Part shown: piece by piece, positions 1-64,000 of the stretch | How the letters are laid out: every line of letters begins with the position of its first letter | Numbering within the stretch: position 1 is the first letter of the stretch | From: Fibrobacterota bacterium | GTDB taxonomy: Bacteria > Fibrobacterota > Fibrobacteria > UBA11236 | Direction of reading: 5' to 3' | DNA length: 64,000 nt | Assembly (NCBI GenBank): GCA_947466585.1 | Contig: CANIEU010000001.1 | Location: forward strand, 236,414-300,413 | Notes under the pieces: model-generated | What the model was told of the DNA's origin: nothing | The model's input: the letters and a program-made list of their open reading frames with translations, nothing else | The model's database searches: none | Translations under genes and position numbers: made by a program

Positions 1-130
1 GGCGAATCCGGCATATCCAAGCCCGTGTTGTGAAGCCAAACACCCGTAAAAAATTGATTTTTCGGATAAAAATAAGAATTTTCCCATAAGTGAACAAATA
101 TAGACTGCTTTAATGAGTAGTTAGTAGGTG

Positions 131-229
131 GACGGTAGTAGGTAGGGAATACACGGACGACCCAAACCTCTCTACCCGCACTCTGAAAAGCATTTTTTGA
201 CTCTTTTCTACCGTCTACCTACTACCGTC
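131..229. repeat. Intergenic inverted repeat with heptamer-repeat arms (element A)
   Basis: GACGGTAGTAGGTAG (131-145) is the exact reverse complement of CTACCTACTACCGTC (215-229). The right arm is CTACCGT-CTACCTA-CTACCGT heptamers. Confidence 0.85.
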
Positions 230-237
230 TGGCCCCC

Positions 238-1044
238 ATGATCCCACAGCCTCCTTACTCCTTCGCCGACCTGCTCTCCATCATGGCCCGCCTGCGCGCA
301 CCCGACGGCTGCCCGTGGGACCGCGAGCAATCCCACGAATCGATTCTGGCCTGCCTCATCGAAGAGTCTTACGAGTTCGTCGATGCCGTGGAACGCAAGG
401 ATCTCCCCAACATGCGCGAGGAGCTGGGCGACGTGCTATTGCAGGTCGTTTTTCACGCGCAGATGGCGCAGGAAGCCGGCACCTTCGACATCAATGGCGT
501 GATCCACGACATCTCCGAAAAGCTGATCCGCCGCCACCCGCACGTGTTCGCCGCCACAGCAGGCGTGGATACCGCCCACAAGGTGGCCACGCAATGGGAT
601 GCGATCAAAAAGATCGAGAAGCAAGGAAAACCCGATCCGGTCGAAAGCTTGCTGGGTGATTTACCGCGCAGCCTGCCGCCGCTTCACAAGGCCATGAAGA
701 TTTCGAAGCGCGCGGTGAAAGCCGGTTTCGAATGGCCCGACTGGCGGGGCGTGGCGGCGAAGGTGCGCGAGGAGCTGGAAGAATTCGAAGCCGAGGCCAA
801 GGCTGACACCGTAGACCGCGAAGCGCTCGAGCTGGAACTCGGTGATCTCCTCTTCTCCGTCGTGAATTTGGGCCGCTATCTCAAGCTCGATCCGGAACGC
901 GCACTGGCGCGCACCAACGCCAAGTTCGTGAAGCGGTTCGAGGCGATGGAAGCGTTGGCGAAAGCGGAGGGCATTCCCTTCGAAGGCCAACCGCTCGAGA
1001 CGTTGGACGCGCTTTGGGAAAAAGCCAAACGCGCCGAGAAATAA
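238..1044 (+). CDS. mazG: Nucleoside triphosphate pyrophosphohydrolase MazG
   Basis: 268 aa; LRAPDGCPWDREQSHESI...EESYEFVDAVE...EELGDVLLQVVFHA is typical of MazG, with the duplicated C-terminal half. Confidence 0.95.
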   Translation: MIPQPPYSFADLLSIMARLRAPDGCPWDREQSHESILACLIEESYEFVDAVERKDLPNMREELGDVLLQVVFHAQMAQEAGTFDINGVIHDISEKLIRRHPHVFAATAGVDTAHKVATQWDAIKKIEKQGKPDPVESLLGDLPRSLPPLHKAMKISKRAVKAGFEWPDWRGVAAKVREELEEFEAEAKADTVDREALELELGDLLFSVVNLGRYLKLDPERALARTNAKFVKRFEAMEALAKAEGIPFEGQPLETLDALWEKAKRAEK

Positions 1045-1049
1045 CCGAA

Positions 1050-1073
1050 GCAGTAAGCTGTCCGCTTACTTCA
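1050..1073. terminator. Hairpin between convergent genes
   Basis: AGTAAGCtgtccGCTTACT perfect 7-bp stem between convergent stops. Confidence 0.55.
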
Positions 1074-1278
1074 GCAGCAGATTATTCACGATCATGCCCG
1101 CGAAAAAGGCGAGCAGGTAGCCGAACCAGAGCAGGCTGAGGCCGTTGTTCAAAATCAGTTCGGAGGTTTTCACCGTGCCTTTGCGGGCGCGGATGTCGAG
1201 CCAGGTCTTTTTGAGATGGCGACCGGTGAACCAGATTCCCGCTCCGCCGATGGCGATCAACAAAAAAGCCTGAATCAT
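1066..1278 (-). CDS. Small membrane protein (about 70 aa)
   Basis: MIQAFLLIAIGGAGIWFTGRHLKK...LSLLWFGYLLAFFAGMIVNNLLLK; two hydrophobic segments. The longer ORF start at 1401 is less likely. Confidence 0.55.
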   Translation of the reverse strand: MIQAFLLIAIGGAGIWFTGRHLKKTWLDIRARKGTVKTSELILNNGLSLLWFGYLLAFFAGMIVNNLLLK

Positions 1279-1435
1279 CACGTATTTCCTTGATATTTCA
1301 AAAATTAGAGAGGGCCGGAACCCTTGCCACCCGGGGTCAAAACTACTATATATGTGTCCGTGGTTTTGCATGCCGAGTGCGCGCAAAGCGGGTGAGTCCA
1401 ACGAAAAAATGGATTCACTTGGAAGGCCCCTTCGG

Positions 1436-1456
1436 CATCCCCGAGAGGGGTTTTTT
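1436..1456 (+). terminator. Rho-independent terminator-like hairpin
   Basis: CCCCGAGAGGGG followed by TTTTTT. Confidence 0.55.
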
Positions 1457-1463
1457 GTTGTTT

Positions 1464-1623
1464 GGGCCGCCCGAAACGTGTCCTTCTACTCGAACCGGCT
1501 GCGACCTGCGGCCAAGTTCGTCGCGCTGCATCGGCGATATTAAGTCATATCGCCTGCTTCGCGCTCCTGCTTGGCCTTGATCTCGCTCGGTTCTCACAAC
1601 GAAGTCCACCTTTCGGGCGACCC
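1464..1623 (+). other. Long nested hairpin upstream of rimP
   Basis: Nested complementary blocks CGCCCGAAA/TTTCGGGCG, GAACCG/CGGTTC, GCGA/TCGC, GGCCAAG/CTTGGCC, CGCG/CGCG, GGCGATAT/ATATCGCC. Confidence 0.7.
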
Positions 1624-1660
1624 CACGATGCTCCGCTGAGGCTTCGTTTAAGGAATCATT

Positions 1661-2119
1661 ATGGACGTTCTCGAACAAATCACCAATCTGGCGCGCGGCG
1701 TCTGCGCCACGCACGGGCTCGACCTCGTCGACGCGGAACTGTTCCGCGCCGGTCGCCGCCGCGTGGTGCGCGTCTATGTCGGCAAGGCCGGCGGCGTGAG
1801 CGTCGATGACTGCGCCAAGGTCAGCCGCGAAGTCTCCGCCGTTCTCGACGCCGAAAACTGGCTGGGCGAAGACAACTACGTGATGGAGGTTTCCTCCCCC
1901 GGTCTCGACCGTCCCTTCAAGACGCTGCCCGACTGGCTGCGCAATCTCGGCCGCGACGTGCGCGTGACCACGCGCGAAAAGATCAACAACAAAATCCAGC
2001 ATCAGGGCAAACTCCTCGCCGCCAGCGAGGCCGAGGTAACCCTCGAAACGCCCGCCGGAGCCGTGAATATTCCCATGAGCCTGGTGGCCATGGCCAAAAT
2101 CGAAATCAAACTGTCCTGA
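1661..2119 (+). CDS. rimP: Ribosome maturation factor RimP
   Basis: 152 aa; GLDLVDAELFRAGRRRVVRVYV...VSSPGLDRPF is the RimP signature; upstream of nusA. Confidence 0.93.
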   Translation: MDVLEQITNLARGVCATHGLDLVDAELFRAGRRRVVRVYVGKAGGVSVDDCAKVSREVSAVLDAENWLGEDNYVMEVSSPGLDRPFKTLPDWLRNLGRDVRVTTREKINNKIQHQGKLLAASEAEVTLETPAGAVNIPMSLVAMAKIEIKLS

Positions 2120-2145
2120 TCTAGACCCTGTACAAGGAACACGTC

Positions 2146-3435
2146 ATGGAAAACAACATCCTCGAAAACCTCAACCTCATCGCCAAGACGAAGAACCTCG
2201 ACAGCGGCGTCGTGCTCGACACGCTGAAACAGGCGCTCGTCAATGCGGCACGCAAGTACCTCGAGCTGCAGAAGAACATCGAGGCCGATGTCGACGCCGA
2301 GTCCGGCGAGATCGGCGTGTTCCTGCGCGTCACCGTGGTGGAAGATTATCCGGATGTTGATCCCGAAATGACCGCCGAAGAAGTGGCCGCCATCGACGAA
2401 GGCTACATGCTCCTCGGCGAAGCCAGCGAGTATAACGAGGAAGCCGTCGCAGGCGACTATCTCGAAATGGAAATCCCGATCGAGAACTTCGGCCGCGCCG
2501 CCATTCAGGCCGCGAAGCAAATGCTGCTCCAGAAGGTGCGCGACGCTGAGCGCGAAAAGATCTTCGAAGACTTCCAGGACAAGGTCGGCACGCTTGTCTC
2601 GGGTCAGGTGCAACAGGTCGATCGCGGCAACATCCTCATCAGCCTAGGCAAGACAGAGGCCATTCTTCCCTTGCGCGAACAGATCCGCAAAGAGCGCTAC
2701 CGCCAGGGCGACACCCTGCGCGCCTACATCTCTGAAGTCGGCGTCAACACCAAGGGCCCTCAGGTCACCTTGTCGCGCACGCATCCCATGTTCCTCGCCC
2801 GTTTGTTCGAGCTCGAAGTTCCCGAAATCGGCGACGGCGTGGTGACCATCCGCGGCGTGGCGCGCGATCCCGGCTTCCGTGCCAAGATCGCCGTTTCGAC
2901 CAAGGACGACCGCATCGATCCCGTGGGCGCCTGCGTAGGCATGAAGGGCAACCGCGTGCAGGCGATCGTGCGCGAGCTCAGCAACGAGCGCATCGACATC
3001 ATCCACTGGAGCGAAGACTCCAACATCTACATCCGCCGTTCGCTGTCGCCGGCCAACATCAAGCAGATCACCGACATCGGCGACGGCCGCGTGGTGGTGA
3101 TCGTCGGCGACGAAGATCTTTCACAGGCCATCGGTCGCGGCGGTCAGAACGTGCGCCTCGCCAGCAAAATGGTGGGCCGCGAACTCGACATCTACGGTGA
3201 AACCGAATTCGCCGCATTGCCCGACGATGTGCGCGAGCGTCTCTTCAAGCCGCGCGAAGGCACTGTCCTGGATGACGCCGCCGCAGGCGCGGCTGCGGCC
3301 AGCAAGTTCTCGGAACTGGAGTCGCTCTTCGCCAAAAAAGCGGAAGGTGAAAACGTTGGTGAAGCCGAAGGCGAAAGCCCCGAAGCTCCCGTCGCGGAAA
3401 GCGCCGCAAGCGTTCAAACCGCCGACGACGAATAA
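2146..3435 (+). CDS. nusA: Transcription termination/antitermination protein NusA
   Basis: 429 aa; S1 and KH domains (VGACVGMKGNRVQAIVRELSNERIDIIHW; AIGRGGQNVRLASKM); acidic tail. Confidence 0.96.
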   Translation: MENNILENLNLIAKTKNLDSGVVLDTLKQALVNAARKYLELQKNIEADVDAESGEIGVFLRVTVVEDYPDVDPEMTAEEVAAIDEGYMLLGEASEYNEEAVAGDYLEMEIPIENFGRAAIQAAKQMLLQKVRDAEREKIFEDFQDKVGTLVSGQVQQVDRGNILISLGKTEAILPLREQIRKERYRQGDTLRAYISEVGVNTKGPQVTLSRTHPMFLARLFELEVPEIGDGVVTIRGVARDPGFRAKIAVSTKDDRIDPVGACVGMKGNRVQAIVRELSNERIDIIHWSEDSNIYIRRSLSPANIKQITDIGDGRVVVIVGDEDLSQAIGRGGQNVRLASKMVGRELDIYGETEFAALPDDVRERLFKPREGTVLDDAAAGAAAASKFSELESLFAKKAEGENVGEAEGESPEAPVAESAASVQTADDE

Positions 3436-3546
3436 ATGCGGGCTCCGGGCATGTGCGCGCTTCAATGACGTCGCATCAGCCCGGAAATCCCCGTTTGCGC
3501 TCTTTAACAAGGCAAGGAAAGCCCAAATACTACATTGGGCGAGAAT

Positions 3547-6500
3547 ATGACGGATACTCCGAAAAAACGCGTTTCTACGCTGGCCAAAGATCATGATCTG
3601 ACCAGCGAAGTCCTTTTGCGCCTCCTCCATGAGGCCGGCGTCGATGCCAAGACGCCCTCAAGCACCCTCGAGCCCGAGGCCTTCCAAAAGGTCAAGCCTC
3701 TGCTAATGGCCGAAAAACAGCGCAAAGAGCGCGAAGAGCTGGTCAAGGCCGGCAAAAAGATCCCGATGAAGGCGGTCATCCGCAAGGCGCCGATCCCACC
3801 GGCTCCCGTCGCCGTGATCAAAAAAGCGACGCTGATCAAGCCCGAGTCACCCGCCGCCGCGCCTGTCCAGCCTGTGGCGCCGACTTCACCGACCGTGGGT
3901 CCCCGTGTCGTGGTGGCACCTTCCGCACCGGTGGCTGCACCCGCGCCCACTGCGGCGCCCGCACCTGTCGTGGAAGCCCCCGCCGCACGCGCAGAAACGG
4001 CAGCTCCGTCAGCAGCGCCGGTTGTTGAATCCGCTCCGGCCCCGCGCGCTGAAGCTCCCGTGGCGCCTGCCGCCAAGGCAGCTCCGGCATCAGCCCCTGT
4101 AACCAAGACCGCACCCACGCCCCCTCAGGGCAACGAGCCTCCGCAGGCACCCGTCGCACAAGAGCCGACCAAACCGGGTCCGACCAAACCGGCCGAACCC
4201 GTTTCGACCCTCAAGGTTTCCATCGAAAAGCCCGATTCGGCCATGCTGGCTCGTATCGCGAAGTCGCGTGCCGAAAGCGCCGCCCGCATGCGCGGAAACG
4301 GCGATCGCGGCGGTCAAGGCTACTCCGGCCATCTCTCGCGCGGCCCCGGCGGCCCCAGCCGCGAAGGCGGCCTCGGCCGCACCGGCGGACACCTCGGCCC
4401 CAGTCGTGGACCCGGGGGTCCCGGAGGCCCGGGTGGTCCTAATCGCGGTCCTGCAGGTGCTCCGCGCACCGGCGGCTTCGACGGCCCCAAAGACATTTAC
4501 GCATTGCGTGCTCAGTCCGCCGGTGTAACCGGTGGCGGAGCGCCCGGACGCGGCCCAGGTGATCGCGATCGTCGTGACGGCCCCGGCACGGGTGGAGCAC
4601 CGGGCGGAGCACCGGGCGGACCAGGTCGTTCCGGACCAGGCGGTCCTCCGGCTCGCGGTGGACGCGGCAAGCGCAAGACGCGCGAGCAGATCGAACAGGA
4701 ATTGCTGAGCGCACGCAACAACGTGAGCAAGGTCATGGCCAGCCTTTCGCGCACGCCCGGCAAGGCGCGCCTGAAGGATCGCAAAGACGAAGAGGGCGCC
4801 GAGGGCGATCAAGCCAAGCGCGTGCTCAATGTTTCCGAATTCGTGACGATGGGTGAACTCGCCGGTCTCATGAACGTGCTGCCAGCACAGGTCATCGCCA
4901 AGTGCATGGAGCTGGGCATGATGGTGACCATCAACCAGCGCCTCGACCACGAAATCATCGCGCTCGTCGCCGATGAATTCGGTTACTCCGCCCAGCTCAT
5001 GGACGAATACACCCAGGAAGCTGCGGCTGAAGAAGGTGAAGAAGACGCTGCGGGCGAACTCGTGACGCGCGCCCCCATCATCACCGTCATGGGTCACGTC
5101 GATCACGGTAAGACCTCGATCCTCGATCACATCCGCAAGACCAACGTCATCGCGGGCGAATCGGGCGGCATCACGCAACACATCGGCGCCTACATGGTCG
5201 ATACGGCCCACGGCCCGATTTGCTTCCTCGACACCCCGGGTCACGAGGCCTTCTCGGCCATGCGCGCCCGCGGCGCCAACGTCACCGACGTGGTGCTTCT
5301 GGTGGTGGCGGCCGACAGCATGGTCATGCCGCAGACCAAGGAAGCCATCCAGCTCGCCAAGAACGCCAACGTTCAAATCGTGGTGGCCATCAACAAAATT
5401 GATCTTCCCACTGCGAACCCGGACAAGATCCGCACGCAGTTGGCGGAAAACGGCGTCGAAGTCGAACAATGGGGCGGTAAAATCCCCTGCGTCGAAGTGT
5501 CGGCCCGTTCCGGTCTTAACATGGACAAGCTGCTCGAGACGCTCGCACTCGAGTCCGAAATCCTTGAACTCAAGGCGAACCCCGAGCGCAACGCCATGGG
5601 CGCTGTGATCGAATCGCGTCTCGACAAGGGCAAGGGCGCCGTGGCCACCATGCTGGTGCAGAACGGCACCCTGCGCGTGGGCGACGCCATCGTGACCGGT
5701 ACCTTCGCCGGCCGCGTCCGTTCGCTGCTCGACGAACGCGGCAATCCGCGCAAGGAAGCCGGTCCCTCGACTCCGGTCCAGGTGCTCGGTCTCGAAGGCA
5801 CGCCGCAGGCGGGTGACTCGTTCATGGTGGTGGAAGACGAGCGCGAGGCGCGCGAAATAGCGAACCGTCGCCGCGTCGCGGCCAAGGATCGCGAACTGCG
5901 CCAGAAGCGTCACATCACGCTCGATCAGCTCTCCGACCGTATCAAGTCGGGCGAGTTCCACGAGCTCAAGCTCCTCATCAAGGGCGATACCGACGGTTCG
6001 GTGGAAGCCATCGCCGCCTCGCTCGAAAAACTTTCGACCAAGGAAGTGCGCGTCAAGGTCATCAGCAAGGGCGTCGGCGCCGTTCGCGAAGCCGATATCC
6101 AGATGGCCGCCGCATCCGATGCTCTGATCATCGCCTTCCACGTGCTGCCTTCCGAGTCGGTGCGCGATCTGGCGGAGCAGGAAGGCGTCACCATCAACAG
6201 CTATCGCATCATCTACGAGATCGTGGACGAAGTGAAGTCGGCGATGGAAGGCCTCCTCAAGCCCGAGTACCGCGAAGAAGTCGCGGGCGAAGCGCTCATC
6301 CTCAAGCTGTTCCACATCCCCAAGGTCGGTGTCATCGCCGGTTGCAAGGTTCAGAGCGGCAGCGTGGAACGCGAGCTCAAGGCACGCCTGTACCGCGGCG
6401 GCATCGAAGTCGGCGAAGCCAAGGTCGTCTCGCTCAAGCGCGAGAAGGACGACGCGAAAACGGTCAAGGCCGGTTTCGAGTGCGGCATCGGCCTCGAAGG

Positions 6501-6588
6501 CATCAAGAACATTCAGGAAGGCGACGTGCTGGCCTTCTTCCGCAAGGTCGAGGTCGCGCGCAAGCTCGGCGCGGCTTTGGCGGGATAA
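3547..6588 (+). CDS. infB: Translation initiation factor IF-2
   Basis: [24 protein letters not shown]-domain; long Pro/Ala- and Gly/Arg-rich N-terminal linker. ATG at 3547 preferred over TTG at 3535. Confidence 0.96.
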
Positions 6589-6600
6589 GCGGGTTCACGC

Positions 6601-6981
6601 ATGACGCGCCGGACCGAGCGCGTTGGAAACGTCATCCAACGCGAACTCAGCCAATACATCCTCCGGGAGATCAACGATCCGCGGCTCGGCTTCCTCACGC
6701 TCTCGCGTGTGGAAACCACCCAGGATCTTGGTCTGGCCACGGTCTCCGTATCGGTGATGGGTGACGAAAAAGTGCGGCACGACACGCTCGAAGCGCTCAA
6801 CGAATTCGCGCCCCGGATGCGCACGCACCTCTCCAAATACCTGCAAACCCGCACAGTACCCAAGCTCAGCTTCACTCTCGATCGCAATCTCGATCACGGT
6901 TTCCGCATCGATTCGCTCTTGCGCGACATCGAACGCGGCGAAAACCCCGCGGCAAAAGACGACGAAGAAAATGAGCAATGA
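6601..6981 (+). CDS. rbfA: Ribosome-binding factor A
   Basis: 126 aa; RTERVGNVIQRELSQYILREINDPRLGFLTLSRVETTQDL. Confidence 0.93.
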   Translation: MTRRTERVGNVIQRELSQYILREINDPRLGFLTLSRVETTQDLGLATVSVSVMGDEKVRHDTLEALNEFAPRMRTHLSKYLQTRTVPKLSFTLDRNLDHGFRIDSLLRDIERGENPAAKDDEENEQ

Positions 6982-7100
6982 TGAATGAGAAATGAGAAAC
7001 GGGAATCAAAGCCTATAGGGTTGGTGACTTCCCGATTTGATTAAGGAATACGCTTTCTTTTTCTCTTCTTTTCTCATTTCTCATTCATCATTTCTCATTT
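6969..7100. repeat. Long inverted repeat with AATGAGA heptamer arms (element B)
   Basis: 31-nt arms 6969-6999 and 7070-7100 complementary with one mismatch; loop about 70 nt; overlaps the rbfA stop codon. Confidence 0.92.
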
Positions 7101-7107
7101 GAACCCA

Positions 7108-8064
7108 ATGGCCAGCGAAGCGCATTCCTCCTCCGGCATCCTCCTTCTCGACAAACCCGTCGGTGAGTCGTCGTTTGCCGCGTTGTATCCGGTAAAGCGT
7201 GCGTTCGGAGGCAAGAAGGGCGCGAAGATCGGGCATGCGGGCACGCTCGACCCCGCCGCTTCGGGGCTGCTGGTGGTGGGCGTGGGCGCGGGCACGCGTC
7301 TGCTCGAATTTCTCGAAGCCATGCCCAAGAGCTACCGCTTCCGTTTGCATTTGGGAATCGAAACCGACACCTACGATCTCGAAGGCGAAGTGCGGGCGCG
7401 CAAAGACGCCTCGCACGTCACGCTCGCACAACTCGAGGCCGCATTGCGCACCTTCCTCGGCCCCATCGCGCAAATGCCGCCTGCCTACTCCGCAATCAAG
7501 ATCGCAGGCAAGCGCGCCTGCGACCGCGTGCGCGACGGCGAAACCGTGACGCTCGCCGCACGCAACATCCGCATCGACCGCATCGAGGTGCTCTCGTTCG
7601 ACACCCATGATAGGACCGCCCTAGTGGAAATGGATTGTTCGAAAGGCACCTATGTGCGCAGCCTCGCGCACGACGTGGGTCAAATTCTCGGCTGCGGTGG
7701 CGCCGCAGATCAAATCCGTCGCCTCGCCATCGGCCCCTTCCGCGTCGAAGACGCCATCGCGCCCGATAACGCAGGCCTGGATACCTTGCTCCCTCTCGAG
7801 GCCGCCATCGCCGATCTGCCCGTATTGCGGGTCTTGGATGCGGGGCTCGCGGGCCTGCGCAACGGCAATCCGCTGCCGGCGAACGTATTCAACGTCGAGA
7901 AAGCGCCGGTTGCACAGGTTGTCCCGGAGGAAACCGAACCGGAGTACGCGGTGTTTTCGGAGAACGGCATCTTGCTCTGCACCGCCACCCTGGATGCGAT
8001 CGGACGCCTTTGTCCGCGCAAGGTTTTTCCGGCTTCGCTGGATTCAGGCACCGCATCCCGCTGA
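7108..8064 (+). CDS. truB: tRNA pseudouridine(55) synthase TruB
   Basis: SGILLLDKPVGESSF...KIGHAGTLDPAASGLLVVGVGAGTRLLEF. Confidence 0.95.
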   Translation: MASEAHSSSGILLLDKPVGESSFAALYPVKRAFGGKKGAKIGHAGTLDPAASGLLVVGVGAGTRLLEFLEAMPKSYRFRLHLGIETDTYDLEGEVRARKDASHVTLAQLEAALRTFLGPIAQMPPAYSAIKIAGKRACDRVRDGETVTLAARNIRIDRIEVLSFDTHDRTALVEMDCSKGTYVRSLAHDVGQILGCGGAADQIRRLAIGPFRVEDAIAPDNAGLDTLLPLEAAIADLPVLRVLDAGLAGLRNGNPLPANVFNVEKAPVAQVVPEETEPEYAVFSENGILLCTATLDAIGRLCPRKVFPASLDSGTASR

Positions 8065-8087
8065 TTGCGACTTAAACTTTTCAGCGC

Positions 8088-9047
8088 ATGACTTCCGCAC
8101 CCGCGCATCATCCTCTCACGTGGCGCGACGCAGCGCTCGGCCGCACTATGGCCAGCTCCACCGCGATCGCCTTGGGCAACTTCGATGGCGTGCATCTCGG
8201 ACATCGCCGCATCCTCGAAGCGCTGCGCGCGCGCGCGCAGGCAGATGGGCTCGAACCAGTCGCGCTCACCTTTGAGCCACACCCGCGCCAGTTCCTCTTT
8301 CCCGATGCGCGCACTTCGCTGCTGACTTCGCCGCGCGAAAAAGCCGCGCTCTTGGCTGAGCTCGGCATCACCGTGGTCACGTTGACGTTCGATGCCGATC
8401 TCGCCGCACTCACGGCAGAAGAGTTCGCCAACGACGTGTTGATCGGACGCTTGCGCGGCGCGTGTTTCTTCCTCGGCTCCAACCACCGCTTCGGCAAAGG
8501 CGCCCGCGGCGATGCAACGCTGCTGCGTACGTTGCTTGGCGCGCACACCGAGGGATCAGAAGTCGTACTCGAAGTACCGCCGGCTTTCGAGAGCGGCGAG
8601 CTCGTCAGTTCCTCCGCCATTCGCCATCATCTCAAAAACGGGAACGTCGCCCGCGCCAACACACTTCTCGGCTGCCCGTACGCGTTGCGCGGCACGGTCG
8701 GCCCCGGCGACGGACGCGGCCGCCAACTTGGCTTCCCCACCGCCAACCTCCGCATCGAGGACGTCCGCAAAATCCTCCCCTTCGGCGTGTTCGGCGGGCA
8801 GGTCACCCTCGACGGGGTTCGACATTCTGCGGTCGCCAATATCGGCATGCGCCCTACCTTCAAGGAGGGAACCCCCGAGCCTTTGGTCGAAATCCACCTT
8901 CCGGACTGGTCGGGCGACCTTTACGGCCAACCCCTCGATTTCGAATTGCTGCAATTTTTACGCCCTGAACAGCATTTTGACGGCATCGAAAGCCTCAAAC
9001 GCCAGATAACCCTCGACGTGGAGACATGGAAGAAAGTCGCGATTTAG
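8088..9047 (+). CDS. ribF: Bifunctional riboflavin kinase/FAD synthetase
   Basis: ALGNFDGVHLGHRRIL...FLGSNHRFGKGARGD...RGRQLGFPTANLRIE. Confidence 0.95.
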   Translation: MTSAPAHHPLTWRDAALGRTMASSTAIALGNFDGVHLGHRRILEALRARAQADGLEPVALTFEPHPRQFLFPDARTSLLTSPREKAALLAELGITVVTLTFDADLAALTAEEFANDVLIGRLRGACFFLGSNHRFGKGARGDATLLRTLLGAHTEGSEVVLEVPPAFESGELVSSSAIRHHLKNGNVARANTLLGCPYALRGTVGPGDGRGRQLGFPTANLRIEDVRKILPFGVFGGQVTLDGVRHSAVANIGMRPTFKEGTPEPLVEIHLPDWSGDLYGQPLDFELLQFLRPEQHFDGIESLKRQITLDVETWKKVAI

Positions 9048-9158
9048 GCGACTTTTCTGGTATTTTCAGGGTATTTTCGGGTGATTTCGATCGATTTTCG
9101 GTGTAAAACCAGCGATTTTCGGTTTTCAGTGGGAACCTACAAACGGCTGTGGGAGGCG

Positions 9159-9238
9159 TTCGTACTCCTACGCGTACTTCGTACTCGGCGTTTTTCGAAT
9201 AATTTCGAGTACGTGTAGGAGTACGAGGCACGAGTACG
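9159..9238. repeat. Intergenic inverted repeat with CGTACTC-type repeats in both arms (element E)
   Basis: TCGTACTCCTACGCGTAC (9160-9177) pairs with GTACGTGTAGGAGTACGA (9208-9225), 17/18 plus a GU. Confidence 0.8.
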
Positions 9239-9374
9239 ATGGGGATTCCTGACCGGACAGGGAACAGTCCCCAGAGACCTCGCCCCTATTTCCTCACTCC
9301 ATTGCCCGAAACGCGGTGAGATACTAAGTTTGTGACCCTCATTGAGTTAGACAAAAAACCGACGGAAAAGACCT

Positions 9375-9647
9375 ATGCCGACACTGACTGCTGAAAAGAC
9401 CACCGAAATCGTCAAAGGTTTCGGCCAAAACGAGAAGGACACCGGAAACCCGCGCGTTCAGATCGCGTTGCTAACGCATCGCATCGCGGAGATCACGGAA
9501 CACCTCAAGGTTCACAAGATGGACAAGCACTCGCGCCGCGGGCTGACCACCATGGTCGCGCAGCGTCGTCGTTTGCTGAACTATCTGACCCGGACCGACA
9601 TTCAGGGCTACCGCGCCCTGATCAAACAGCTGGATCTGCGCCGCTAA
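9375..9647 (+). CDS. rpsO: 30S ribosomal protein S15
   Basis: 90 aa; [36 protein letters not shown]...RRRLLNYL. Confidence 0.96.
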
Positions 9648-9662
9648 GGCGCAGTGCACGAG

Positions 9663-9697
9663 CCGCGCCCCCGCAAGGTTGGGCGCGGTTTTTGTTT
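9663..9697 (+). terminator. Rho-independent terminator after rpsO
   Basis: CCGCGCCC ccgcaaggtt GGGCGCGG then tttttgtttt. Confidence 0.85.
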
Positions 9698-9806
9698 TGT
9701 CCGCTCCCGCGCGCCGCTCTCCTCAGGGTTTCCGCGGGTTTCCAGCTTCCCCCGTACGGCACGCCGCCCGCAATGTCGCGGGTAGAAGGCGGCCTGGAGA
9801 TTCATC

Positions 9807-11906
<2,100 letters not shown>

Positions 11907-11938
11907 GCGCCCGCCGGGGGATTCTTCCCCAGTCTTCA

Positions 11939-11977
11939 GCCCCGCAAAATCCATCCGGACTTTGCGGGGCTTTTTTT
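11939..11977 (+). terminator. Rho-independent terminator after pnp
   Basis: GCCCCGCAAA...TTTGCGGGGC perfect 10-bp stem followed by TTTTTTT. Confidence 0.9.
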
Positions 11978-12006
11978 ATGCAACCTCGTTTGAAATCGGT
12001 AATCCA

Positions 12007-20682: not shown

Positions 20683-21981
20683 TTACTCGAGTACTTTCGA
20701 AATAATTCGGCCAACGATATCATTGTGAGCAGGCGAAAATCTGAATCCGACTTCAGTTTCTGCCGGTACTGTGTGCGACTTTAACCCTGGAATGGATTCG
20801 ACCCATTCAACATCAAAAACGGTTGTTCTGATATAGGATCGCAAATGCGATGCCTTAGCAAGTTTCCCGTTTCGCCTCGCCAAAAACACATAGAACCAGG
20901 CTTTCGCGAGCGCTTTCAAAACGGGTACTTCACGGATCAATGAGCCAGTTCGTTTCCACTCTGCACTACTTAGAATTGTGGTCCAAAATTCTTTTGCGAC
21001 CGTAATTGAATCTGCAACATTGTATGGCGCAGTTTTAATGCTGGTTTTTCCAAGGAAAAGAAACCCATGAATACTCGCCAATTGACGAAGATCCAATACG
21101 GGTGTGCCTCCACTGTGAGTGGCGATTTCCGTTTGCACCCATTCTTTGGCAAAGCGATTTAAGGGATTGCTTTGATCGAAGACCAAGTTGAGATCAAGTC
21201 GGACAGGCTTAACGTTACAGTTATAATTTGTAAACATCTGTCTCGCTTGATCAACACTTAGGCCGACATGGGCCTCAAATGAGATCATTGTCCATGATCG
21301 AAACGTATCCTGGATTGCGATCCATGCATCGAGCTCAATTGCACTCATCGGCTCACCAGGCGCGGAAAAGATTTTGGAGTTTTTCGGAATTCTACGATCA
21401 GTTACAATACGACTCAACAATTCTCTCACCCGTCTTGCCGCCTCCCTTCGATGCTGTCCATCGGCCACAACAAATAGAGTACCTGCAGGAAGAAAAAGCT
21501 TTACTGCAGTCGACGCAGGAACACTTGAAATTTCTGCAAAGTCCGGTGCGGTGGTAAGCACAAGGGTCACCTGTGGCAATCCGTAATGCGAACTGCGGCC
21601 AATTTTGTCTTGGATCTGGTCTAATTCATGAACGACCTCGTCTCCAAAATCAGACCCTTCTTTGCGCAAAAGTGTTGCAGCCACTAATCCTTGAAGCATA
21701 AAGATTGCCAATCCATTTGCATGCGCATCAATAATTTCACGCTGGGTAACTGAGTCAAATGTTTCCCCTGCAGCTTCGGCCCACCGGCGGTTATGCACCA
21801 CAGTCAAGTCCGCAAATTGCTCGAGAGTCAATCTCCCCGTGAAGGTCGGTAGGCCTTGGTTACGGCCCACCTGTCCTACCAATTCAATTTGCCTATGACG
21901 GGTAGCTTTGAGAACCGAATCGAGATCAAGCGATTTCAGGTTTTCGGATTTATTTAATTCATTATTCATTAGTATCTCCAT
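20683..21981 (-). CDS. DndB/DGQHR-domain protein (orphan)
   Basis: 432 aa; VVADGQHRREAARRV motif; NYNCNVKPVRLDLNL resembles the NxxxK region of DGQHR/DndB proteins. AT-richer than flanks; no dnd neighbours. Confidence 0.75.
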   Translation of the reverse strand: MEILMNNELNKSENLKSLDLDSVLKATRHRQIELVGQVGRNQGLPTFTGRLTLEQFADLTVVHNRRWAEAAGETFDSVTQREIIDAHANGLAIFMLQGLVAATLLRKEGSDFGDEVVHELDQIQDKIGRSSHYGLPQVTLVLTTAPDFAEISSVPASTAVKLFLPAGTLFVVADGQHRREAARRVRELLSRIVTDRRIPKNSKIFSAPGEPMSAIELDAWIAIQDTFRSWTMISFEAHVGLSVDQARQMFTNYNCNVKPVRLDLNLVFDQSNPLNRFAKEWVQTEIATHSGGTPVLDLRQLASIHGFLFLGKTSIKTAPYNVADSITVAKEFWTTILSSAEWKRTGSLIREVPVLKALAKAWFYVFLARRNGKLAKASHLRSYIRTTVFDVEWVESIPGLKSHTVPAETEVGFRFSPAHNDIVGRIISKVLE

Positions 21982-22000
21982 CTATTTACCAGTACGAACA

Positions 22001-22084
22001 CCGTCCTGGAGGCTTTTTATTCTTGCCTGGATGTAATATAAGCATTCCTGGATTATAAATCAAGCGTCCAGGACGGTTTTTATT
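22001..22084. repeat. Four tandem 21-bp repeats centred on CCWGG
   Basis: ccgtcctggaggctttttatt / cttgcctggatgtaatataag / cattcctggattataaatcaa / gcgtccaggacggtttttatt. Confidence 0.85.
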
Positions 22085-22275
22085 TTCGATTAATTCTTTT
22101 ATGGTAGTTTTTGTGCATAATATGAGGCTATAACCCAAATAATGCGCGCATTAACCGGGGTAAGGCCTTAATATCCCGCGTTTTTTGCGTTTAAAAAACC
22201 CTTTCTGTTTTTCCGGGAAAAAATAGGCCGCCGCTCTATACAACGACCAATGAAATCCGGTCAAAATCAAGGCCC

Positions 22276-22941
22276 CTAAACCGGAAAATCCCCAGCGTTC
22301 CACTCAGTCAGAAACCGCGTACGGAATTCCACCGTGAACGCATGCCGCTCCTGTGCCCATCGCTTCGCGGTGGCCGTGTTCATACGGTCTTTCAGCAGAA
22401 ACAATTTCTCGGCGAAGTGATTGAGAGAACTCGATTTTTCAGATCGATAATTCTGCGCGTTCAATACTGTCCGTTCGGGAATCTCCGGATCGAAAAGCGG
22501 CTGGTTCACGCTGCCGCCGTAGGCGAAGCAACGCGCGATGCCGATCGCGCCGAGGGCTTCAAGACGATCCGCATCCTGCACGATCTGAAACTCGATCGTC
22601 TTCTCCGTCACGACGCCGGAAAGCTCCTTACCGAAAGACATACCCGCCAAGATCCGCAGCACATGATCCACAGCGTCCCGATCAATCGCGAGCCCGCGGA
22701 GAAACCGCTCCAATTCTTCTTCTGCCTTTTTCGCATCCGGCACTAATTTCGGATCGGCGACATCATGCAGCAGCGCCGCCAGCTCGATCACTCGCGCATC
22801 CCCACCTTCAACCGACTGCAACTTCAGCGCATTGCGCCGCACGCGATCCGCGTGAAAGTAATCATGCCCGCACGACCGGCCTTCCAGCGCGCGACGGGCC
22901 AATTGTTCTGCAGCCGCGAGACAAGCCTCATTCCCGTCCAT
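22276..22941 (-). CDS. HD-domain phosphohydrolase
   Basis: GHDYFHADRVRRNALKL...ELAALLHDVADPKL...IVQDADRLEALGAIGIARCFAYGG. Confidence 0.9.
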   Translation of the reverse strand: MDGNEACLAAAEQLARRALEGRSCGHDYFHADRVRRNALKLQSVEGGDARVIELAALLHDVADPKLVPDAKKAEEELERFLRGLAIDRDAVDHVLRILAGMSFGKELSGVVTEKTIEFQIVQDADRLEALGAIGIARCFAYGGSVNQPLFDPEIPERTVLNAQNYRSEKSSSLNHFAEKLFLLKDRMNTATAKRWAQERHAFTVEFRTRFLTEWNAGDFPV

Positions 22942-23431
22942 ACTCCCACCTCGCCGTCACCTTTTCAACTCTCGCTATCTCACCCGGTAAAAGATGAAGA
23001 GTGGCGGAAGTTTCACCCGAAGTGGAGTTGGAAATAATTTTGAATTCCCCTGTTGAGGATTGCAATACGACTCCAGATTTTGACTTTGCTTCAAAAATGA
23101 TTGTCGCCGTCAGGTTCTTGTACTGCGTAACCTCCTGAAACCATTCGACCGCGTTTATTTCATATTTAATGGAAGCGGTAACTGGAATTCGATACACCGT
23201 TTCTGTATTCTCAGAGTTCTTGCCATTGGGCTCAGAAATTGGAATACATTCGGATACAACCGATACGATCTGAGCAGAAACTTTTGGCTTTTTATCGCCC
23301 CACATCAAGCCGCTCGAGCTTTCATCAGGCTCAGAAACTATTTCATCTGGACAAGCATTTTTATTGCCCGTACATCCTACCATGAGGATGGAACAAGCCA
23401 ATGACGGCAGCCATTTTGTGTTATACATCAC
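22928..23431 (-). CDS. Putative lipoprotein
   Basis: MMYNTKWLPSLACSILMVGCTGN signal with lipobox; SD-like agggggtg upstream. Confidence 0.65.
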   Translation of the reverse strand: MMYNTKWLPSLACSILMVGCTGNKNACPDEIVSEPDESSSGLMWGDKKPKVSAQIVSVVSECIPISEPNGKNSENTETVYRIPVTASIKYEINAVEWFQEVTQYKNLTATIIFEAKSKSGVVLQSSTGEFKIISNSTSGETSATLHLLPGEIARVEKVTARWEYGRE

Positions 23432-23550
23432 ACCCCCTATAAAATCTCAGCAGAAATTAGTTACCGATTTGCGGGAAATTAGCTCAAATCATCTAAGGCT
23501 AATTCTTCCCGGTATTGGTGGGCTTTCTCCTGTCAGCTATCTTTCCCCCC

Positions 23551-23778
23551 ATGGGCTACCGTGGACCAAACAATTTCGACGAGCGCGACAAACTGTTCGG
23601 TGCGCCTTCGGGCGTGCCCGGTGCGAATCGCGACACCAAGAAAAACCTGGACGCCCTGTTCGGGCCCAAAGCCGGCGACGCCTGCAAAGACGGCCACGCT
23701 TGGATCCGCGACTGGGACCGGCAATTCAAGTGCTCGCGCTGCAAGACCCTGAAACCCGATCAATCCGCCCGGCTTTGA
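23551..23778 (+). CDS. Small zinc-ribbon-like protein (75 aa)
   Basis: MGYRGPNNFDERDKLFG...DACKDGHAWIRDWDRQFKCSRCKTLKPDQSARL; C-x3-H...CxxC pattern. Confidence 0.6.
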   Translation: MGYRGPNNFDERDKLFGAPSGVPGANRDTKKNLDALFGPKAGDACKDGHAWIRDWDRQFKCSRCKTLKPDQSARL

Positions 23779-23980
23779 GCCCTCGGGTGGCGAATTTCGC
23801 GGGCCTTCCCGTGAAATATCACGGATAATTTGGGGATTTCAGGCCGGTTTCGTGGCCTTGGCGCCGTCTTCCGCCTTGTTCGCCACGCCTCGGGCGATTA
23901 AATTTGGGTCTCGAATTTGACCGGGTTTGCCCGGTCTCCGGCCTTTTTCCCGTTTGAGAATCCAGAGCCTCGGAGCGACC

Positions 23981-24187
23981 ATGTCCCGCAACAAAATCTT
24001 CGTTCTTCTGTTCATCTACTTGGTCGGTGCCGCCGCATGCGTGGCGTGGTCGATGTCGAACTACGACGAATCCCAAGTCTGGAGCGCCCCCGGCCTGCTC
24101 GGCCTCGTGCTGTGGACCTCGTTCTTCGGGTTCTGCAACGCCGTCGGCTGGGTGACCTATTGGAGCCGCGAACACTGGATGGGTTGA
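23981..24187 (+). CDS. Small membrane protein (68 aa)
   Basis: MSRNKIFVLLFIYLVGAAACVAWSMSNYDESQVWSAPGLLGLVLWTSFFGFCNAVGWVTYWSREHWMG; two TM segments. Confidence 0.6.
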   Translation: MSRNKIFVLLFIYLVGAAACVAWSMSNYDESQVWSAPGLLGLVLWTSFFGFCNAVGWVTYWSREHWMG

Positions 24188-24195
24188 GGCTGACT

Positions 24196-24213
24196 GTCCG
24201 CTGAAGGCGGACT
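24196..24213. terminator. Bidirectional hairpin between convergent genes
   Basis: GTCCGCtgaagGCGGAC between the small gene stop and the recJ stop. Confidence 0.55.
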
Positions 24214-24217
24214 GCTC

Positions 24218-25975
24218 TTACTCCAACGCCACCACCCGCAACTGGATCTTCTTCTGCCCCCGGAACACGTTCCATTCGGGGTGAAAGACCAGCTTGTCGA
24301 GACGATCGCGACCTTCGATGCGCTCAAGCAAATGCGCCAAGTTGAACCCGATCACATCCAGCGGCTCTGAACCGGTTCCAGCACGCACCGCAAACTTGAG
24401 GTGCTTGTCCCCCACCGTGCGCACGCTCCCGTAAAGCTCCACATGATCCGCGAAGAACAGCGGCGCCTCGTTGCGCGGGCCGAAGGGTTCGAAGCGGCGC
24501 AGCCACAGCAAACCTTCACCGGTGATCTCACGTAAATCGACACGAAGCGACGCGGCCACCTCGGCCGGCTTCGGGCCCTCGGCGAAGGCGATACGGGCGC
24601 GTGCGATCATCGCCTCGCGGAATGCGGGAATGTTTTCCTGCCGAATGGAAAAGCCGCACGCGAAGGCGTGACCACCCCATTTCACGAAGAGCTCTGCGTG
24701 CGCGGCCAGCGCTTCATGCAAGTTGAATCCGCGCACCGTGCGTCCGCTGCCCTTGGCCACACCGTGTTCATCTACAGACAACACGAAGGACGGACGGCGG
24801 TACTTGTCAACGAGGCGCGCGGCGACGATGCCGATCACGCCCTCGTGCCACCCGGAGGAATGGACCACGAGGCAGGCGTCTTCGCGCATGCCGGCTTCGA
24901 CCATCGCAAACGCTTCGGCGGTGTTGGCCTGGTCGAGCGCGCGGCGGCGCACGTTCTCGGCCTCCATGCGATCGACATGCTGGTGCGCCTCGCGTTCGTC
25001 GACGGAGAGGAACAGGCGCAAACTGGTTTCAGGGCTGCCCATGCGACCGGTCGCGTTCAAAAGCGGCGTGACCTTGAACAGAATGTCGGTGCTCGTCAGC
25101 GCGGTGGAATCGATCCCGGTGCGCTGCAACAAAACGCGCAGGCCCACATTCTGAGAAGAGGCCATACGACGCAGGCCGGCGCGCACGAGGCCGCGGTTCT
25201 CGCCGTGCAAGGGCACATTGTCGGCAAGGCTGCCCAGCGCGAGCAGGTCGAGATACTTGCCGACATCAAGCGCTTTCGCCTTCGCCGCGGCAACCGGATC
25301 CGCTCCGGCTGCAAACGCAGCCGTCAAGGCTTCGAGCAGACGCCATGCGACGCCGCATCCCGAAATGCCCTTGTTGGGGTACGGGCAACCGGGTTGGTTC
25401 GGATTGAGAATCACTTCAGCAGCGGGCAACACCGGGGGTGACTGATGGTGATCGGTAATCATCACGCGCATTCCGAGGGAGTGCGCATACGCCGTCTCTT
25501 CCACGGCGGCGATACCGGTATCGACGGAAACGACCCAGGCCGCGCCGCGCGCCTTGAGTTGGTCGAGTGTCCGGCGCGTGAGCCCGTAGCCGCCGTCGAA
25601 CCGATTCGGCAAAATCCAGTCGGCATCGAATCCGAGTTCGCGTAAGCCGAGATACAAGAGCGCCGCACCAGTCACACCGTCCACATCGTAGTCGCCATGC
25701 ACGGCGACGCGCTCGCCCTGTTCGCGTGCAGTCGTCAGCAGGGCGACAGCGCGAGAAAGACCCAACATCTCATCGGGCGAGGTCGGCGCCGGTTCGGGAA
25801 GGAAGAACGCGCGCGCGCCCTCTTTGTCGCGGATCCCGCGCAAGAGCAAGAGGTCCGCAACGAACAACGGCGCATTGATGTCTTGTGCCAGCGCGCGCCG
25901 CACGGCGTCTGCTTCGGCCGGAGGAGGCGGTAGAATGCGAGGCGGCGCGTCCGAGAACGGTGCGATGGACGTCAT
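24218..25975 (-). CDS. recJ: Single-stranded-DNA-specific exonuclease RecJ
   Basis: HGDYDVDGVTGAALL; VITDHHQ; GGHAFACGFSI; DHH/DHHA1. Confidence 0.95.
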   Translation of the reverse strand: MTSIAPFSDAPPRILPPPPAEADAVRRALAQDINAPLFVADLLLLRGIRDKEGARAFFLPEPAPTSPDEMLGLSRAVALLTTAREQGERVAVHGDYDVDGVTGAALLYLGLRELGFDADWILPNRFDGGYGLTRRTLDQLKARGAAWVVSVDTGIAAVEETAYAHSLGMRVMITDHHQSPPVLPAAEVILNPNQPGCPYPNKGISGCGVAWRLLEALTAAFAAGADPVAAAKAKALDVGKYLDLLALGSLADNVPLHGENRGLVRAGLRRMASSQNVGLRVLLQRTGIDSTALTSTDILFKVTPLLNATGRMGSPETSLRLFLSVDEREAHQHVDRMEAENVRRRALDQANTAEAFAMVEAGMREDACLVVHSSGWHEGVIGIVAARLVDKYRRPSFVLSVDEHGVAKGSGRTVRGFNLHEALAAHAELFVKWGGHAFACGFSIRQENIPAFREAMIARARIAFAEGPKPAEVAASLRVDLREITGEGLLWLRRFEPFGPRNEAPLFFADHVELYGSVRTVGDKHLKFAVRAGTGSEPLDVIGFNLAHLLERIEGRDRLDKLVFHPEWNVFRGQKKIQLRVVALE

Positions 25976-27141
25976 GCGGGTACGCTCCGGTTCGCCTTAC
26001 CTTCGTATTCCAGGAACAATCCGACCAAGGCGATGGAGGGTTTTGAATATTCGCGCACGGCGCGATGTGCGCTCTCCAGAAACGCGGCGAATGCCTGTAG
26101 ATCCGCCACCGCATCGATTGCACCCAGATAGGCGGCGAGCGAATCATCCCAACCTGCCTGTTCCAAGGCTTCGGCGGTGTCGATCCGTGTGCCCGCGTTC
26201 GCGGGTGTCGTGGCTTTCAGTAATTGATAGGCCCTTACCATGCGCAACAAAAAGAGCAGTAGCCGGGTGGTGCGCTCCATGCCTTCCGCACCAGGAGAGG
26301 TCTCTGCCGCGTAGTCGGCGAACACGCGCCAATCCGAAGTCGCGGAGAGAAAACGCAAGGCCTCTTCGAGCAATTCTTCGCCGTCGTTTTCGAGCAGTTC
26401 GACATACAGGCCCGGCGAGCCTTCCGCGAAGGGCAACAAACGGGCGGCGAACGGTTTTTGAGCCCGCTGCGAAAGGGTTTCCGCAGCCACGCGGAAATCG
26501 CTTGCCGAAAGCGGCGACAAACCGAGATGCAGGCAACGGGAGAGCAGGGTTTGCATCAGACCGGAACGATGATCGCTCGCGATCAGGAAGTAGACGTTGG
26601 CGGGCGGTTCTTCCAAGGTCTTGAGGAGAATGGTTGCTGAATTATCGTTCAACGATTCCAACCAAGGCAAAACCACAACGCGTACACGTCCTTCATTTTC
26701 GGCAAATCGCAATCTTCCAAGCAGTTCTCGTGCTTGGGAAGTTCGAACCATGGCCTTTTCGGATACATGGTACCCATAGGGATGTCTGTGCCAGAGGGAT
26801 ATGCTTTCGTTCAATTCATCAATCTGACCCGACTCCGGACCGGCTTCCTCGTCGTCGTCCGAACCCGAGTTTCGATCATTCTTAACGATGGGAATCAGAT
26901 GATGCAAGGTTTCGAGCGCTGAGGCATCGAAAGCCCGGCAAGGAAAACAGGTTCCGCACGGTTTGGTCGCGGTGTCTTCGCACGAAAGGATTTGGGCGAG
27001 GTCCAGCAGCAGTGCCAGTTGACCAAGACCCGGCTCTCCATGCACCAACAGGGCGTGCGGGAACCTCCCGGAGGCCAATGCGGCGGAGAGACGCTTTTTG
27101 GCGTCTTCTTGTCCGAGTGTGCGTGGAAAGTTGAAGTGCAT
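25972..27141 (-). CDS. holB: DNA polymerase III delta prime subunit-like (HolB)
   Basis: LGQEDAKKRLSAALASGRFPHALLVHGEPGLGQLALLLDLAQILSCE; CGTCFPCRAF; ILLKTLEEPPANVYFLIASDH. Confidence 0.88.
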   Translation of the reverse strand: MHFNFPRTLGQEDAKKRLSAALASGRFPHALLVHGEPGLGQLALLLDLAQILSCEDTATKPCGTCFPCRAFDASALETLHHLIPIVKNDRNSGSDDDEEAGPESGQIDELNESISLWHRHPYGYHVSEKAMVRTSQARELLGRLRFAENEGRVRVVVLPWLESLNDNSATILLKTLEEPPANVYFLIASDHRSGLMQTLLSRCLHLGLSPLSASDFRVAAETLSQRAQKPFAARLLPFAEGSPGLYVELLENDGEELLEEALRFLSATSDWRVFADYAAETSPGAEGMERTTRLLLFLLRMVRAYQLLKATTPANAGTRIDTAEALEQAGWDDSLAAYLGAIDAVADLQAFAAFLESAHRAVREYSKPSIALVGLFLEYEGKANRSVPA

Positions 27142-27255
27142 GTTCGAAAGTTAAGTCGGTCGTTTACGGGTCGCTTCTGGGTTTAGTGACCGGGGTCACA
27201 CTTTCCTAAAAAAAATTGCGGCGGTCGGATGCCGGAATGGTGCACCGGAGGATCG

Positions 27256-28413
27256 TTACTTTGCGCTCCGCAACCAAGCCTCAGGATCGAGCGTCTTAGT
27301 ACCGCGGCGGACCTCGAAATACAACGTGCCCGGACGCGATGCCAAGGTGGCCATATCCTGACACGTGTTGACGGCATCCCCCACCGCGACGCGCACGCCC
27401 GCAAGGTTGGCATAAATCGTGAAATACCCGGAACCGTTGTCGAGAATGATGCCGCGCCCGTAGCCGGGAATGTCGGTGATCATCGCCACTTCGCCCGAAA
27501 CCGCCGCGCGCACCGATGTCCCCGCCGCCGCCTCGATTTCGATCCCAAGATTTTTGGTGGAGGTACCGAGCGTGGCGTGCTGCTGCAATCCGTACCGCGA
27601 GACCACCTTGCCTTGCGCCGGCGCGCAGTATCGCGTGCCCGTTTCCAGCTCACGCCCCTTGCGTCCGCTGGCCACCGCGTCCTGCCGCCGTTTTTCCAGC
27701 GCACGGATGATGGCGTCGAGCTTGCGTGCGTTCTCTTCGAGTTGCTTTAACGCGCGCGCCTTTTCGGCTTCGTCGCGCGTGAGCGTGGTCAGCATTTTTT
27801 CTTCGTCTTTACGGGCGCTGGTGAAAGTGGCCATCTCGCGCTGCTTGCGCCGCTGAAAATCCTCCAGCTCCGCCGTTTGCACCAGCAGCTTGTTGAGCCC
27901 GTCCTCCTTGAGTCCGCGATCGACGCGGTCCTCGCCGATCAGGCGGCGATCATAGGCGAGCAGGCGGCGCACCATATAGGCGCGTTGCATGAAATCGGCC
28001 TGTCCCACAGCCGGCACGAAGAGCAAGTCTTCTGGCGGCCCAGCCATATAAAGCAGCCGCGCACGCTTGGCCAGAATTCCCGAACGTGTTTGGATGCGGC
28101 CTTCCAACTCGCGCAGGTCGCCGCGAGTATCCCGCACCGAAGCTGCCAGTGCGCGCTCGGTCGCTTCGAGTTTTTGCAGATAGCGGTTGGTCTCGGCGAT
28201 GTTGCCTTCGAGTTTGCGCAACTGTCCGAGGGTGGCCGACTTCTTCGTTTTCAGCGTCGCCAACTCGCGTTGTTCGCGCACCAGTCGAGTACGTACCGCG
28301 TCCAGCTCTTTGCGTTGGGCCGCAAGTTCTTTCTCAACATCGGATGATTGGGCATGCACGGGAGGTGCGATAAGAAGTGTTCCCGCAAAGGCAATCGCCA
28401 GTACTAAGAGCAC
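27256..28413 (-). CDS. EnvC-like murein hydrolase activator / M23 peptidase-domain protein
   Basis: Signal peptide, long coiled coil, C-terminal GIEIEAAAGTSVRAAVSGEVAMITDIPGYGRGIILDNG...SGYFTIYANL; adjacent to ftsX. Start uncertain (GTG at 28413 preferred). Confidence 0.85.
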   Translation of the reverse strand: MLLVLAIAFAGTLLIAPPVHAQSSDVEKELAAQRKELDAVRTRLVREQRELATLKTKKSATLGQLRKLEGNIAETNRYLQKLEATERALAASVRDTRGDLRELEGRIQTRSGILAKRARLLYMAGPPEDLLFVPAVGQADFMQRAYMVRRLLAYDRRLIGEDRVDRGLKEDGLNKLLVQTAELEDFQRRKQREMATFTSARKDEEKMLTTLTRDEAEKARALKQLEENARKLDAIIRALEKRRQDAVASGRKGRELETGTRYCAPAQGKVVSRYGLQQHATLGTSTKNLGIEIEAAAGTSVRAAVSGEVAMITDIPGYGRGIILDNGSGYFTIYANLAGVRVAVGDAVNTCQDMATLASRPGTLYFEVRRGTKTLDPEAWLRSAK

Positions 28414-28423
28414 CCGCCGGACC

Positions 28424-28542
28424 TGAATGAGAAATGAGAAATGAGAAATGAGAACTACCTTCGAAATCAATTTTTCGGGCGCACGAAATGCTTTAAAGGA
28501 CTTGCCTTTTTTCTCATTCTTCATTTCTCATTTCTCATTTTC
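28424..28542. repeat. Long inverted repeat with AATGAGA heptamer arms (element C)
   Basis: (AATGAGA)4 at about 28425-28453 vs TTCTCATTCTTCATTTCTCATTTCTCATT at about 28511-28539; about 27/29 complementary. Confidence 0.9.
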
Positions 28543-28547
28543 TTCCC

Positions 28548-29441
28548 TCACCCCAGCTTCCCCCGCAGAAATGCGTTCACCGTGCTCACGCTCGAGAGCA
28601 AGGCGATGAGAACGGTGCCGCCGACAAGGTACAGGCACAGGCGCGCCACCGGGATCCATTCCGACAGCGTGGGAATCAGCAGTTTGCCGAGCTCGACCTG
28701 ACCGATCAGCGCCAGGGCACCGAGCGCACCGCCCAACAGGCCGAGCAGTAACGCTTCCAGCGCGAACGGGGCGAGAATGAAGAATCCGGAAGCGCCGACA
28801 TACTTCATGTTCTCAACCAATTCGCGGCGGGCATACAGGCTCAACTTGATGGCGTTGTGAACGACAAGCGCCAGGGCTGCGACGAGTACACCGAGCAGCA
28901 CCACCGAACCGGTTTGCAAGGGCGCGCGCCAGCGATCCAGCCATTCGAGCTGGGTGAAGTTGCCCGACACCTCTTCGATTTCGCGCATTTGCAGCAACTG
29001 CACCCGGAGTTGTTTCAGACGAGCCCCCGCGAGCGGCGCGCCTTCGGCATCAGTTTTCGGATAGGCGCGGAACGAGTGCGGCAGAGGGTTGACTTCGAGA
29101 TAACGCGTCATCTCGTCGCCGAAGTCGCGACGGAACTCACGCAAGGCAACCTCTTTGTCCACGAACACCACCGAATCGAAAGCGCCCGTGCCGTTGAGGC
29201 GGGTTTCCAATGCGCGCAATTCGGAGGGACGCTCGTAGTCCGCCGAAACGAACACGCGCAACGGGCCGGCATTGCGGGAATATTTGGTGTCCACCGCTTG
29301 CATCAGCGAGAGGCCAAGCAACACGAACGAAAGCACCGTCCCACAAATCCCCAACGTGACCACCGAGGAAACCGACAGGGTGCGATCCGCCGAAAGATTG
29401 CGAAAGCCCTCCCGAACGAGGAATTTCCATTGATTGCGCAT
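28548..29441 (-). CDS. ftsX: Cell division protein FtsX-like permease
   Basis: LVREGFRNLSADRTLSVSSVVTLGICGTVLSFVLLGL...GNFTQLEWLDRWRAP; FtsX/PF18075-type N-terminus. Confidence 0.88.
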   Translation of the reverse strand: MRNQWKFLVREGFRNLSADRTLSVSSVVTLGICGTVLSFVLLGLSLMQAVDTKYSRNAGPLRVFVSADYERPSELRALETRLNGTGAFDSVVFVDKEVALREFRRDFGDEMTRYLEVNPLPHSFRAYPKTDAEGAPLAGARLKQLRVQLLQMREIEEVSGNFTQLEWLDRWRAPLQTGSVVLLGVLVAALALVVHNAIKLSLYARRELVENMKYVGASGFFILAPFALEALLLGLLGGALGALALIGQVELGKLLIPTLSEWIPVARLCLYLVGGTVLIALLSSVSTVNAFLRGKLG

Positions 29442-29641
29442 GGGGCAAAGGTAGATGGGGACAGTCGGTAGTCGGTAGTGGGCCGGGAACAAAAGCCGGT
29501 TTTTCGGGCTTTCTGCCTGAGATCGACCTTGAAACGCCGGAATACCCGGAACATCTATGCCTTCACCGCCGCCTTTCAACATCCGACCATCGAAGGCCTA
29601 ACCCTTGAATTTGACGCAACGAATGTTTATACTTAAACCTT

Positions 29642-30103
29642 ATGGAAACGCAAGCCCAGAACCAGACCGACCAGCACGGGTGCACCGAACGCAACCGTCG
29701 GTATATGGATGCGTGGCTCCAACTAATCCGCAGCTACGAGCACTTCCATGGCCAGGTTGCGGCCCTGCTTCAAGTGCGCGGGCTCACCGTTCCCCAGTTC
29801 GAGGTGCTCTCCACCTTATCCTCCACGAGTTGCGCCAACCAGCAGGAGTTGGCCGATCGCCTGCATATGACCAAGGGCAACCTGGTCGGCCTCATCGATC
29901 GTCTCACCGAGCGGGGTTGGGTCGAGCGGGAGCAGGTTCCGGGTGACCGCCGCGTGAACCGTGTGAAGATCACCGAAGCTGGGAAAACCCTGATTCACGC
30001 GGTACTTCCCGAACAAGCGACTGTCGTGGAATCGATGCTGTCCTCCCTGAACGTCACCGAGGTCGAAACCCTGGGGCACCTACTGAAAAAAGCCACGGCC
30101 TGA
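29642..30103 (+). CDS. MarR family transcriptional regulator
   Basis: LTVPQFEVLSTLSSTSCANQQELADRLHMTKGNLVGLIDRLTERGWVEREQVPGDRRVNRVKIT. Confidence 0.93.
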   Translation: METQAQNQTDQHGCTERNRRYMDAWLQLIRSYEHFHGQVAALLQVRGLTVPQFEVLSTLSSTSCANQQELADRLHMTKGNLVGLIDRLTERGWVEREQVPGDRRVNRVKITEAGKTLIHAVLPEQATVVESMLSSLNVTEVETLGHLLKKATA

Positions 30104-30204
30104 AAACCCCTTTTTTAACCCCTTTTTTTAATCAAACCGTTCAACTATAAACCGTCTTTGAAATAACTAATCGACTCACAAACAACCCAACCAAGGAACC
30201 CACC

Positions 30205-30879
30205 ATGATCGCTCCCAACCCCCTCACCAACCCTTCTGATTTCTCTTCGCCGCGTGTCGTGCTCGCTTCTCTGAATTGGCGTTACGCGGTAAAGAAGTAC
30301 GACACCGCCCGCACCATCGACGAAGCGACCTGGGACGTCCTCGAACAAGCCCTGCTGCTCGCGCCCTCCGGTATCGGCCTCCAGCCCTGGAAGTTCTTCG
30401 TCATCGACGACCCCGAACTCCGCGCGCGCTTGCGTGAAGCCTCGTATGGACAGCCGCAAATCACCGATGCATCGAAGCTGGTCGTGTTCGCCTCGCGCGT
30501 CGGATACTCCGAAGCCGATGCGGACCGCTTCATCGCACGCGTCGCCGAAGTGCGCAACCAACCGCTCGAAGCGCTGGCCGGCCTCAAGGCTGCGGCAATG
30601 TCGGTGGTGGCGCGCTCTGAAGCAGACCGCGATGTTTGGGCGGCCAGACAGGCCTACATCGCACTGGGAACCTTCCTCTCCGCGGCAGCGGTTCTCGGTG
30701 TGGATGCTACCCCGATGGAAGGCCTCGATCCCGCGCGCTACGATGAAATCCTCGGACTCCCGGAAAAGGGTTACCGCACGCTCGCCGTTGCGGCCGCCGG
30801 ATACCGCTCGTCCGAAGACAAGTACGGCACGCTCGCGAAGGTTCGCTTCGCACGCGATACCGTCATCGAACACGTGTAA
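30205..30879 (+). CDS. Nitroreductase family protein (NfsB-like)
   Basis: LNWRYAVKKYDTARTIDEATWDVLEQALLLAPSGIGLQPWKFFVI...ATPMEGLDPARYDEILGL. Confidence 0.92.
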   Translation: MIAPNPLTNPSDFSSPRVVLASLNWRYAVKKYDTARTIDEATWDVLEQALLLAPSGIGLQPWKFFVIDDPELRARLREASYGQPQITDASKLVVFASRVGYSEADADRFIARVAEVRNQPLEALAGLKAAAMSVVARSEADRDVWAARQAYIALGTFLSAAAVLGVDATPMEGLDPARYDEILGLPEKGYRTLAVAAAGYRSSEDKYGTLAKVRFARDTVIEHV

Positions 30880-30974
30880 CCGTAAGATGCGGATCGAAAA
30901 CTTCCGCCGCCCTGCATGGTTCGGGACGGTGGGGGTTGTTCCTGCGCGCAGGTGATTTGCACCTTTAACGACCT

Positions 30975-32021
30975 ATGATCGTATTAGGAATCGAAACTTC
31001 GTGCGACGAAACGGGCTGCGGCATCGTCGACGCCGGGTATGCCGTGCTCGGCGAAGCGCTCTACACACAGGCCGCCACGCATGCGAAGTTCGGCGGCGTC
31101 GTGCCCGAAGTCGCGGCGCGCGCACACCTTGAAAAGATTCAGCCCGTGGTTACGGCTGCGCTTGAAGCCGCGCGTTTGAACGCCGGAATCTCGCTCACCG
31201 ACATCGACGTCATCGCCCATACGCGCGGCCCCGGGCTGCTCGGCCCGCTGCTGGTCGGATCCTCGTTTGCGCAGGGCCTCGGGCGCGCGCTCGGCAAACC
31301 CGTGATGGGCCTCAATCATCTCGAAGGCCATCTCGCGTCAGCCTATCTCACCGACCCCACGTTCGAACCACCGTTCCTCGCGCTCCTCGTTTCGGGCGGA
31401 CATACGGAACTGGTGCATGTGGGCGCGAACCTCGAGTTCCGCGTACTTGGTTCCACGCGCGACGATGCAGCCGGCGAGGCCTTCGACAAAAGCGGCAAGC
31501 TGCTCGGTCTCGGCTACCCCGCGGGTGCGGAAGTTTCTCAACTCGCCGAACAGGGCCGCCGCGACGCGCTCGATCTGCCGCGCGCATTAATGGAAAAAGG
31601 AAATCTCGAGTTCTCCTTCAGCGGCCTCAAATCGGCCGTAGCCCGCGCGGCGCAGAAATGCATTGCGACCGGCGGCGAAGACGCCCTGCTTGCGGCGCGC
31701 GCGGATTTTTGCGCCAGCCTGGAAATCGCCATCGCCGATGTGCTCGTGAAGAAAACCGTGTGGGCCATGCGCGATCTCGACGAGACGCAACTCATCGTCG
31801 CGGGCGGCGTGGCGGCCAACTCCTGGTTGCGCGCGCGCATGACGGAGACGGCGCAGCGCGAGGGCTGGAGACTGGTGTTACCCGAGCGCCGCTTTTGCGG
31901 CGACAATGGTGTGATGATGGCGGCGGCGGCGCAGAAGCGTATTCAGCTCGGCAAGTGGCCGCGCGCGCATGAAGCGACCGGCGCATCGATGGGTGTCAGC
32001 GCCGGATTACGCTGGGAATAA
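30975..32021 (+). CDS. tsaD: tRNA N6-adenosine threonylcarbamoyltransferase TsaD
   Basis: VLGIETSCDETGCGIVD; VVPEVAARAHLEKI; NHLEGHLASAYL; GGVAANSWLRARM. Confidence 0.97.
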   Translation: MIVLGIETSCDETGCGIVDAGYAVLGEALYTQAATHAKFGGVVPEVAARAHLEKIQPVVTAALEAARLNAGISLTDIDVIAHTRGPGLLGPLLVGSSFAQGLGRALGKPVMGLNHLEGHLASAYLTDPTFEPPFLALLVSGGHTELVHVGANLEFRVLGSTRDDAAGEAFDKSGKLLGLGYPAGAEVSQLAEQGRRDALDLPRALMEKGNLEFSFSGLKSAVARAAQKCIATGGEDALLAARADFCASLEIAIADVLVKKTVWAMRDLDETQLIVAGGVAANSWLRARMTETAQREGWRLVLPERRFCGDNGVMMAAAAQKRIQLGKWPRAHEATGASMGVSAGLRWE

Positions 32022-32063
32022 AGCTGGAGTAAGGTCCGGAAAAATTCTACGGGCCCCGAGGCG

Positions 32064-32094
32064 AACCCGGACGAGAGAGCCCGTCCGGGTTCTT
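32064..32094. terminator. Bidirectional terminator-like hairpin
   Basis: AACCCGGACG agagagcc CGTCCGGGTT then cttctc. Confidence 0.7.
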
Positions 32095-32101
32095 CTCGAC
32101 A

Positions 32102-32761
32102 TTAATATCGAATCACGAACTCCGTACCCGGTGACAGGCTAGAAAAGCTTTGTCCGTAAAAATCGTAATCCGGATAACCGATATAAAAGCCTTTTCCGGG
32201 AAAGTATCCGCAATCCAAGCGCTCAATGGTATTAGGCCCATTTTTGAGCGCATAGAAGTAGGCGCCGTCATCTAAATACCCATCTTCAAGGGTGTAAGAA
32301 GAAAAGCCGTCACGCAAAATATCCGTCGTGTCGCCGGAGTGCGACTCTGCGCCGTAAAAAGTGCGCCTATCGTCTCGATAGATATAACAGGAGAATACCT
32401 TCGGTTGCTGCAAAGTGGTATAGATGAGGCGGACCCTACCATCATAATCATTGTCGGAAGTGTGGGCCGGCAGATCAGCCGATTTATCCACGGATGTATC
32501 TATCAAAACGAGCGTGTCGTAAAGCGTTTTGTCGGCATAGCTGACCGTGTCGGTCATGAGCAGTTTATGTCCGCCCAATGACGTACGCCACAATTTTTGG
32601 GTCGCCCAAAAATGAGAGAAGGCGTTAATCCGGATCTCGTGGTACTGAATACTGTCGCTCGAAAGATGCGTGGTCGCGCTTCCCTCTGCAGCAGGATCGG
32701 CGACACAGCCGGTGAGCAGCGTGACGGCGGAAAAGAAAAGCGCGGCAAGGGCCTTTTTCAT
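32102..32761 (-). CDS. Putative lipoprotein, unknown function
   Basis: MKKALAALFFSAVTLLTGCVADP lipobox; SD-like ccggagag upstream; extended ORF start at 33187 overlaps the next gene and is rejected. Confidence 0.7.
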   Translation of the reverse strand: MKKALAALFFSAVTLLTGCVADPAAEGSATTHLSSDSIQYHEIRINAFSHFWATQKLWRTSLGGHKLLMTDTVSYADKTLYDTLVLIDTSVDKSADLPAHTSDNDYDGRVRLIYTTLQQPKVFSCYIYRDDRRTFYGAESHSGDTTDILRDGFSSYTLEDGYLDDGAYFYALKNGPNTIERLDCGYFPGKGFYIGYPDYDFYGQSFSSLSPGTEFVIRY

Positions 32762-32849
32762 GGAACTCTCCGGATCAAATTTTACCGGAGATAATAGCTT
32801 CGTTTGACCTTCCCTTTTCGATAATTTGCCCACGGTCCGTTTGAAATGG

Positions 32850-33989
32850 TCAAACGGGAGGCCGTTTCCGTGCGGTTCGGGTAAAGGTCCAGCGCAGCGA
32901 ATAGAGCGCGTACCGCCGCAGCGATCCGCCCGCGAAGGCCCGCGCCACCGCGAGAACATCCCCCGGTAAAAAACGCGAACAGGGCGCCACGCAATACAGA
33001 GGCACCCACGCGTCGGGCGCGAATTTGGACTTGAACGCTTCCAACCCTTCGAAGGAATACCACGGCGCACCGAACCGGCGCACCAAAGCAGACAAGTGAT
33101 TCGGCCATCCGCGCGTACGTACTCCCGAACGCTGCGACAGCGGCGCGAGGCCGAGCGTGGCACGTTCCAACCCGCGCAGCGCCGCATGCCGGAACGCTTC
33201 TCGCACTAACAGTTCCGCACATCCATTGGGCGAGCCCGGAGCACGGATCACCGCATCCACGCGATACACGTCACCGAACAACGCGCGCGATGCCACGAGC
33301 ATTCCCACCACTTCGCACCGACCATGGCATTCCGTTTCCGCGACGAACACGCCTTCGTGCGGCCAGGGAGTCAACAAAAAAGGGGTGGTGAGAAAATGCA
33401 AGGGAGGGATCGGTTTTCCCTGCAGCCACGCATTCATTGCGGTACTCAGGGAATCACGTTCTGCGGCGCGCTCTGCAGAACTCGAAGGAGCTTCGACCAC
33501 ATGCCGGACGCGCACTCCGTGGTTGCGCGCGCGTTGCGCCTGGGTGCGGATCGTAGCAGGAATGCCGGAATCTTCGCGCCAGCGTGCGAGATCGAACAAG
33601 GGTAAATCACCGATGTGCCAACGCGCACACGAACGCCCGTCCTCCGCATTCAAAAATTCGAGGGCGGGTCCGGGCAATCCGAAATGCAGGGGTCGCAGGC
33701 CTGCGCGTCGGCAATCAGAGCTGAATTCCGAAAATACCGCAGCGAGGTTTTCGGGTGCGACGCGCGGTACCCCCGCCGCAACCCGGTAGCCGCGCACGCG
33801 CGCATGCGCGACGCGACCGAGGCGGGATGGCGAGACCCAGTCGATCAGGCCAAGGTGAGCGCCATCAGTGGAACCAAGGGCGGAATCTTCAGTGGCTGGG
33901 AAGGTATCGGGAGCTTCCGCACCGGCACCGTGGAAAAGCGGGAAGATTCCCGCCACGGATGGAACAAGAAGCGATGCCTGATGAATCAC
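32850..33989 (-). CDS. DUF2156 / MprF C-terminal-like aminoacyltransferase domain protein
   Basis: VDAVIRAPGSPNGCAELLVREAF...LERATLGLAPLSQ...RRFGAPWYSFEGLEAFKSKFAPDAWVPLYCV matches the LPG_synthase_C pattern. Confidence 0.82.
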   Translation of the reverse strand: MIHQASLLVPSVAGIFPLFHGAGAEAPDTFPATEDSALGSTDGAHLGLIDWVSPSRLGRVAHARVRGYRVAAGVPRVAPENLAAVFSEFSSDCRRAGLRPLHFGLPGPALEFLNAEDGRSCARWHIGDLPLFDLARWREDSGIPATIRTQAQRARNHGVRVRHVVEAPSSSAERAAERDSLSTAMNAWLQGKPIPPLHFLTTPFLLTPWPHEGVFVAETECHGRCEVVGMLVASRALFGDVYRVDAVIRAPGSPNGCAELLVREAFRHAALRGLERATLGLAPLSQRSGVRTRGWPNHLSALVRRFGAPWYSFEGLEAFKSKFAPDAWVPLYCVAPCSRFLPGDVLAVARAFAGGSLRRYALYSLRWTFTRTARKRPPV

Positions 33990-35338
33990 CGGGATGCGGA
34001 GACTTCGTCGAGCAGTTGTTCCATGCGGCCGGCGGAAAGCAGAACGTCGAGCCGGGCACGGAAAGCTTCGTAGCGCGCGGTTTCTGTGCGGTTGAATGCG
34101 TCGAGATATTTCACCTGTGCGTTGCGTGCCTCCAGATACGACAGACCCCCCGACTTCCAGCGTGTGAACGTGAGCTCGAGATTTTCACGCGCATAGCCGA
34201 TCCCTTCGCGCTCTAGCGTGGCGGCCGAATCGACCGCGACCCAAGCAGAATAGGCGCGTTCGACTTCGGACTCGGCGGCAAAACGTGCTGCGCGCAGGCG
34301 AAGTTCGGCGGAGCGCACGGCCAGTCGGCCGCGCCCTTGCACGCGCCAAGGCAATTCGCCGTCGAACAGGTTGAGCGTCAGTTGCAGCCCCGCGCGCGGA
34401 CCAATGGAACGGGCTTCGGCGGTGTAGCCTACGTCGTTGTTGGCTTGCGCGAAGTTGTAGCCGGCGGTGGCGTCTAGTTTGGGATACCAGGGCGCGGCCG
34501 CCTGATAGAGCGCGACGCTCGCAAGGTCGCGATCCGCCTCCGCGAGTTTGAGCGCGGCCTGCCGGTCTTGCAGGTTCGACTTCAATTCCGTCAGATCGAG
34601 CGGGGCGGCGGGGAGGGCTGCAGTGTCGGCTGCTTCCGTCACCACGGCTTCGCGCCCAAGTGCTGCGGCGAGGGTCAGGCGGGCGGAATACAGCGCCGCT
34701 TCCTGTTGCAGCAGCGCCGCGCGATCGGCATTGCGATCGACCTGGCCCTCAAGCCAGTCGGGACGCGCGGCGGACCCGGATGCGAGGCGGCTTTGCAGGA
34801 TGCGAAACCGCTCGTCGGAGAGACGCAGCAGTGTATCGCGCGTGGTCCGCAGGTTGGTTTGGCGCAACAGGTCGGCGTAGGCGAGTGCGGTGCGGCGAAG
34901 CAGCTCCTCGCGCGCGAGACTTTCCGTAGCGCGCGCCTGATCGCGTTCGAGACGCAGTCGTTTTTGCGCGAGCGGCGCGGAGAACCCTTCGAACAGTGTC
35001 CAGTTGGCGTTGACACCGGCGGACTTTCCTGTGGAGGTGGCCGCGGTGTTTTCGGTGACGGCGCCGGTGTTGGTTTTCTGACGCGTGTCGAGTTCGCTCC
35101 AGGTCAAACCTCCCGAAGCGGTTGCGGTGGGCAGATAACCCGACAGACCTGCGGAGGAGTGCGCGTTCTCGGCGTAGCCGCGATCGGCGTGGGCGGCGAG
35201 ATAGCCGGGGTTGTTCGCCAGCGCTTCCGTCAGTACGGCTTTCAAGGAGAGCGAAGAAAGCGGGTCCGCGCCGGAAACCGAAAGCAACGAGAGAACGAGG
35301 ACGGCGGTCGATCTGTTTTTCCGCAACTTGTTCCGCAT
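33986..35338 (-). CDS. TolC-family outer membrane efflux protein
   Basis: Repeated coiled-coil OEP domains; LSLKAVLTEALANNPGYLAAHADRGYAENAHSSAGLSGYLPTATASGG. Confidence 0.9.
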   Translation of the reverse strand: MRNKLRKNRSTAVLVLSLLSVSGADPLSSLSLKAVLTEALANNPGYLAAHADRGYAENAHSSAGLSGYLPTATASGGLTWSELDTRQKTNTGAVTENTAATSTGKSAGVNANWTLFEGFSAPLAQKRLRLERDQARATESLAREELLRRTALAYADLLRQTNLRTTRDTLLRLSDERFRILQSRLASGSAARPDWLEGQVDRNADRAALLQQEAALYSARLTLAAALGREAVVTEAADTAALPAAPLDLTELKSNLQDRQAALKLAEADRDLASVALYQAAAPWYPKLDATAGYNFAQANNDVGYTAEARSIGPRAGLQLTLNLFDGELPWRVQGRGRLAVRSAELRLRAARFAAESEVERAYSAWVAVDSAATLEREGIGYARENLELTFTRWKSGGLSYLEARNAQVKYLDAFNRTETARYEAFRARLDVLLSAGRMEQLLDEVSASR

Positions 35339-35339
35339 C

Positions 35340-38300
35340 TCAAACATGCTTCGCCTCACGTTCCTTCTTCGACGCGAACAGTACGATCATCGCGGGAATC
35401 ACATACAAGGTCAGCGCCATTCCGAGCAGAAGCCCTCCCACCACGGCGATGCCGAGCGGACGGCGACTCTCCGCGCCCGTGCCGGTGGCCATGGCGATGG
35501 GCAACATGCCCAAGGCTGCCGTGAGCGTGGTCATGAGGATCGGTCGCAGGCGCGCGCGCGAGGCTTCCACCACGGCGCGCTCAAGAGCTAGGCCCTGTTC
35601 GACTTTCTGCCGCGTGAACTCGAGGATCAGAATGCCGTTCTTCGTCACGAGGCCCGCCAACATGATCAGCCCGATCTGGCTGAAGATGTTGAGCGTCTGA
35701 CCGAAGACGAGAAGCGCCAGCAATGCGCCCAGCAAGGACAGCGGTACGGTGATCAGAATGATCGCGGGAGACTTGAAGCTTTCGAACTGCGCCGCGAGCA
35801 CGAGGTAGATGAGGATCATCGCCAACGCGAACACGAACAGGGTGCTCGAGGCACTTTCGGCGAAGTCGCGGGCCGGACCCGCCAACTCGGTGGTAAACTC
35901 GTCGCCGAGTGTTTTGTCAGCGATGCGGCGCATGGCGGCAATGCCCTCGCCCATCGACACGCCCGGAGCCAGGCTGGCGGACACCGTTGCGGAAGTGAGG
36001 CGATTGTAATGGTAGAGCGCCGGCGGCGATGCCTGCTCGCGGGTGGTGATCAGGTTTCCCAGCGGGATAATGCTTCCGTCCGCGCTGCGCGCCTGCAGCG
36101 CGTCGAGGTCAGCGGGAGATTCCCGGCGGGCGTCCGGGACCTGTCCGATGATCTGGAACTGGCGGTTGTCCTTCAGGAAATATCCGAGCCGCGTTTCACC
36201 CAGGCCGAGCTGCAGCGTCTGTGCGACGTTGAAGTACGATACTCCGAGGCTGCGTAAACGGTCCCGATCCACTTCGACCTGCAACTCCGGACGCGTGAAT
36301 TTCAAATCCTCGTCCACGACCGCAAACGCTTTCTCTTCGCGGGCTAGCGCCAGAAAGCGCGGCAGCGCCAAGGCGAGACTGTCGAAACTCGACGCTTCGA
36401 TCACGAACTGCAGAGGTAGAGAATTGCGCGAACCGCCGGTTTGAATGGTTTCGTCCTGGATCGCGAGGATGCGTCCGTCGGTGATCTTCCGCAACGATCC
36501 ACCGAGCGTGGCGACGATGTCCTGCTGCGAGCGTTCGCGCGCCTCGGGGTCGGTGAGAATGACGCGCGAGAAGCCGCCGTTCACGTTTCCCCCGAAACCC
36601 ACGACGGTGAGTACGCCCTCCGCTTCCGGGGCTTCCTTCTTGATCAGGGCGCCGATCCGATCCATGACGCCATCCATGACATCGTAGTTCGTGCCTTCGG
36701 GCGCGGTGACGCGCACGTTGAATTGGCCGCGATCCTGATAGGGAGGCTTGTCCGAGGGGACGCCCCACAAGCCGAGGTAAACGCAGCCAGCGACCGAAGC
36801 CAACACCACGAGGCCCGCCAGCACGCGGCGATGCAGGAACCCGGTGAGACTGCGCGCATATCCTTCGTAAAAACGTTGGAAGGCCGGTTCGGTGCGCTCG
36901 TACAAACGGCTTTGCTTGCGCCGGAGAAGACGCGTCGACAACATGGGGGTAAGCGTCAGCGACACGATGGCGGAAAGAATCACCGAGCCCGCAACGGCCA
37001 AGCCGAATTCGCGGAAGAGCCTTCCCATGAAGCCTTCGACGAAGAACAGCGGGAGAAACACGACGGCGAGCACCGCGGTGGTCGAGATCACGGCGACGAA
37101 AATTTCTTCGAGTCCTTTGTACCCCGCCTGACGAGGTTCCTCGCCCTCCTCGATCTTGCGGTAGATGTTCTCCAGCACGACGATGGCGTCGTCGACCACG
37201 AGCCCGATGGCGAGAACGAGCCCGAGCAAGGTGAGCACGTTGATGGTGAACCCGGCCGCATCGAGCAGAAACAACGAGCCGATCAACGACACGGGGATCG
37301 CCAGAGCGGGAAGCAGCGCCGACCGGAAATCACGCAGGAAAAAGAACAGCACAAGCATGACCAACACGAAGGCGATGCCCAAGGTGATCGCGACTTCCTT
37401 GAGGGAGCTGCGGACGAAGGTCGTGCCGTCGAAACCGATGCCGACCTTGAAGTCGGCGGGCAGGTCCTTTTGAATGAGCGCGTAGCGGCGGTAGAACTCG
37501 TTTCCAATGGCGATGCTGTTCGCGCCGGGTTGGGTAATGAGCCCGAGCCCGACCATCGGTTTGCCGTTCATTTTCAGGATCGTACGTTCGTTCTCGGCGC
37601 CCAGATGCGCGGTGCCGATGTCTCGCAGACGGACGACGCCGTCCCCCTTGGAACGGATCACGAGATCGTTGAATTCACGTTCGGAGCGCAAGCGGCCTGA
37701 GGCCGTCACCGTCATCTCGGTGGTCGCGCCGTCGAGGAGACCGGAGGGCAGCTCCACGTTTTCAGCATTGAGCGCGGACTGCACGTCGGCCAAGGTCAAC
37801 CCGTGCGCGGCGAGCTTGACCGGTTCGAGGTACAACCGCATGGCGTACTTCTTCTCACCCCAAATGCGGACTTCGGCCACTCCGGGAATGGTCTGCAGAC
37901 GTTCGGCGAGGATGGTCCCTTCGTACGACACGTCGAGAATGTCGCGCGTATCGCTTTGGACGGTCATGAGCAGGATGGGGAACGAGTTGGCATCGGCCTT
38001 AGCCACCACCGGCGGATCGGCGTCGGCGGGAAGGCGGCGCACCACGCGCGCCACGCGGTCGCGCACGTCGTTGGCAGCCGCGTCCAGATCGGTCGCGAGC
38101 GTGAACTCCACGGTGATGGCGCTGGTGCCCTGGCGACTCGTAGATGTGATCGAGCGGATACCGTCGACGCCGTTCACAGACTGCTCGAGAGGTTCGGTGA
38201 TCTGGGAGGCGATCACTTCGGCGCTTGCGCCGGCATAGTTGGTGTTCACGGTGATCGACGGCGGATCGACGGCGGGGAACTCACGCACGCCCAATCGCGG

Positions 38301-38387
38301 CACCGCGATCAGACCGAGCACGGTGATGAACAGGGAGATGACCACGGTGAGCACCGGGCGATCGATGCTGAGATGCGAGAGGCGCAT
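35340..38387 (-). CDS. RND efflux transporter (AcrB/HAE1 family)
   Basis: 1015 aa; RLSHLSIDRPVLTVVISLFITVLGLIAVPRLGVREFPAVDPPSITV; GLVVDDAIVVLENIYRKIEEG; GLVTKNGILILEF. Confidence 0.95.
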   Translation of the reverse strand: MRLSHLSIDRPVLTVVISLFITVLGLIAVPRLGVREFPAVDPPSITVNTNYAGASAEVIASQITEPLEQSVNGVDGIRSITSTSRQGTSAITVEFTLATDLDAAANDVRDRVARVVRRLPADADPPVVAKADANSFPILLMTVQSDTRDILDVSYEGTILAERLQTIPGVAEVRIWGEKKYAMRLYLEPVKLAAHGLTLADVQSALNAENVELPSGLLDGATTEMTVTASGRLRSEREFNDLVIRSKGDGVVRLRDIGTAHLGAENERTILKMNGKPMVGLGLITQPGANSIAIGNEFYRRYALIQKDLPADFKVGIGFDGTTFVRSSLKEVAITLGIAFVLVMLVLFFFLRDFRSALLPALAIPVSLIGSLFLLDAAGFTINVLTLLGLVLAIGLVVDDAIVVLENIYRKIEEGEEPRQAGYKGLEEIFVAVISTTAVLAVVFLPLFFVEGFMGRLFREFGLAVAGSVILSAIVSLTLTPMLSTRLLRRKQSRLYERTEPAFQRFYEGYARSLTGFLHRRVLAGLVVLASVAGCVYLGLWGVPSDKPPYQDRGQFNVRVTAPEGTNYDVMDGVMDRIGALIKKEAPEAEGVLTVVGFGGNVNGGFSRVILTDPEARERSQQDIVATLGGSLRKITDGRILAIQDETIQTGGSRNSLPLQFVIEASSFDSLALALPRFLALAREEKAFAVVDEDLKFTRPELQVEVDRDRLRSLGVSYFNVAQTLQLGLGETRLGYFLKDNRQFQIIGQVPDARRESPADLDALQARSADGSIIPLGNLITTREQASPPALYHYNRLTSATVSASLAPGVSMGEGIAAMRRIADKTLGDEFTTELAGPARDFAESASSTLFVFALAMILIYLVLAAQFESFKSPAIILITVPLSLLGALLALLVFGQTLNIFSQIGLIMLAGLVTKNGILILEFTRQKVEQGLALERAVVEASRARLRPILMTTLTAALGMLPIAMATGTGAESRRPLGIAVVGGLLLGMALTLYVIPAMIVLFASKKEREAKHV

Positions 38388-38388
38388 A

Positions 38389-39480
38389 CTAGCGGACCAG
38401 GCGCGGCTGGACCGGCATTGCCGGTTTGACCTGCATCAGCCCCGAGATGAGGATGGTATCGCCGGCGGCCAGCCCCTTCACGGCTTCCACCGATTCGGGC
38501 GTCCGCGTCCCGGCTTGAAAGATTGCGAGTTCGGCAACGCCTCCGCGGATGCGCCATACCTGCGCGCCGCGCGCACTGCCCACCACGGCCTGCGCGGGAA
38601 CCCAAAGAGCGTTGGCTTGGCTCAACGGAAGTTCGACTCGGGCATAAGCTCCCGGGCGCAGTACCCCCCGGGCGTCGTTTCGGGGCGGAGCGGTGCGCGC
38701 GCGCACCCGCAGCAAGCGGGTGCCGGGATCCACACCGGGGTCCACGGCGAACACGGTGGCGGATAGGGTATCGTCCCGTCCTGCGACGGTGAACCGCACA
38801 CGCAATCCCTGGCGAACGAACGAGGCCTGGTTTTCCGGTACCGAAAACTCCACCCGGAAAGAACGGAGATCCTGAACCGTGGTTATGGGAGCGCCCGCCT
38901 GAAGCATGCCGCCCTGGTCAACAGCGCGCAGACCGGCCGCGCCGGCGAAAGGTGCGACGATGCGGCATTTGTCCAAGCGTGCCTTCGCCAACGCGGCGGC
39001 GGCGGCGGCCGTGCTCAAAGCAGCCTCCGCCTCCTCGTATTCGTTGCGGCTGACCGCCTGCGACTGGAAGTCTTCCTTCGCCCGCCGCTCACGGCTCTTC
39101 GCCAGAGAAAGCGCCGCGTCCGCACTCTGCCAAAGCGCTTTCAGTTCGGATTCGTCCAATCCCACGAGCAATTGCCCGGCCTTCACGGGTTCGCCTTCGC
39201 GAAACCCGATTTGGGTGACTTTTCCCGAGATTTCCGCCCGGACTTGCACATCCTGTTCCGCGAGCACGGTGCCGGGAATGACGAGGGCGGATTTTGCGGT
39301 AGATGCTCCCAACACGATCGCGGGTAACTTCGCCGGTCCCATTGCTCCAGCGGCTCCGGCACCGCCGGGCGCGCCCGCGCCGGGGGCGGTTTTATCACCA
39401 CCGCCGCAACCGACGAACCCGAAGGACAAACCCGCAACCAGCAACACGTATCGTGCAAACGATTTTATGGTTTTTTTCAT
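38389..39480 (-). CDS. RND efflux periplasmic adaptor (MFP) lipoprotein
   Basis: MKKTIKSFARYVLLVAGLSFGFVGCGGG lipobox; VRAEISGKVTQIGFREGEPVKAGQLLVGLDESELKA...CRIVAPFAGAAGLRAVDQGGML. Confidence 0.93.
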   Translation of the reverse strand: MKKTIKSFARYVLLVAGLSFGFVGCGGGDKTAPGAGAPGGAGAAGAMGPAKLPAIVLGASTAKSALVIPGTVLAEQDVQVRAEISGKVTQIGFREGEPVKAGQLLVGLDESELKALWQSADAALSLAKSRERRAKEDFQSQAVSRNEYEEAEAALSTAAAAAALAKARLDKCRIVAPFAGAAGLRAVDQGGMLQAGAPITTVQDLRSFRVEFSVPENQASFVRQGLRVRFTVAGRDDTLSATVFAVDPGVDPGTRLLRVRARTAPPRNDARGVLRPGAYARVELPLSQANALWVPAQAVVGSARGAQVWRIRGGVAELAIFQAGTRTPESVEAVKGLAAGDTILISGLMQVKPAMPVQPRLVR

Positions 39481-39607
39481 GGGTCCCAAGGCGGAAAAAG
39501 GCAGGGGAAAGGTTTCGAACGTGGGCGAAATTATAAATCGGCCTCCCCCCTGGCCCCTGCGGTTACACGAAGTTACCAGCGAGATCGCCTTTTCTACCAT
39601 TCGGAGC

Positions 39608-41920
39608 GTGGATACCTCCCTGCAAAAATGCCCGCAACTGACTGAAGAAGCCCTTCGCAACCTCCTCAACCCCTCGCAGTTCGAGGCGGTGACCTATGCG
39701 CCCGGTCCTCAAGTGGTGCTGGCGGGGGCAGGAAGTGGTAAAACCCGTGTCCTCACCTACAAGATCGTGTGGCTGATTCAGGAACACGGCTTCCGCCCCC
39801 ACGAGATTCTGGCGGTGACCTTCACGAACAAGGCCGCCCGAGAGATGAAGGAGCGCGTCTCCCACCTCCTGGGATACGAAGCTCCCCTGCGTTGGATGGG
39901 CACCTTCCACAGCATTTGCGCCCGCCTGCTCCGGTTTCACGCCTCCAAGCTCGGCTACACCGCGCACTTCACCATCTACGATACCGACGATCAAAAGCGG
40001 CATGTCAAACGCATGTTGCAGGCCGAAAGCCTCGACAACGACACGCGCTACTCGGTGGACGCCGTGCGCCGCTACATCAGCCATTGCAAGAACCAGGGCG
40101 CCGGGCCCGAAGAAGCCGCCCGCGTGGCACAGGACCCTTACCAGCAGCGGCTCGCCGGGCTGTATGCGCGCTATCAAAAAGAACTGCGCGAGCAGAACGC
40201 GATGGACTTCGACGATCTGATTTTCCTCGCCATCCGCCTGCTCAAGGGATTTCCGGAAGTGCGCGAGGCGCTCCACGCTTCCTTCCGCTACGTGCTCATC
40301 GACGAATACCAAGACACCAACAAAGCACAATATCAGCTTATCCAGCTCATGCTGGGCCCGCACCGCAACCTCGTCACCGTGGGCGACGACGACCAGAGCA
40401 TTTACGGCTGGCGCGGCGCCGACGTGGGCAACATCCTGCGTTTTCAAACCGATTACCCCGATGCGCGCGTCACCAAGCTGGAGCAGAACTACCGCTCCAC
40501 GGCGAACATCCTCGCGGTTGCCGGCAGTGTGATCCAGAACAACCGCGAGCGTATGGACAAGACGCTGTGGACCGAAAACGCGCCCGGCGACAAGATTACC
40601 CTGATGGAACTCGACGACGAAATGGCCGAAGCCGCCTGGGTCTCGCGCAACATTCAGGCCGACGAAGTCTACGGGCCGGGCGGCACTGCGATCTTCTACC
40701 GCACCAACGCCCAGTCGCGCGTCTTCGAAGACGAATTGCGGCGCCGGCAAATTCCGTATCTGATCGTGGGCGGCATCCGCTTTTACGAGCGCAAGGAAGT
40801 CAAGGATCTTCTGGCTTATCTGCGTTTAGTCGCAAACCCGCGCGATGAGGTTTCATTGCTGCGGGTCATCAACGTGCCCAAGCGAGGCTTGGGTGATAAA
40901 TCGGTCGAGCAATTGCAGGACTACGCCCTGCAAGCGGGCATCCCGTTGTCCGAGGCGCTAGCGTTTTCCACCGAGGCGGGCATCGCCGCTTCGGCCGCGC
41001 GCAAGATGCGCGAATTCCACGACCTGCTTTCGAACCTGCGCCTGCTGGCGGATCGGCATGCCCTGCCCGAGCTGGTTGCCGAGGTTCTTTCCAAGTCGGG
41101 CTACAAGGCCGCGCTCGAAAACGAAGATACCGACGAAGCCGCCGACCGCCTTTCCAACCTCGAAGAACTCGTCTCCGCAGCACAGGATTTCGTGGATCGC
41201 ATGGACGAGCGTGAAAACGGCTTTACGAACGCCGATGCGAACGCCGATGGCGATGCGACGGAACTTGTTGAAGAAATCGATCCCAACGCAGGGATCACCG
41301 AGGGTACACCCCTCCAACTCTTTTTGCAGGAAATCTCGCTGGTCTCGGACGCCGATGCGCTCAAAGCCGGTCAGGATGCAGTCACCATGATGACCGTGCA
41401 CAGCTCCAAGGGCCTCGAATTCCCGCGCGTATTCGTTACCGGCATGGAAGACGGCCTGTTCCCGCTGATGCGCGAAGACGACGCGGATGCCGAAGAGGAA
41501 CGCCGCCTGTTCTACGTGGCGGTCACGCGTGCACGCCAATCGCTGACGCTCACCTGCGCGCGCCGTCGCCGCCGCTACGGCACGTATCAGGACAGCATGA
41601 CCTCGCGCTTTTTACGTGAGATCGACAAGCAATATCTCGAAATTCCTAAGCCCGCACACACACCCAAACCCGCCTTCCGGATGGGCATGGCGGTGGGACG
41701 CGCGCTCGGAAATCCGGATCCCATGCCGCGCTACGAAGACATGAGCCAGGAAGAGTCGTCGTTTCGGGCAGGCGCCCGCGTTCGCCATGCCAAGTTCGGA
41801 GAAGGCAAGGTGATGCAGCTCTCGGGTACCGGCGACTCCGCCAGCGCAGTGGTGATGTTCGCAGACAAGGTGCCGCGCACGCTGATGCTGAAGTTCGCCA
41901 AGCTCGATGTCGTCGAATAG
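39608..41920 (+). CDS. pcrA: UvrD/PcrA/Rep-family DNA helicase
   Basis: LNPSQFEAVTYAPGPQVVLAGAGSGKTRVLTYKIVWLI; VGDDDQSIYGWRGAD; MTVHSSKGLEFPRVFVTGMEDGLFP. GTG start inferred. Confidence 0.93.
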   Translation: MDTSLQKCPQLTEEALRNLLNPSQFEAVTYAPGPQVVLAGAGSGKTRVLTYKIVWLIQEHGFRPHEILAVTFTNKAAREMKERVSHLLGYEAPLRWMGTFHSICARLLRFHASKLGYTAHFTIYDTDDQKRHVKRMLQAESLDNDTRYSVDAVRRYISHCKNQGAGPEEAARVAQDPYQQRLAGLYARYQKELREQNAMDFDDLIFLAIRLLKGFPEVREALHASFRYVLIDEYQDTNKAQYQLIQLMLGPHRNLVTVGDDDQSIYGWRGADVGNILRFQTDYPDARVTKLEQNYRSTANILAVAGSVIQNNRERMDKTLWTENAPGDKITLMELDDEMAEAAWVSRNIQADEVYGPGGTAIFYRTNAQSRVFEDELRRRQIPYLIVGGIRFYERKEVKDLLAYLRLVANPRDEVSLLRVINVPKRGLGDKSVEQLQDYALQAGIPLSEALAFSTEAGIAASAARKMREFHDLLSNLRLLADRHALPELVAEVLSKSGYKAALENEDTDEAADRLSNLEELVSAAQDFVDRMDERENGFTNADANADGDATELVEEIDPNAGITEGTPLQLFLQEISLVSDADALKAGQDAVTMMTVHSSKGLEFPRVFVTGMEDGLFPLMREDDADAEEERRLFYVAVTRARQSLTLTCARRRRRYGTYQDSMTSRFLREIDKQYLEIPKPAHTPKPAFRMGMAVGRALGNPDPMPRYEDMSQEESSFRAGARVRHAKFGEGKVMQLSGTGDSASAVVMFADKVPRTLMLKFAKLDVVE

Positions 41921-42254
41921 CTTCGTGGCGTAAACCACGGGGTCATCGAAGCGTCCCGACTACGCCGGGTCTGCAGGGCGCCCTCGATCTCCTGATACGG
42001 ATTCCAAATCACAGGAATCTGTGGAATCGGGGCGCAATCGGGGAGGATTCGCGCCCTATCCGTGTGGATTGGCAACACCATTGCCCCAATTTTTCAAGTC
42101 TAGTTCCGGCTTTCCGGTTTATTATCTTCCTCTTCCGGGCAAACGATCGCCTTCCGCCCGGACTCCCCACAGATTCCCGGTAGAAAGCGTTCCCCGCCCG
42201 TTTAGGGTTGTTTGCAGTGATTTGACTTTGTTGATTTGAACACCAGGGGCCGGA

Positions 42255-42545
42255 ATGCGCGTTGAAAAACAGGAAATCGAAAAACTGGCCAAACTGGCCC
42301 GCCTCGAAATCACCCCCGAAGAAATCGAAAAACTGCAAGGCTCACTCGGCAGCCTCGTGGAATATCTCGATCTGCTCAAGCAGATGAAGCTCGACGACGT
42401 GGAGCCGATGACCGCGGTCGACGACACGCCCCGCCCCTTGCGCCCCGATGTGCAGGCCGAAATGCTTCCGAAGGAAAAGGCGCTGGCCAACGCGCCCGCA
42501 ATCAATCTCGAACATTTCTCCATCCCCAAAGTCATCGGGGGCTGA
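42255..42545 (+). CDS. gatC: Asp-tRNA(Asn)/Glu-tRNA(Gln) amidotransferase subunit C
   Basis: 96 aa; EIEKLAKLARLEITPEEIEKLQGSLGSLVEYLDLLKQMKLDDVEPMTA. Confidence 0.92.
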   Translation: MRVEKQEIEKLAKLARLEITPEEIEKLQGSLGSLVEYLDLLKQMKLDDVEPMTAVDDTPRPLRPDVQAEMLPKEKALANAPAINLEHFSIPKVIGG

Positions 42546-42549
42546 GCGA

Positions 42550-43407
42550 ATGCGCACCGGCGTCACATGCGTGGTCCCGGCCCGCCTTGGCTCGACCCGT
42601 TTTTTAGGGAAACTGCTGGAGCCGATTTTCGGCAAACCCGTGGTGGTGCACACCCTCGAACGGGCCGCCGCCGCGCACTGCTTCGACCGCGTGATCTGCG
42701 CCACCGAATCTCCGGAGATCGGCGCGGCGGCGGAAGCGGCGGGTTTCGATTGGGTGCTGACCGGTGAAGCCCGCAACGGCACGGAACGGATCGCCCTCGC
42801 CCTCACGCTCGACCTTCCCGCATTGCGCGATGCCGGGCTCATCGTGAACCTGCAGGGCGATGAACCCGCCTTCCCCGCCGAAGGCTTGCGCGCCCTGTGT
42901 GAGGCGCTGCAACGCGAGCCCGCGAACGTGCATCTCCTCCTGCATCCGGACGCGCCTTCGCCCGAAGAAATCGCCAACCCCAACCGCGTCAAGGTCGTGG
43001 TGGATGTGGAAAGATTCGTGACAGAATTCACACGGATGCCCGCTCCTTCGGCCACCTTGCAATTGCCGCGTTTACAAATGGGCGCTTACGGCTACCATCG
43101 CGATTACCTCGCGGCCTACGCTGCGCTGCCGCCTTCGGCCGCCGAACTGGAGCTGTCCCACGAGATGCTCCGCGCACCCGGGTTGGCCCCCATCCGCGCG
43201 CACCTCTCCCCGGTGAAAGCCACCGGCGCATCGGTCGATGTGCCCGACGACTTGATCGCGGCGCGAGAGGCCGTGCATGCCTTGGAAAACATGGAATCCC
43301 GCCTGAACAAAAGCCTGAATAACAGCCTGAACAACGGCCTGAATATCCGCCCGAATATCCGCATCAGTACCGAACTGCAGCCGAGCCTGCAAGGAGCCCC
43401 CGCATGA
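42550..43407 (+). CDS. kdsB: 3-deoxy-manno-octulosonate cytidylyltransferase
   Basis: TCVVPARLGSTRFLGKLLEPIFGKPVVVHTLERA; NLQGDEPAFPAEGLRAL; MGAYGYHRDYLAAY. Confidence 0.92.
   Translation: MRTGVTCVVPARLGSTRFLGKLLEPIFGKPVVVHTLERAAAAHCFDRVICATESPEIGAAAEAAGFDWVLTGEARNGTERIALALTLDLPALRDAGLIVNLQGDEPAFPAEGLRALCEALQREPANVHLLLHPDAPSPEEIANPNRVKVVVDVERFVTEFTRMPAPSATLQLPRLQMGAYGYHRDYLAAYAALPPSAAELELSHEMLRAPGLAPIRAHLSPVKATGASVDVPDDLIAAREAVHALENMESRLNKSLNNSLNNGLNIRPNIRISTELQPSLQGAPA
43300..43371 (+). repeat. 12-bp tandem repeat in the kdsB 3' end
   Basis: Six 12-nt units: cgcctgaacaaa/agcctgaataac/agcctgaacaac/ggcctgaatatc/cgcccgaatatc/cgcatcagtacc. Confidence 0.85.
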
Positions 43408-45038
43408 AGAAGAACGAGAACGGCTGCAAATACATCATCGTCACCGGCGGTGTGTTGTCGGGCCTGGGCAAGGGTATTGCGGCGGCCTCCATCGGCAATC
43501 TGCTTTCGGGACGCCTCAAGGTGGTGCCCGTGAAGTGCGACGGCTACCTCAACACCGATCCCGGCACCATGAACCCCATCGAGCACGGCGAAGTATTCGT
43601 GCTTGACGACGGCGGCGAAGTCGACATGGATTTCGGCCACTATGAACGTTTCATGGACGTGCACGCCAAGTTCCACTGGAACCTGACGATGGGCAAGGTG
43701 TTCAAAGACATTCTCGACAAGGAACGGCGCGGCGATTACCTCGGCAAAACCGTCCAGTTCCTGCCGCACGTCACCGACCGCATCAAGGAGTGGTTCCACG
43801 GTATCGCGCGCGAAGAAAAGGCCGACGTGCTCCTCATCGAAGTCGGCGGCACCGTCGGTGATTTGGAAAACCAGTTCTACCTCGAGGCCATCCGCCAGCT
43901 GAAGCGCGACGTGGGCCGCGACAACATCATCTACATCCACCTCACCTACGTGCCCGTGCCCGAAGGCGTGAACGAACAGAAGAGTAAGCCCACGCAAATG
44001 TCGGTGCGCCTCCTCAACGAAAAGGGCATCGAGCCCGACGTTATCATCGGCCGCTGCCCCGAATTGCTGACCCCGTCGATCAAGGAAAAGATCGGCTCGT
44101 ACTGCAACATTCCCGCCAGCCACGTGATCTCAGGTCCCGACGTGAAGACCGTTTACGAGATCCCGTTGATTTACGAGAAGGAAGGTCTACCCGCCATCCT
44201 CCACTCCATGCTCGGCATCTACTCACCGCCCGATCTGCGCCAGTGGGAAACCTGGGTGCGCAACATCAAGAAGAATCGCGTCAACCCCGAGCGCACGGTC
44301 ACCATCGCCCTGTGCGGCAAGTACACCGCACTGGAAGACTCTTATGCCTCGGTGGTGGAAGCGCTCACGCACGCGGGCGCGCACCACGACGTGCGCGTAG
44401 ACCTCAAATGGGTCGACACCGGCAAAATCAATTCGCCCGACGACGCGCGCGCTGCGCTCGCGGGCGTACAAGGCGTGATCGTGCCCGGCGGCTTCGGCCG
44501 TCGCGGCATCGAAGGCAAAATGCACGTGATCCGCTTCACGCGCGAAAACAATCTTCCCTACCTCGGCATCTGCTACGGCATGCAGTTGGCCGTGGTCGAA
44601 TTCGCGCGCAACGTGTGCGGCCTCGTCGGCGCGAACACCTCGGAAGTACGCGAAGAGGGCGTGCAGGTCGACCACCCCGTGATCGACATCCTCCCGGGCC
44701 AGGTCAACGTGTCCAACAAGGGCGGCACCATGCGTCTCGGCGGACACGACGTGGAACTCAAGGCCGGCAGCCGGGCCAGCGCGATTTACGGAGGCCAAAC
44801 CACCGTGCGCGAACGCTTCCGTCACCGCTACGAAGTGAACCCCGCCTACATCGAGCGTCTCGAAGCCAAGGGCCTCGTGTTCTCGGGAAAACATCCCGAA
44901 GAAAACATCATGCAGGTCATGGAGCTTCCCGGTCACAAATTCTTCATGGCCTGCCAGTTCCATCCCGAGCTCACGAGTAATCTGCGCCATCCCGCGCCGC
45001 TGTTCCACGAGCTCGTGAAGGCTGCCTTGGAGGTGTAG
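43404..45038 (+). CDS. pyrG: CTP synthase
   Basis: KYIIVTGGVLSGLGKGIAAASIGNLL; GAT domain GGFGRRGIEGK...LPYLGICYGMQLAVVEFARN. Confidence 0.97.
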   Translation: MKKNENGCKYIIVTGGVLSGLGKGIAAASIGNLLSGRLKVVPVKCDGYLNTDPGTMNPIEHGEVFVLDDGGEVDMDFGHYERFMDVHAKFHWNLTMGKVFKDILDKERRGDYLGKTVQFLPHVTDRIKEWFHGIAREEKADVLLIEVGGTVGDLENQFYLEAIRQLKRDVGRDNIIYIHLTYVPVPEGVNEQKSKPTQMSVRLLNEKGIEPDVIIGRCPELLTPSIKEKIGSYCNIPASHVISGPDVKTVYEIPLIYEKEGLPAILHSMLGIYSPPDLRQWETWVRNIKKNRVNPERTVTIALCGKYTALEDSYASVVEALTHAGAHHDVRVDLKWVDTGKINSPDDARAALAGVQGVIVPGGFGRRGIEGKMHVIRFTRENNLPYLGICYGMQLAVVEFARNVCGLVGANTSEVREEGVQVDHPVIDILPGQVNVSNKGGTMRLGGHDVELKAGSRASAIYGGQTTVRERFRHRYEVNPAYIERLEAKGLVFSGKHPEENIMQVMELPGHKFFMACQFHPELTSNLRHPAPLFHELVKAALEV

Positions 45039-45054
45039 GACATGGATCAACACA

Positions 45055-45124
45055 GCATCACAACAGCACAACAATAAACGCAAGCAGTCCGTTACTGCCT
45101 TTTATTGTTGTGTTGCTGTGTTGT
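45055..45124. repeat. Inverted repeat with octamer-repeat arms (element D)
   Basis: CACAACAATAAA (45067-45078) vs TTTATTGTTGTG (45101-45112), exact; pairing continues outward to about 24 bp with two mismatches and GU pairs. Confidence 0.85.
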
Positions 45125-45267
45125 CTTATTGTTTTCATCCCCCTGTGATCCCCGTCACACCGTTCGCTCGTCCGCAATCCCGTTTCCCCGAAAATCGAAG
45201 ATTCGCCGGTTTTTGCGTTTGACCGCCGTCACAAGGGTTTTTCGCCGTCCGGATTACTTTCCGGAAC

Positions 45268-45936
45268 ATGCTCCAAAACATTCGCTCCCGCTTGCGTCTC
45301 CCGGTTCTTACCGCCTCCGAAAAATTTGCGCTCCTCACCTTGATTCTCCTGCTCGGCGGCGGCGGCGCCTTGCGGGCCTGGGAGCATGCGGGTGTTCGCA
45401 TCGGGCCGGTGCGCGATTGGGAAACCTTGCGGCAACTCGTGATCCGTGCCCGCTCCGACTTGAAGAAAGCGGGAGGAGAGGTCGATGTGGCCTGCGCAGA
45501 CGAAGCTGTGGCGGGTTTCTCCGACACGCGCGCCCCGTCCGCATTGGCATCCGGACCTGAATCTGGATCTGAATCCGGACCCGATATCCTGTCCGCAGGC
45601 TTCGGAGGATTCGGTGCGGGAAGAAGCAAGGCGCGCGGCACAGGGGCTGCGGGAGATTCCCGCAAAAAAGCCCCCGCACGCCCTGTAGACCTCAATACTG
45701 CGGGAGAAAAAGCTCTGCTCGGGTTGCCAGGCGTCGGCCCCTCCACGGCCAAGGCCATCCTCGCCTACCGCGCCGCGCACGGGAAGTTTCGGTCGGTGGA
45801 CGATCTCCTTCAGGTCAAGGGAATCGGACCGAAAAAACTGGAAAGTTTGCGCCCCTTCGCGCTTGCCGAACAAGCTCCGGCAGCGCCTGCGGAGAAAACC
45901 GAACCCCAGACCGTGCCCCGGGAGATTCCGCCCTAA
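45268..45936 (+). CDS. ComEA-like helix-hairpin-helix protein with N-terminal TM
   Basis: VDLNTAGEKALLGLPGVGPSTAKAILAYRAAHGKFRSVDDLLQVKGIGPKKLESLRPFA. Confidence 0.88.
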   Translation: MLQNIRSRLRLPVLTASEKFALLTLILLLGGGGALRAWEHAGVRIGPVRDWETLRQLVIRARSDLKKAGGEVDVACADEAVAGFSDTRAPSALASGPESGSESGPDILSAGFGGFGAGRSKARGTGAAGDSRKKAPARPVDLNTAGEKALLGLPGVGPSTAKAILAYRAAHGKFRSVDDLLQVKGIGPKKLESLRPFALAEQAPAAPAEKTEPQTVPREIPP

Positions 45937-46003
45937 CTTCAAATCCACCCGGTCCTTTTCTTTCCACCTTCCGTACCCCTCAGGGATTAGTAAAATTCCC
46001 TGA

Positions 46004-46957
46004 ATGGGGAAAAAACCGTCGACAGTGGCCGCTATCGAGATCAGGCCGTCTTGCCTGAAATTCGTGGAAATGCCCCGAAACGAGCGGCGCGTGCTCTCCG
46101 CAGGGGTATTCCCGCTTGAACCTGGACGTTGGCGCGACCGCGAACACCTCGTCGCACAGGTGCGTTCTGCCTTGGACACGACGGCTTTGGGCAACGTAGT
46201 GCGCCTGATCGCCTGTGTGCCCCTCGGTCATGCCTTCCTCCGCGTGGTGGATGTCCCCCCCGATGTCAACGCCCATGACCATGTCGCCTGGGAGTTGTCG
46301 AAGTACCTCGCCCGTCCGCTGGAAGAATATGCCTGCGACTTTCAGGCGGAAGCTGCGGCACCCGAATTTGAGTCCATGGAACCGGAAGCCCGTCGCTACC
46401 TCGCCGCTGCCTTCCGCCGCGCGGAAACCATCACCCTCCGCGAGACCCTCGAGCATGCGACGGGTCTCGCGCTCACCGCGCTAGACATCGATGCCGCCGC
46501 CGTGGTGAACACCTTCACCTTCGCACATCCCGAGTTTTTGGGTGAGCGCGTGATCATTCTGAACGCGAACACGGAAGCCACGACAGTGGTGCGAACGCAT
46601 CAAGGCACCTTCCAAGGCGCAGTGGTGCGCCGCGACGCCGGCAATGCCCTGCGCTCGGACGCCGAAGCCCAGGAGCGCGCCGAAGGCCTGCTGCGCTGCG
46701 CGCGGGGCATCTCGGAAAGCCTCGCCGACGCGACGCAAGGTTGGAACGCGCCCGACCGCGTCTTCCTCTGCGGCGACCTCGCCGTGGACGCCGACTTCAA
46801 GGAACTGTTGCGCACCCGGCTTCCGGCCGGCTTCAGCCTGCTCAATCCGTACCGCAACATGCCCGGGCCCGATCCGGCGGATTCTCCGGGAGCCTATCCC
46901 GGCGCCCTCTTCGCCGCGACCACCGGCATCGCGCTGCGCATGGCGGAGGAGTTCTGA
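46004..46957 (+). CDS. PilM-like actin-fold pilus-assembly protein
   Basis: STVAAIEIRPSCLKFVEM...RLIACVPLGHAFLRVVDVPPDVNAHDHVAWELSKYL; followed by a PilN-like overlapping ORF. Confidence 0.65.
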   Translation: MGKKPSTVAAIEIRPSCLKFVEMPRNERRVLSAGVFPLEPGRWRDREHLVAQVRSALDTTALGNVVRLIACVPLGHAFLRVVDVPPDVNAHDHVAWELSKYLARPLEEYACDFQAEAAAPEFESMEPEARRYLAAAFRRAETITLRETLEHATGLALTALDIDAAAVVNTFTFAHPEFLGERVIILNANTEATTVVRTHQGTFQGAVVRRDAGNALRSDAEAQERAEGLLRCARGISESLADATQGWNAPDRVFLCGDLAVDADFKELLRTRLPAGFSLLNPYRNMPGPDPADSPGAYPGALFAATTGIALRMAEEF

Positions 46958-47895
46958 TGCTGCGCCTCAACCTGTTGCGGGAGCTTTCGGGCAATTCCCA
47001 AGGCACCCTGCCGCCACCGCCCTATTCGGGACTACTGCGTCGCATGCTCACGGCGCTGCTCGGCCTGCTATTGGCCGGCGCTTTGCTCACCTTTGTCGCG
47101 CAACCCAAGTGGCTGCATTTTCCGGGTACTCCGCTGTCACCGCTTTACCCGATCTTCCCCGCCGAGCGCGCCAAGGTCGCAGAGGCCCTCGAAGTCGCGC
47201 GGCAGGACTCCGTGCGCCGTGTGGAGGCTTTGCAATCCGAGGCCTCGCGCCGCGTGGCCGTCGAACAAGAACAGGTCGGTGCCTGGCTCGACCAACTGGA
47301 AACCGTGCTCCCCGCCGCACGAACGAATCCGACACATACCTTCACGCTTACGTCCTTCACCGCGCCGGGGTCGTTCGTGCTGCGCGGAACCGCCGTTTCT
47401 GCTGAAGCCCTGAGCGCCCTGCAGGAGTCCTTGATTTTATTCCCCGGCATGGATTTGCGCCAAAGCGTAGGGGACGCGACGGAGGAATCGGGCCCACAAG
47501 AAGCACTGCCTGCAGGCGTGCGAAAAGCTTCCGGAATCCCGTTCCTTTTTGAGGGAACCGTGAACCTCGCACCATCCGACTCCACACCCCCCAAAAACCG
47601 GGTACTCTCCGCGGAGATGCTCGATACCGAACTGGAGGAAATGATCCGGTCGGCATCCTCCGTGGGCATCACGCTCACCCCGCCCCAAGCGGGAGCGGTG
47701 AGCCGAACCGGGGTGCTGCGCCTGCATCCCTTCCGCCTGTCAGGAACATGTGATTCCGCAGGATTTTCGGCGGTCTCCCAATGGCTCGCCGCCGAGCGTG
47801 AACGCGCCTCCTCCTTTGGAATCCAGCGTCTGGTGCTCTCGCAACGCGACGCACGGCGATTGGTTTTTTTAGACATATTGGCATTCACACGGTGA
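46957..47895 (+). CDS. PilN/PilO-like membrane protein (weak assignment)
   Basis: ATGA overlap with the PilM-like gene; one N-terminal TM (LLTALLGLLLAGALLTFVA in context), coiled coil, then a fold-like C-terminal half. Confidence 0.5.
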   Translation: MLRLNLLRELSGNSQGTLPPPPYSGLLRRMLTALLGLLLAGALLTFVAQPKWLHFPGTPLSPLYPIFPAERAKVAEALEVARQDSVRRVEALQSEASRRVAVEQEQVGAWLDQLETVLPAARTNPTHTFTLTSFTAPGSFVLRGTAVSAEALSALQESLILFPGMDLRQSVGDATEESGPQEALPAGVRKASGIPFLFEGTVNLAPSDSTPPKNRVLSAEMLDTELEEMIRSASSVGITLTPPQAGAVSRTGVLRLHPFRLSGTCDSAGFSAVSQWLAAERERASSFGIQRLVLSQRDARRLVFLDILAFTR

Positions 47896-47995
47896 TTTTT
47901 AAAGGCCCAAAGAGGCCGGGTTTATATTTTCCGGCGTTGCGACTTCACGGAATTCTTCGGAAGTTTGCGATGCCTAGAACCTCTTCGAACCAAGT

Positions 47996-49045
47996 ATGAA
48001 ACCTTTCTTTCCGGCCCTCGTTTTGTGCGCCCTTGTCGCGCATGCCTCTGCGGCCCAAGGACAGTCACAGGCTCAAAAACAGGTTCCGCCGGTTCCGAAA
48101 CCCGTCTCCACTGCAACATCTTCGGCAACTGCACCCGCCGCCGCCATCCCCGCCACCACGACTTCCACCGGCACACCCGCAGCATCCCCAACCACTCCGG
48201 CCCCTGTTTCCGGATCGGCCGCACAAAACGAATCCTACCTCGAGTGGGAACGCCAGCACAACGAGTGGAAGAAAAGCTATGCCGCGTGGCAAGGCCGCTA
48301 CAACCATTGGGTCGAAGAACAAGCACGACTGGATGACGGATTTCTTTTCAGCATCGGACTCGGCCCTTCTCCCACCCGCATCGACACACGCTTCTCAGGC
48401 GGAGACGTCAAAAATTTCCCCGCCCGCCCGCCCTTTCCCAACGTCAATTTCCGCGGCATGGGCGCGAGTTTCGATTTGCGAATGGGATGGCTGGTGGAAA
48501 ACGACCCCTACCTCAATGACTACTGGTACGGTGACGACGAACTGCACGATCAACTCTATCTGACGTTCGACTTGCTCACGCGTTCTTCGCCCTATCCCCA
48601 GCTGCGCTTCGCCAAAAACGACACGGCCAATACCGGAACCTTTTTCCAGCCCTACTACATGCTCGATCTCGTTGCGGGCGTGGGCATGACCTACCTGGTT
48701 TACCCATACCGCACCTCCATCAGCACCACGATCGGATTCGGACTGCTGGGCATCCAAGGCAAAGACCAAAGCGTGCGCACCGACATCGGCCCGGCCCTCA
48801 ATTTGCGCATCGGGCAGGAGTGGGCGCTCCGCGAAAACTGGCGCTCTGGATTCGCGATCAACTACGGCTACGTGCAGTCGATCAATCCCCGCAAGGTCTC
48901 CGCCACGGAAGAGAGCTATCAGGAAAACTACAGCTCCCATCTCTTTTCCATTCAGTGGATCAACAGCTTCACGCCGCCGAAGTATCGCCGCGGCATTCCG
49001 CCGTCGCGCCCGCAGCAGTACAATCCCGCGCCGCCTACGCGATAA
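47996..49045 (+). CDS. Secreted/outer-membrane protein of unknown function
   Basis: MKPFFPALVLCALVAHASAAQ signal peptide; Thr/Pro/Ala-rich linker; alternating strands suggestive of a beta-barrel. Confidence 0.6.
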   Translation: MKPFFPALVLCALVAHASAAQGQSQAQKQVPPVPKPVSTATSSATAPAAAIPATTTSTGTPAASPTTPAPVSGSAAQNESYLEWERQHNEWKKSYAAWQGRYNHWVEEQARLDDGFLFSIGLGPSPTRIDTRFSGGDVKNFPARPPFPNVNFRGMGASFDLRMGWLVENDPYLNDYWYGDDELHDQLYLTFDLLTRSSPYPQLRFAKNDTANTGTFFQPYYMLDLVAGVGMTYLVYPYRTSISTTIGFGLLGIQGKDQSVRTDIGPALNLRIGQEWALRENWRSGFAINYGYVQSINPRKVSATEESYQENYSSHLFSIQWINSFTPPKYRRGIPPSRPQQYNPAPPTR

Positions 49046-49089
49046 TTCATGACGGAGTAGGCCTCCGCATTGTTTCGTAATTTTCCCCT

Positions 49090-49641
49090 ATGTCTCTTTC
49101 GCTCACGGGTGGAGCCTTCAACGGCATGGCGCTTAAAACGCCGACCGGAATGAACCTCACGCGCCCGACCTCCGGCAAGGTGCGCCAAGCCCTCTTCAAC
49201 GTGCTGCGTGGGGCTTTCGAGGACGGTGACTTTCTCGACCTCTTTGCCGGCTCCGGCGCCGTGGGTCTCGAGGCTTTGAGTCGCGGCGCCCGCCGCGCCG
49301 TGCTGGTCGAAAACCACCCCGCCGCCTTGCGCGTACTCGAAGCGAACTGCCGCCTGCTGCTCTCGCGGGGAGCAGACCCGGATGCCTTGGAGTGGACGAA
49401 GCGCGAAGCCCGCGCCTATTGCAAAGCTGCAGCTGCGGCGGGTACGCGCTTCGCGGTGGTCTTCGCCGATCCGCCTTTCGATCAGGATTTTACGGGGCTT
49501 TGGGATGCCATGCGCCCTCTGGTCGCGTCCAATGGCATCGGAATCGTCCAATTCCCCTCGCGTACCCCCCCGGATTTCGCGCCGCAGGCGGATCGCCTCC
49601 TCGAATACGGTGAGTCTACTCTAGCGATCTTCAGGGTATAG
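49090..49641 (+). CDS. rsmD: 16S rRNA (guanine966-N2)-methyltransferase RsmD
   Basis: RPTSGKVRQALFNVL...FLDLFAGSGAVGLEALSRGARRAVLVE...VVFADPPFD. Confidence 0.93.
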   Translation: MSLSLTGGAFNGMALKTPTGMNLTRPTSGKVRQALFNVLRGAFEDGDFLDLFAGSGAVGLEALSRGARRAVLVENHPAALRVLEANCRLLLSRGADPDALEWTKREARAYCKAAAAAGTRFAVVFADPPFDQDFTGLWDAMRPLVASNGIGIVQFPSRTPPDFAPQADRLLEYGESTLAIFRV

Positions 49642-49749
49642 GGCGGACTTGAGCCCCGAAGGGGCGCCGCCGCGCAAGGGGGTATTCCGCGTTGCTAGCT
49701 TAATGCTCCCTGTTTCTTCCTGGCAGACCGCCCGTTTTCGGAGATTCCC

Positions 49750-50244
49750 TTGGCTCGAGCCCTGTACCCCGGCACTTTCGACCCCATCACCAATGGGCAC
49801 CTCGACATCATCCGTCGAGGGGCGCAATTGTTCGAATCGGTGGACGTCGTGGTTGCGGTCAACGCCCGCAAGGCGAACCTGTTTTCCATCGACGAGCGGG
49901 TCGACATGATCCGGGCCTGTACCCGCGACCTGCCCAACGTAACCGTGCTTTCCCACGCCGGGCTCATGGTCGAATGTCTCCGGGAACGCAAAGCCCAGGT
50001 TCTGCTGCGCGGCTTGCGCGCCGTCAGCGACTTCGAGCATGAATTTCAAATGGCACTGATGAACAAAAAGCTCGATCCCGGCTGCGAGACCATGTATCTC
50101 ATGCCTTCCGAGCAATACACCTATCTTGCGTCCAGTCTGGTACGCGAACTCGCCGCGCTCGGAGCCGACATCTCCGAGTTCGTCCCGCCCGAAATCGAAA
50201 CCGTTTTGCGCCGCAAACTCTCCGGGGGAAAAAGGACACCGTGA
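49750..50244 (+). CDS. coaD: Phosphopantetheine adenylyltransferase
   Basis: ALYPGTFDPITNGHLDIIRRGAQLFE...LRGLRAVSDFEHEFQMALMN; TTG start. Confidence 0.95.
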   Translation: MARALYPGTFDPITNGHLDIIRRGAQLFESVDVVVAVNARKANLFSIDERVDMIRACTRDLPNVTVLSHAGLMVECLRERKAQVLLRGLRAVSDFEHEFQMALMNKKLDPGCETMYLMPSEQYTYLASSLVRELAALGADISEFVPPEIETVLRRKLSGGKRTP

Positions 50245-51083
50245 ATTCCCGCTTTGGCTCCAGCTCCATGCCCGCATCCGTCCGTGCACTTTTGATGATC
50301 AATGTGGGAATCTACCTCGTGGATTTCCTCACCCACGGGACCCTGCTCACTCCCTGGCTCGAACTCAATCAAAGAGCCGTACTCTCCGATCATCAAGTTT
50401 GGCGCGTCTTCACCTACATGTTCGTGCACAGCACGTTCAGCTTCACGCACACCCTCTTCAACATGCTCATGTTGTGGATGTTCGGCGTTCCCGTTGCCCG
50501 GGAAATGGGCGAGGCCGGGTTTCTGAGACTCTATCTGCTTTCGGGTCTCTTCGCGGGCGCATGCTCCCTCGTGTTTTACGGGTTCACCGGTAACCCGGTA
50601 TCAATCGTCGGCGCATCGGGAGCGATCTTCGCCTTGATGGTGGCCTTCGCGCGGTTTTTCCCCGATCAGCAGATGCTGATGTTCTTCATCTTTCCCGTTC
50701 CGGTGCGCTATGCGGTCATCATCATCGGTGCCATCGAGCTGTTGCTGATCGGCGCCGCCGACAACATCGCCCACATCGCCCACCTCGGCGGTGCAGCCTT
50801 CGGTTGGGCCTACCTGCAATGGTTCTGGGCACCCTCACGCGGCGGGTTCCTGGCGCAGTGGAAGCAGCGCCGCAACCGCAATCGTTGGGAAAAGGCCATG
50901 CGCGACGGGCAAAAGCTGCGCGAGGCCATGGACGAGATCGATCCCATCCTCCGCAAGATCGGAACGCAGGGTATCGAATCGCTCACACGCGCCGAACGCA
51001 AGCAGCTCGATCAAGTGAGCGAGATGAAGAAGAAGCTGCACGGCGGCGACCTGCCGATCAGCGAGTATTACAAGAACCGATAG
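50241..51083 (+). CDS. Rhomboid family intramembrane protease
   Basis: WRVFTYMFVHSTFSFTHTLFNMLMLWMFG...GASGAIFALMVAFA...HIAHLGGAAFGWAYL. Confidence 0.93.
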   Translation: MNSRFGSSSMPASVRALLMINVGIYLVDFLTHGTLLTPWLELNQRAVLSDHQVWRVFTYMFVHSTFSFTHTLFNMLMLWMFGVPVAREMGEAGFLRLYLLSGLFAGACSLVFYGFTGNPVSIVGASGAIFALMVAFARFFPDQQMLMFFIFPVPVRYAVIIIGAIELLLIGAADNIAHIAHLGGAAFGWAYLQWFWAPSRGGFLAQWKQRRNRNRWEKAMRDGQKLREAMDEIDPILRKIGTQGIESLTRAERKQLDQVSEMKKKLHGGDLPISEYYKNR

Positions 51084-51087
51084 CGCG

Positions 51088-52197
<1,110 letters not shown>

Positions 52198-52602
52198 GGG
52201 TACCTCGGGGTGTGCGCTTGTTACCGCGCGACTCCATGGATGATTCCAAATCCGGAACCCGATAATCGAGAACCGAAATCGGCAAAACCTTGTCGCGTGC
52301 TCCCATGCGGAGCGCCACCCGCAACCGCCTCTAGGAAAAAGCGTGCCGTCGAAGCGTACCGCCCTCTCCATCAAAAAATCACACTACATCAGCCCACTTG
52401 CGCAAAAAATGGACAGCTGCCATGGCAAAGCGCGCACGGCTGTTCTCGTCTTCCGCTTTTTTTGAAGCCACAACGGGTCCCCTCCCCTCCCTTACTCCCG
52501 GACAGCCCCGTTCTCGGGCTGCCGTGAGGGTATTCCGAGCCCGGATTCACGGGGGAATGGCTAAATTTCTGCACTTCAAATCGCCTTTTACGGGAAAACC
52601 GC

Positions 52603-55600
52603 ATGTTTCGTTCTCTCAACTCCGACGTCTCCTTCCCCAACCTTGAAGAGCGCATCCTTGCGCTGTGGGAAAAGGATGATGCCTTCCGGGAGAGCGTGCG
52701 CCGCCGCCCCGCGACCCAAAGCTTCGCCTTCTTCGACGGCCCTCCCTTCGCCACCGGTCTGCCGCATTACGGTCACCTGCTTGCAGGAACGATCAAGGAC
52801 ATTGTTCCGCGTTACTGGACCATGAAGGGGTACCGCGTGGAGCGCCGCTTCGGTTGGGACTGCCATGGCCTCCCTATCGAGAACCTGATCCAGGACGAAC
52901 TCAAACTGCACACGGTAAAGGACATCCGCGACCATGGTGTGGGTGCCTTCAACGAAGCCTGCCGCGCGGGCGTGCTGCGTTACACGAAGGAATGGCGGCG
53001 CACCGTTTCGCGCATGGGCCGCTGGGTCGATTTCGACAACGAGTACAAGACCATGGACCTCGCCTTCATGGAATCGGTGTGGTGGGTGTTCCAGCAGTGC
53101 TTCGAGAAGGGCCTGATCTATCAGGGTTATCGCATCCAGCCGTACAGCCCCGCGCTGGCGACCTCGCTCTCGAACTTCGAGGTGAATCAGGGTTACAAGA
53201 TGCGGCAGGACCCTTCTGTGGTGATCGCCTTTCCGCTCGAGTGCGACGCGAAAAATTCCGACCGTGACGAGACGCTGCTGGTTTGGACGACCACGCCGTG
53301 GACCTTGCCCAGCAACCTTGCCATCGCGGTAAAGGAAGATTTGGAGTATGCGCTGGTGGCGCACGAAGGCCATAAATACTGGGTGGCTGAATCGCGCCGT
53401 CTGCAATATTTCGGCGAGAACGATGAAGTGATCGACCGCGTGTTGGGCAAGGCCCTGGTGGGCCGGAGATACAAGCCGCTGTTCCAATTCGCTCCGCTCA
53501 TGAGCGAGAAACAGTATGCGATCTTCGCCGCCGATTTCGTCAGCGATTCCGATGGTACTGGTGCGGTGCACATCGCGCCCTCCTTCGGCGAGGAGGACTT
53601 CCAGCTCGGCAAGGCCGAAGGCCTCGGCCTGTGGGACCCGCTCGATGCCGAGGGCAAGTTCACGCATTTGGTGCCAGACTGGCAGGGCATCGGCGCAAAA
53701 GACGCCGACAAGGCCATTCTGCAAAAGCTCAAAAGCGACGGACGCATCTTCCGGCACGAGACCTTCGAACACAGCTATCCGCATTGCTGGCGCACCGACG
53801 TGCCGCTGCTCTACCGTGCGCAAAAGAATTGGTTCCTCGCGCTCGACAAGGAAATCACCAATGCGGACAGGGTCACTAAAACCCTGAAGCAATGGATGAT
53901 CGACTCCAACCAGCAGATCCGCTGGGTGCCCGAACACATCCGCGACGGACGGTTCGGCAAGTGGCTCGACGGCGCGCGCGACTGGAACCTGTCGCGCAAC
54001 CGCTTCTGGGGCACCTGCATCCCGGTGTGGATCGCCGAAGACGGCGACATGCTGTGCGTCGGCGCGCGCGCGGAACTCGAAGCGCTGACCGGGCAAAAGG
54101 TGGACGACCTCCACATGCACGTGGTGGATGTGCTGACCATCAAAACTTCGGACAAGAAAACCTTCGACCCGAACGGTAAGGCCTACACGCGCACGCCCGA
54201 AGTGCTCGACTGCTGGTTCGAGTCGGGCTCCATGCCCTACGCGCAAGGGCACTATCCGTTCGAGAATCGCGAAGCGTTGGAAGAACACTTCCCCGCCGAC
54301 TTCATCGCCGAGGGCCTCGACCAGACTCGCGGCTGGTTCTACACGCTCACCGTCCTCTCGGCAGCGCTGTTCCAAAAGCCCGCGATGAAGAACGTGATCG
54401 TGAACGGCATCATTCTCGCCGAAGACGGTCAGAAGATGAGCAAGCGTCTGCGGAACTATCCCGACCCGAACGAACTGATCGACCGCACCGGTGCGGACGC
54501 CATCCGTTTGTTCATGATCGACTCCGCCGCCGTGAAAGGCGAGGAGTTGAAATTCTCCGAAGTCGGCGTCAAGAACATCACCCGCGCGGTGCTGCTGCCG
54601 CTGTGGAACGCAGTGTCGCTGTTCACGACCTACGCGAACGCCGACGCCTCCAAAGGGCAGCTTACCTGGAAACCCGGACAGAATCGGGTCTCGGGTAATG
54701 AACTCGATCGCTGGATCCTTTCCGACCTGCAGGCCTTGCTGGCCCGCGTGAAGGTGGAGATGGAAGCTTACCGCCTGTACAACGTGGTGCCGGCGCTGGT
54801 GGAATTCGTCGACGACCTCACCAACTGGTACATCCGCCGCTCGCGCCGCCGTTTCTGGAAGTCGGAAAACGACGGCGACAAGAACGACGCCTATGCGACG
54901 CTTTATCGCGTGCTGGTGGAGTTCTCCAAGGCGCTCGCGCCCTTCCTGCCGTTTTTGGCCGAGGAGATTTATCAGGTGCTGGTGCGTGAAAACGACCCGC
55001 AGGCGTTGGTCTCGGTGCATCATACCGACTATCCCGTTTTCGACGCCTCCCTGTTCGACGAAGCGCTGAACGCGAAGATGGCATTGGCTCGCGAAGCCGT
55101 GGTGCTCGGACGCGGTTTGCGCGCCGAACGCAACATCAAGAACCGCCAGCCGCTGCGCCGGTTGCGCGTGGTGGCGCGCTCTGAAGCCGCCGCCGCCGGA
55201 CTGCGCTCGCTCGAAGATCTGATCCGCGACGAACTCAATGTGAAGGACGTCGACATCGCGCTCGACGAATCGTCCTTCGTGCAGTATCAGGCCAAACCCA
55301 ATTTCAAGGCACTGGGCGCGCGTTTGGGCAAGAACATGAAGGCAGTGGCAGCCAAATGCGCCAGCCTCTCGCACGAAGAGATCAAAGGGATCCTCGAGGG
55401 GACGCCGCTGGCCCTCGAAGAGGCGACCTTGACCGCCGAGGACCTGCTGATCATCCGGGAAGTTTCGCCCGATCTGGCCGTGACCGCCACGCCCAATCTG
55501 ACGGTGGCCCTCGATGTCGCCATCGACGAGGCCCTGCGCCTCGAAATGCTGGCCCGCGAGGTCGTAAGCCGCATCCAGGGCCTCCGCAAGGAGTCCGACC

Positions 55601-55800
55601 TCACGGTCACCGACCGCGTGGACGTGTCGCTGACCGGTGTTTCGGAGGGGTTGCGCGGCGCGGTGGAGGCTCACCGTGGCTATATTAGCGCCGAGGTTTT
55701 AGCTGCGTCGATTCTGGTGGAGGGTCCCGAAAACGGGGCTTCGGACACGCTGGAAGTGGATGGCGAAACGGCCCGGATCTTCGTCCGCAAGGTTGGATAA
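52603..55800 (+). CDS. ileS: Isoleucyl-tRNA synthetase
   Basis: 1065 aa; FFDGPPFATGLPHYGHLLAGTIKDIVPRYWTMKGY; EDGQKMSKRLRNYPDPNELIDRTGADAIRLF. Confidence 0.97.
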   Translation: MFRSLNSDVSFPNLEERILALWEKDDAFRESVRRRPATQSFAFFDGPPFATGLPHYGHLLAGTIKDIVPRYWTMKGYRVERRFGWDCHGLPIENLIQDELKLHTVKDIRDHGVGAFNEACRAGVLRYTKEWRRTVSRMGRWVDFDNEYKTMDLAFMESVWWVFQQCFEKGLIYQGYRIQPYSPALATSLSNFEVNQGYKMRQDPSVVIAFPLECDAKNSDRDETLLVWTTTPWTLPSNLAIAVKEDLEYALVAHEGHKYWVAESRRLQYFGENDEVIDRVLGKALVGRRYKPLFQFAPLMSEKQYAIFAADFVSDSDGTGAVHIAPSFGEEDFQLGKAEGLGLWDPLDAEGKFTHLVPDWQGIGAKDADKAILQKLKSDGRIFRHETFEHSYPHCWRTDVPLLYRAQKNWFLALDKEITNADRVTKTLKQWMIDSNQQIRWVPEHIRDGRFGKWLDGARDWNLSRNRFWGTCIPVWIAEDGDMLCVGARAELEALTGQKVDDLHMHVVDVLTIKTSDKKTFDPNGKAYTRTPEVLDCWFESGSMPYAQGHYPFENREALEEHFPADFIAEGLDQTRGWFYTLTVLSAALFQKPAMKNVIVNGIILAEDGQKMSKRLRNYPDPNELIDRTGADAIRLFMIDSAAVKGEELKFSEVGVKNITRAVLLPLWNAVSLFTTYANADASKGQLTWKPGQNRVSGNELDRWILSDLQALLARVKVEMEAYRLYNVVPALVEFVDDLTNWYIRRSRRRFWKSENDGDKNDAYATLYRVLVEFSKALAPFLPFLAEEIYQVLVRENDPQALVSVHHTDYPVFDASLFDEALNAKMALAREAVVLGRGLRAERNIKNRQPLRRLRVVARSEAAAAGLRSLEDLIRDELNVKDVDIALDESSFVQYQAKPNFKALGARLGKNMKAVAAKCASLSHEEIKGILEGTPLALEEATLTAEDLLIIREVSPDLAVTATPNLTVALDVAIDEALRLEMLAREVVSRIQGLRKESDLTVTDRVDVSLTGVSEGLRGAVEAHRGYISAEVLAASILVEGPENGASDTLEVDGETARIFVRKVG

Positions 55801-55884
55801 AAACCGGCGGCGAAGGAACGGGAAACAGAAAGTGTCGACTTCGGGAACGACTCACGAAGACGAACGGATCGTGAAAGGAAGCTC

Positions 55885-56703
55885 ATGAAAAAGAAGACCA
55901 AGGCCGCGCCGAAGAAAAAAGTCGCCGCCCAAAAAGCCGCGCCGAAGAAGGTTGCGCCCAAGAAGGTTGTGAAGGCCACGCCCAAGAAGGTCGTGAAGAC
56001 TTTAGTCCCCGCGAAGGCGGGGAAAGCCGCACCCGCAAAGAAGCCGACCCCGAAGAAGGCAGCCAAGGTTGCGACCAAGGTTGCGACCAAGGCGATCCCG
56101 AAAAAGGCTGCGCCGGCGAAGGCCTCGACCCCCAAAAAAGTTTCCGCGCCCTCCAATAAGGCCGTGGTGACTACGGTGTTGCCGGCCAAGCTCTCGGGCC
56201 AGAAGGTGTCGTCGTCTTCGATGCCCGCGCAGGCTGCGGTCAAGGCCGCCAAGCCCGCACAGGCCAAAATCGCCCCCGGGGTGGCCGTCGAGACTTCGAC
56301 CCGCAAGCGTTTGAACAAAGAAGAGCTGAAGTTTTTCGAGGCGCTCTTGAACGAGAAAAAAGAGACCTTGATGCAGGAGCTCGAATATATCGAAGACAAT
56401 TCGATGCGTCTGAACTCCAAGGAAGGCGCCGGCGATCTTTCGAGTCATGCCTACCATCTCGCCGATCACGCCACCGAAACGCAGGACCGCGAACAGGCTT
56501 TCCATCTCGCCAGCCGCGAAGGTCGCTTCCTGTATTACATCGAAGAAGCGCTCGACCGCGTGCGCGCGGGCACGTTCGGCATTTGCAAGAAGTGCGGAAC
56601 CTTGATTCCTAAGGCGCGTCTTGAGGCGGTGCCGACGGCGAAGATGTGCATCAACTGCAAGTCGCGTCAGGAACACGCCATCGAAGGCGAGTCGATTCTT
56701 TAA
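55885..56703 (+). CDS. DksA/TraR zinc-finger protein with Lys/Ala/Pro-rich histone-H1-like N-terminal tail
   Basis: MKKKTKAAPKKKVAAQKAAPKKVAPKKVVK... (about 143 aa) then NKEELKFFEALLNEKKETLM...RVRAGTFGICKKCGTLIPKARLEAVPTAKMCINCKSRQE. Confidence 0.92.
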   Translation: MKKKTKAAPKKKVAAQKAAPKKVAPKKVVKATPKKVVKTLVPAKAGKAAPAKKPTPKKAAKVATKVATKAIPKKAAPAKASTPKKVSAPSNKAVVTTVLPAKLSGQKVSSSSMPAQAAVKAAKPAQAKIAPGVAVETSTRKRLNKEELKFFEALLNEKKETLMQELEYIEDNSMRLNSKEGAGDLSSHAYHLADHATETQDREQAFHLASREGRFLYYIEEALDRVRAGTFGICKKCGTLIPKARLEAVPTAKMCINCKSRQEHAIEGESIL

Positions 56704-56761
56704 ACAACGTGAGAGATCGAGCCGCTTCGCAGGTCATTCTGCGGCGGCCCGGATGAAGTCG

Positions 56762-56796
56762 AAGGGGTGTCCGCTACGCGGGCACCCCTTTTTTGT
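56762..56796 (+). terminator. Rho-independent terminator after dksA-like gene
   Basis: GGGGTGtCCGCtacGCGGgCACCCC then TTTTTTG. Confidence 0.88.
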
Positions 56797-57061
56797 TGCC
56801 TGATCCTTTAGGCTTCGCGGCGCGATGCCGCATGGAAATCCTAGCGTGGATGCGTGCACGGCCTCTGCACGGAGTTTCATGACGCCCCGAATACGGAAGA
56901 GCGGAACCCTTTGTTTCCGCATCAAAACCGGCGCTTGCGGTCACTCTTGAACTTTGGCACTCCGCTTGCATTAGGCGGCGATACGCGGACCCACTCCGCG
57001 CGAAGGCACTCCGCATTCATCCCCGAATCAAAAGACCCACACGCTCTCGAAAGGATTCTCC

Positions 57062-58060
57062 ATGTCACGTTTCATCCCAAATTTTTTTCTTTCCGCCGCA
57101 GTAGCGCTTCCTTTGGCTTCCTTGATCGCCTGCGATTTTTCAGACCCCTCCGACCCATCCTCCGGCTCCAGCGCCGCGCCCATAGCGGCCGGACCGGATG
57201 TCGACCGCTTTCATGAAAAAAGCTTTTCATGGGACGCGCCCGCTTCGGCCTCCTCCAACTCCGCTTTGGCGAAAACCGCGGCGCTGCAGACGCGCTTCGA
57301 ATCGCGCGAATCCTTCGGCGACGCGATCCGCGATCTGGATGCGGCGCTGCAAACGCGGGGCTTTTCGGACAGCCTCTGGAAGCCGGTGGACTTTGCCTGC
57401 GACGAACTCGATCTTGCGCTGTGGAACCGGTACGGTACCATCCGCCTCGGAGACTCCGTGGTATTCAACGAATCCATCCTCCGATCACGCTGCACCGACA
57501 TCGGCGGGCCCGATACGGCAACTGCCGGTTTCACTGGCGAATCCGGCGGAAAACTCGGCAAAACTGCGGTGACTTATCCCGCCACCGAATCGGAACACCG
57601 GGTCTATCCGTACAAAATGATCGGTCGCTCCTGGGACAACTTCGACTTGGTGGTCTACAAGTCAACCGGAGGGGAGACCCAGTTCAAGAAACACAGAGAG
57701 AAGGCGTTCGTCACCGCCTGGTGGGACACCGACGCCACCCGCATCGGGATCCGCATCTACCTGCTCAATTGCGGAGTCGCAGGCGCCCAACGCACTTGCT
57801 ACGGAACGGGCTCACACAGCGACTGGTACAAGGATGACGACTACGTCAGCAAACGCGATTTCTCCGCAAGTCTGCAAATCAACTACACTCCGCCGTCCAC
57901 GGTCACATTGAATCCAACGAAACTGCGCGTGTCGGATGCGGTCTATTCGATGCACTCGGCCGACCATGCGGGCATCGCCTTCCGGGCCGTTTCGTCTTCG
58001 GGATTGACCTCCGCAACCGTCGTGACCGGCATGCCCGCCACCGAATACGTGACCTGGTGA
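57062..58060 (+). CDS. Putative lipoprotein, paralog of 59374-60327
   Basis: Signal/lipobox SLIACDF; SD gaaagga; shares DSLWKPVDxACDELDLAxWNxYGTxRLGDSVVF with the downstream paralog. Confidence 0.8.
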   Translation: MSRFIPNFFLSAAVALPLASLIACDFSDPSDPSSGSSAAPIAAGPDVDRFHEKSFSWDAPASASSNSALAKTAALQTRFESRESFGDAIRDLDAALQTRGFSDSLWKPVDFACDELDLALWNRYGTIRLGDSVVFNESILRSRCTDIGGPDTATAGFTGESGGKLGKTAVTYPATESEHRVYPYKMIGRSWDNFDLVVYKSTGGETQFKKHREKAFVTAWWDTDATRIGIRIYLLNCGVAGAQRTCYGTGSHSDWYKDDDYVSKRDFSASLQINYTPPSTVTLNPTKLRVSDAVYSMHSADHAGIAFRAVSSSGLTSATVVTGMPATEYVTW

Positions 58061-58971
58061 TGGTAGCCTCTCGCTTCTTCCGCCGCGCCCCCGGTGTCGA
58101 CCGACATCGCCGGGTGGCGTGGGGGATCGTCGTTTGCGCCTTACTGGTTGGTATCGGAGCCGCGTTGTCCTGGGTTACCTACGACTATCGGGTGCGCTGG
58201 CTCGCCTCCATAGGACGCTTCGGGGGTTTCGTGACGGCTCAGGCTTTTCCCCTGCGTGATTCCCTTCCCGCCTTGGGCGGCAGCCTCTCGAATCTGGAAG
58301 CATTCAAGCTCACCGTCGACCCGATGGCGCGAACGAATGCGGATCGATCTATCTGGGTAAACGATTCGCTCCACCGGATATCGATGGAGTATTTCGCGGA
58401 TAAAAATCCGTTCGATTCGGTCACACTAATGGTGTGGAGCAGTGACTCCTTTGCGGCAAGCAAGACGTTTCGAAACCGTCGGGACGTCACCTGGGACCTG
58501 AAGCGATCCAACAAACCAACGGACTGGACGGAGGTCGTTGGAATGTACGCGTCCTACCCGAAAGTCTTGACCTTTCGATCGCCGGATTCCTCTGTCCGCC
58601 TCTTTGACCCGGTTGAGGGGAAGGTCCTGCATGTCGTACGCGGGCGGTATCGCGACCATCGTGAACGTATAACACCCGCGGATACCTCCTATCCCGCACG
58701 GGAGAAGGGCAGCGACCTGCAGCTGTTGGCGAAAGGTAACGCACTAGCCGTTGTCAACCCATCCACGCGCGCAGTGACTTTGCGACTTGTTTCAATGTAT
58801 CCAAAGCGTTGGCATTTGATCCGGGTCAGCGGAAATTCGATTCACATCTACCGCCGGTTGCTTCAAAACCATCTGAGCAACGTATGGGCCTATACCAATC
58901 CAGGCGAAACCTATCCAGTAATCCTTGAAGACACACGAGATCCCACGAGATTCTTCCTCTTGGTGAAATAA
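58057..58971 (+). CDS. Membrane-anchored protein of unknown function
   Basis: ATGA overlap with the preceding gene; one N-terminal TM (VAWGIVVCALLVGIGAALSWVTY). Confidence 0.65.
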   Translation: MMVASRFFRRAPGVDRHRRVAWGIVVCALLVGIGAALSWVTYDYRVRWLASIGRFGGFVTAQAFPLRDSLPALGGSLSNLEAFKLTVDPMARTNADRSIWVNDSLHRISMEYFADKNPFDSVTLMVWSSDSFAASKTFRNRRDVTWDLKRSNKPTDWTEVVGMYASYPKVLTFRSPDSSVRLFDPVEGKVLHVVRGRYRDHRERITPADTSYPAREKGSDLQLLAKGNALAVVNPSTRAVTLRLVSMYPKRWHLIRVSGNSIHIYRRLLQNHLSNVWAYTNPGETYPVILEDTRDPTRFFLLVK

Positions 58972-59013
58972 TTCTGCCCATTTATTTCACCGGTTTTCAC
59001 TCATCTTCTCGCA

Positions 59014-59037
59014 TGATCACCTGCCGTGATTTTTTTC
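59014..59037 (+). terminator. Short terminator-like hairpin
   Basis: ATCACctgccGTGAT followed by TTTTTTT. Confidence 0.5.
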
Positions 59038-59373
59038 TTCGCGCAGAAATCAATTTCCAATTGACGCCGATTCTTTCCCTGTCGCATCATTTGTCTCGTG
59101 GTTGTTTCGCTTCAGCGAACCGCACTCGTAAACCGGAAGGAGAATGCCGTGAAACATTTCGCAGGATTCAGCGCAGGATGGCGAAACGGATTTACGAATA
59201 GCCTCCACCTTGTTTCATGGGGCAAAAAAAGTATTCGCATATCGAGTTACGAATTCGAGCAATATTCAAGGCCAAGATCATGTTCGTGTACGAAAAACAT
59301 CTTCGGCATCAGGATTGCTCAAAAGGGTGAGCGTGGAAAAATGTTCCACGCCCAATCTTTACAAGGAGACCTT

Positions 59374-60327
59374 ATGCGACTTCATGTTTCGCTCTTCCCA
59401 ATAGCGGCGGCTCTAACCGGGCTGATCGGCTGCAATAGTCAAGACGCACGCGTCACTTCCGCTTCCGATGATCTGGATGAAGATCGCTATCACGAGAAAA
59501 GCTTTTCGTGGGGTGAGTCCTCCGGAGGACTACCCAAGGCAAGCGCGCTCGCAGGAATCGCGGGTAAGCAGACGGCCTTCGCAACGCAAGAGGAGTTGGT
59601 GGCTGCGGTCAAGGCGCTCGATGAGAAACTGAAGGATCACGCCTTCACCGACAGCTTGTGGAAGCCGGTTGACTATGCCTGCGACGAACTTGACCTAGCA
59701 GTGTGGAATGAATATGGCACCGTGAGGCTGGGCGACTCGGTGGTGTTTGATGAGGGGATGTTGAAAAGCCGCTGCCGGTTGAGTGAGGGGATTGATCAAG
59801 AGTCAGAAACACACGACCAAACTTTAGAGAAAAAATCGATTTCCATGCGACATCACCAAGAAGTCGTCGATCGTCAATATCCTTATAAGATGATCGGACG
59901 AGTTTGGGATAATTACGATCTCTGGGCATATAAATCTTCAGGTGGCGAAACCCAGTTTGAGAAACGTCGTTCTCGTTTTGGCGTTACTGCATGGTACGAT
60001 ACCGACGCCACCCGAATTGGGGTAAGAGTTTACCTGTTTGATTGCGGGGATAGAGATGGCCTCCGATACTGCTACCATGGCGATACCAAAATGAGCTGGT
60101 ATAAGAATGACGATTACGTCTCGTATCGGGATTTTGCCGTTGGTAAAATCGTCATCCATAGCGATAGGCTGCCGGAAATTCATCCAGCCAAACTCTTTGG
60201 ATCAGACTTTGCTCTTTCAATGCATTCCGTTGACCATGCCGGTCTTCAATTCCGCGCACAATCAATATCCAATCCGAACGTTAAGGCTGAATTTGAGTTT
60301 GTAGACCCGGAATTCGTGACTTGGTAA
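59374..60327 (+). CDS. Putative lipoprotein, paralog of 57062-58060
   Basis: MRLHVSLFPIAAALTGLIGCNSQ lipobox; SD aaggag; extensive block identity to the upstream paralog, both ending VTW. Confidence 0.82.
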   Translation: MRLHVSLFPIAAALTGLIGCNSQDARVTSASDDLDEDRYHEKSFSWGESSGGLPKASALAGIAGKQTAFATQEELVAAVKALDEKLKDHAFTDSLWKPVDYACDELDLAVWNEYGTVRLGDSVVFDEGMLKSRCRLSEGIDQESETHDQTLEKKSISMRHHQEVVDRQYPYKMIGRVWDNYDLWAYKSSGGETQFEKRRSRFGVTAWYDTDATRIGVRVYLFDCGDRDGLRYCYHGDTKMSWYKNDDYVSYRDFAVGKIVIHSDRLPEIHPAKLFGSDFALSMHSVDHAGLQFRAQSISNPNVKAEFEFVDPEFVTW

Positions 60328-60399
60328 CCACAAATGCACGCACTTCCAGGCCATACCTTGAAGTGCGTGTCCGACCATCATTTTAAAAAAGGAATAGAC

Positions 60400-60924
60400 A
60401 TGTTGAAGCGGATTTTTTTTCTGGCAAGCTTTATACTTGCCCCTACCTTCGCCGAAGAATATCACGGCCATCATATTGGCATCAATGCGGGTCTGAGCAC
60501 GACTAAAAATTTCCTGGGGGGTTTCTATTCATGGGATCGGAACCAAATTAACGCAGGCACGAACCTTACGATCTTTTCGTTCGAAGAAGGCATTTTCTAT
60601 GCCCAACCATCCATTACCTATAACAGGTATTTGACAGCGAATGGGCTCTACGCTTCGCTCGGCATGATGGCGACCTATTACCCAGAAACGTATGAGACGT
60701 ACACGCCTCCCACCCCACCAGAGGCTCATGGAACCTATACCCAACACAATGAACCGAGTTGGAGAACCAACTATTTAACACTAGGGCTTGGGAAAAACTT
60801 CCAATATCGATATTGGGGTTTCAATATTGATGGAAACCTGACCGCTCCTCTCGACACTGATTTCGGAAACACTTTTGGTCTTTGGCTAGGCGCCGGCCTC
60901 TCATATCGCTTCAAACTCAATTAA
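60400..60924 (+). CDS. Secreted small beta-barrel-like protein
   Basis: MLKRIFFLASFILAPTFAEE signal peptide; ends LGAGLSYRFKLN; SD aaaagga. Confidence 0.65.
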   Translation: MLKRIFFLASFILAPTFAEEYHGHHIGINAGLSTTKNFLGGFYSWDRNQINAGTNLTIFSFEEGIFYAQPSITYNRYLTANGLYASLGMMATYYPETYETYTPPTPPEAHGTYTQHNEPSWRTNYLTLGLGKNFQYRYWGFNIDGNLTAPLDTDFGNTFGLWLGAGLSYRFKLN

Positions 60925-60939
60925 TCCAGCCGCCGCTTT

Positions 60940-64000: not shown

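Follow-up and report, generated by a model that had tools for sequence, protein, structure and literature searches.

The closest published case to the element examined here is that of the GGGAATC heptamers of Xanthomonas (Rehm et al., 2015; PMC4692102). These repeats are mostly intergenic, lie 0–50 bp from gene edges, point inward, are rarer in divergent gaps and form 70–75 inverted pairs per genome; most repeats lie between genes that are the same in the two species. Rehm et al. favoured quadruplexes and found no link to mobile elements (PMC4692102). REPs occupy co-directional or convergent gaps close to 3' ends and sometimes supply the stop codon (Di Nocera et al., 2013; PMC3733652). The TAACTGA repeats of Beggiatoaceae form 169 direct sets and one indirect set in a Beggiatoa genome (MacGregor, 2015; PMC4679880). 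More generally, heptamer arrays are reported to be more common than any other long simple repeat in most of the bacteria studied, with an origin put to polymerase slippage. An earlier, sequence-only reading of the DNA above took the direct heptamer repeats of cyanobacteria as its precedent; given the inverted pairs described in Xanthomonas in 2015 (PMC4692102), these are not the sole one. Our literature search found no paper on inverted heptamer elements in Fibrobacterota.

Element B and similar elements in the window

The window is the whole 64,000-nt stretch that was analysed (G000:C1:236414-300413) from a genome, G000, of 2.24 Mb in 28 contigs. In the gap between rbfA and truB the sequence-only reading had described an inverted repeat, element B, with 31-nt arms built on AATGAGA, one mismatch between them and a spacing of about 70 nt. 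Coordinates, complementarity (97%) and the period of 7, found in the left as well as the right arm, were all confirmed, as was the placement of the element between the genes: the rbfA stop codon (TGA, 6979–6981) lies inside the left arm, and the right arm stops 7 nt short of the truB ATG at 7108. The predicted RNA fold of element B (–58.6 kcal/mol) has z = –8.4, which puts it far beyond chance. A search of the whole G000 genome for a second copy of the loop found none.

Table 1. Elements, arrays and adjoining genes in the window (positions in nt).
Feature	Position	Strand	Details
rbfA, gene upstream of element B	6601–6981	+	Pfam RBFA, PF02033
Element B, left arm AAATGAGCAATGATGAATGAGAAATGAGAAA	6969–6999	+	heptamer AATGAGA/AATGATG; contains the rbfA stop codon
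Element B, loop	7000–7069		70 nt; unrelated to other loops
Element B, right arm TTTCTCATTTCTCATTCATCATTTCTCATTT	7070–7100	+	7 nt between arm end and truB ATG
truB, gene downstream of element B	7108–8064	+	Pfam TruB, PF01509
Second element, unit GGTAGNN	131–229		arms 131–145 / 215–229, 69-nt loop; divergent gap upstream of a mazG-like gene
Third element, unit AATGAGA	28426–28540		arms 28426–28454 / 28511–28539, 56-nt loop
Fourth element, 8-mer unit (CAACACAG/CATCACAA)	45048–45123		arms 45048–45065 / 45106–45123, 40-nt loop; after the CTP synthase gene
Unpaired heptamer array AGTCGGTAGTCGGTAGTGG	29463–29481	+	divergent gap upstream of ftsX

Four further gaps had been said to hold elements of this design, all of them co-directional. 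Three such elements are present (131–229, 28426–28540 and the CAACACAG-like one at 45048–45123) and no candidate for the fourth qualified; the gap at 131–229 is divergent (– then +), so co-directionality does not extend to all of them. The genes around the element at 28426–28540, ftsX and, downstream of it, one for an M23 peptidase, are on the – strand. A solitary arm that had been assigned to ftsX is probably the array at 29463–29481. The elements fold strongly as RNA (z –3.4 to –8.4), the genes that flank those in the window are ordinary housekeeping genes, and an Rfam search of the window at the gathering score gave no family match. Separately, a 19-nt inverted repeat without heptamer period (TCGTACTCCTACGCGTACT / AGTACGTGTAGGAGTACGA) occurs at 9160–9226, between a riboflavin kinase/FAD synthetase gene and the next called gene.

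Density, period and units across the genome

The census of G000 covered C1 completely and 120 kb of C2 (485 kb), together with selected stretches; the gap census, on C1 and the 120 kb of C2, comprised 259 gene gaps, or 67.6 kb including 45-nt margins. These gaps contained 30 inverted repeats with a score of at least 13, where dinucleotide shuffles predicted 0.4, and 387 kb of coding DNA contained seven. Of the 30, 20 had arms of period 7 and two had arms of period 8; at a score of at least 18, period 7 was found in 11 of 12 gap repeats and the shuffles gave none. The sequence-only reading had named a density no higher than in shuffled sequence, or arms not enriched in period 7 or 8, as results that would speak against it; neither was observed. 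Element B is thus supported as a member of a genome-wide class of intergenic inverted repeats built from tandem repeats.

At least seven different units make up the arms in G000 (AATGAGA, GGTAGNN, AAATNNG, AGTGNNT, CAGCNNA, AATGAAC/AATGCGC, GTCGGAA and one 8-mer), and within each family a core of 4–5 nt is fixed and 2–3 nt vary. Across the whole genome AATGAGAAATGAGAA occurs in 62 places with at most one mismatch and its reversed control in none; the GGTAGNN family gives 129 matches (control 0), with pairs of one polarity. AATGAGA arrays occur at 18 loci. By the 15-mer core alone 13 of these count as paired, and every pair has AATGAGA as its left and TCTCATT as its right arm. The loops of the AATGAGA elements are unrelated to one another, and no loop in G000 proved to be a copy of another loop or of a segment of the genome. 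Arms of the same AATGAGA element matched each other no better than arms of different elements (25.6 versus 25.25, p = 0.33), so covariation between them is not apparent.

Position relative to genes

The elements fit their gaps from edge to edge. The part of the gap outside the element has a median of 14 nt, with edge distances that may be off by a few codons because gene calls were simple and hexamer-based, and it is 30 nt or less in 19 of 27 cases. Random insertion into intergenic bases predicts 2.5% of cases at this size (p about 1e-24) and a per-junction null predicts 39% (p about 9e-4). The 27 elements occupy 21 co-directional, five convergent and one divergent gap, compared with 300, 60 and 59, respectively, among all 419 gaps. 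Loop polarity relative to transcription gave a weak signal (p = 0.012). In G000 the arms read inward close 2.3 of three frames with stop codons, versus 1.72 in shuffles, and 0.37 read outward. Arms in G003, a species of the same genus, have no such excess (0.81 versus 0.75), which led us to reject the idea that arms are generally designed to carry stop codons.

Orthologous junctions in congeners

We compared orthologous gaps in three congeners, as the sequence-only reading had proposed, and found presence and absence in unit lengths. In 223 kb of G003 there are 17 inverted repeats of period 7, with units that include GTTGTTG, CAGCTTA, GACTTAG and AATGATG among others. None were found in 340 kb of G001 or in the small sample of 78 kb of G002. 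The rbfA–truB gap measures 126 nt with element B in G000, 58 nt in G001 and –4 nt (a 4-nt overlap) in G002; in G003 it measures 129 nt and holds a GACTTAG/GGCTTAG element with an unrelated loop. At another orthologous junction the arms are AATGAAC/AATGCGC in G000 and GTTGTTG in G003, which indicates that one junction accepts different units across species. Further gaps measure 143/–4, 133/29, 142/27 and 150/72 nt in G000/G001, and the first three differences equal whole element lengths, which argues that elements come or go as units. The tight junctions of the relatives are without the loop as well as without the arms. Because relatives gain, lose and swap elements at the same junctions, the elements behave like tiny dispersing elements. 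As a separate observation, the G003 element in a convergent gap (260601 in G000) and a copy at L327 in the more distant genome G028 have loops that resemble intrinsic terminators (AAAAAAGCCGGCGTTAACCGGCTTT) within their heptamer arms.

Recent dispersal in a cousin

A large set of relatives, including G028, we take to be Fibrobacter (phylum Fibrobacterota). In G028 an AACTTAG element is present at the infB–rbfA junction; in G021, G036 and G032, whose flanks are 97–99% identical to those of G028, this junction is a bare TAATG stop/start overlap. Matches to the AACTTAG element occur at dozens of places in G028 and few in G021. Two near-precise insertions in G028 are a unit of ~132 nt between convergent genes whose stops overlap (TTATTAGC), where the neighbouring gene now terminates at a stop inside the insert, and one of ~117 nt at a second TAATG junction. 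At least three junctions occupied in G028 are empty in sister species. The elements of G028 have thus dispersed recently, by almost precise insertion at junctions. At three occupied/empty pairs no target-site duplication was visible and the edges show small local changes. The parA–parB junction holds different heptamer elements in different species.

Array length also varies: the left array has 1–17 units among 19 G028 copies. Loops of 11 of these 19 are related (22 of 171 pairs, versus 0.2 in shuffles) and the remainder differ. For 17 copies an upstream gene was called, and in 16 of them the array starts 0–8 nt past the stop codon of that gene. About seven of the 16 are convergent and therefore uninformative on orientation; the at least six that are clearly co-directional all have the array next to the 3' end of the gene upstream. 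A small hairpin, GCGNCGAAGNCGC, stands at the right end of about half of the G028 copies, and in two pairs of copies its pairing is kept through two-sided changes, which is suggestive only because the copies were chosen for displaying the hairpin. A second dispersed hairpin type (GTCATCCTGAGCGAAG...GGAATGACG) was seen at L329 of G028 and in gaps of G021 and G032, with one such unit lying inside an AACTTAG element, within its loop.

Occurrence across phyla

The exact 22-mer AATGAGAAATGAGAAATGAGAA was found in at least 120 stretches in species-representative genomes, with hosts among the matches listed that include Prevotella and other Bacteroidota, Clostridia, Planctomycetes, Sulfurovum, Chloroflexi, Pyrinomonadaceae, Nodularia, Desulfobacteraceae and others. 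Within Fibrobacterota the AATGAGA core occurs in five of 151 genomes. Of 139 array matches, 29 overlap an inverted repeat, and in most foreign genomes the unit occurs as single arrays. Polarity is fixed per genome: it agrees with that of G000 in five of five cases in a Prevotella genome (G155) and is reversed in three of three in a genome of Pyrinomonadaceae (G154). In 80 foreign loci, which were selected for array content and are no survey, period 7 was found in eight of the 15 other inverted repeats that are periodic. The reversed control pattern AAGAGTAAAGAGTAA gave 61 matches in one genome of the class, G138, where AAGAGTA is therefore another heptamer word. At 4600–4784 of L155 (Pyrinomonadaceae) a reversed-polarity element has extra, non-repetitive outer arms, GCAGGTCAGGAAGGGG, and the inverted duplication there extends beyond the arrays.

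Origin and role of the elements

We consider it somewhat more likely than not that these are non-autonomous hairpin elements inserted at gene junctions, with slippage-prone heptamer arms and a REP-like action on RNA. Such an element would measure about 60–180 bp, with a 7-nt unit repeated on the left, a loop, and the inverted counterpart of that array on the right. Fresh copies would enter as units at gene junctions, preferring tight ones that contain a stop codon; arrays would lengthen or shorten via slippage in 7-nt steps, the presumed cause of the length variation, and loops would be altered or replaced quickly while the arms persist. In the transcript a hairpin would adjoin the stop codon and precede the next start codon, where, by analogy with REPs and BIMEs, it may serve 3'-end protection, intercistronic processing, termination or control of reinitiation. 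We infer that the process at work in the Fibrobacter G028 also produced element B and that a mobilising activity lies behind the insertions. The idea of the sequence-only reading that the elements spread as miniature elements holds for G028, with its related loops and its junctions that are empty in sister species, and is not supported for AATGAGA in G000. There the loops are unrelated and that of element B is unique, and the arms are nevertheless near-perfect. A copied unit should carry its loop along, unless the copies are old and the arms maintained, so these loops count against mobility.

Growth in place, without mobility, would account for such loops: an old hairpin or terminator would have been extended outward in 7-nt slippage steps, with hairpin-templated copying keeping the arms complementary and the old local sequence remaining as the loop. 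The range of 1–17 units in G028 and the terminator-like loops in G003 and G028 fit this reading, as does the heptamer bias ascribed to polymerase slippage, at least as relayed in later papers (Mrazek et al., via PMC4679880 and PMC4692102). Because dispersal was seen only in the G028-type case and not for AATGAGA in G000, growth in place is a serious rival for G000. However, it leaves unexplained that a single unit recurs at 18 loci and a different one at loci next to them, that pairs are matched in unit and polarity and that unrelated G028 loci have related loops, and at the tight junctions of relatives the loop is absent too. It fails on shared units, fixed polarity and loop-free bare junctions, and we regard it as possible but rather unlikely. 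Selection of regulatory sites is less likely still and, in our judgement, improbable. In this case each heptamer would be the word that an RNA- or DNA-binding protein recognises, with paired arrays selected where a junction needs insulation or processing. Consistent placement at gene edges and stop codons, the strong RNA folds and the binding-site role proposed for TAACTGA arrays (PMC4679880) point this way. Against it, congeners are without all families (G001 and G002) or have other units at the same junction, the genes beside the elements of the window have ordinary housekeeping functions, and it is implausible that a 2.2-Mb genome has seven or more units each with its own regulon.

REP or REPIN elements moved by a RAYT (Y1) transposase would share the placement, in co-directional and convergent gaps by 3' ends and sometimes supplying the stop codon (PMC3733652), and one family in G000 contains GTAG. 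However, a profile search for the Y1 transposase (PF01797) found none in G000 (completeness 98%), G001–G003 or G028, while control genomes and 13 of 41 relatives were positive. As this search of the host yielded no Y1 transposase, the elements do not belong to the REPs that a RAYT mobilises. Their arms consist of heptamers in tandem, a GTAG or CGTC tag is missing from most families, and we consider this origin highly improbable. A profile search for reverse transcriptase (PF00078, RVT_1) likewise found none in G000–G003, and spread by reverse transcription was rejected for this reason. G-quadruplex or i-motif elements, as proposed for the heptamers of Xanthomonas and Nostoc, have the inverted, gene-edge heptamer design in common with ours (PMC4692102). 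The units AATGAGA, GGTAGNN, AAATATG, CAGCTTA and GTTGTTG contain no runs of three G, and for want of such tracts the quadruplex reading failed; we give it hardly any credence.

Taking junction insertion of hairpin elements as the preferred account, we also put forward, as a speculation that is more probably wrong than right by some distance, that a widespread and so far unrecognised bacterial process, independent of a Y1 transposase, inserts short heptamer-armed hairpin DNA at gene junctions and perhaps aims at stop/start overlaps. Several words of fixed polarity would be in use per genome, and words would be replaced between species while the architecture stays. If true, this process would explain why heptamer arrays have been reported here and there, in cyanobacteria, Beggiatoa and Xanthomonas. 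Insertion targeted to junctions, if it holds, would be a mechanism that separates overlapping operon genes and places a hairpin between them, and it could be tested in culturable Fibrobacter, where there are recent copies and known empty sites.

Comparison with known systems

Like the GGGAATC repeats of Xanthomonas, the elements of G000 are paired inverted heptamer arrays at the edges of intergenic gaps. Unlike Xanthomonas, which has one G-rich unit, G000 has many units without G-tracts, and its relatives differ in presence and absence and in the unit at a given junction. With REPs, BIMEs and REPINs the elements share their nature as dispersed inverted repeats in co-directional and convergent gaps near 3' ends, fit to form RNA hairpins. 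They differ from these in that the host is without a Y1 transposase and there is no general GTAG or CGTC tag, GTAG being found in one family. In addition, the arms are 7-nt tandem arrays, unlike the 20–40 bp palindromes of REPs and REPINs, and the loops reach about 140 nt and are unconserved in G000. TAACTGA repeats and the cyanobacterial heptanucleotide STRRs are likewise short intergenic 7-nt arrays by start codons, patchy across distant phyla, but they are direct repeats where those in G000 are inverted pairs. Like MITEs, the elements are short, non-coding and multi-copy, with inverted ends and unit-length presence and absence at orthologous sites. Unlike MITEs, they have no visible target-site duplication or detected parent transposon, and their ends are arrays of variable length. 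On shared internal sequence the picture is mixed: loops are related in 11 of 19 copies in G028 and unrelated in the AATGAGA family of G000. To the known cases our data add many G-poor units of one design in a single genome, units gained and differing at single orthologous junctions, and almost precise insertion at stop/start overlaps in one cousin. The heptamer arrays of Fibrobacterota are thus paired, at gene edges and inserted as units, a design that can be explained without quadruplexes.

Follow-up and report, generated by a model that had tools for sequence, protein, structure and literature searches.

A phased CCWGG array in the promoter of a solo DndB-family gene as a probable autoregulatory operator

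Introduction

What reads four evenly spaced copies of the pentamer CCWGG in front of a gene for a DndB-like protein? This question is raised by a 64,000-nucleotide stretch of DNA from a Fibrobacterota bacterium (hereafter, the window), in which such an array stands immediately upstream of a gene of this kind. Stand-alone members of the family are usually annotated just as 'DNA sulfur modification protein DndB', and DndB-like (DGQHR) proteins are considered ParB-like in the family literature. In Salmonella, DndB represses its own promoter via two repeated TACG-N10-CGTA palindromes (He et al. 2015, PMC4507180). Additionally, a bacterial DndB-like protein has been found to bind ATP and GTP, and DndB has been described as a ParB-like, nucleotide-binding DNA regulator of the ParB-CTPase fold family (PMC12704722).

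Architecture of the array and the predicted promoter

The array spans positions 22000–22077, is assigned to neither strand, and consists of four CCWGG palindromes: TCCTGGA at 22004–22010 (core 22005–22009, centre 22007), CCTGG at 22026–22030 (centre 22028), TCCTGGA at 22046–22052 (core 22047–22051, centre 22049), and TCCAGGA at 22067–22073 (core CCAGG at 22068–22072, centre 22070). Since CCWGG is a palindrome, the register was taken at the centre base, and direct reading of the sequence gave a centre-to-centre spacing of exactly 21/21/21 bp. An earlier reading of this DNA, made from the letters alone (the sequence-only reading), had located all four cores correctly and had counted 17 of 21 matching positions between the first and fourth units, a count that we also obtained. 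Its spacing of 21/21/20 is corrected here, the '20' having arisen because CCTGGA and TCCAGG were mixed as anchors. The outer pair, which it had described as an exact 10-bp inverted repeat, is indeed exact and is one base longer, with 11-bp arms at the two ends of the array (ACCGTCCTGGA at 22000–22010 and TCCAGGACGGT at 22067–22077).

A sigma-70-like promoter was predicted inside the array on the minus strand, with a −35 hexamer TTGATT (22058–22063) and a −10 hexamer TATATT (22035–22040) separated by a 17-bp spacer; the prediction is based on the consensus match together with promoter comparison across loci, such a match alone being at about chance level in the shuffled region. Relative to the predicted +1, the sites are centred at approximately −42 (just upstream of the −35 hexamer), −21 (within the −35/−10 spacer), 0 (at the predicted transcription start), and +21 (in the untranslated leader).

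Four CCWGG sites were counted in the 180 bp upstream of the gene against 0.18 expected, a number matched by none of 2000 dinucleotide shuffles, and the three CCWGG-N16-CCWGG pairs in the window (0.32 expected; three never reached in 100 shuffles) all come from the array. In the whole 2.24-Mb genome, the three-site CCWGG pattern occurred once, at the array, also when the gaps were varied by some bases. A genome-wide regulon was rejected on account of this confinement of the three-site pattern to the DndB-like gene. Phased CCWGG triplets (consecutive sites with gaps near two, three, or four helical turns) numbered 15 in 483 kb from the loci compared here and related records, and every one lay in the promoter of a DndB-like gene; these loci share descent, so that the trials are not fully independent, although the sequence separating the sites is for the most part not conserved. 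Fifteen other NNWNN palindromic pentamers, used as controls in the same 483 kb, gave zero to four phased triplets each, though most of them are commoner than CCWGG. The four-site 21-bp pattern was also tried as a diagnostic in IMG/VR, where at least 120 stretches carried it and an HMM search found a DndB relative in none of those examined; therefore, the pattern alone is not diagnostic in a collection of that size. An iteron, centromere, or recombination site was rejected, as the array adjoins no replication, partition, or recombinase gene, just a promoter.

The DndB-like gene and its genomic context

The gene downstream of the array lies on the minus strand at 20683–21981 and encodes 432 amino acids from the ATG at 21981, or 428 from the ATG at 21969. 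The latter is the likelier start because a likely ribosome-binding site, GGAG (21976–21979, minus strand), lies 6 nt before it and because it agrees with the start of a 65% identical relative, in which the GGAGA-ACTA block aligns too. The 19 nt that the sequence-only reading gave between the array and the ATG apply to the first in-frame ATG (21981) and become about 31 nt for the likelier one.

The encoded protein is a member of the DndB family, based on a match to PF14072 (E = 3.2e-10; 40 bits, above the cut-off of 29.1) and on the DGQHR motif at residues 174–178. It scored 12.7 bits against the cut-off of 328 for TIGR03233, the equivalog of DNA-sulfur-modification DndB, and fell under the cut-off for TIGR03187. 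No match to TIGR03183 at E ≤ 0.01 was obtained in the genome for DndC, by which a Dnd phosphorothioation system would be recognized. A separate DNA-binding domain was not recognized by the Pfam search, and the structure models (pLDDT 63 and 71) were too weak to add anything, with best PDB matches that were not significant (SspE, E = 0.11; ParB-N and PadC, E > 2).

The neighbours of the gene are an HD-domain gene and mutS, the latter named from its sequence, and no defence gene follows it in the window. Forty relatives yielded no comparable full-length gene, and searches of 169 genomes of its phylum, 396 of the phylum of locus L004 (an Acidobacteria MAG), and 399 of that of locus L005 gave no orthologues beyond those already known. 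These results show that the gene is rare and patchy, and its absence from the 40 relatives and the 169 genomes indicates that it was probably acquired horizontally.

Conservation of the array among relatives

The single close relative in the genome collection is the 65% identical protein of L004. Upstream of its gene, CCTGG recurs at 21/21 bp, with sites at −42, −21, and 0 relative to the best promoter prediction, and CCTGGACGCTTGA (gene strand, −42 site) is identical in the window and L004. Divergence between the two loci is greater in the intervening sequence than in the sites themselves.

More distant plasmid and viral homologues (25–29% protein identity) were identified through protein similarity, without use of the motif, and their upstream regions were then examined. 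CCWGG recurred with gaps of 32/43 bp on a Paracoccus plasmid, 23/31/22 on a Peribacillus plasmid, 22/22 on a Polymorphobacter plasmid, 31/22/22 on a Clostridium plasmid, and 31 on a Paenibacillus plasmid, as well as 22/22/32, 23/22/22/22, and 22/43 on the IMG/VR contigs L017, L019, and L161, respectively. In these eight loci, the gaps are close to whole helical turns (two to four). The alignment of orthologue upstream regions that the sequence-only reading had proposed as a check thus came out in its favour, the phased array recurring in L004 and the eight loci. The cores prefer a T before and an A after them (TCCWGGA), and no in-phase CCSGG was seen among the homologue promoters. Array-bearing loci have no neighbouring gene in common, so the constant partner of the array is the gene itself. 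On the Paenibacillus crassostreae plasmid pPC02 (L028), we observed a broken second dndB-like copy in several frames, still preceded by the upstream region that stands before the intact copy on pPC01.

The position of the sites relative to the predicted promoters was also compared. CCWGG lies inside the 17-bp −35/−10 spacer in the window, L004, L010, L017, L019, and L161, which is a typical repressor position. The site at 0 is kept in L004 and lies near +3 in L019; an equivalent of the +21 site is absent from L004 and lies near +22/+23 in L010 and L161. On the Bacillota plasmids, the nearest CCWGG lies between −40 and −42, with the remainder farther upstream (about −42/−64/−95/−118 and −40/−62/−84/−115 on the Peribacillus and Clostridium plasmids, respectively), an arrangement that may serve activation as well as repression. 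In the predicted promoters of the phage loci L009, L015, L020, L023, and L024, CTAGG occupies the −35/−10 spacer, where other family members have CCWGG.

Homologues without the array

Homologues lacking the array, which the sequence-only reading had named as counter-evidence, did not turn up in L004 or the eight loci, and they did turn up in two groups. The array is absent upstream of the genes of L162 and L163 (about 23% identical), and there is no CCWGG upstream of the dndB-like gene in the Pseudomonas phage homologues, which are approximately 50% identical to the Peribacillus protein and form one clade in the tree.

The five gene-carrying Pseudomonas phages contain no CCWGG in 25–50 kb (in phage REC1, zero in 50 kb, where about 90 would be expected). 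CCWGG is likewise wholly absent from phiPsa374 and JG004, in neither of which the gene was found, and two further relatives without the gene are strongly depleted. Self-avoidance of CCWGG due to the phages' own DndB was rejected, as the two gene-less phages are equally at zero, pointing to a lineage trait. The absence of the array in the phages is therefore confounded, because the lineage has purged CCWGG with or without the gene and its promoters cannot keep an array. The absence of CCWGG from these phages probably reflects restriction avoidance, independent of the dndB-like gene.

More broadly, Otagovirus/Pakpunavirus-like Pseudomonas phages (L171, comprising REC1 1–50000, and L172–L179) had no CCWGG in 25–50 kb (approximately 23–90 expected) and normal CCSGG. 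GGWCC was also nearly absent from REC1, VCM, UAVern, and phiPsa374.

An autoregulatory operator and its alternatives

The sequence-only reading had proposed an operator array for the DndB-like protein, and comparative genomics strongly supports this proposal, because the array tracks the gene family alone in Acidobacteriota, Bacillota, Alphaproteobacteria, and the phylum of the window as well as in viral contigs, and because it overlaps the predicted promoter at fixed positions. From these patterns, the encoded protein very probably binds the array, which is quite probably a cooperative autoregulatory operator of a solo DndB-like protein, likely a repressor, outside any Dnd operon. A symmetric protein unit would sit on each CCWGG palindrome, and the two-turn spacing would place the units on the same face of the DNA, where neighbours could touch; we infer cooperativity among the sites. 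An array occupied at −42, −21, 0, and +21 would cover the −35 hexamer, the spacer, the −10 hexamer, and the start, which would block RNA polymerase and result in negative autoregulation of the DndB-like gene.

The effect of binding would probably be repression rather than activation, which is favoured by the placement of sites within the spacer and at the predicted start and by analogy with Salmonella DndB. An operator that activates, or that activates when sparsely occupied and represses when more fully occupied, is unlikely: the site at −42 and those farther upstream could recruit RNA polymerase, and the spacing in Peribacillus and Clostridium resembles class I/II activator sites, but the spacer site in the window and five other loci, with those at 0 and +21 in the window, suits occlusion, and the well-studied relative, Salmonella DndB, is a repressor (PMC4507180). 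That some other host regulator, unrelated to the encoded protein, occupies the array and controls DndB-like genes by coincidence is very unlikely. The hosts belong to several phyla and include viral contigs, to all of which one regulator would hardly be common, and no phased array was found at any other gene in the 483 kb, nor the three-site pattern elsewhere in the genome of the window.

The sequence-only reading had further suggested that occupancy might sense modification at CCWGG, whether by Dcm-type methylation or otherwise, so that the operator would report the modification state of DNA. Every core of the array is a CCWGG site, the same pentamer as Dcm/EcoRII sites, DndB relatives belong to DNA-modification systems, and, on the Polymorphobacter plasmid, genes for Vsr and a C5 methylase lie no more than about 5 kb from dndB. 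However, neither PF00145 nor PF01555 (C5 and N6/N4-type methylases) was detected in the genome (98.4% complete, positive controls included), nor was DndC; unlike scattered Dcm/EcoRII sites, the array is phased in a promoter, and its host has no detectable C5-cytosine methylase. The chromosomal array is therefore probably unmethylated at CCWGG. The Polymorphobacter methylase is Dcm-like in its catalytic part alone (27% identity to E. coli Dcm over 213 aa), and array-bearing plasmids neither avoid nor enrich CCWGG elsewhere. This part of the sequence-only reading is not supported, and a modification-sensing operator is very unlikely, being conceivable solely for incoming DNA.

The preferred autoregulatory operator resembles that of Salmonella enterica DndB (PMC4507180) in that a DndB-family gene carries repeated palindromes in its own promoter, with negative autoregulation shown there and predicted here. 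The Salmonella operator comprises two TACG-N10-CGTA palindromes, whereas two to five CCWGG sites at 21–23, 31–32, or 43 bp are present here, and dndB heads a dndBCDE operon there, whereas the gene in the window is solo, in a genome in which no DndC was found. No exact TACG-N10-CGTA was among the window matches listed, and the promoter has a chance-level one with two mismatches (21993–22010). The same search also revealed, as a cluster of matches, a TAC/CGTA-rich run of short repeats at 9159–9252 (TACGCGTACTTCGTACTCGG...). Repeated palindromic DNA sites are also shared with the ParB-CTPase fold family, in which DndB was described as ParB-like (PMC12704722); unlike ParB-CTPase systems, the window locus has no ParA partner or centromere context, and a ParB-like fold of the protein is presumed here from the family literature.

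Defence context and implications for the family

Some homologues lie beside defence genes. On the Polymorphobacter plasmid p29334-4 (L155, 10748–13975), Cap15 and an oligonucleotide cyclase gene, both CBASS-type, come directly after the DndB-like gene, with Vsr and the C5 methylase nearby, and downstream of the L004 gene lie DUF4917 (PADLOC candidate PDC-S21) and a weak match to AbiGi. JSS1_004 was discarded as a DndB relative, since its paper describes a kinase/shutoff protein instead. A role of DndB-like proteins in the control of defence is a lead only. A wider role is conceivable but decidedly unlikely: solo members of the DndB-like family, whether on plasmids, in phages, or at defence loci, would be regulators that read CCWGG under the control of a nucleotide switch and leave the array in response to incoming DNA, through its copy number, CCWGG content, or modification, thereby activating their own genes and, where present, linked defence genes, Cap15/CD-NTase on the Polymorphobacter plasmid being an example.

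In the open-licence literature searched, no DndB relative was described as having a CCWGG operator. DndB-type autoregulation is known, and we regard the predicted CCWGG operator in the solo subfamily as new. With a short palindrome and its spacing named as the predicted target, the stand-alone DndB-like family would gain a concrete and testable function, namely sequence-specific regulation at a target that is recognizable from genome sequence. These results suggest that stand-alone DndB-like proteins serve in regulation on mobile or defence DNA and not as components of sulfur modification.
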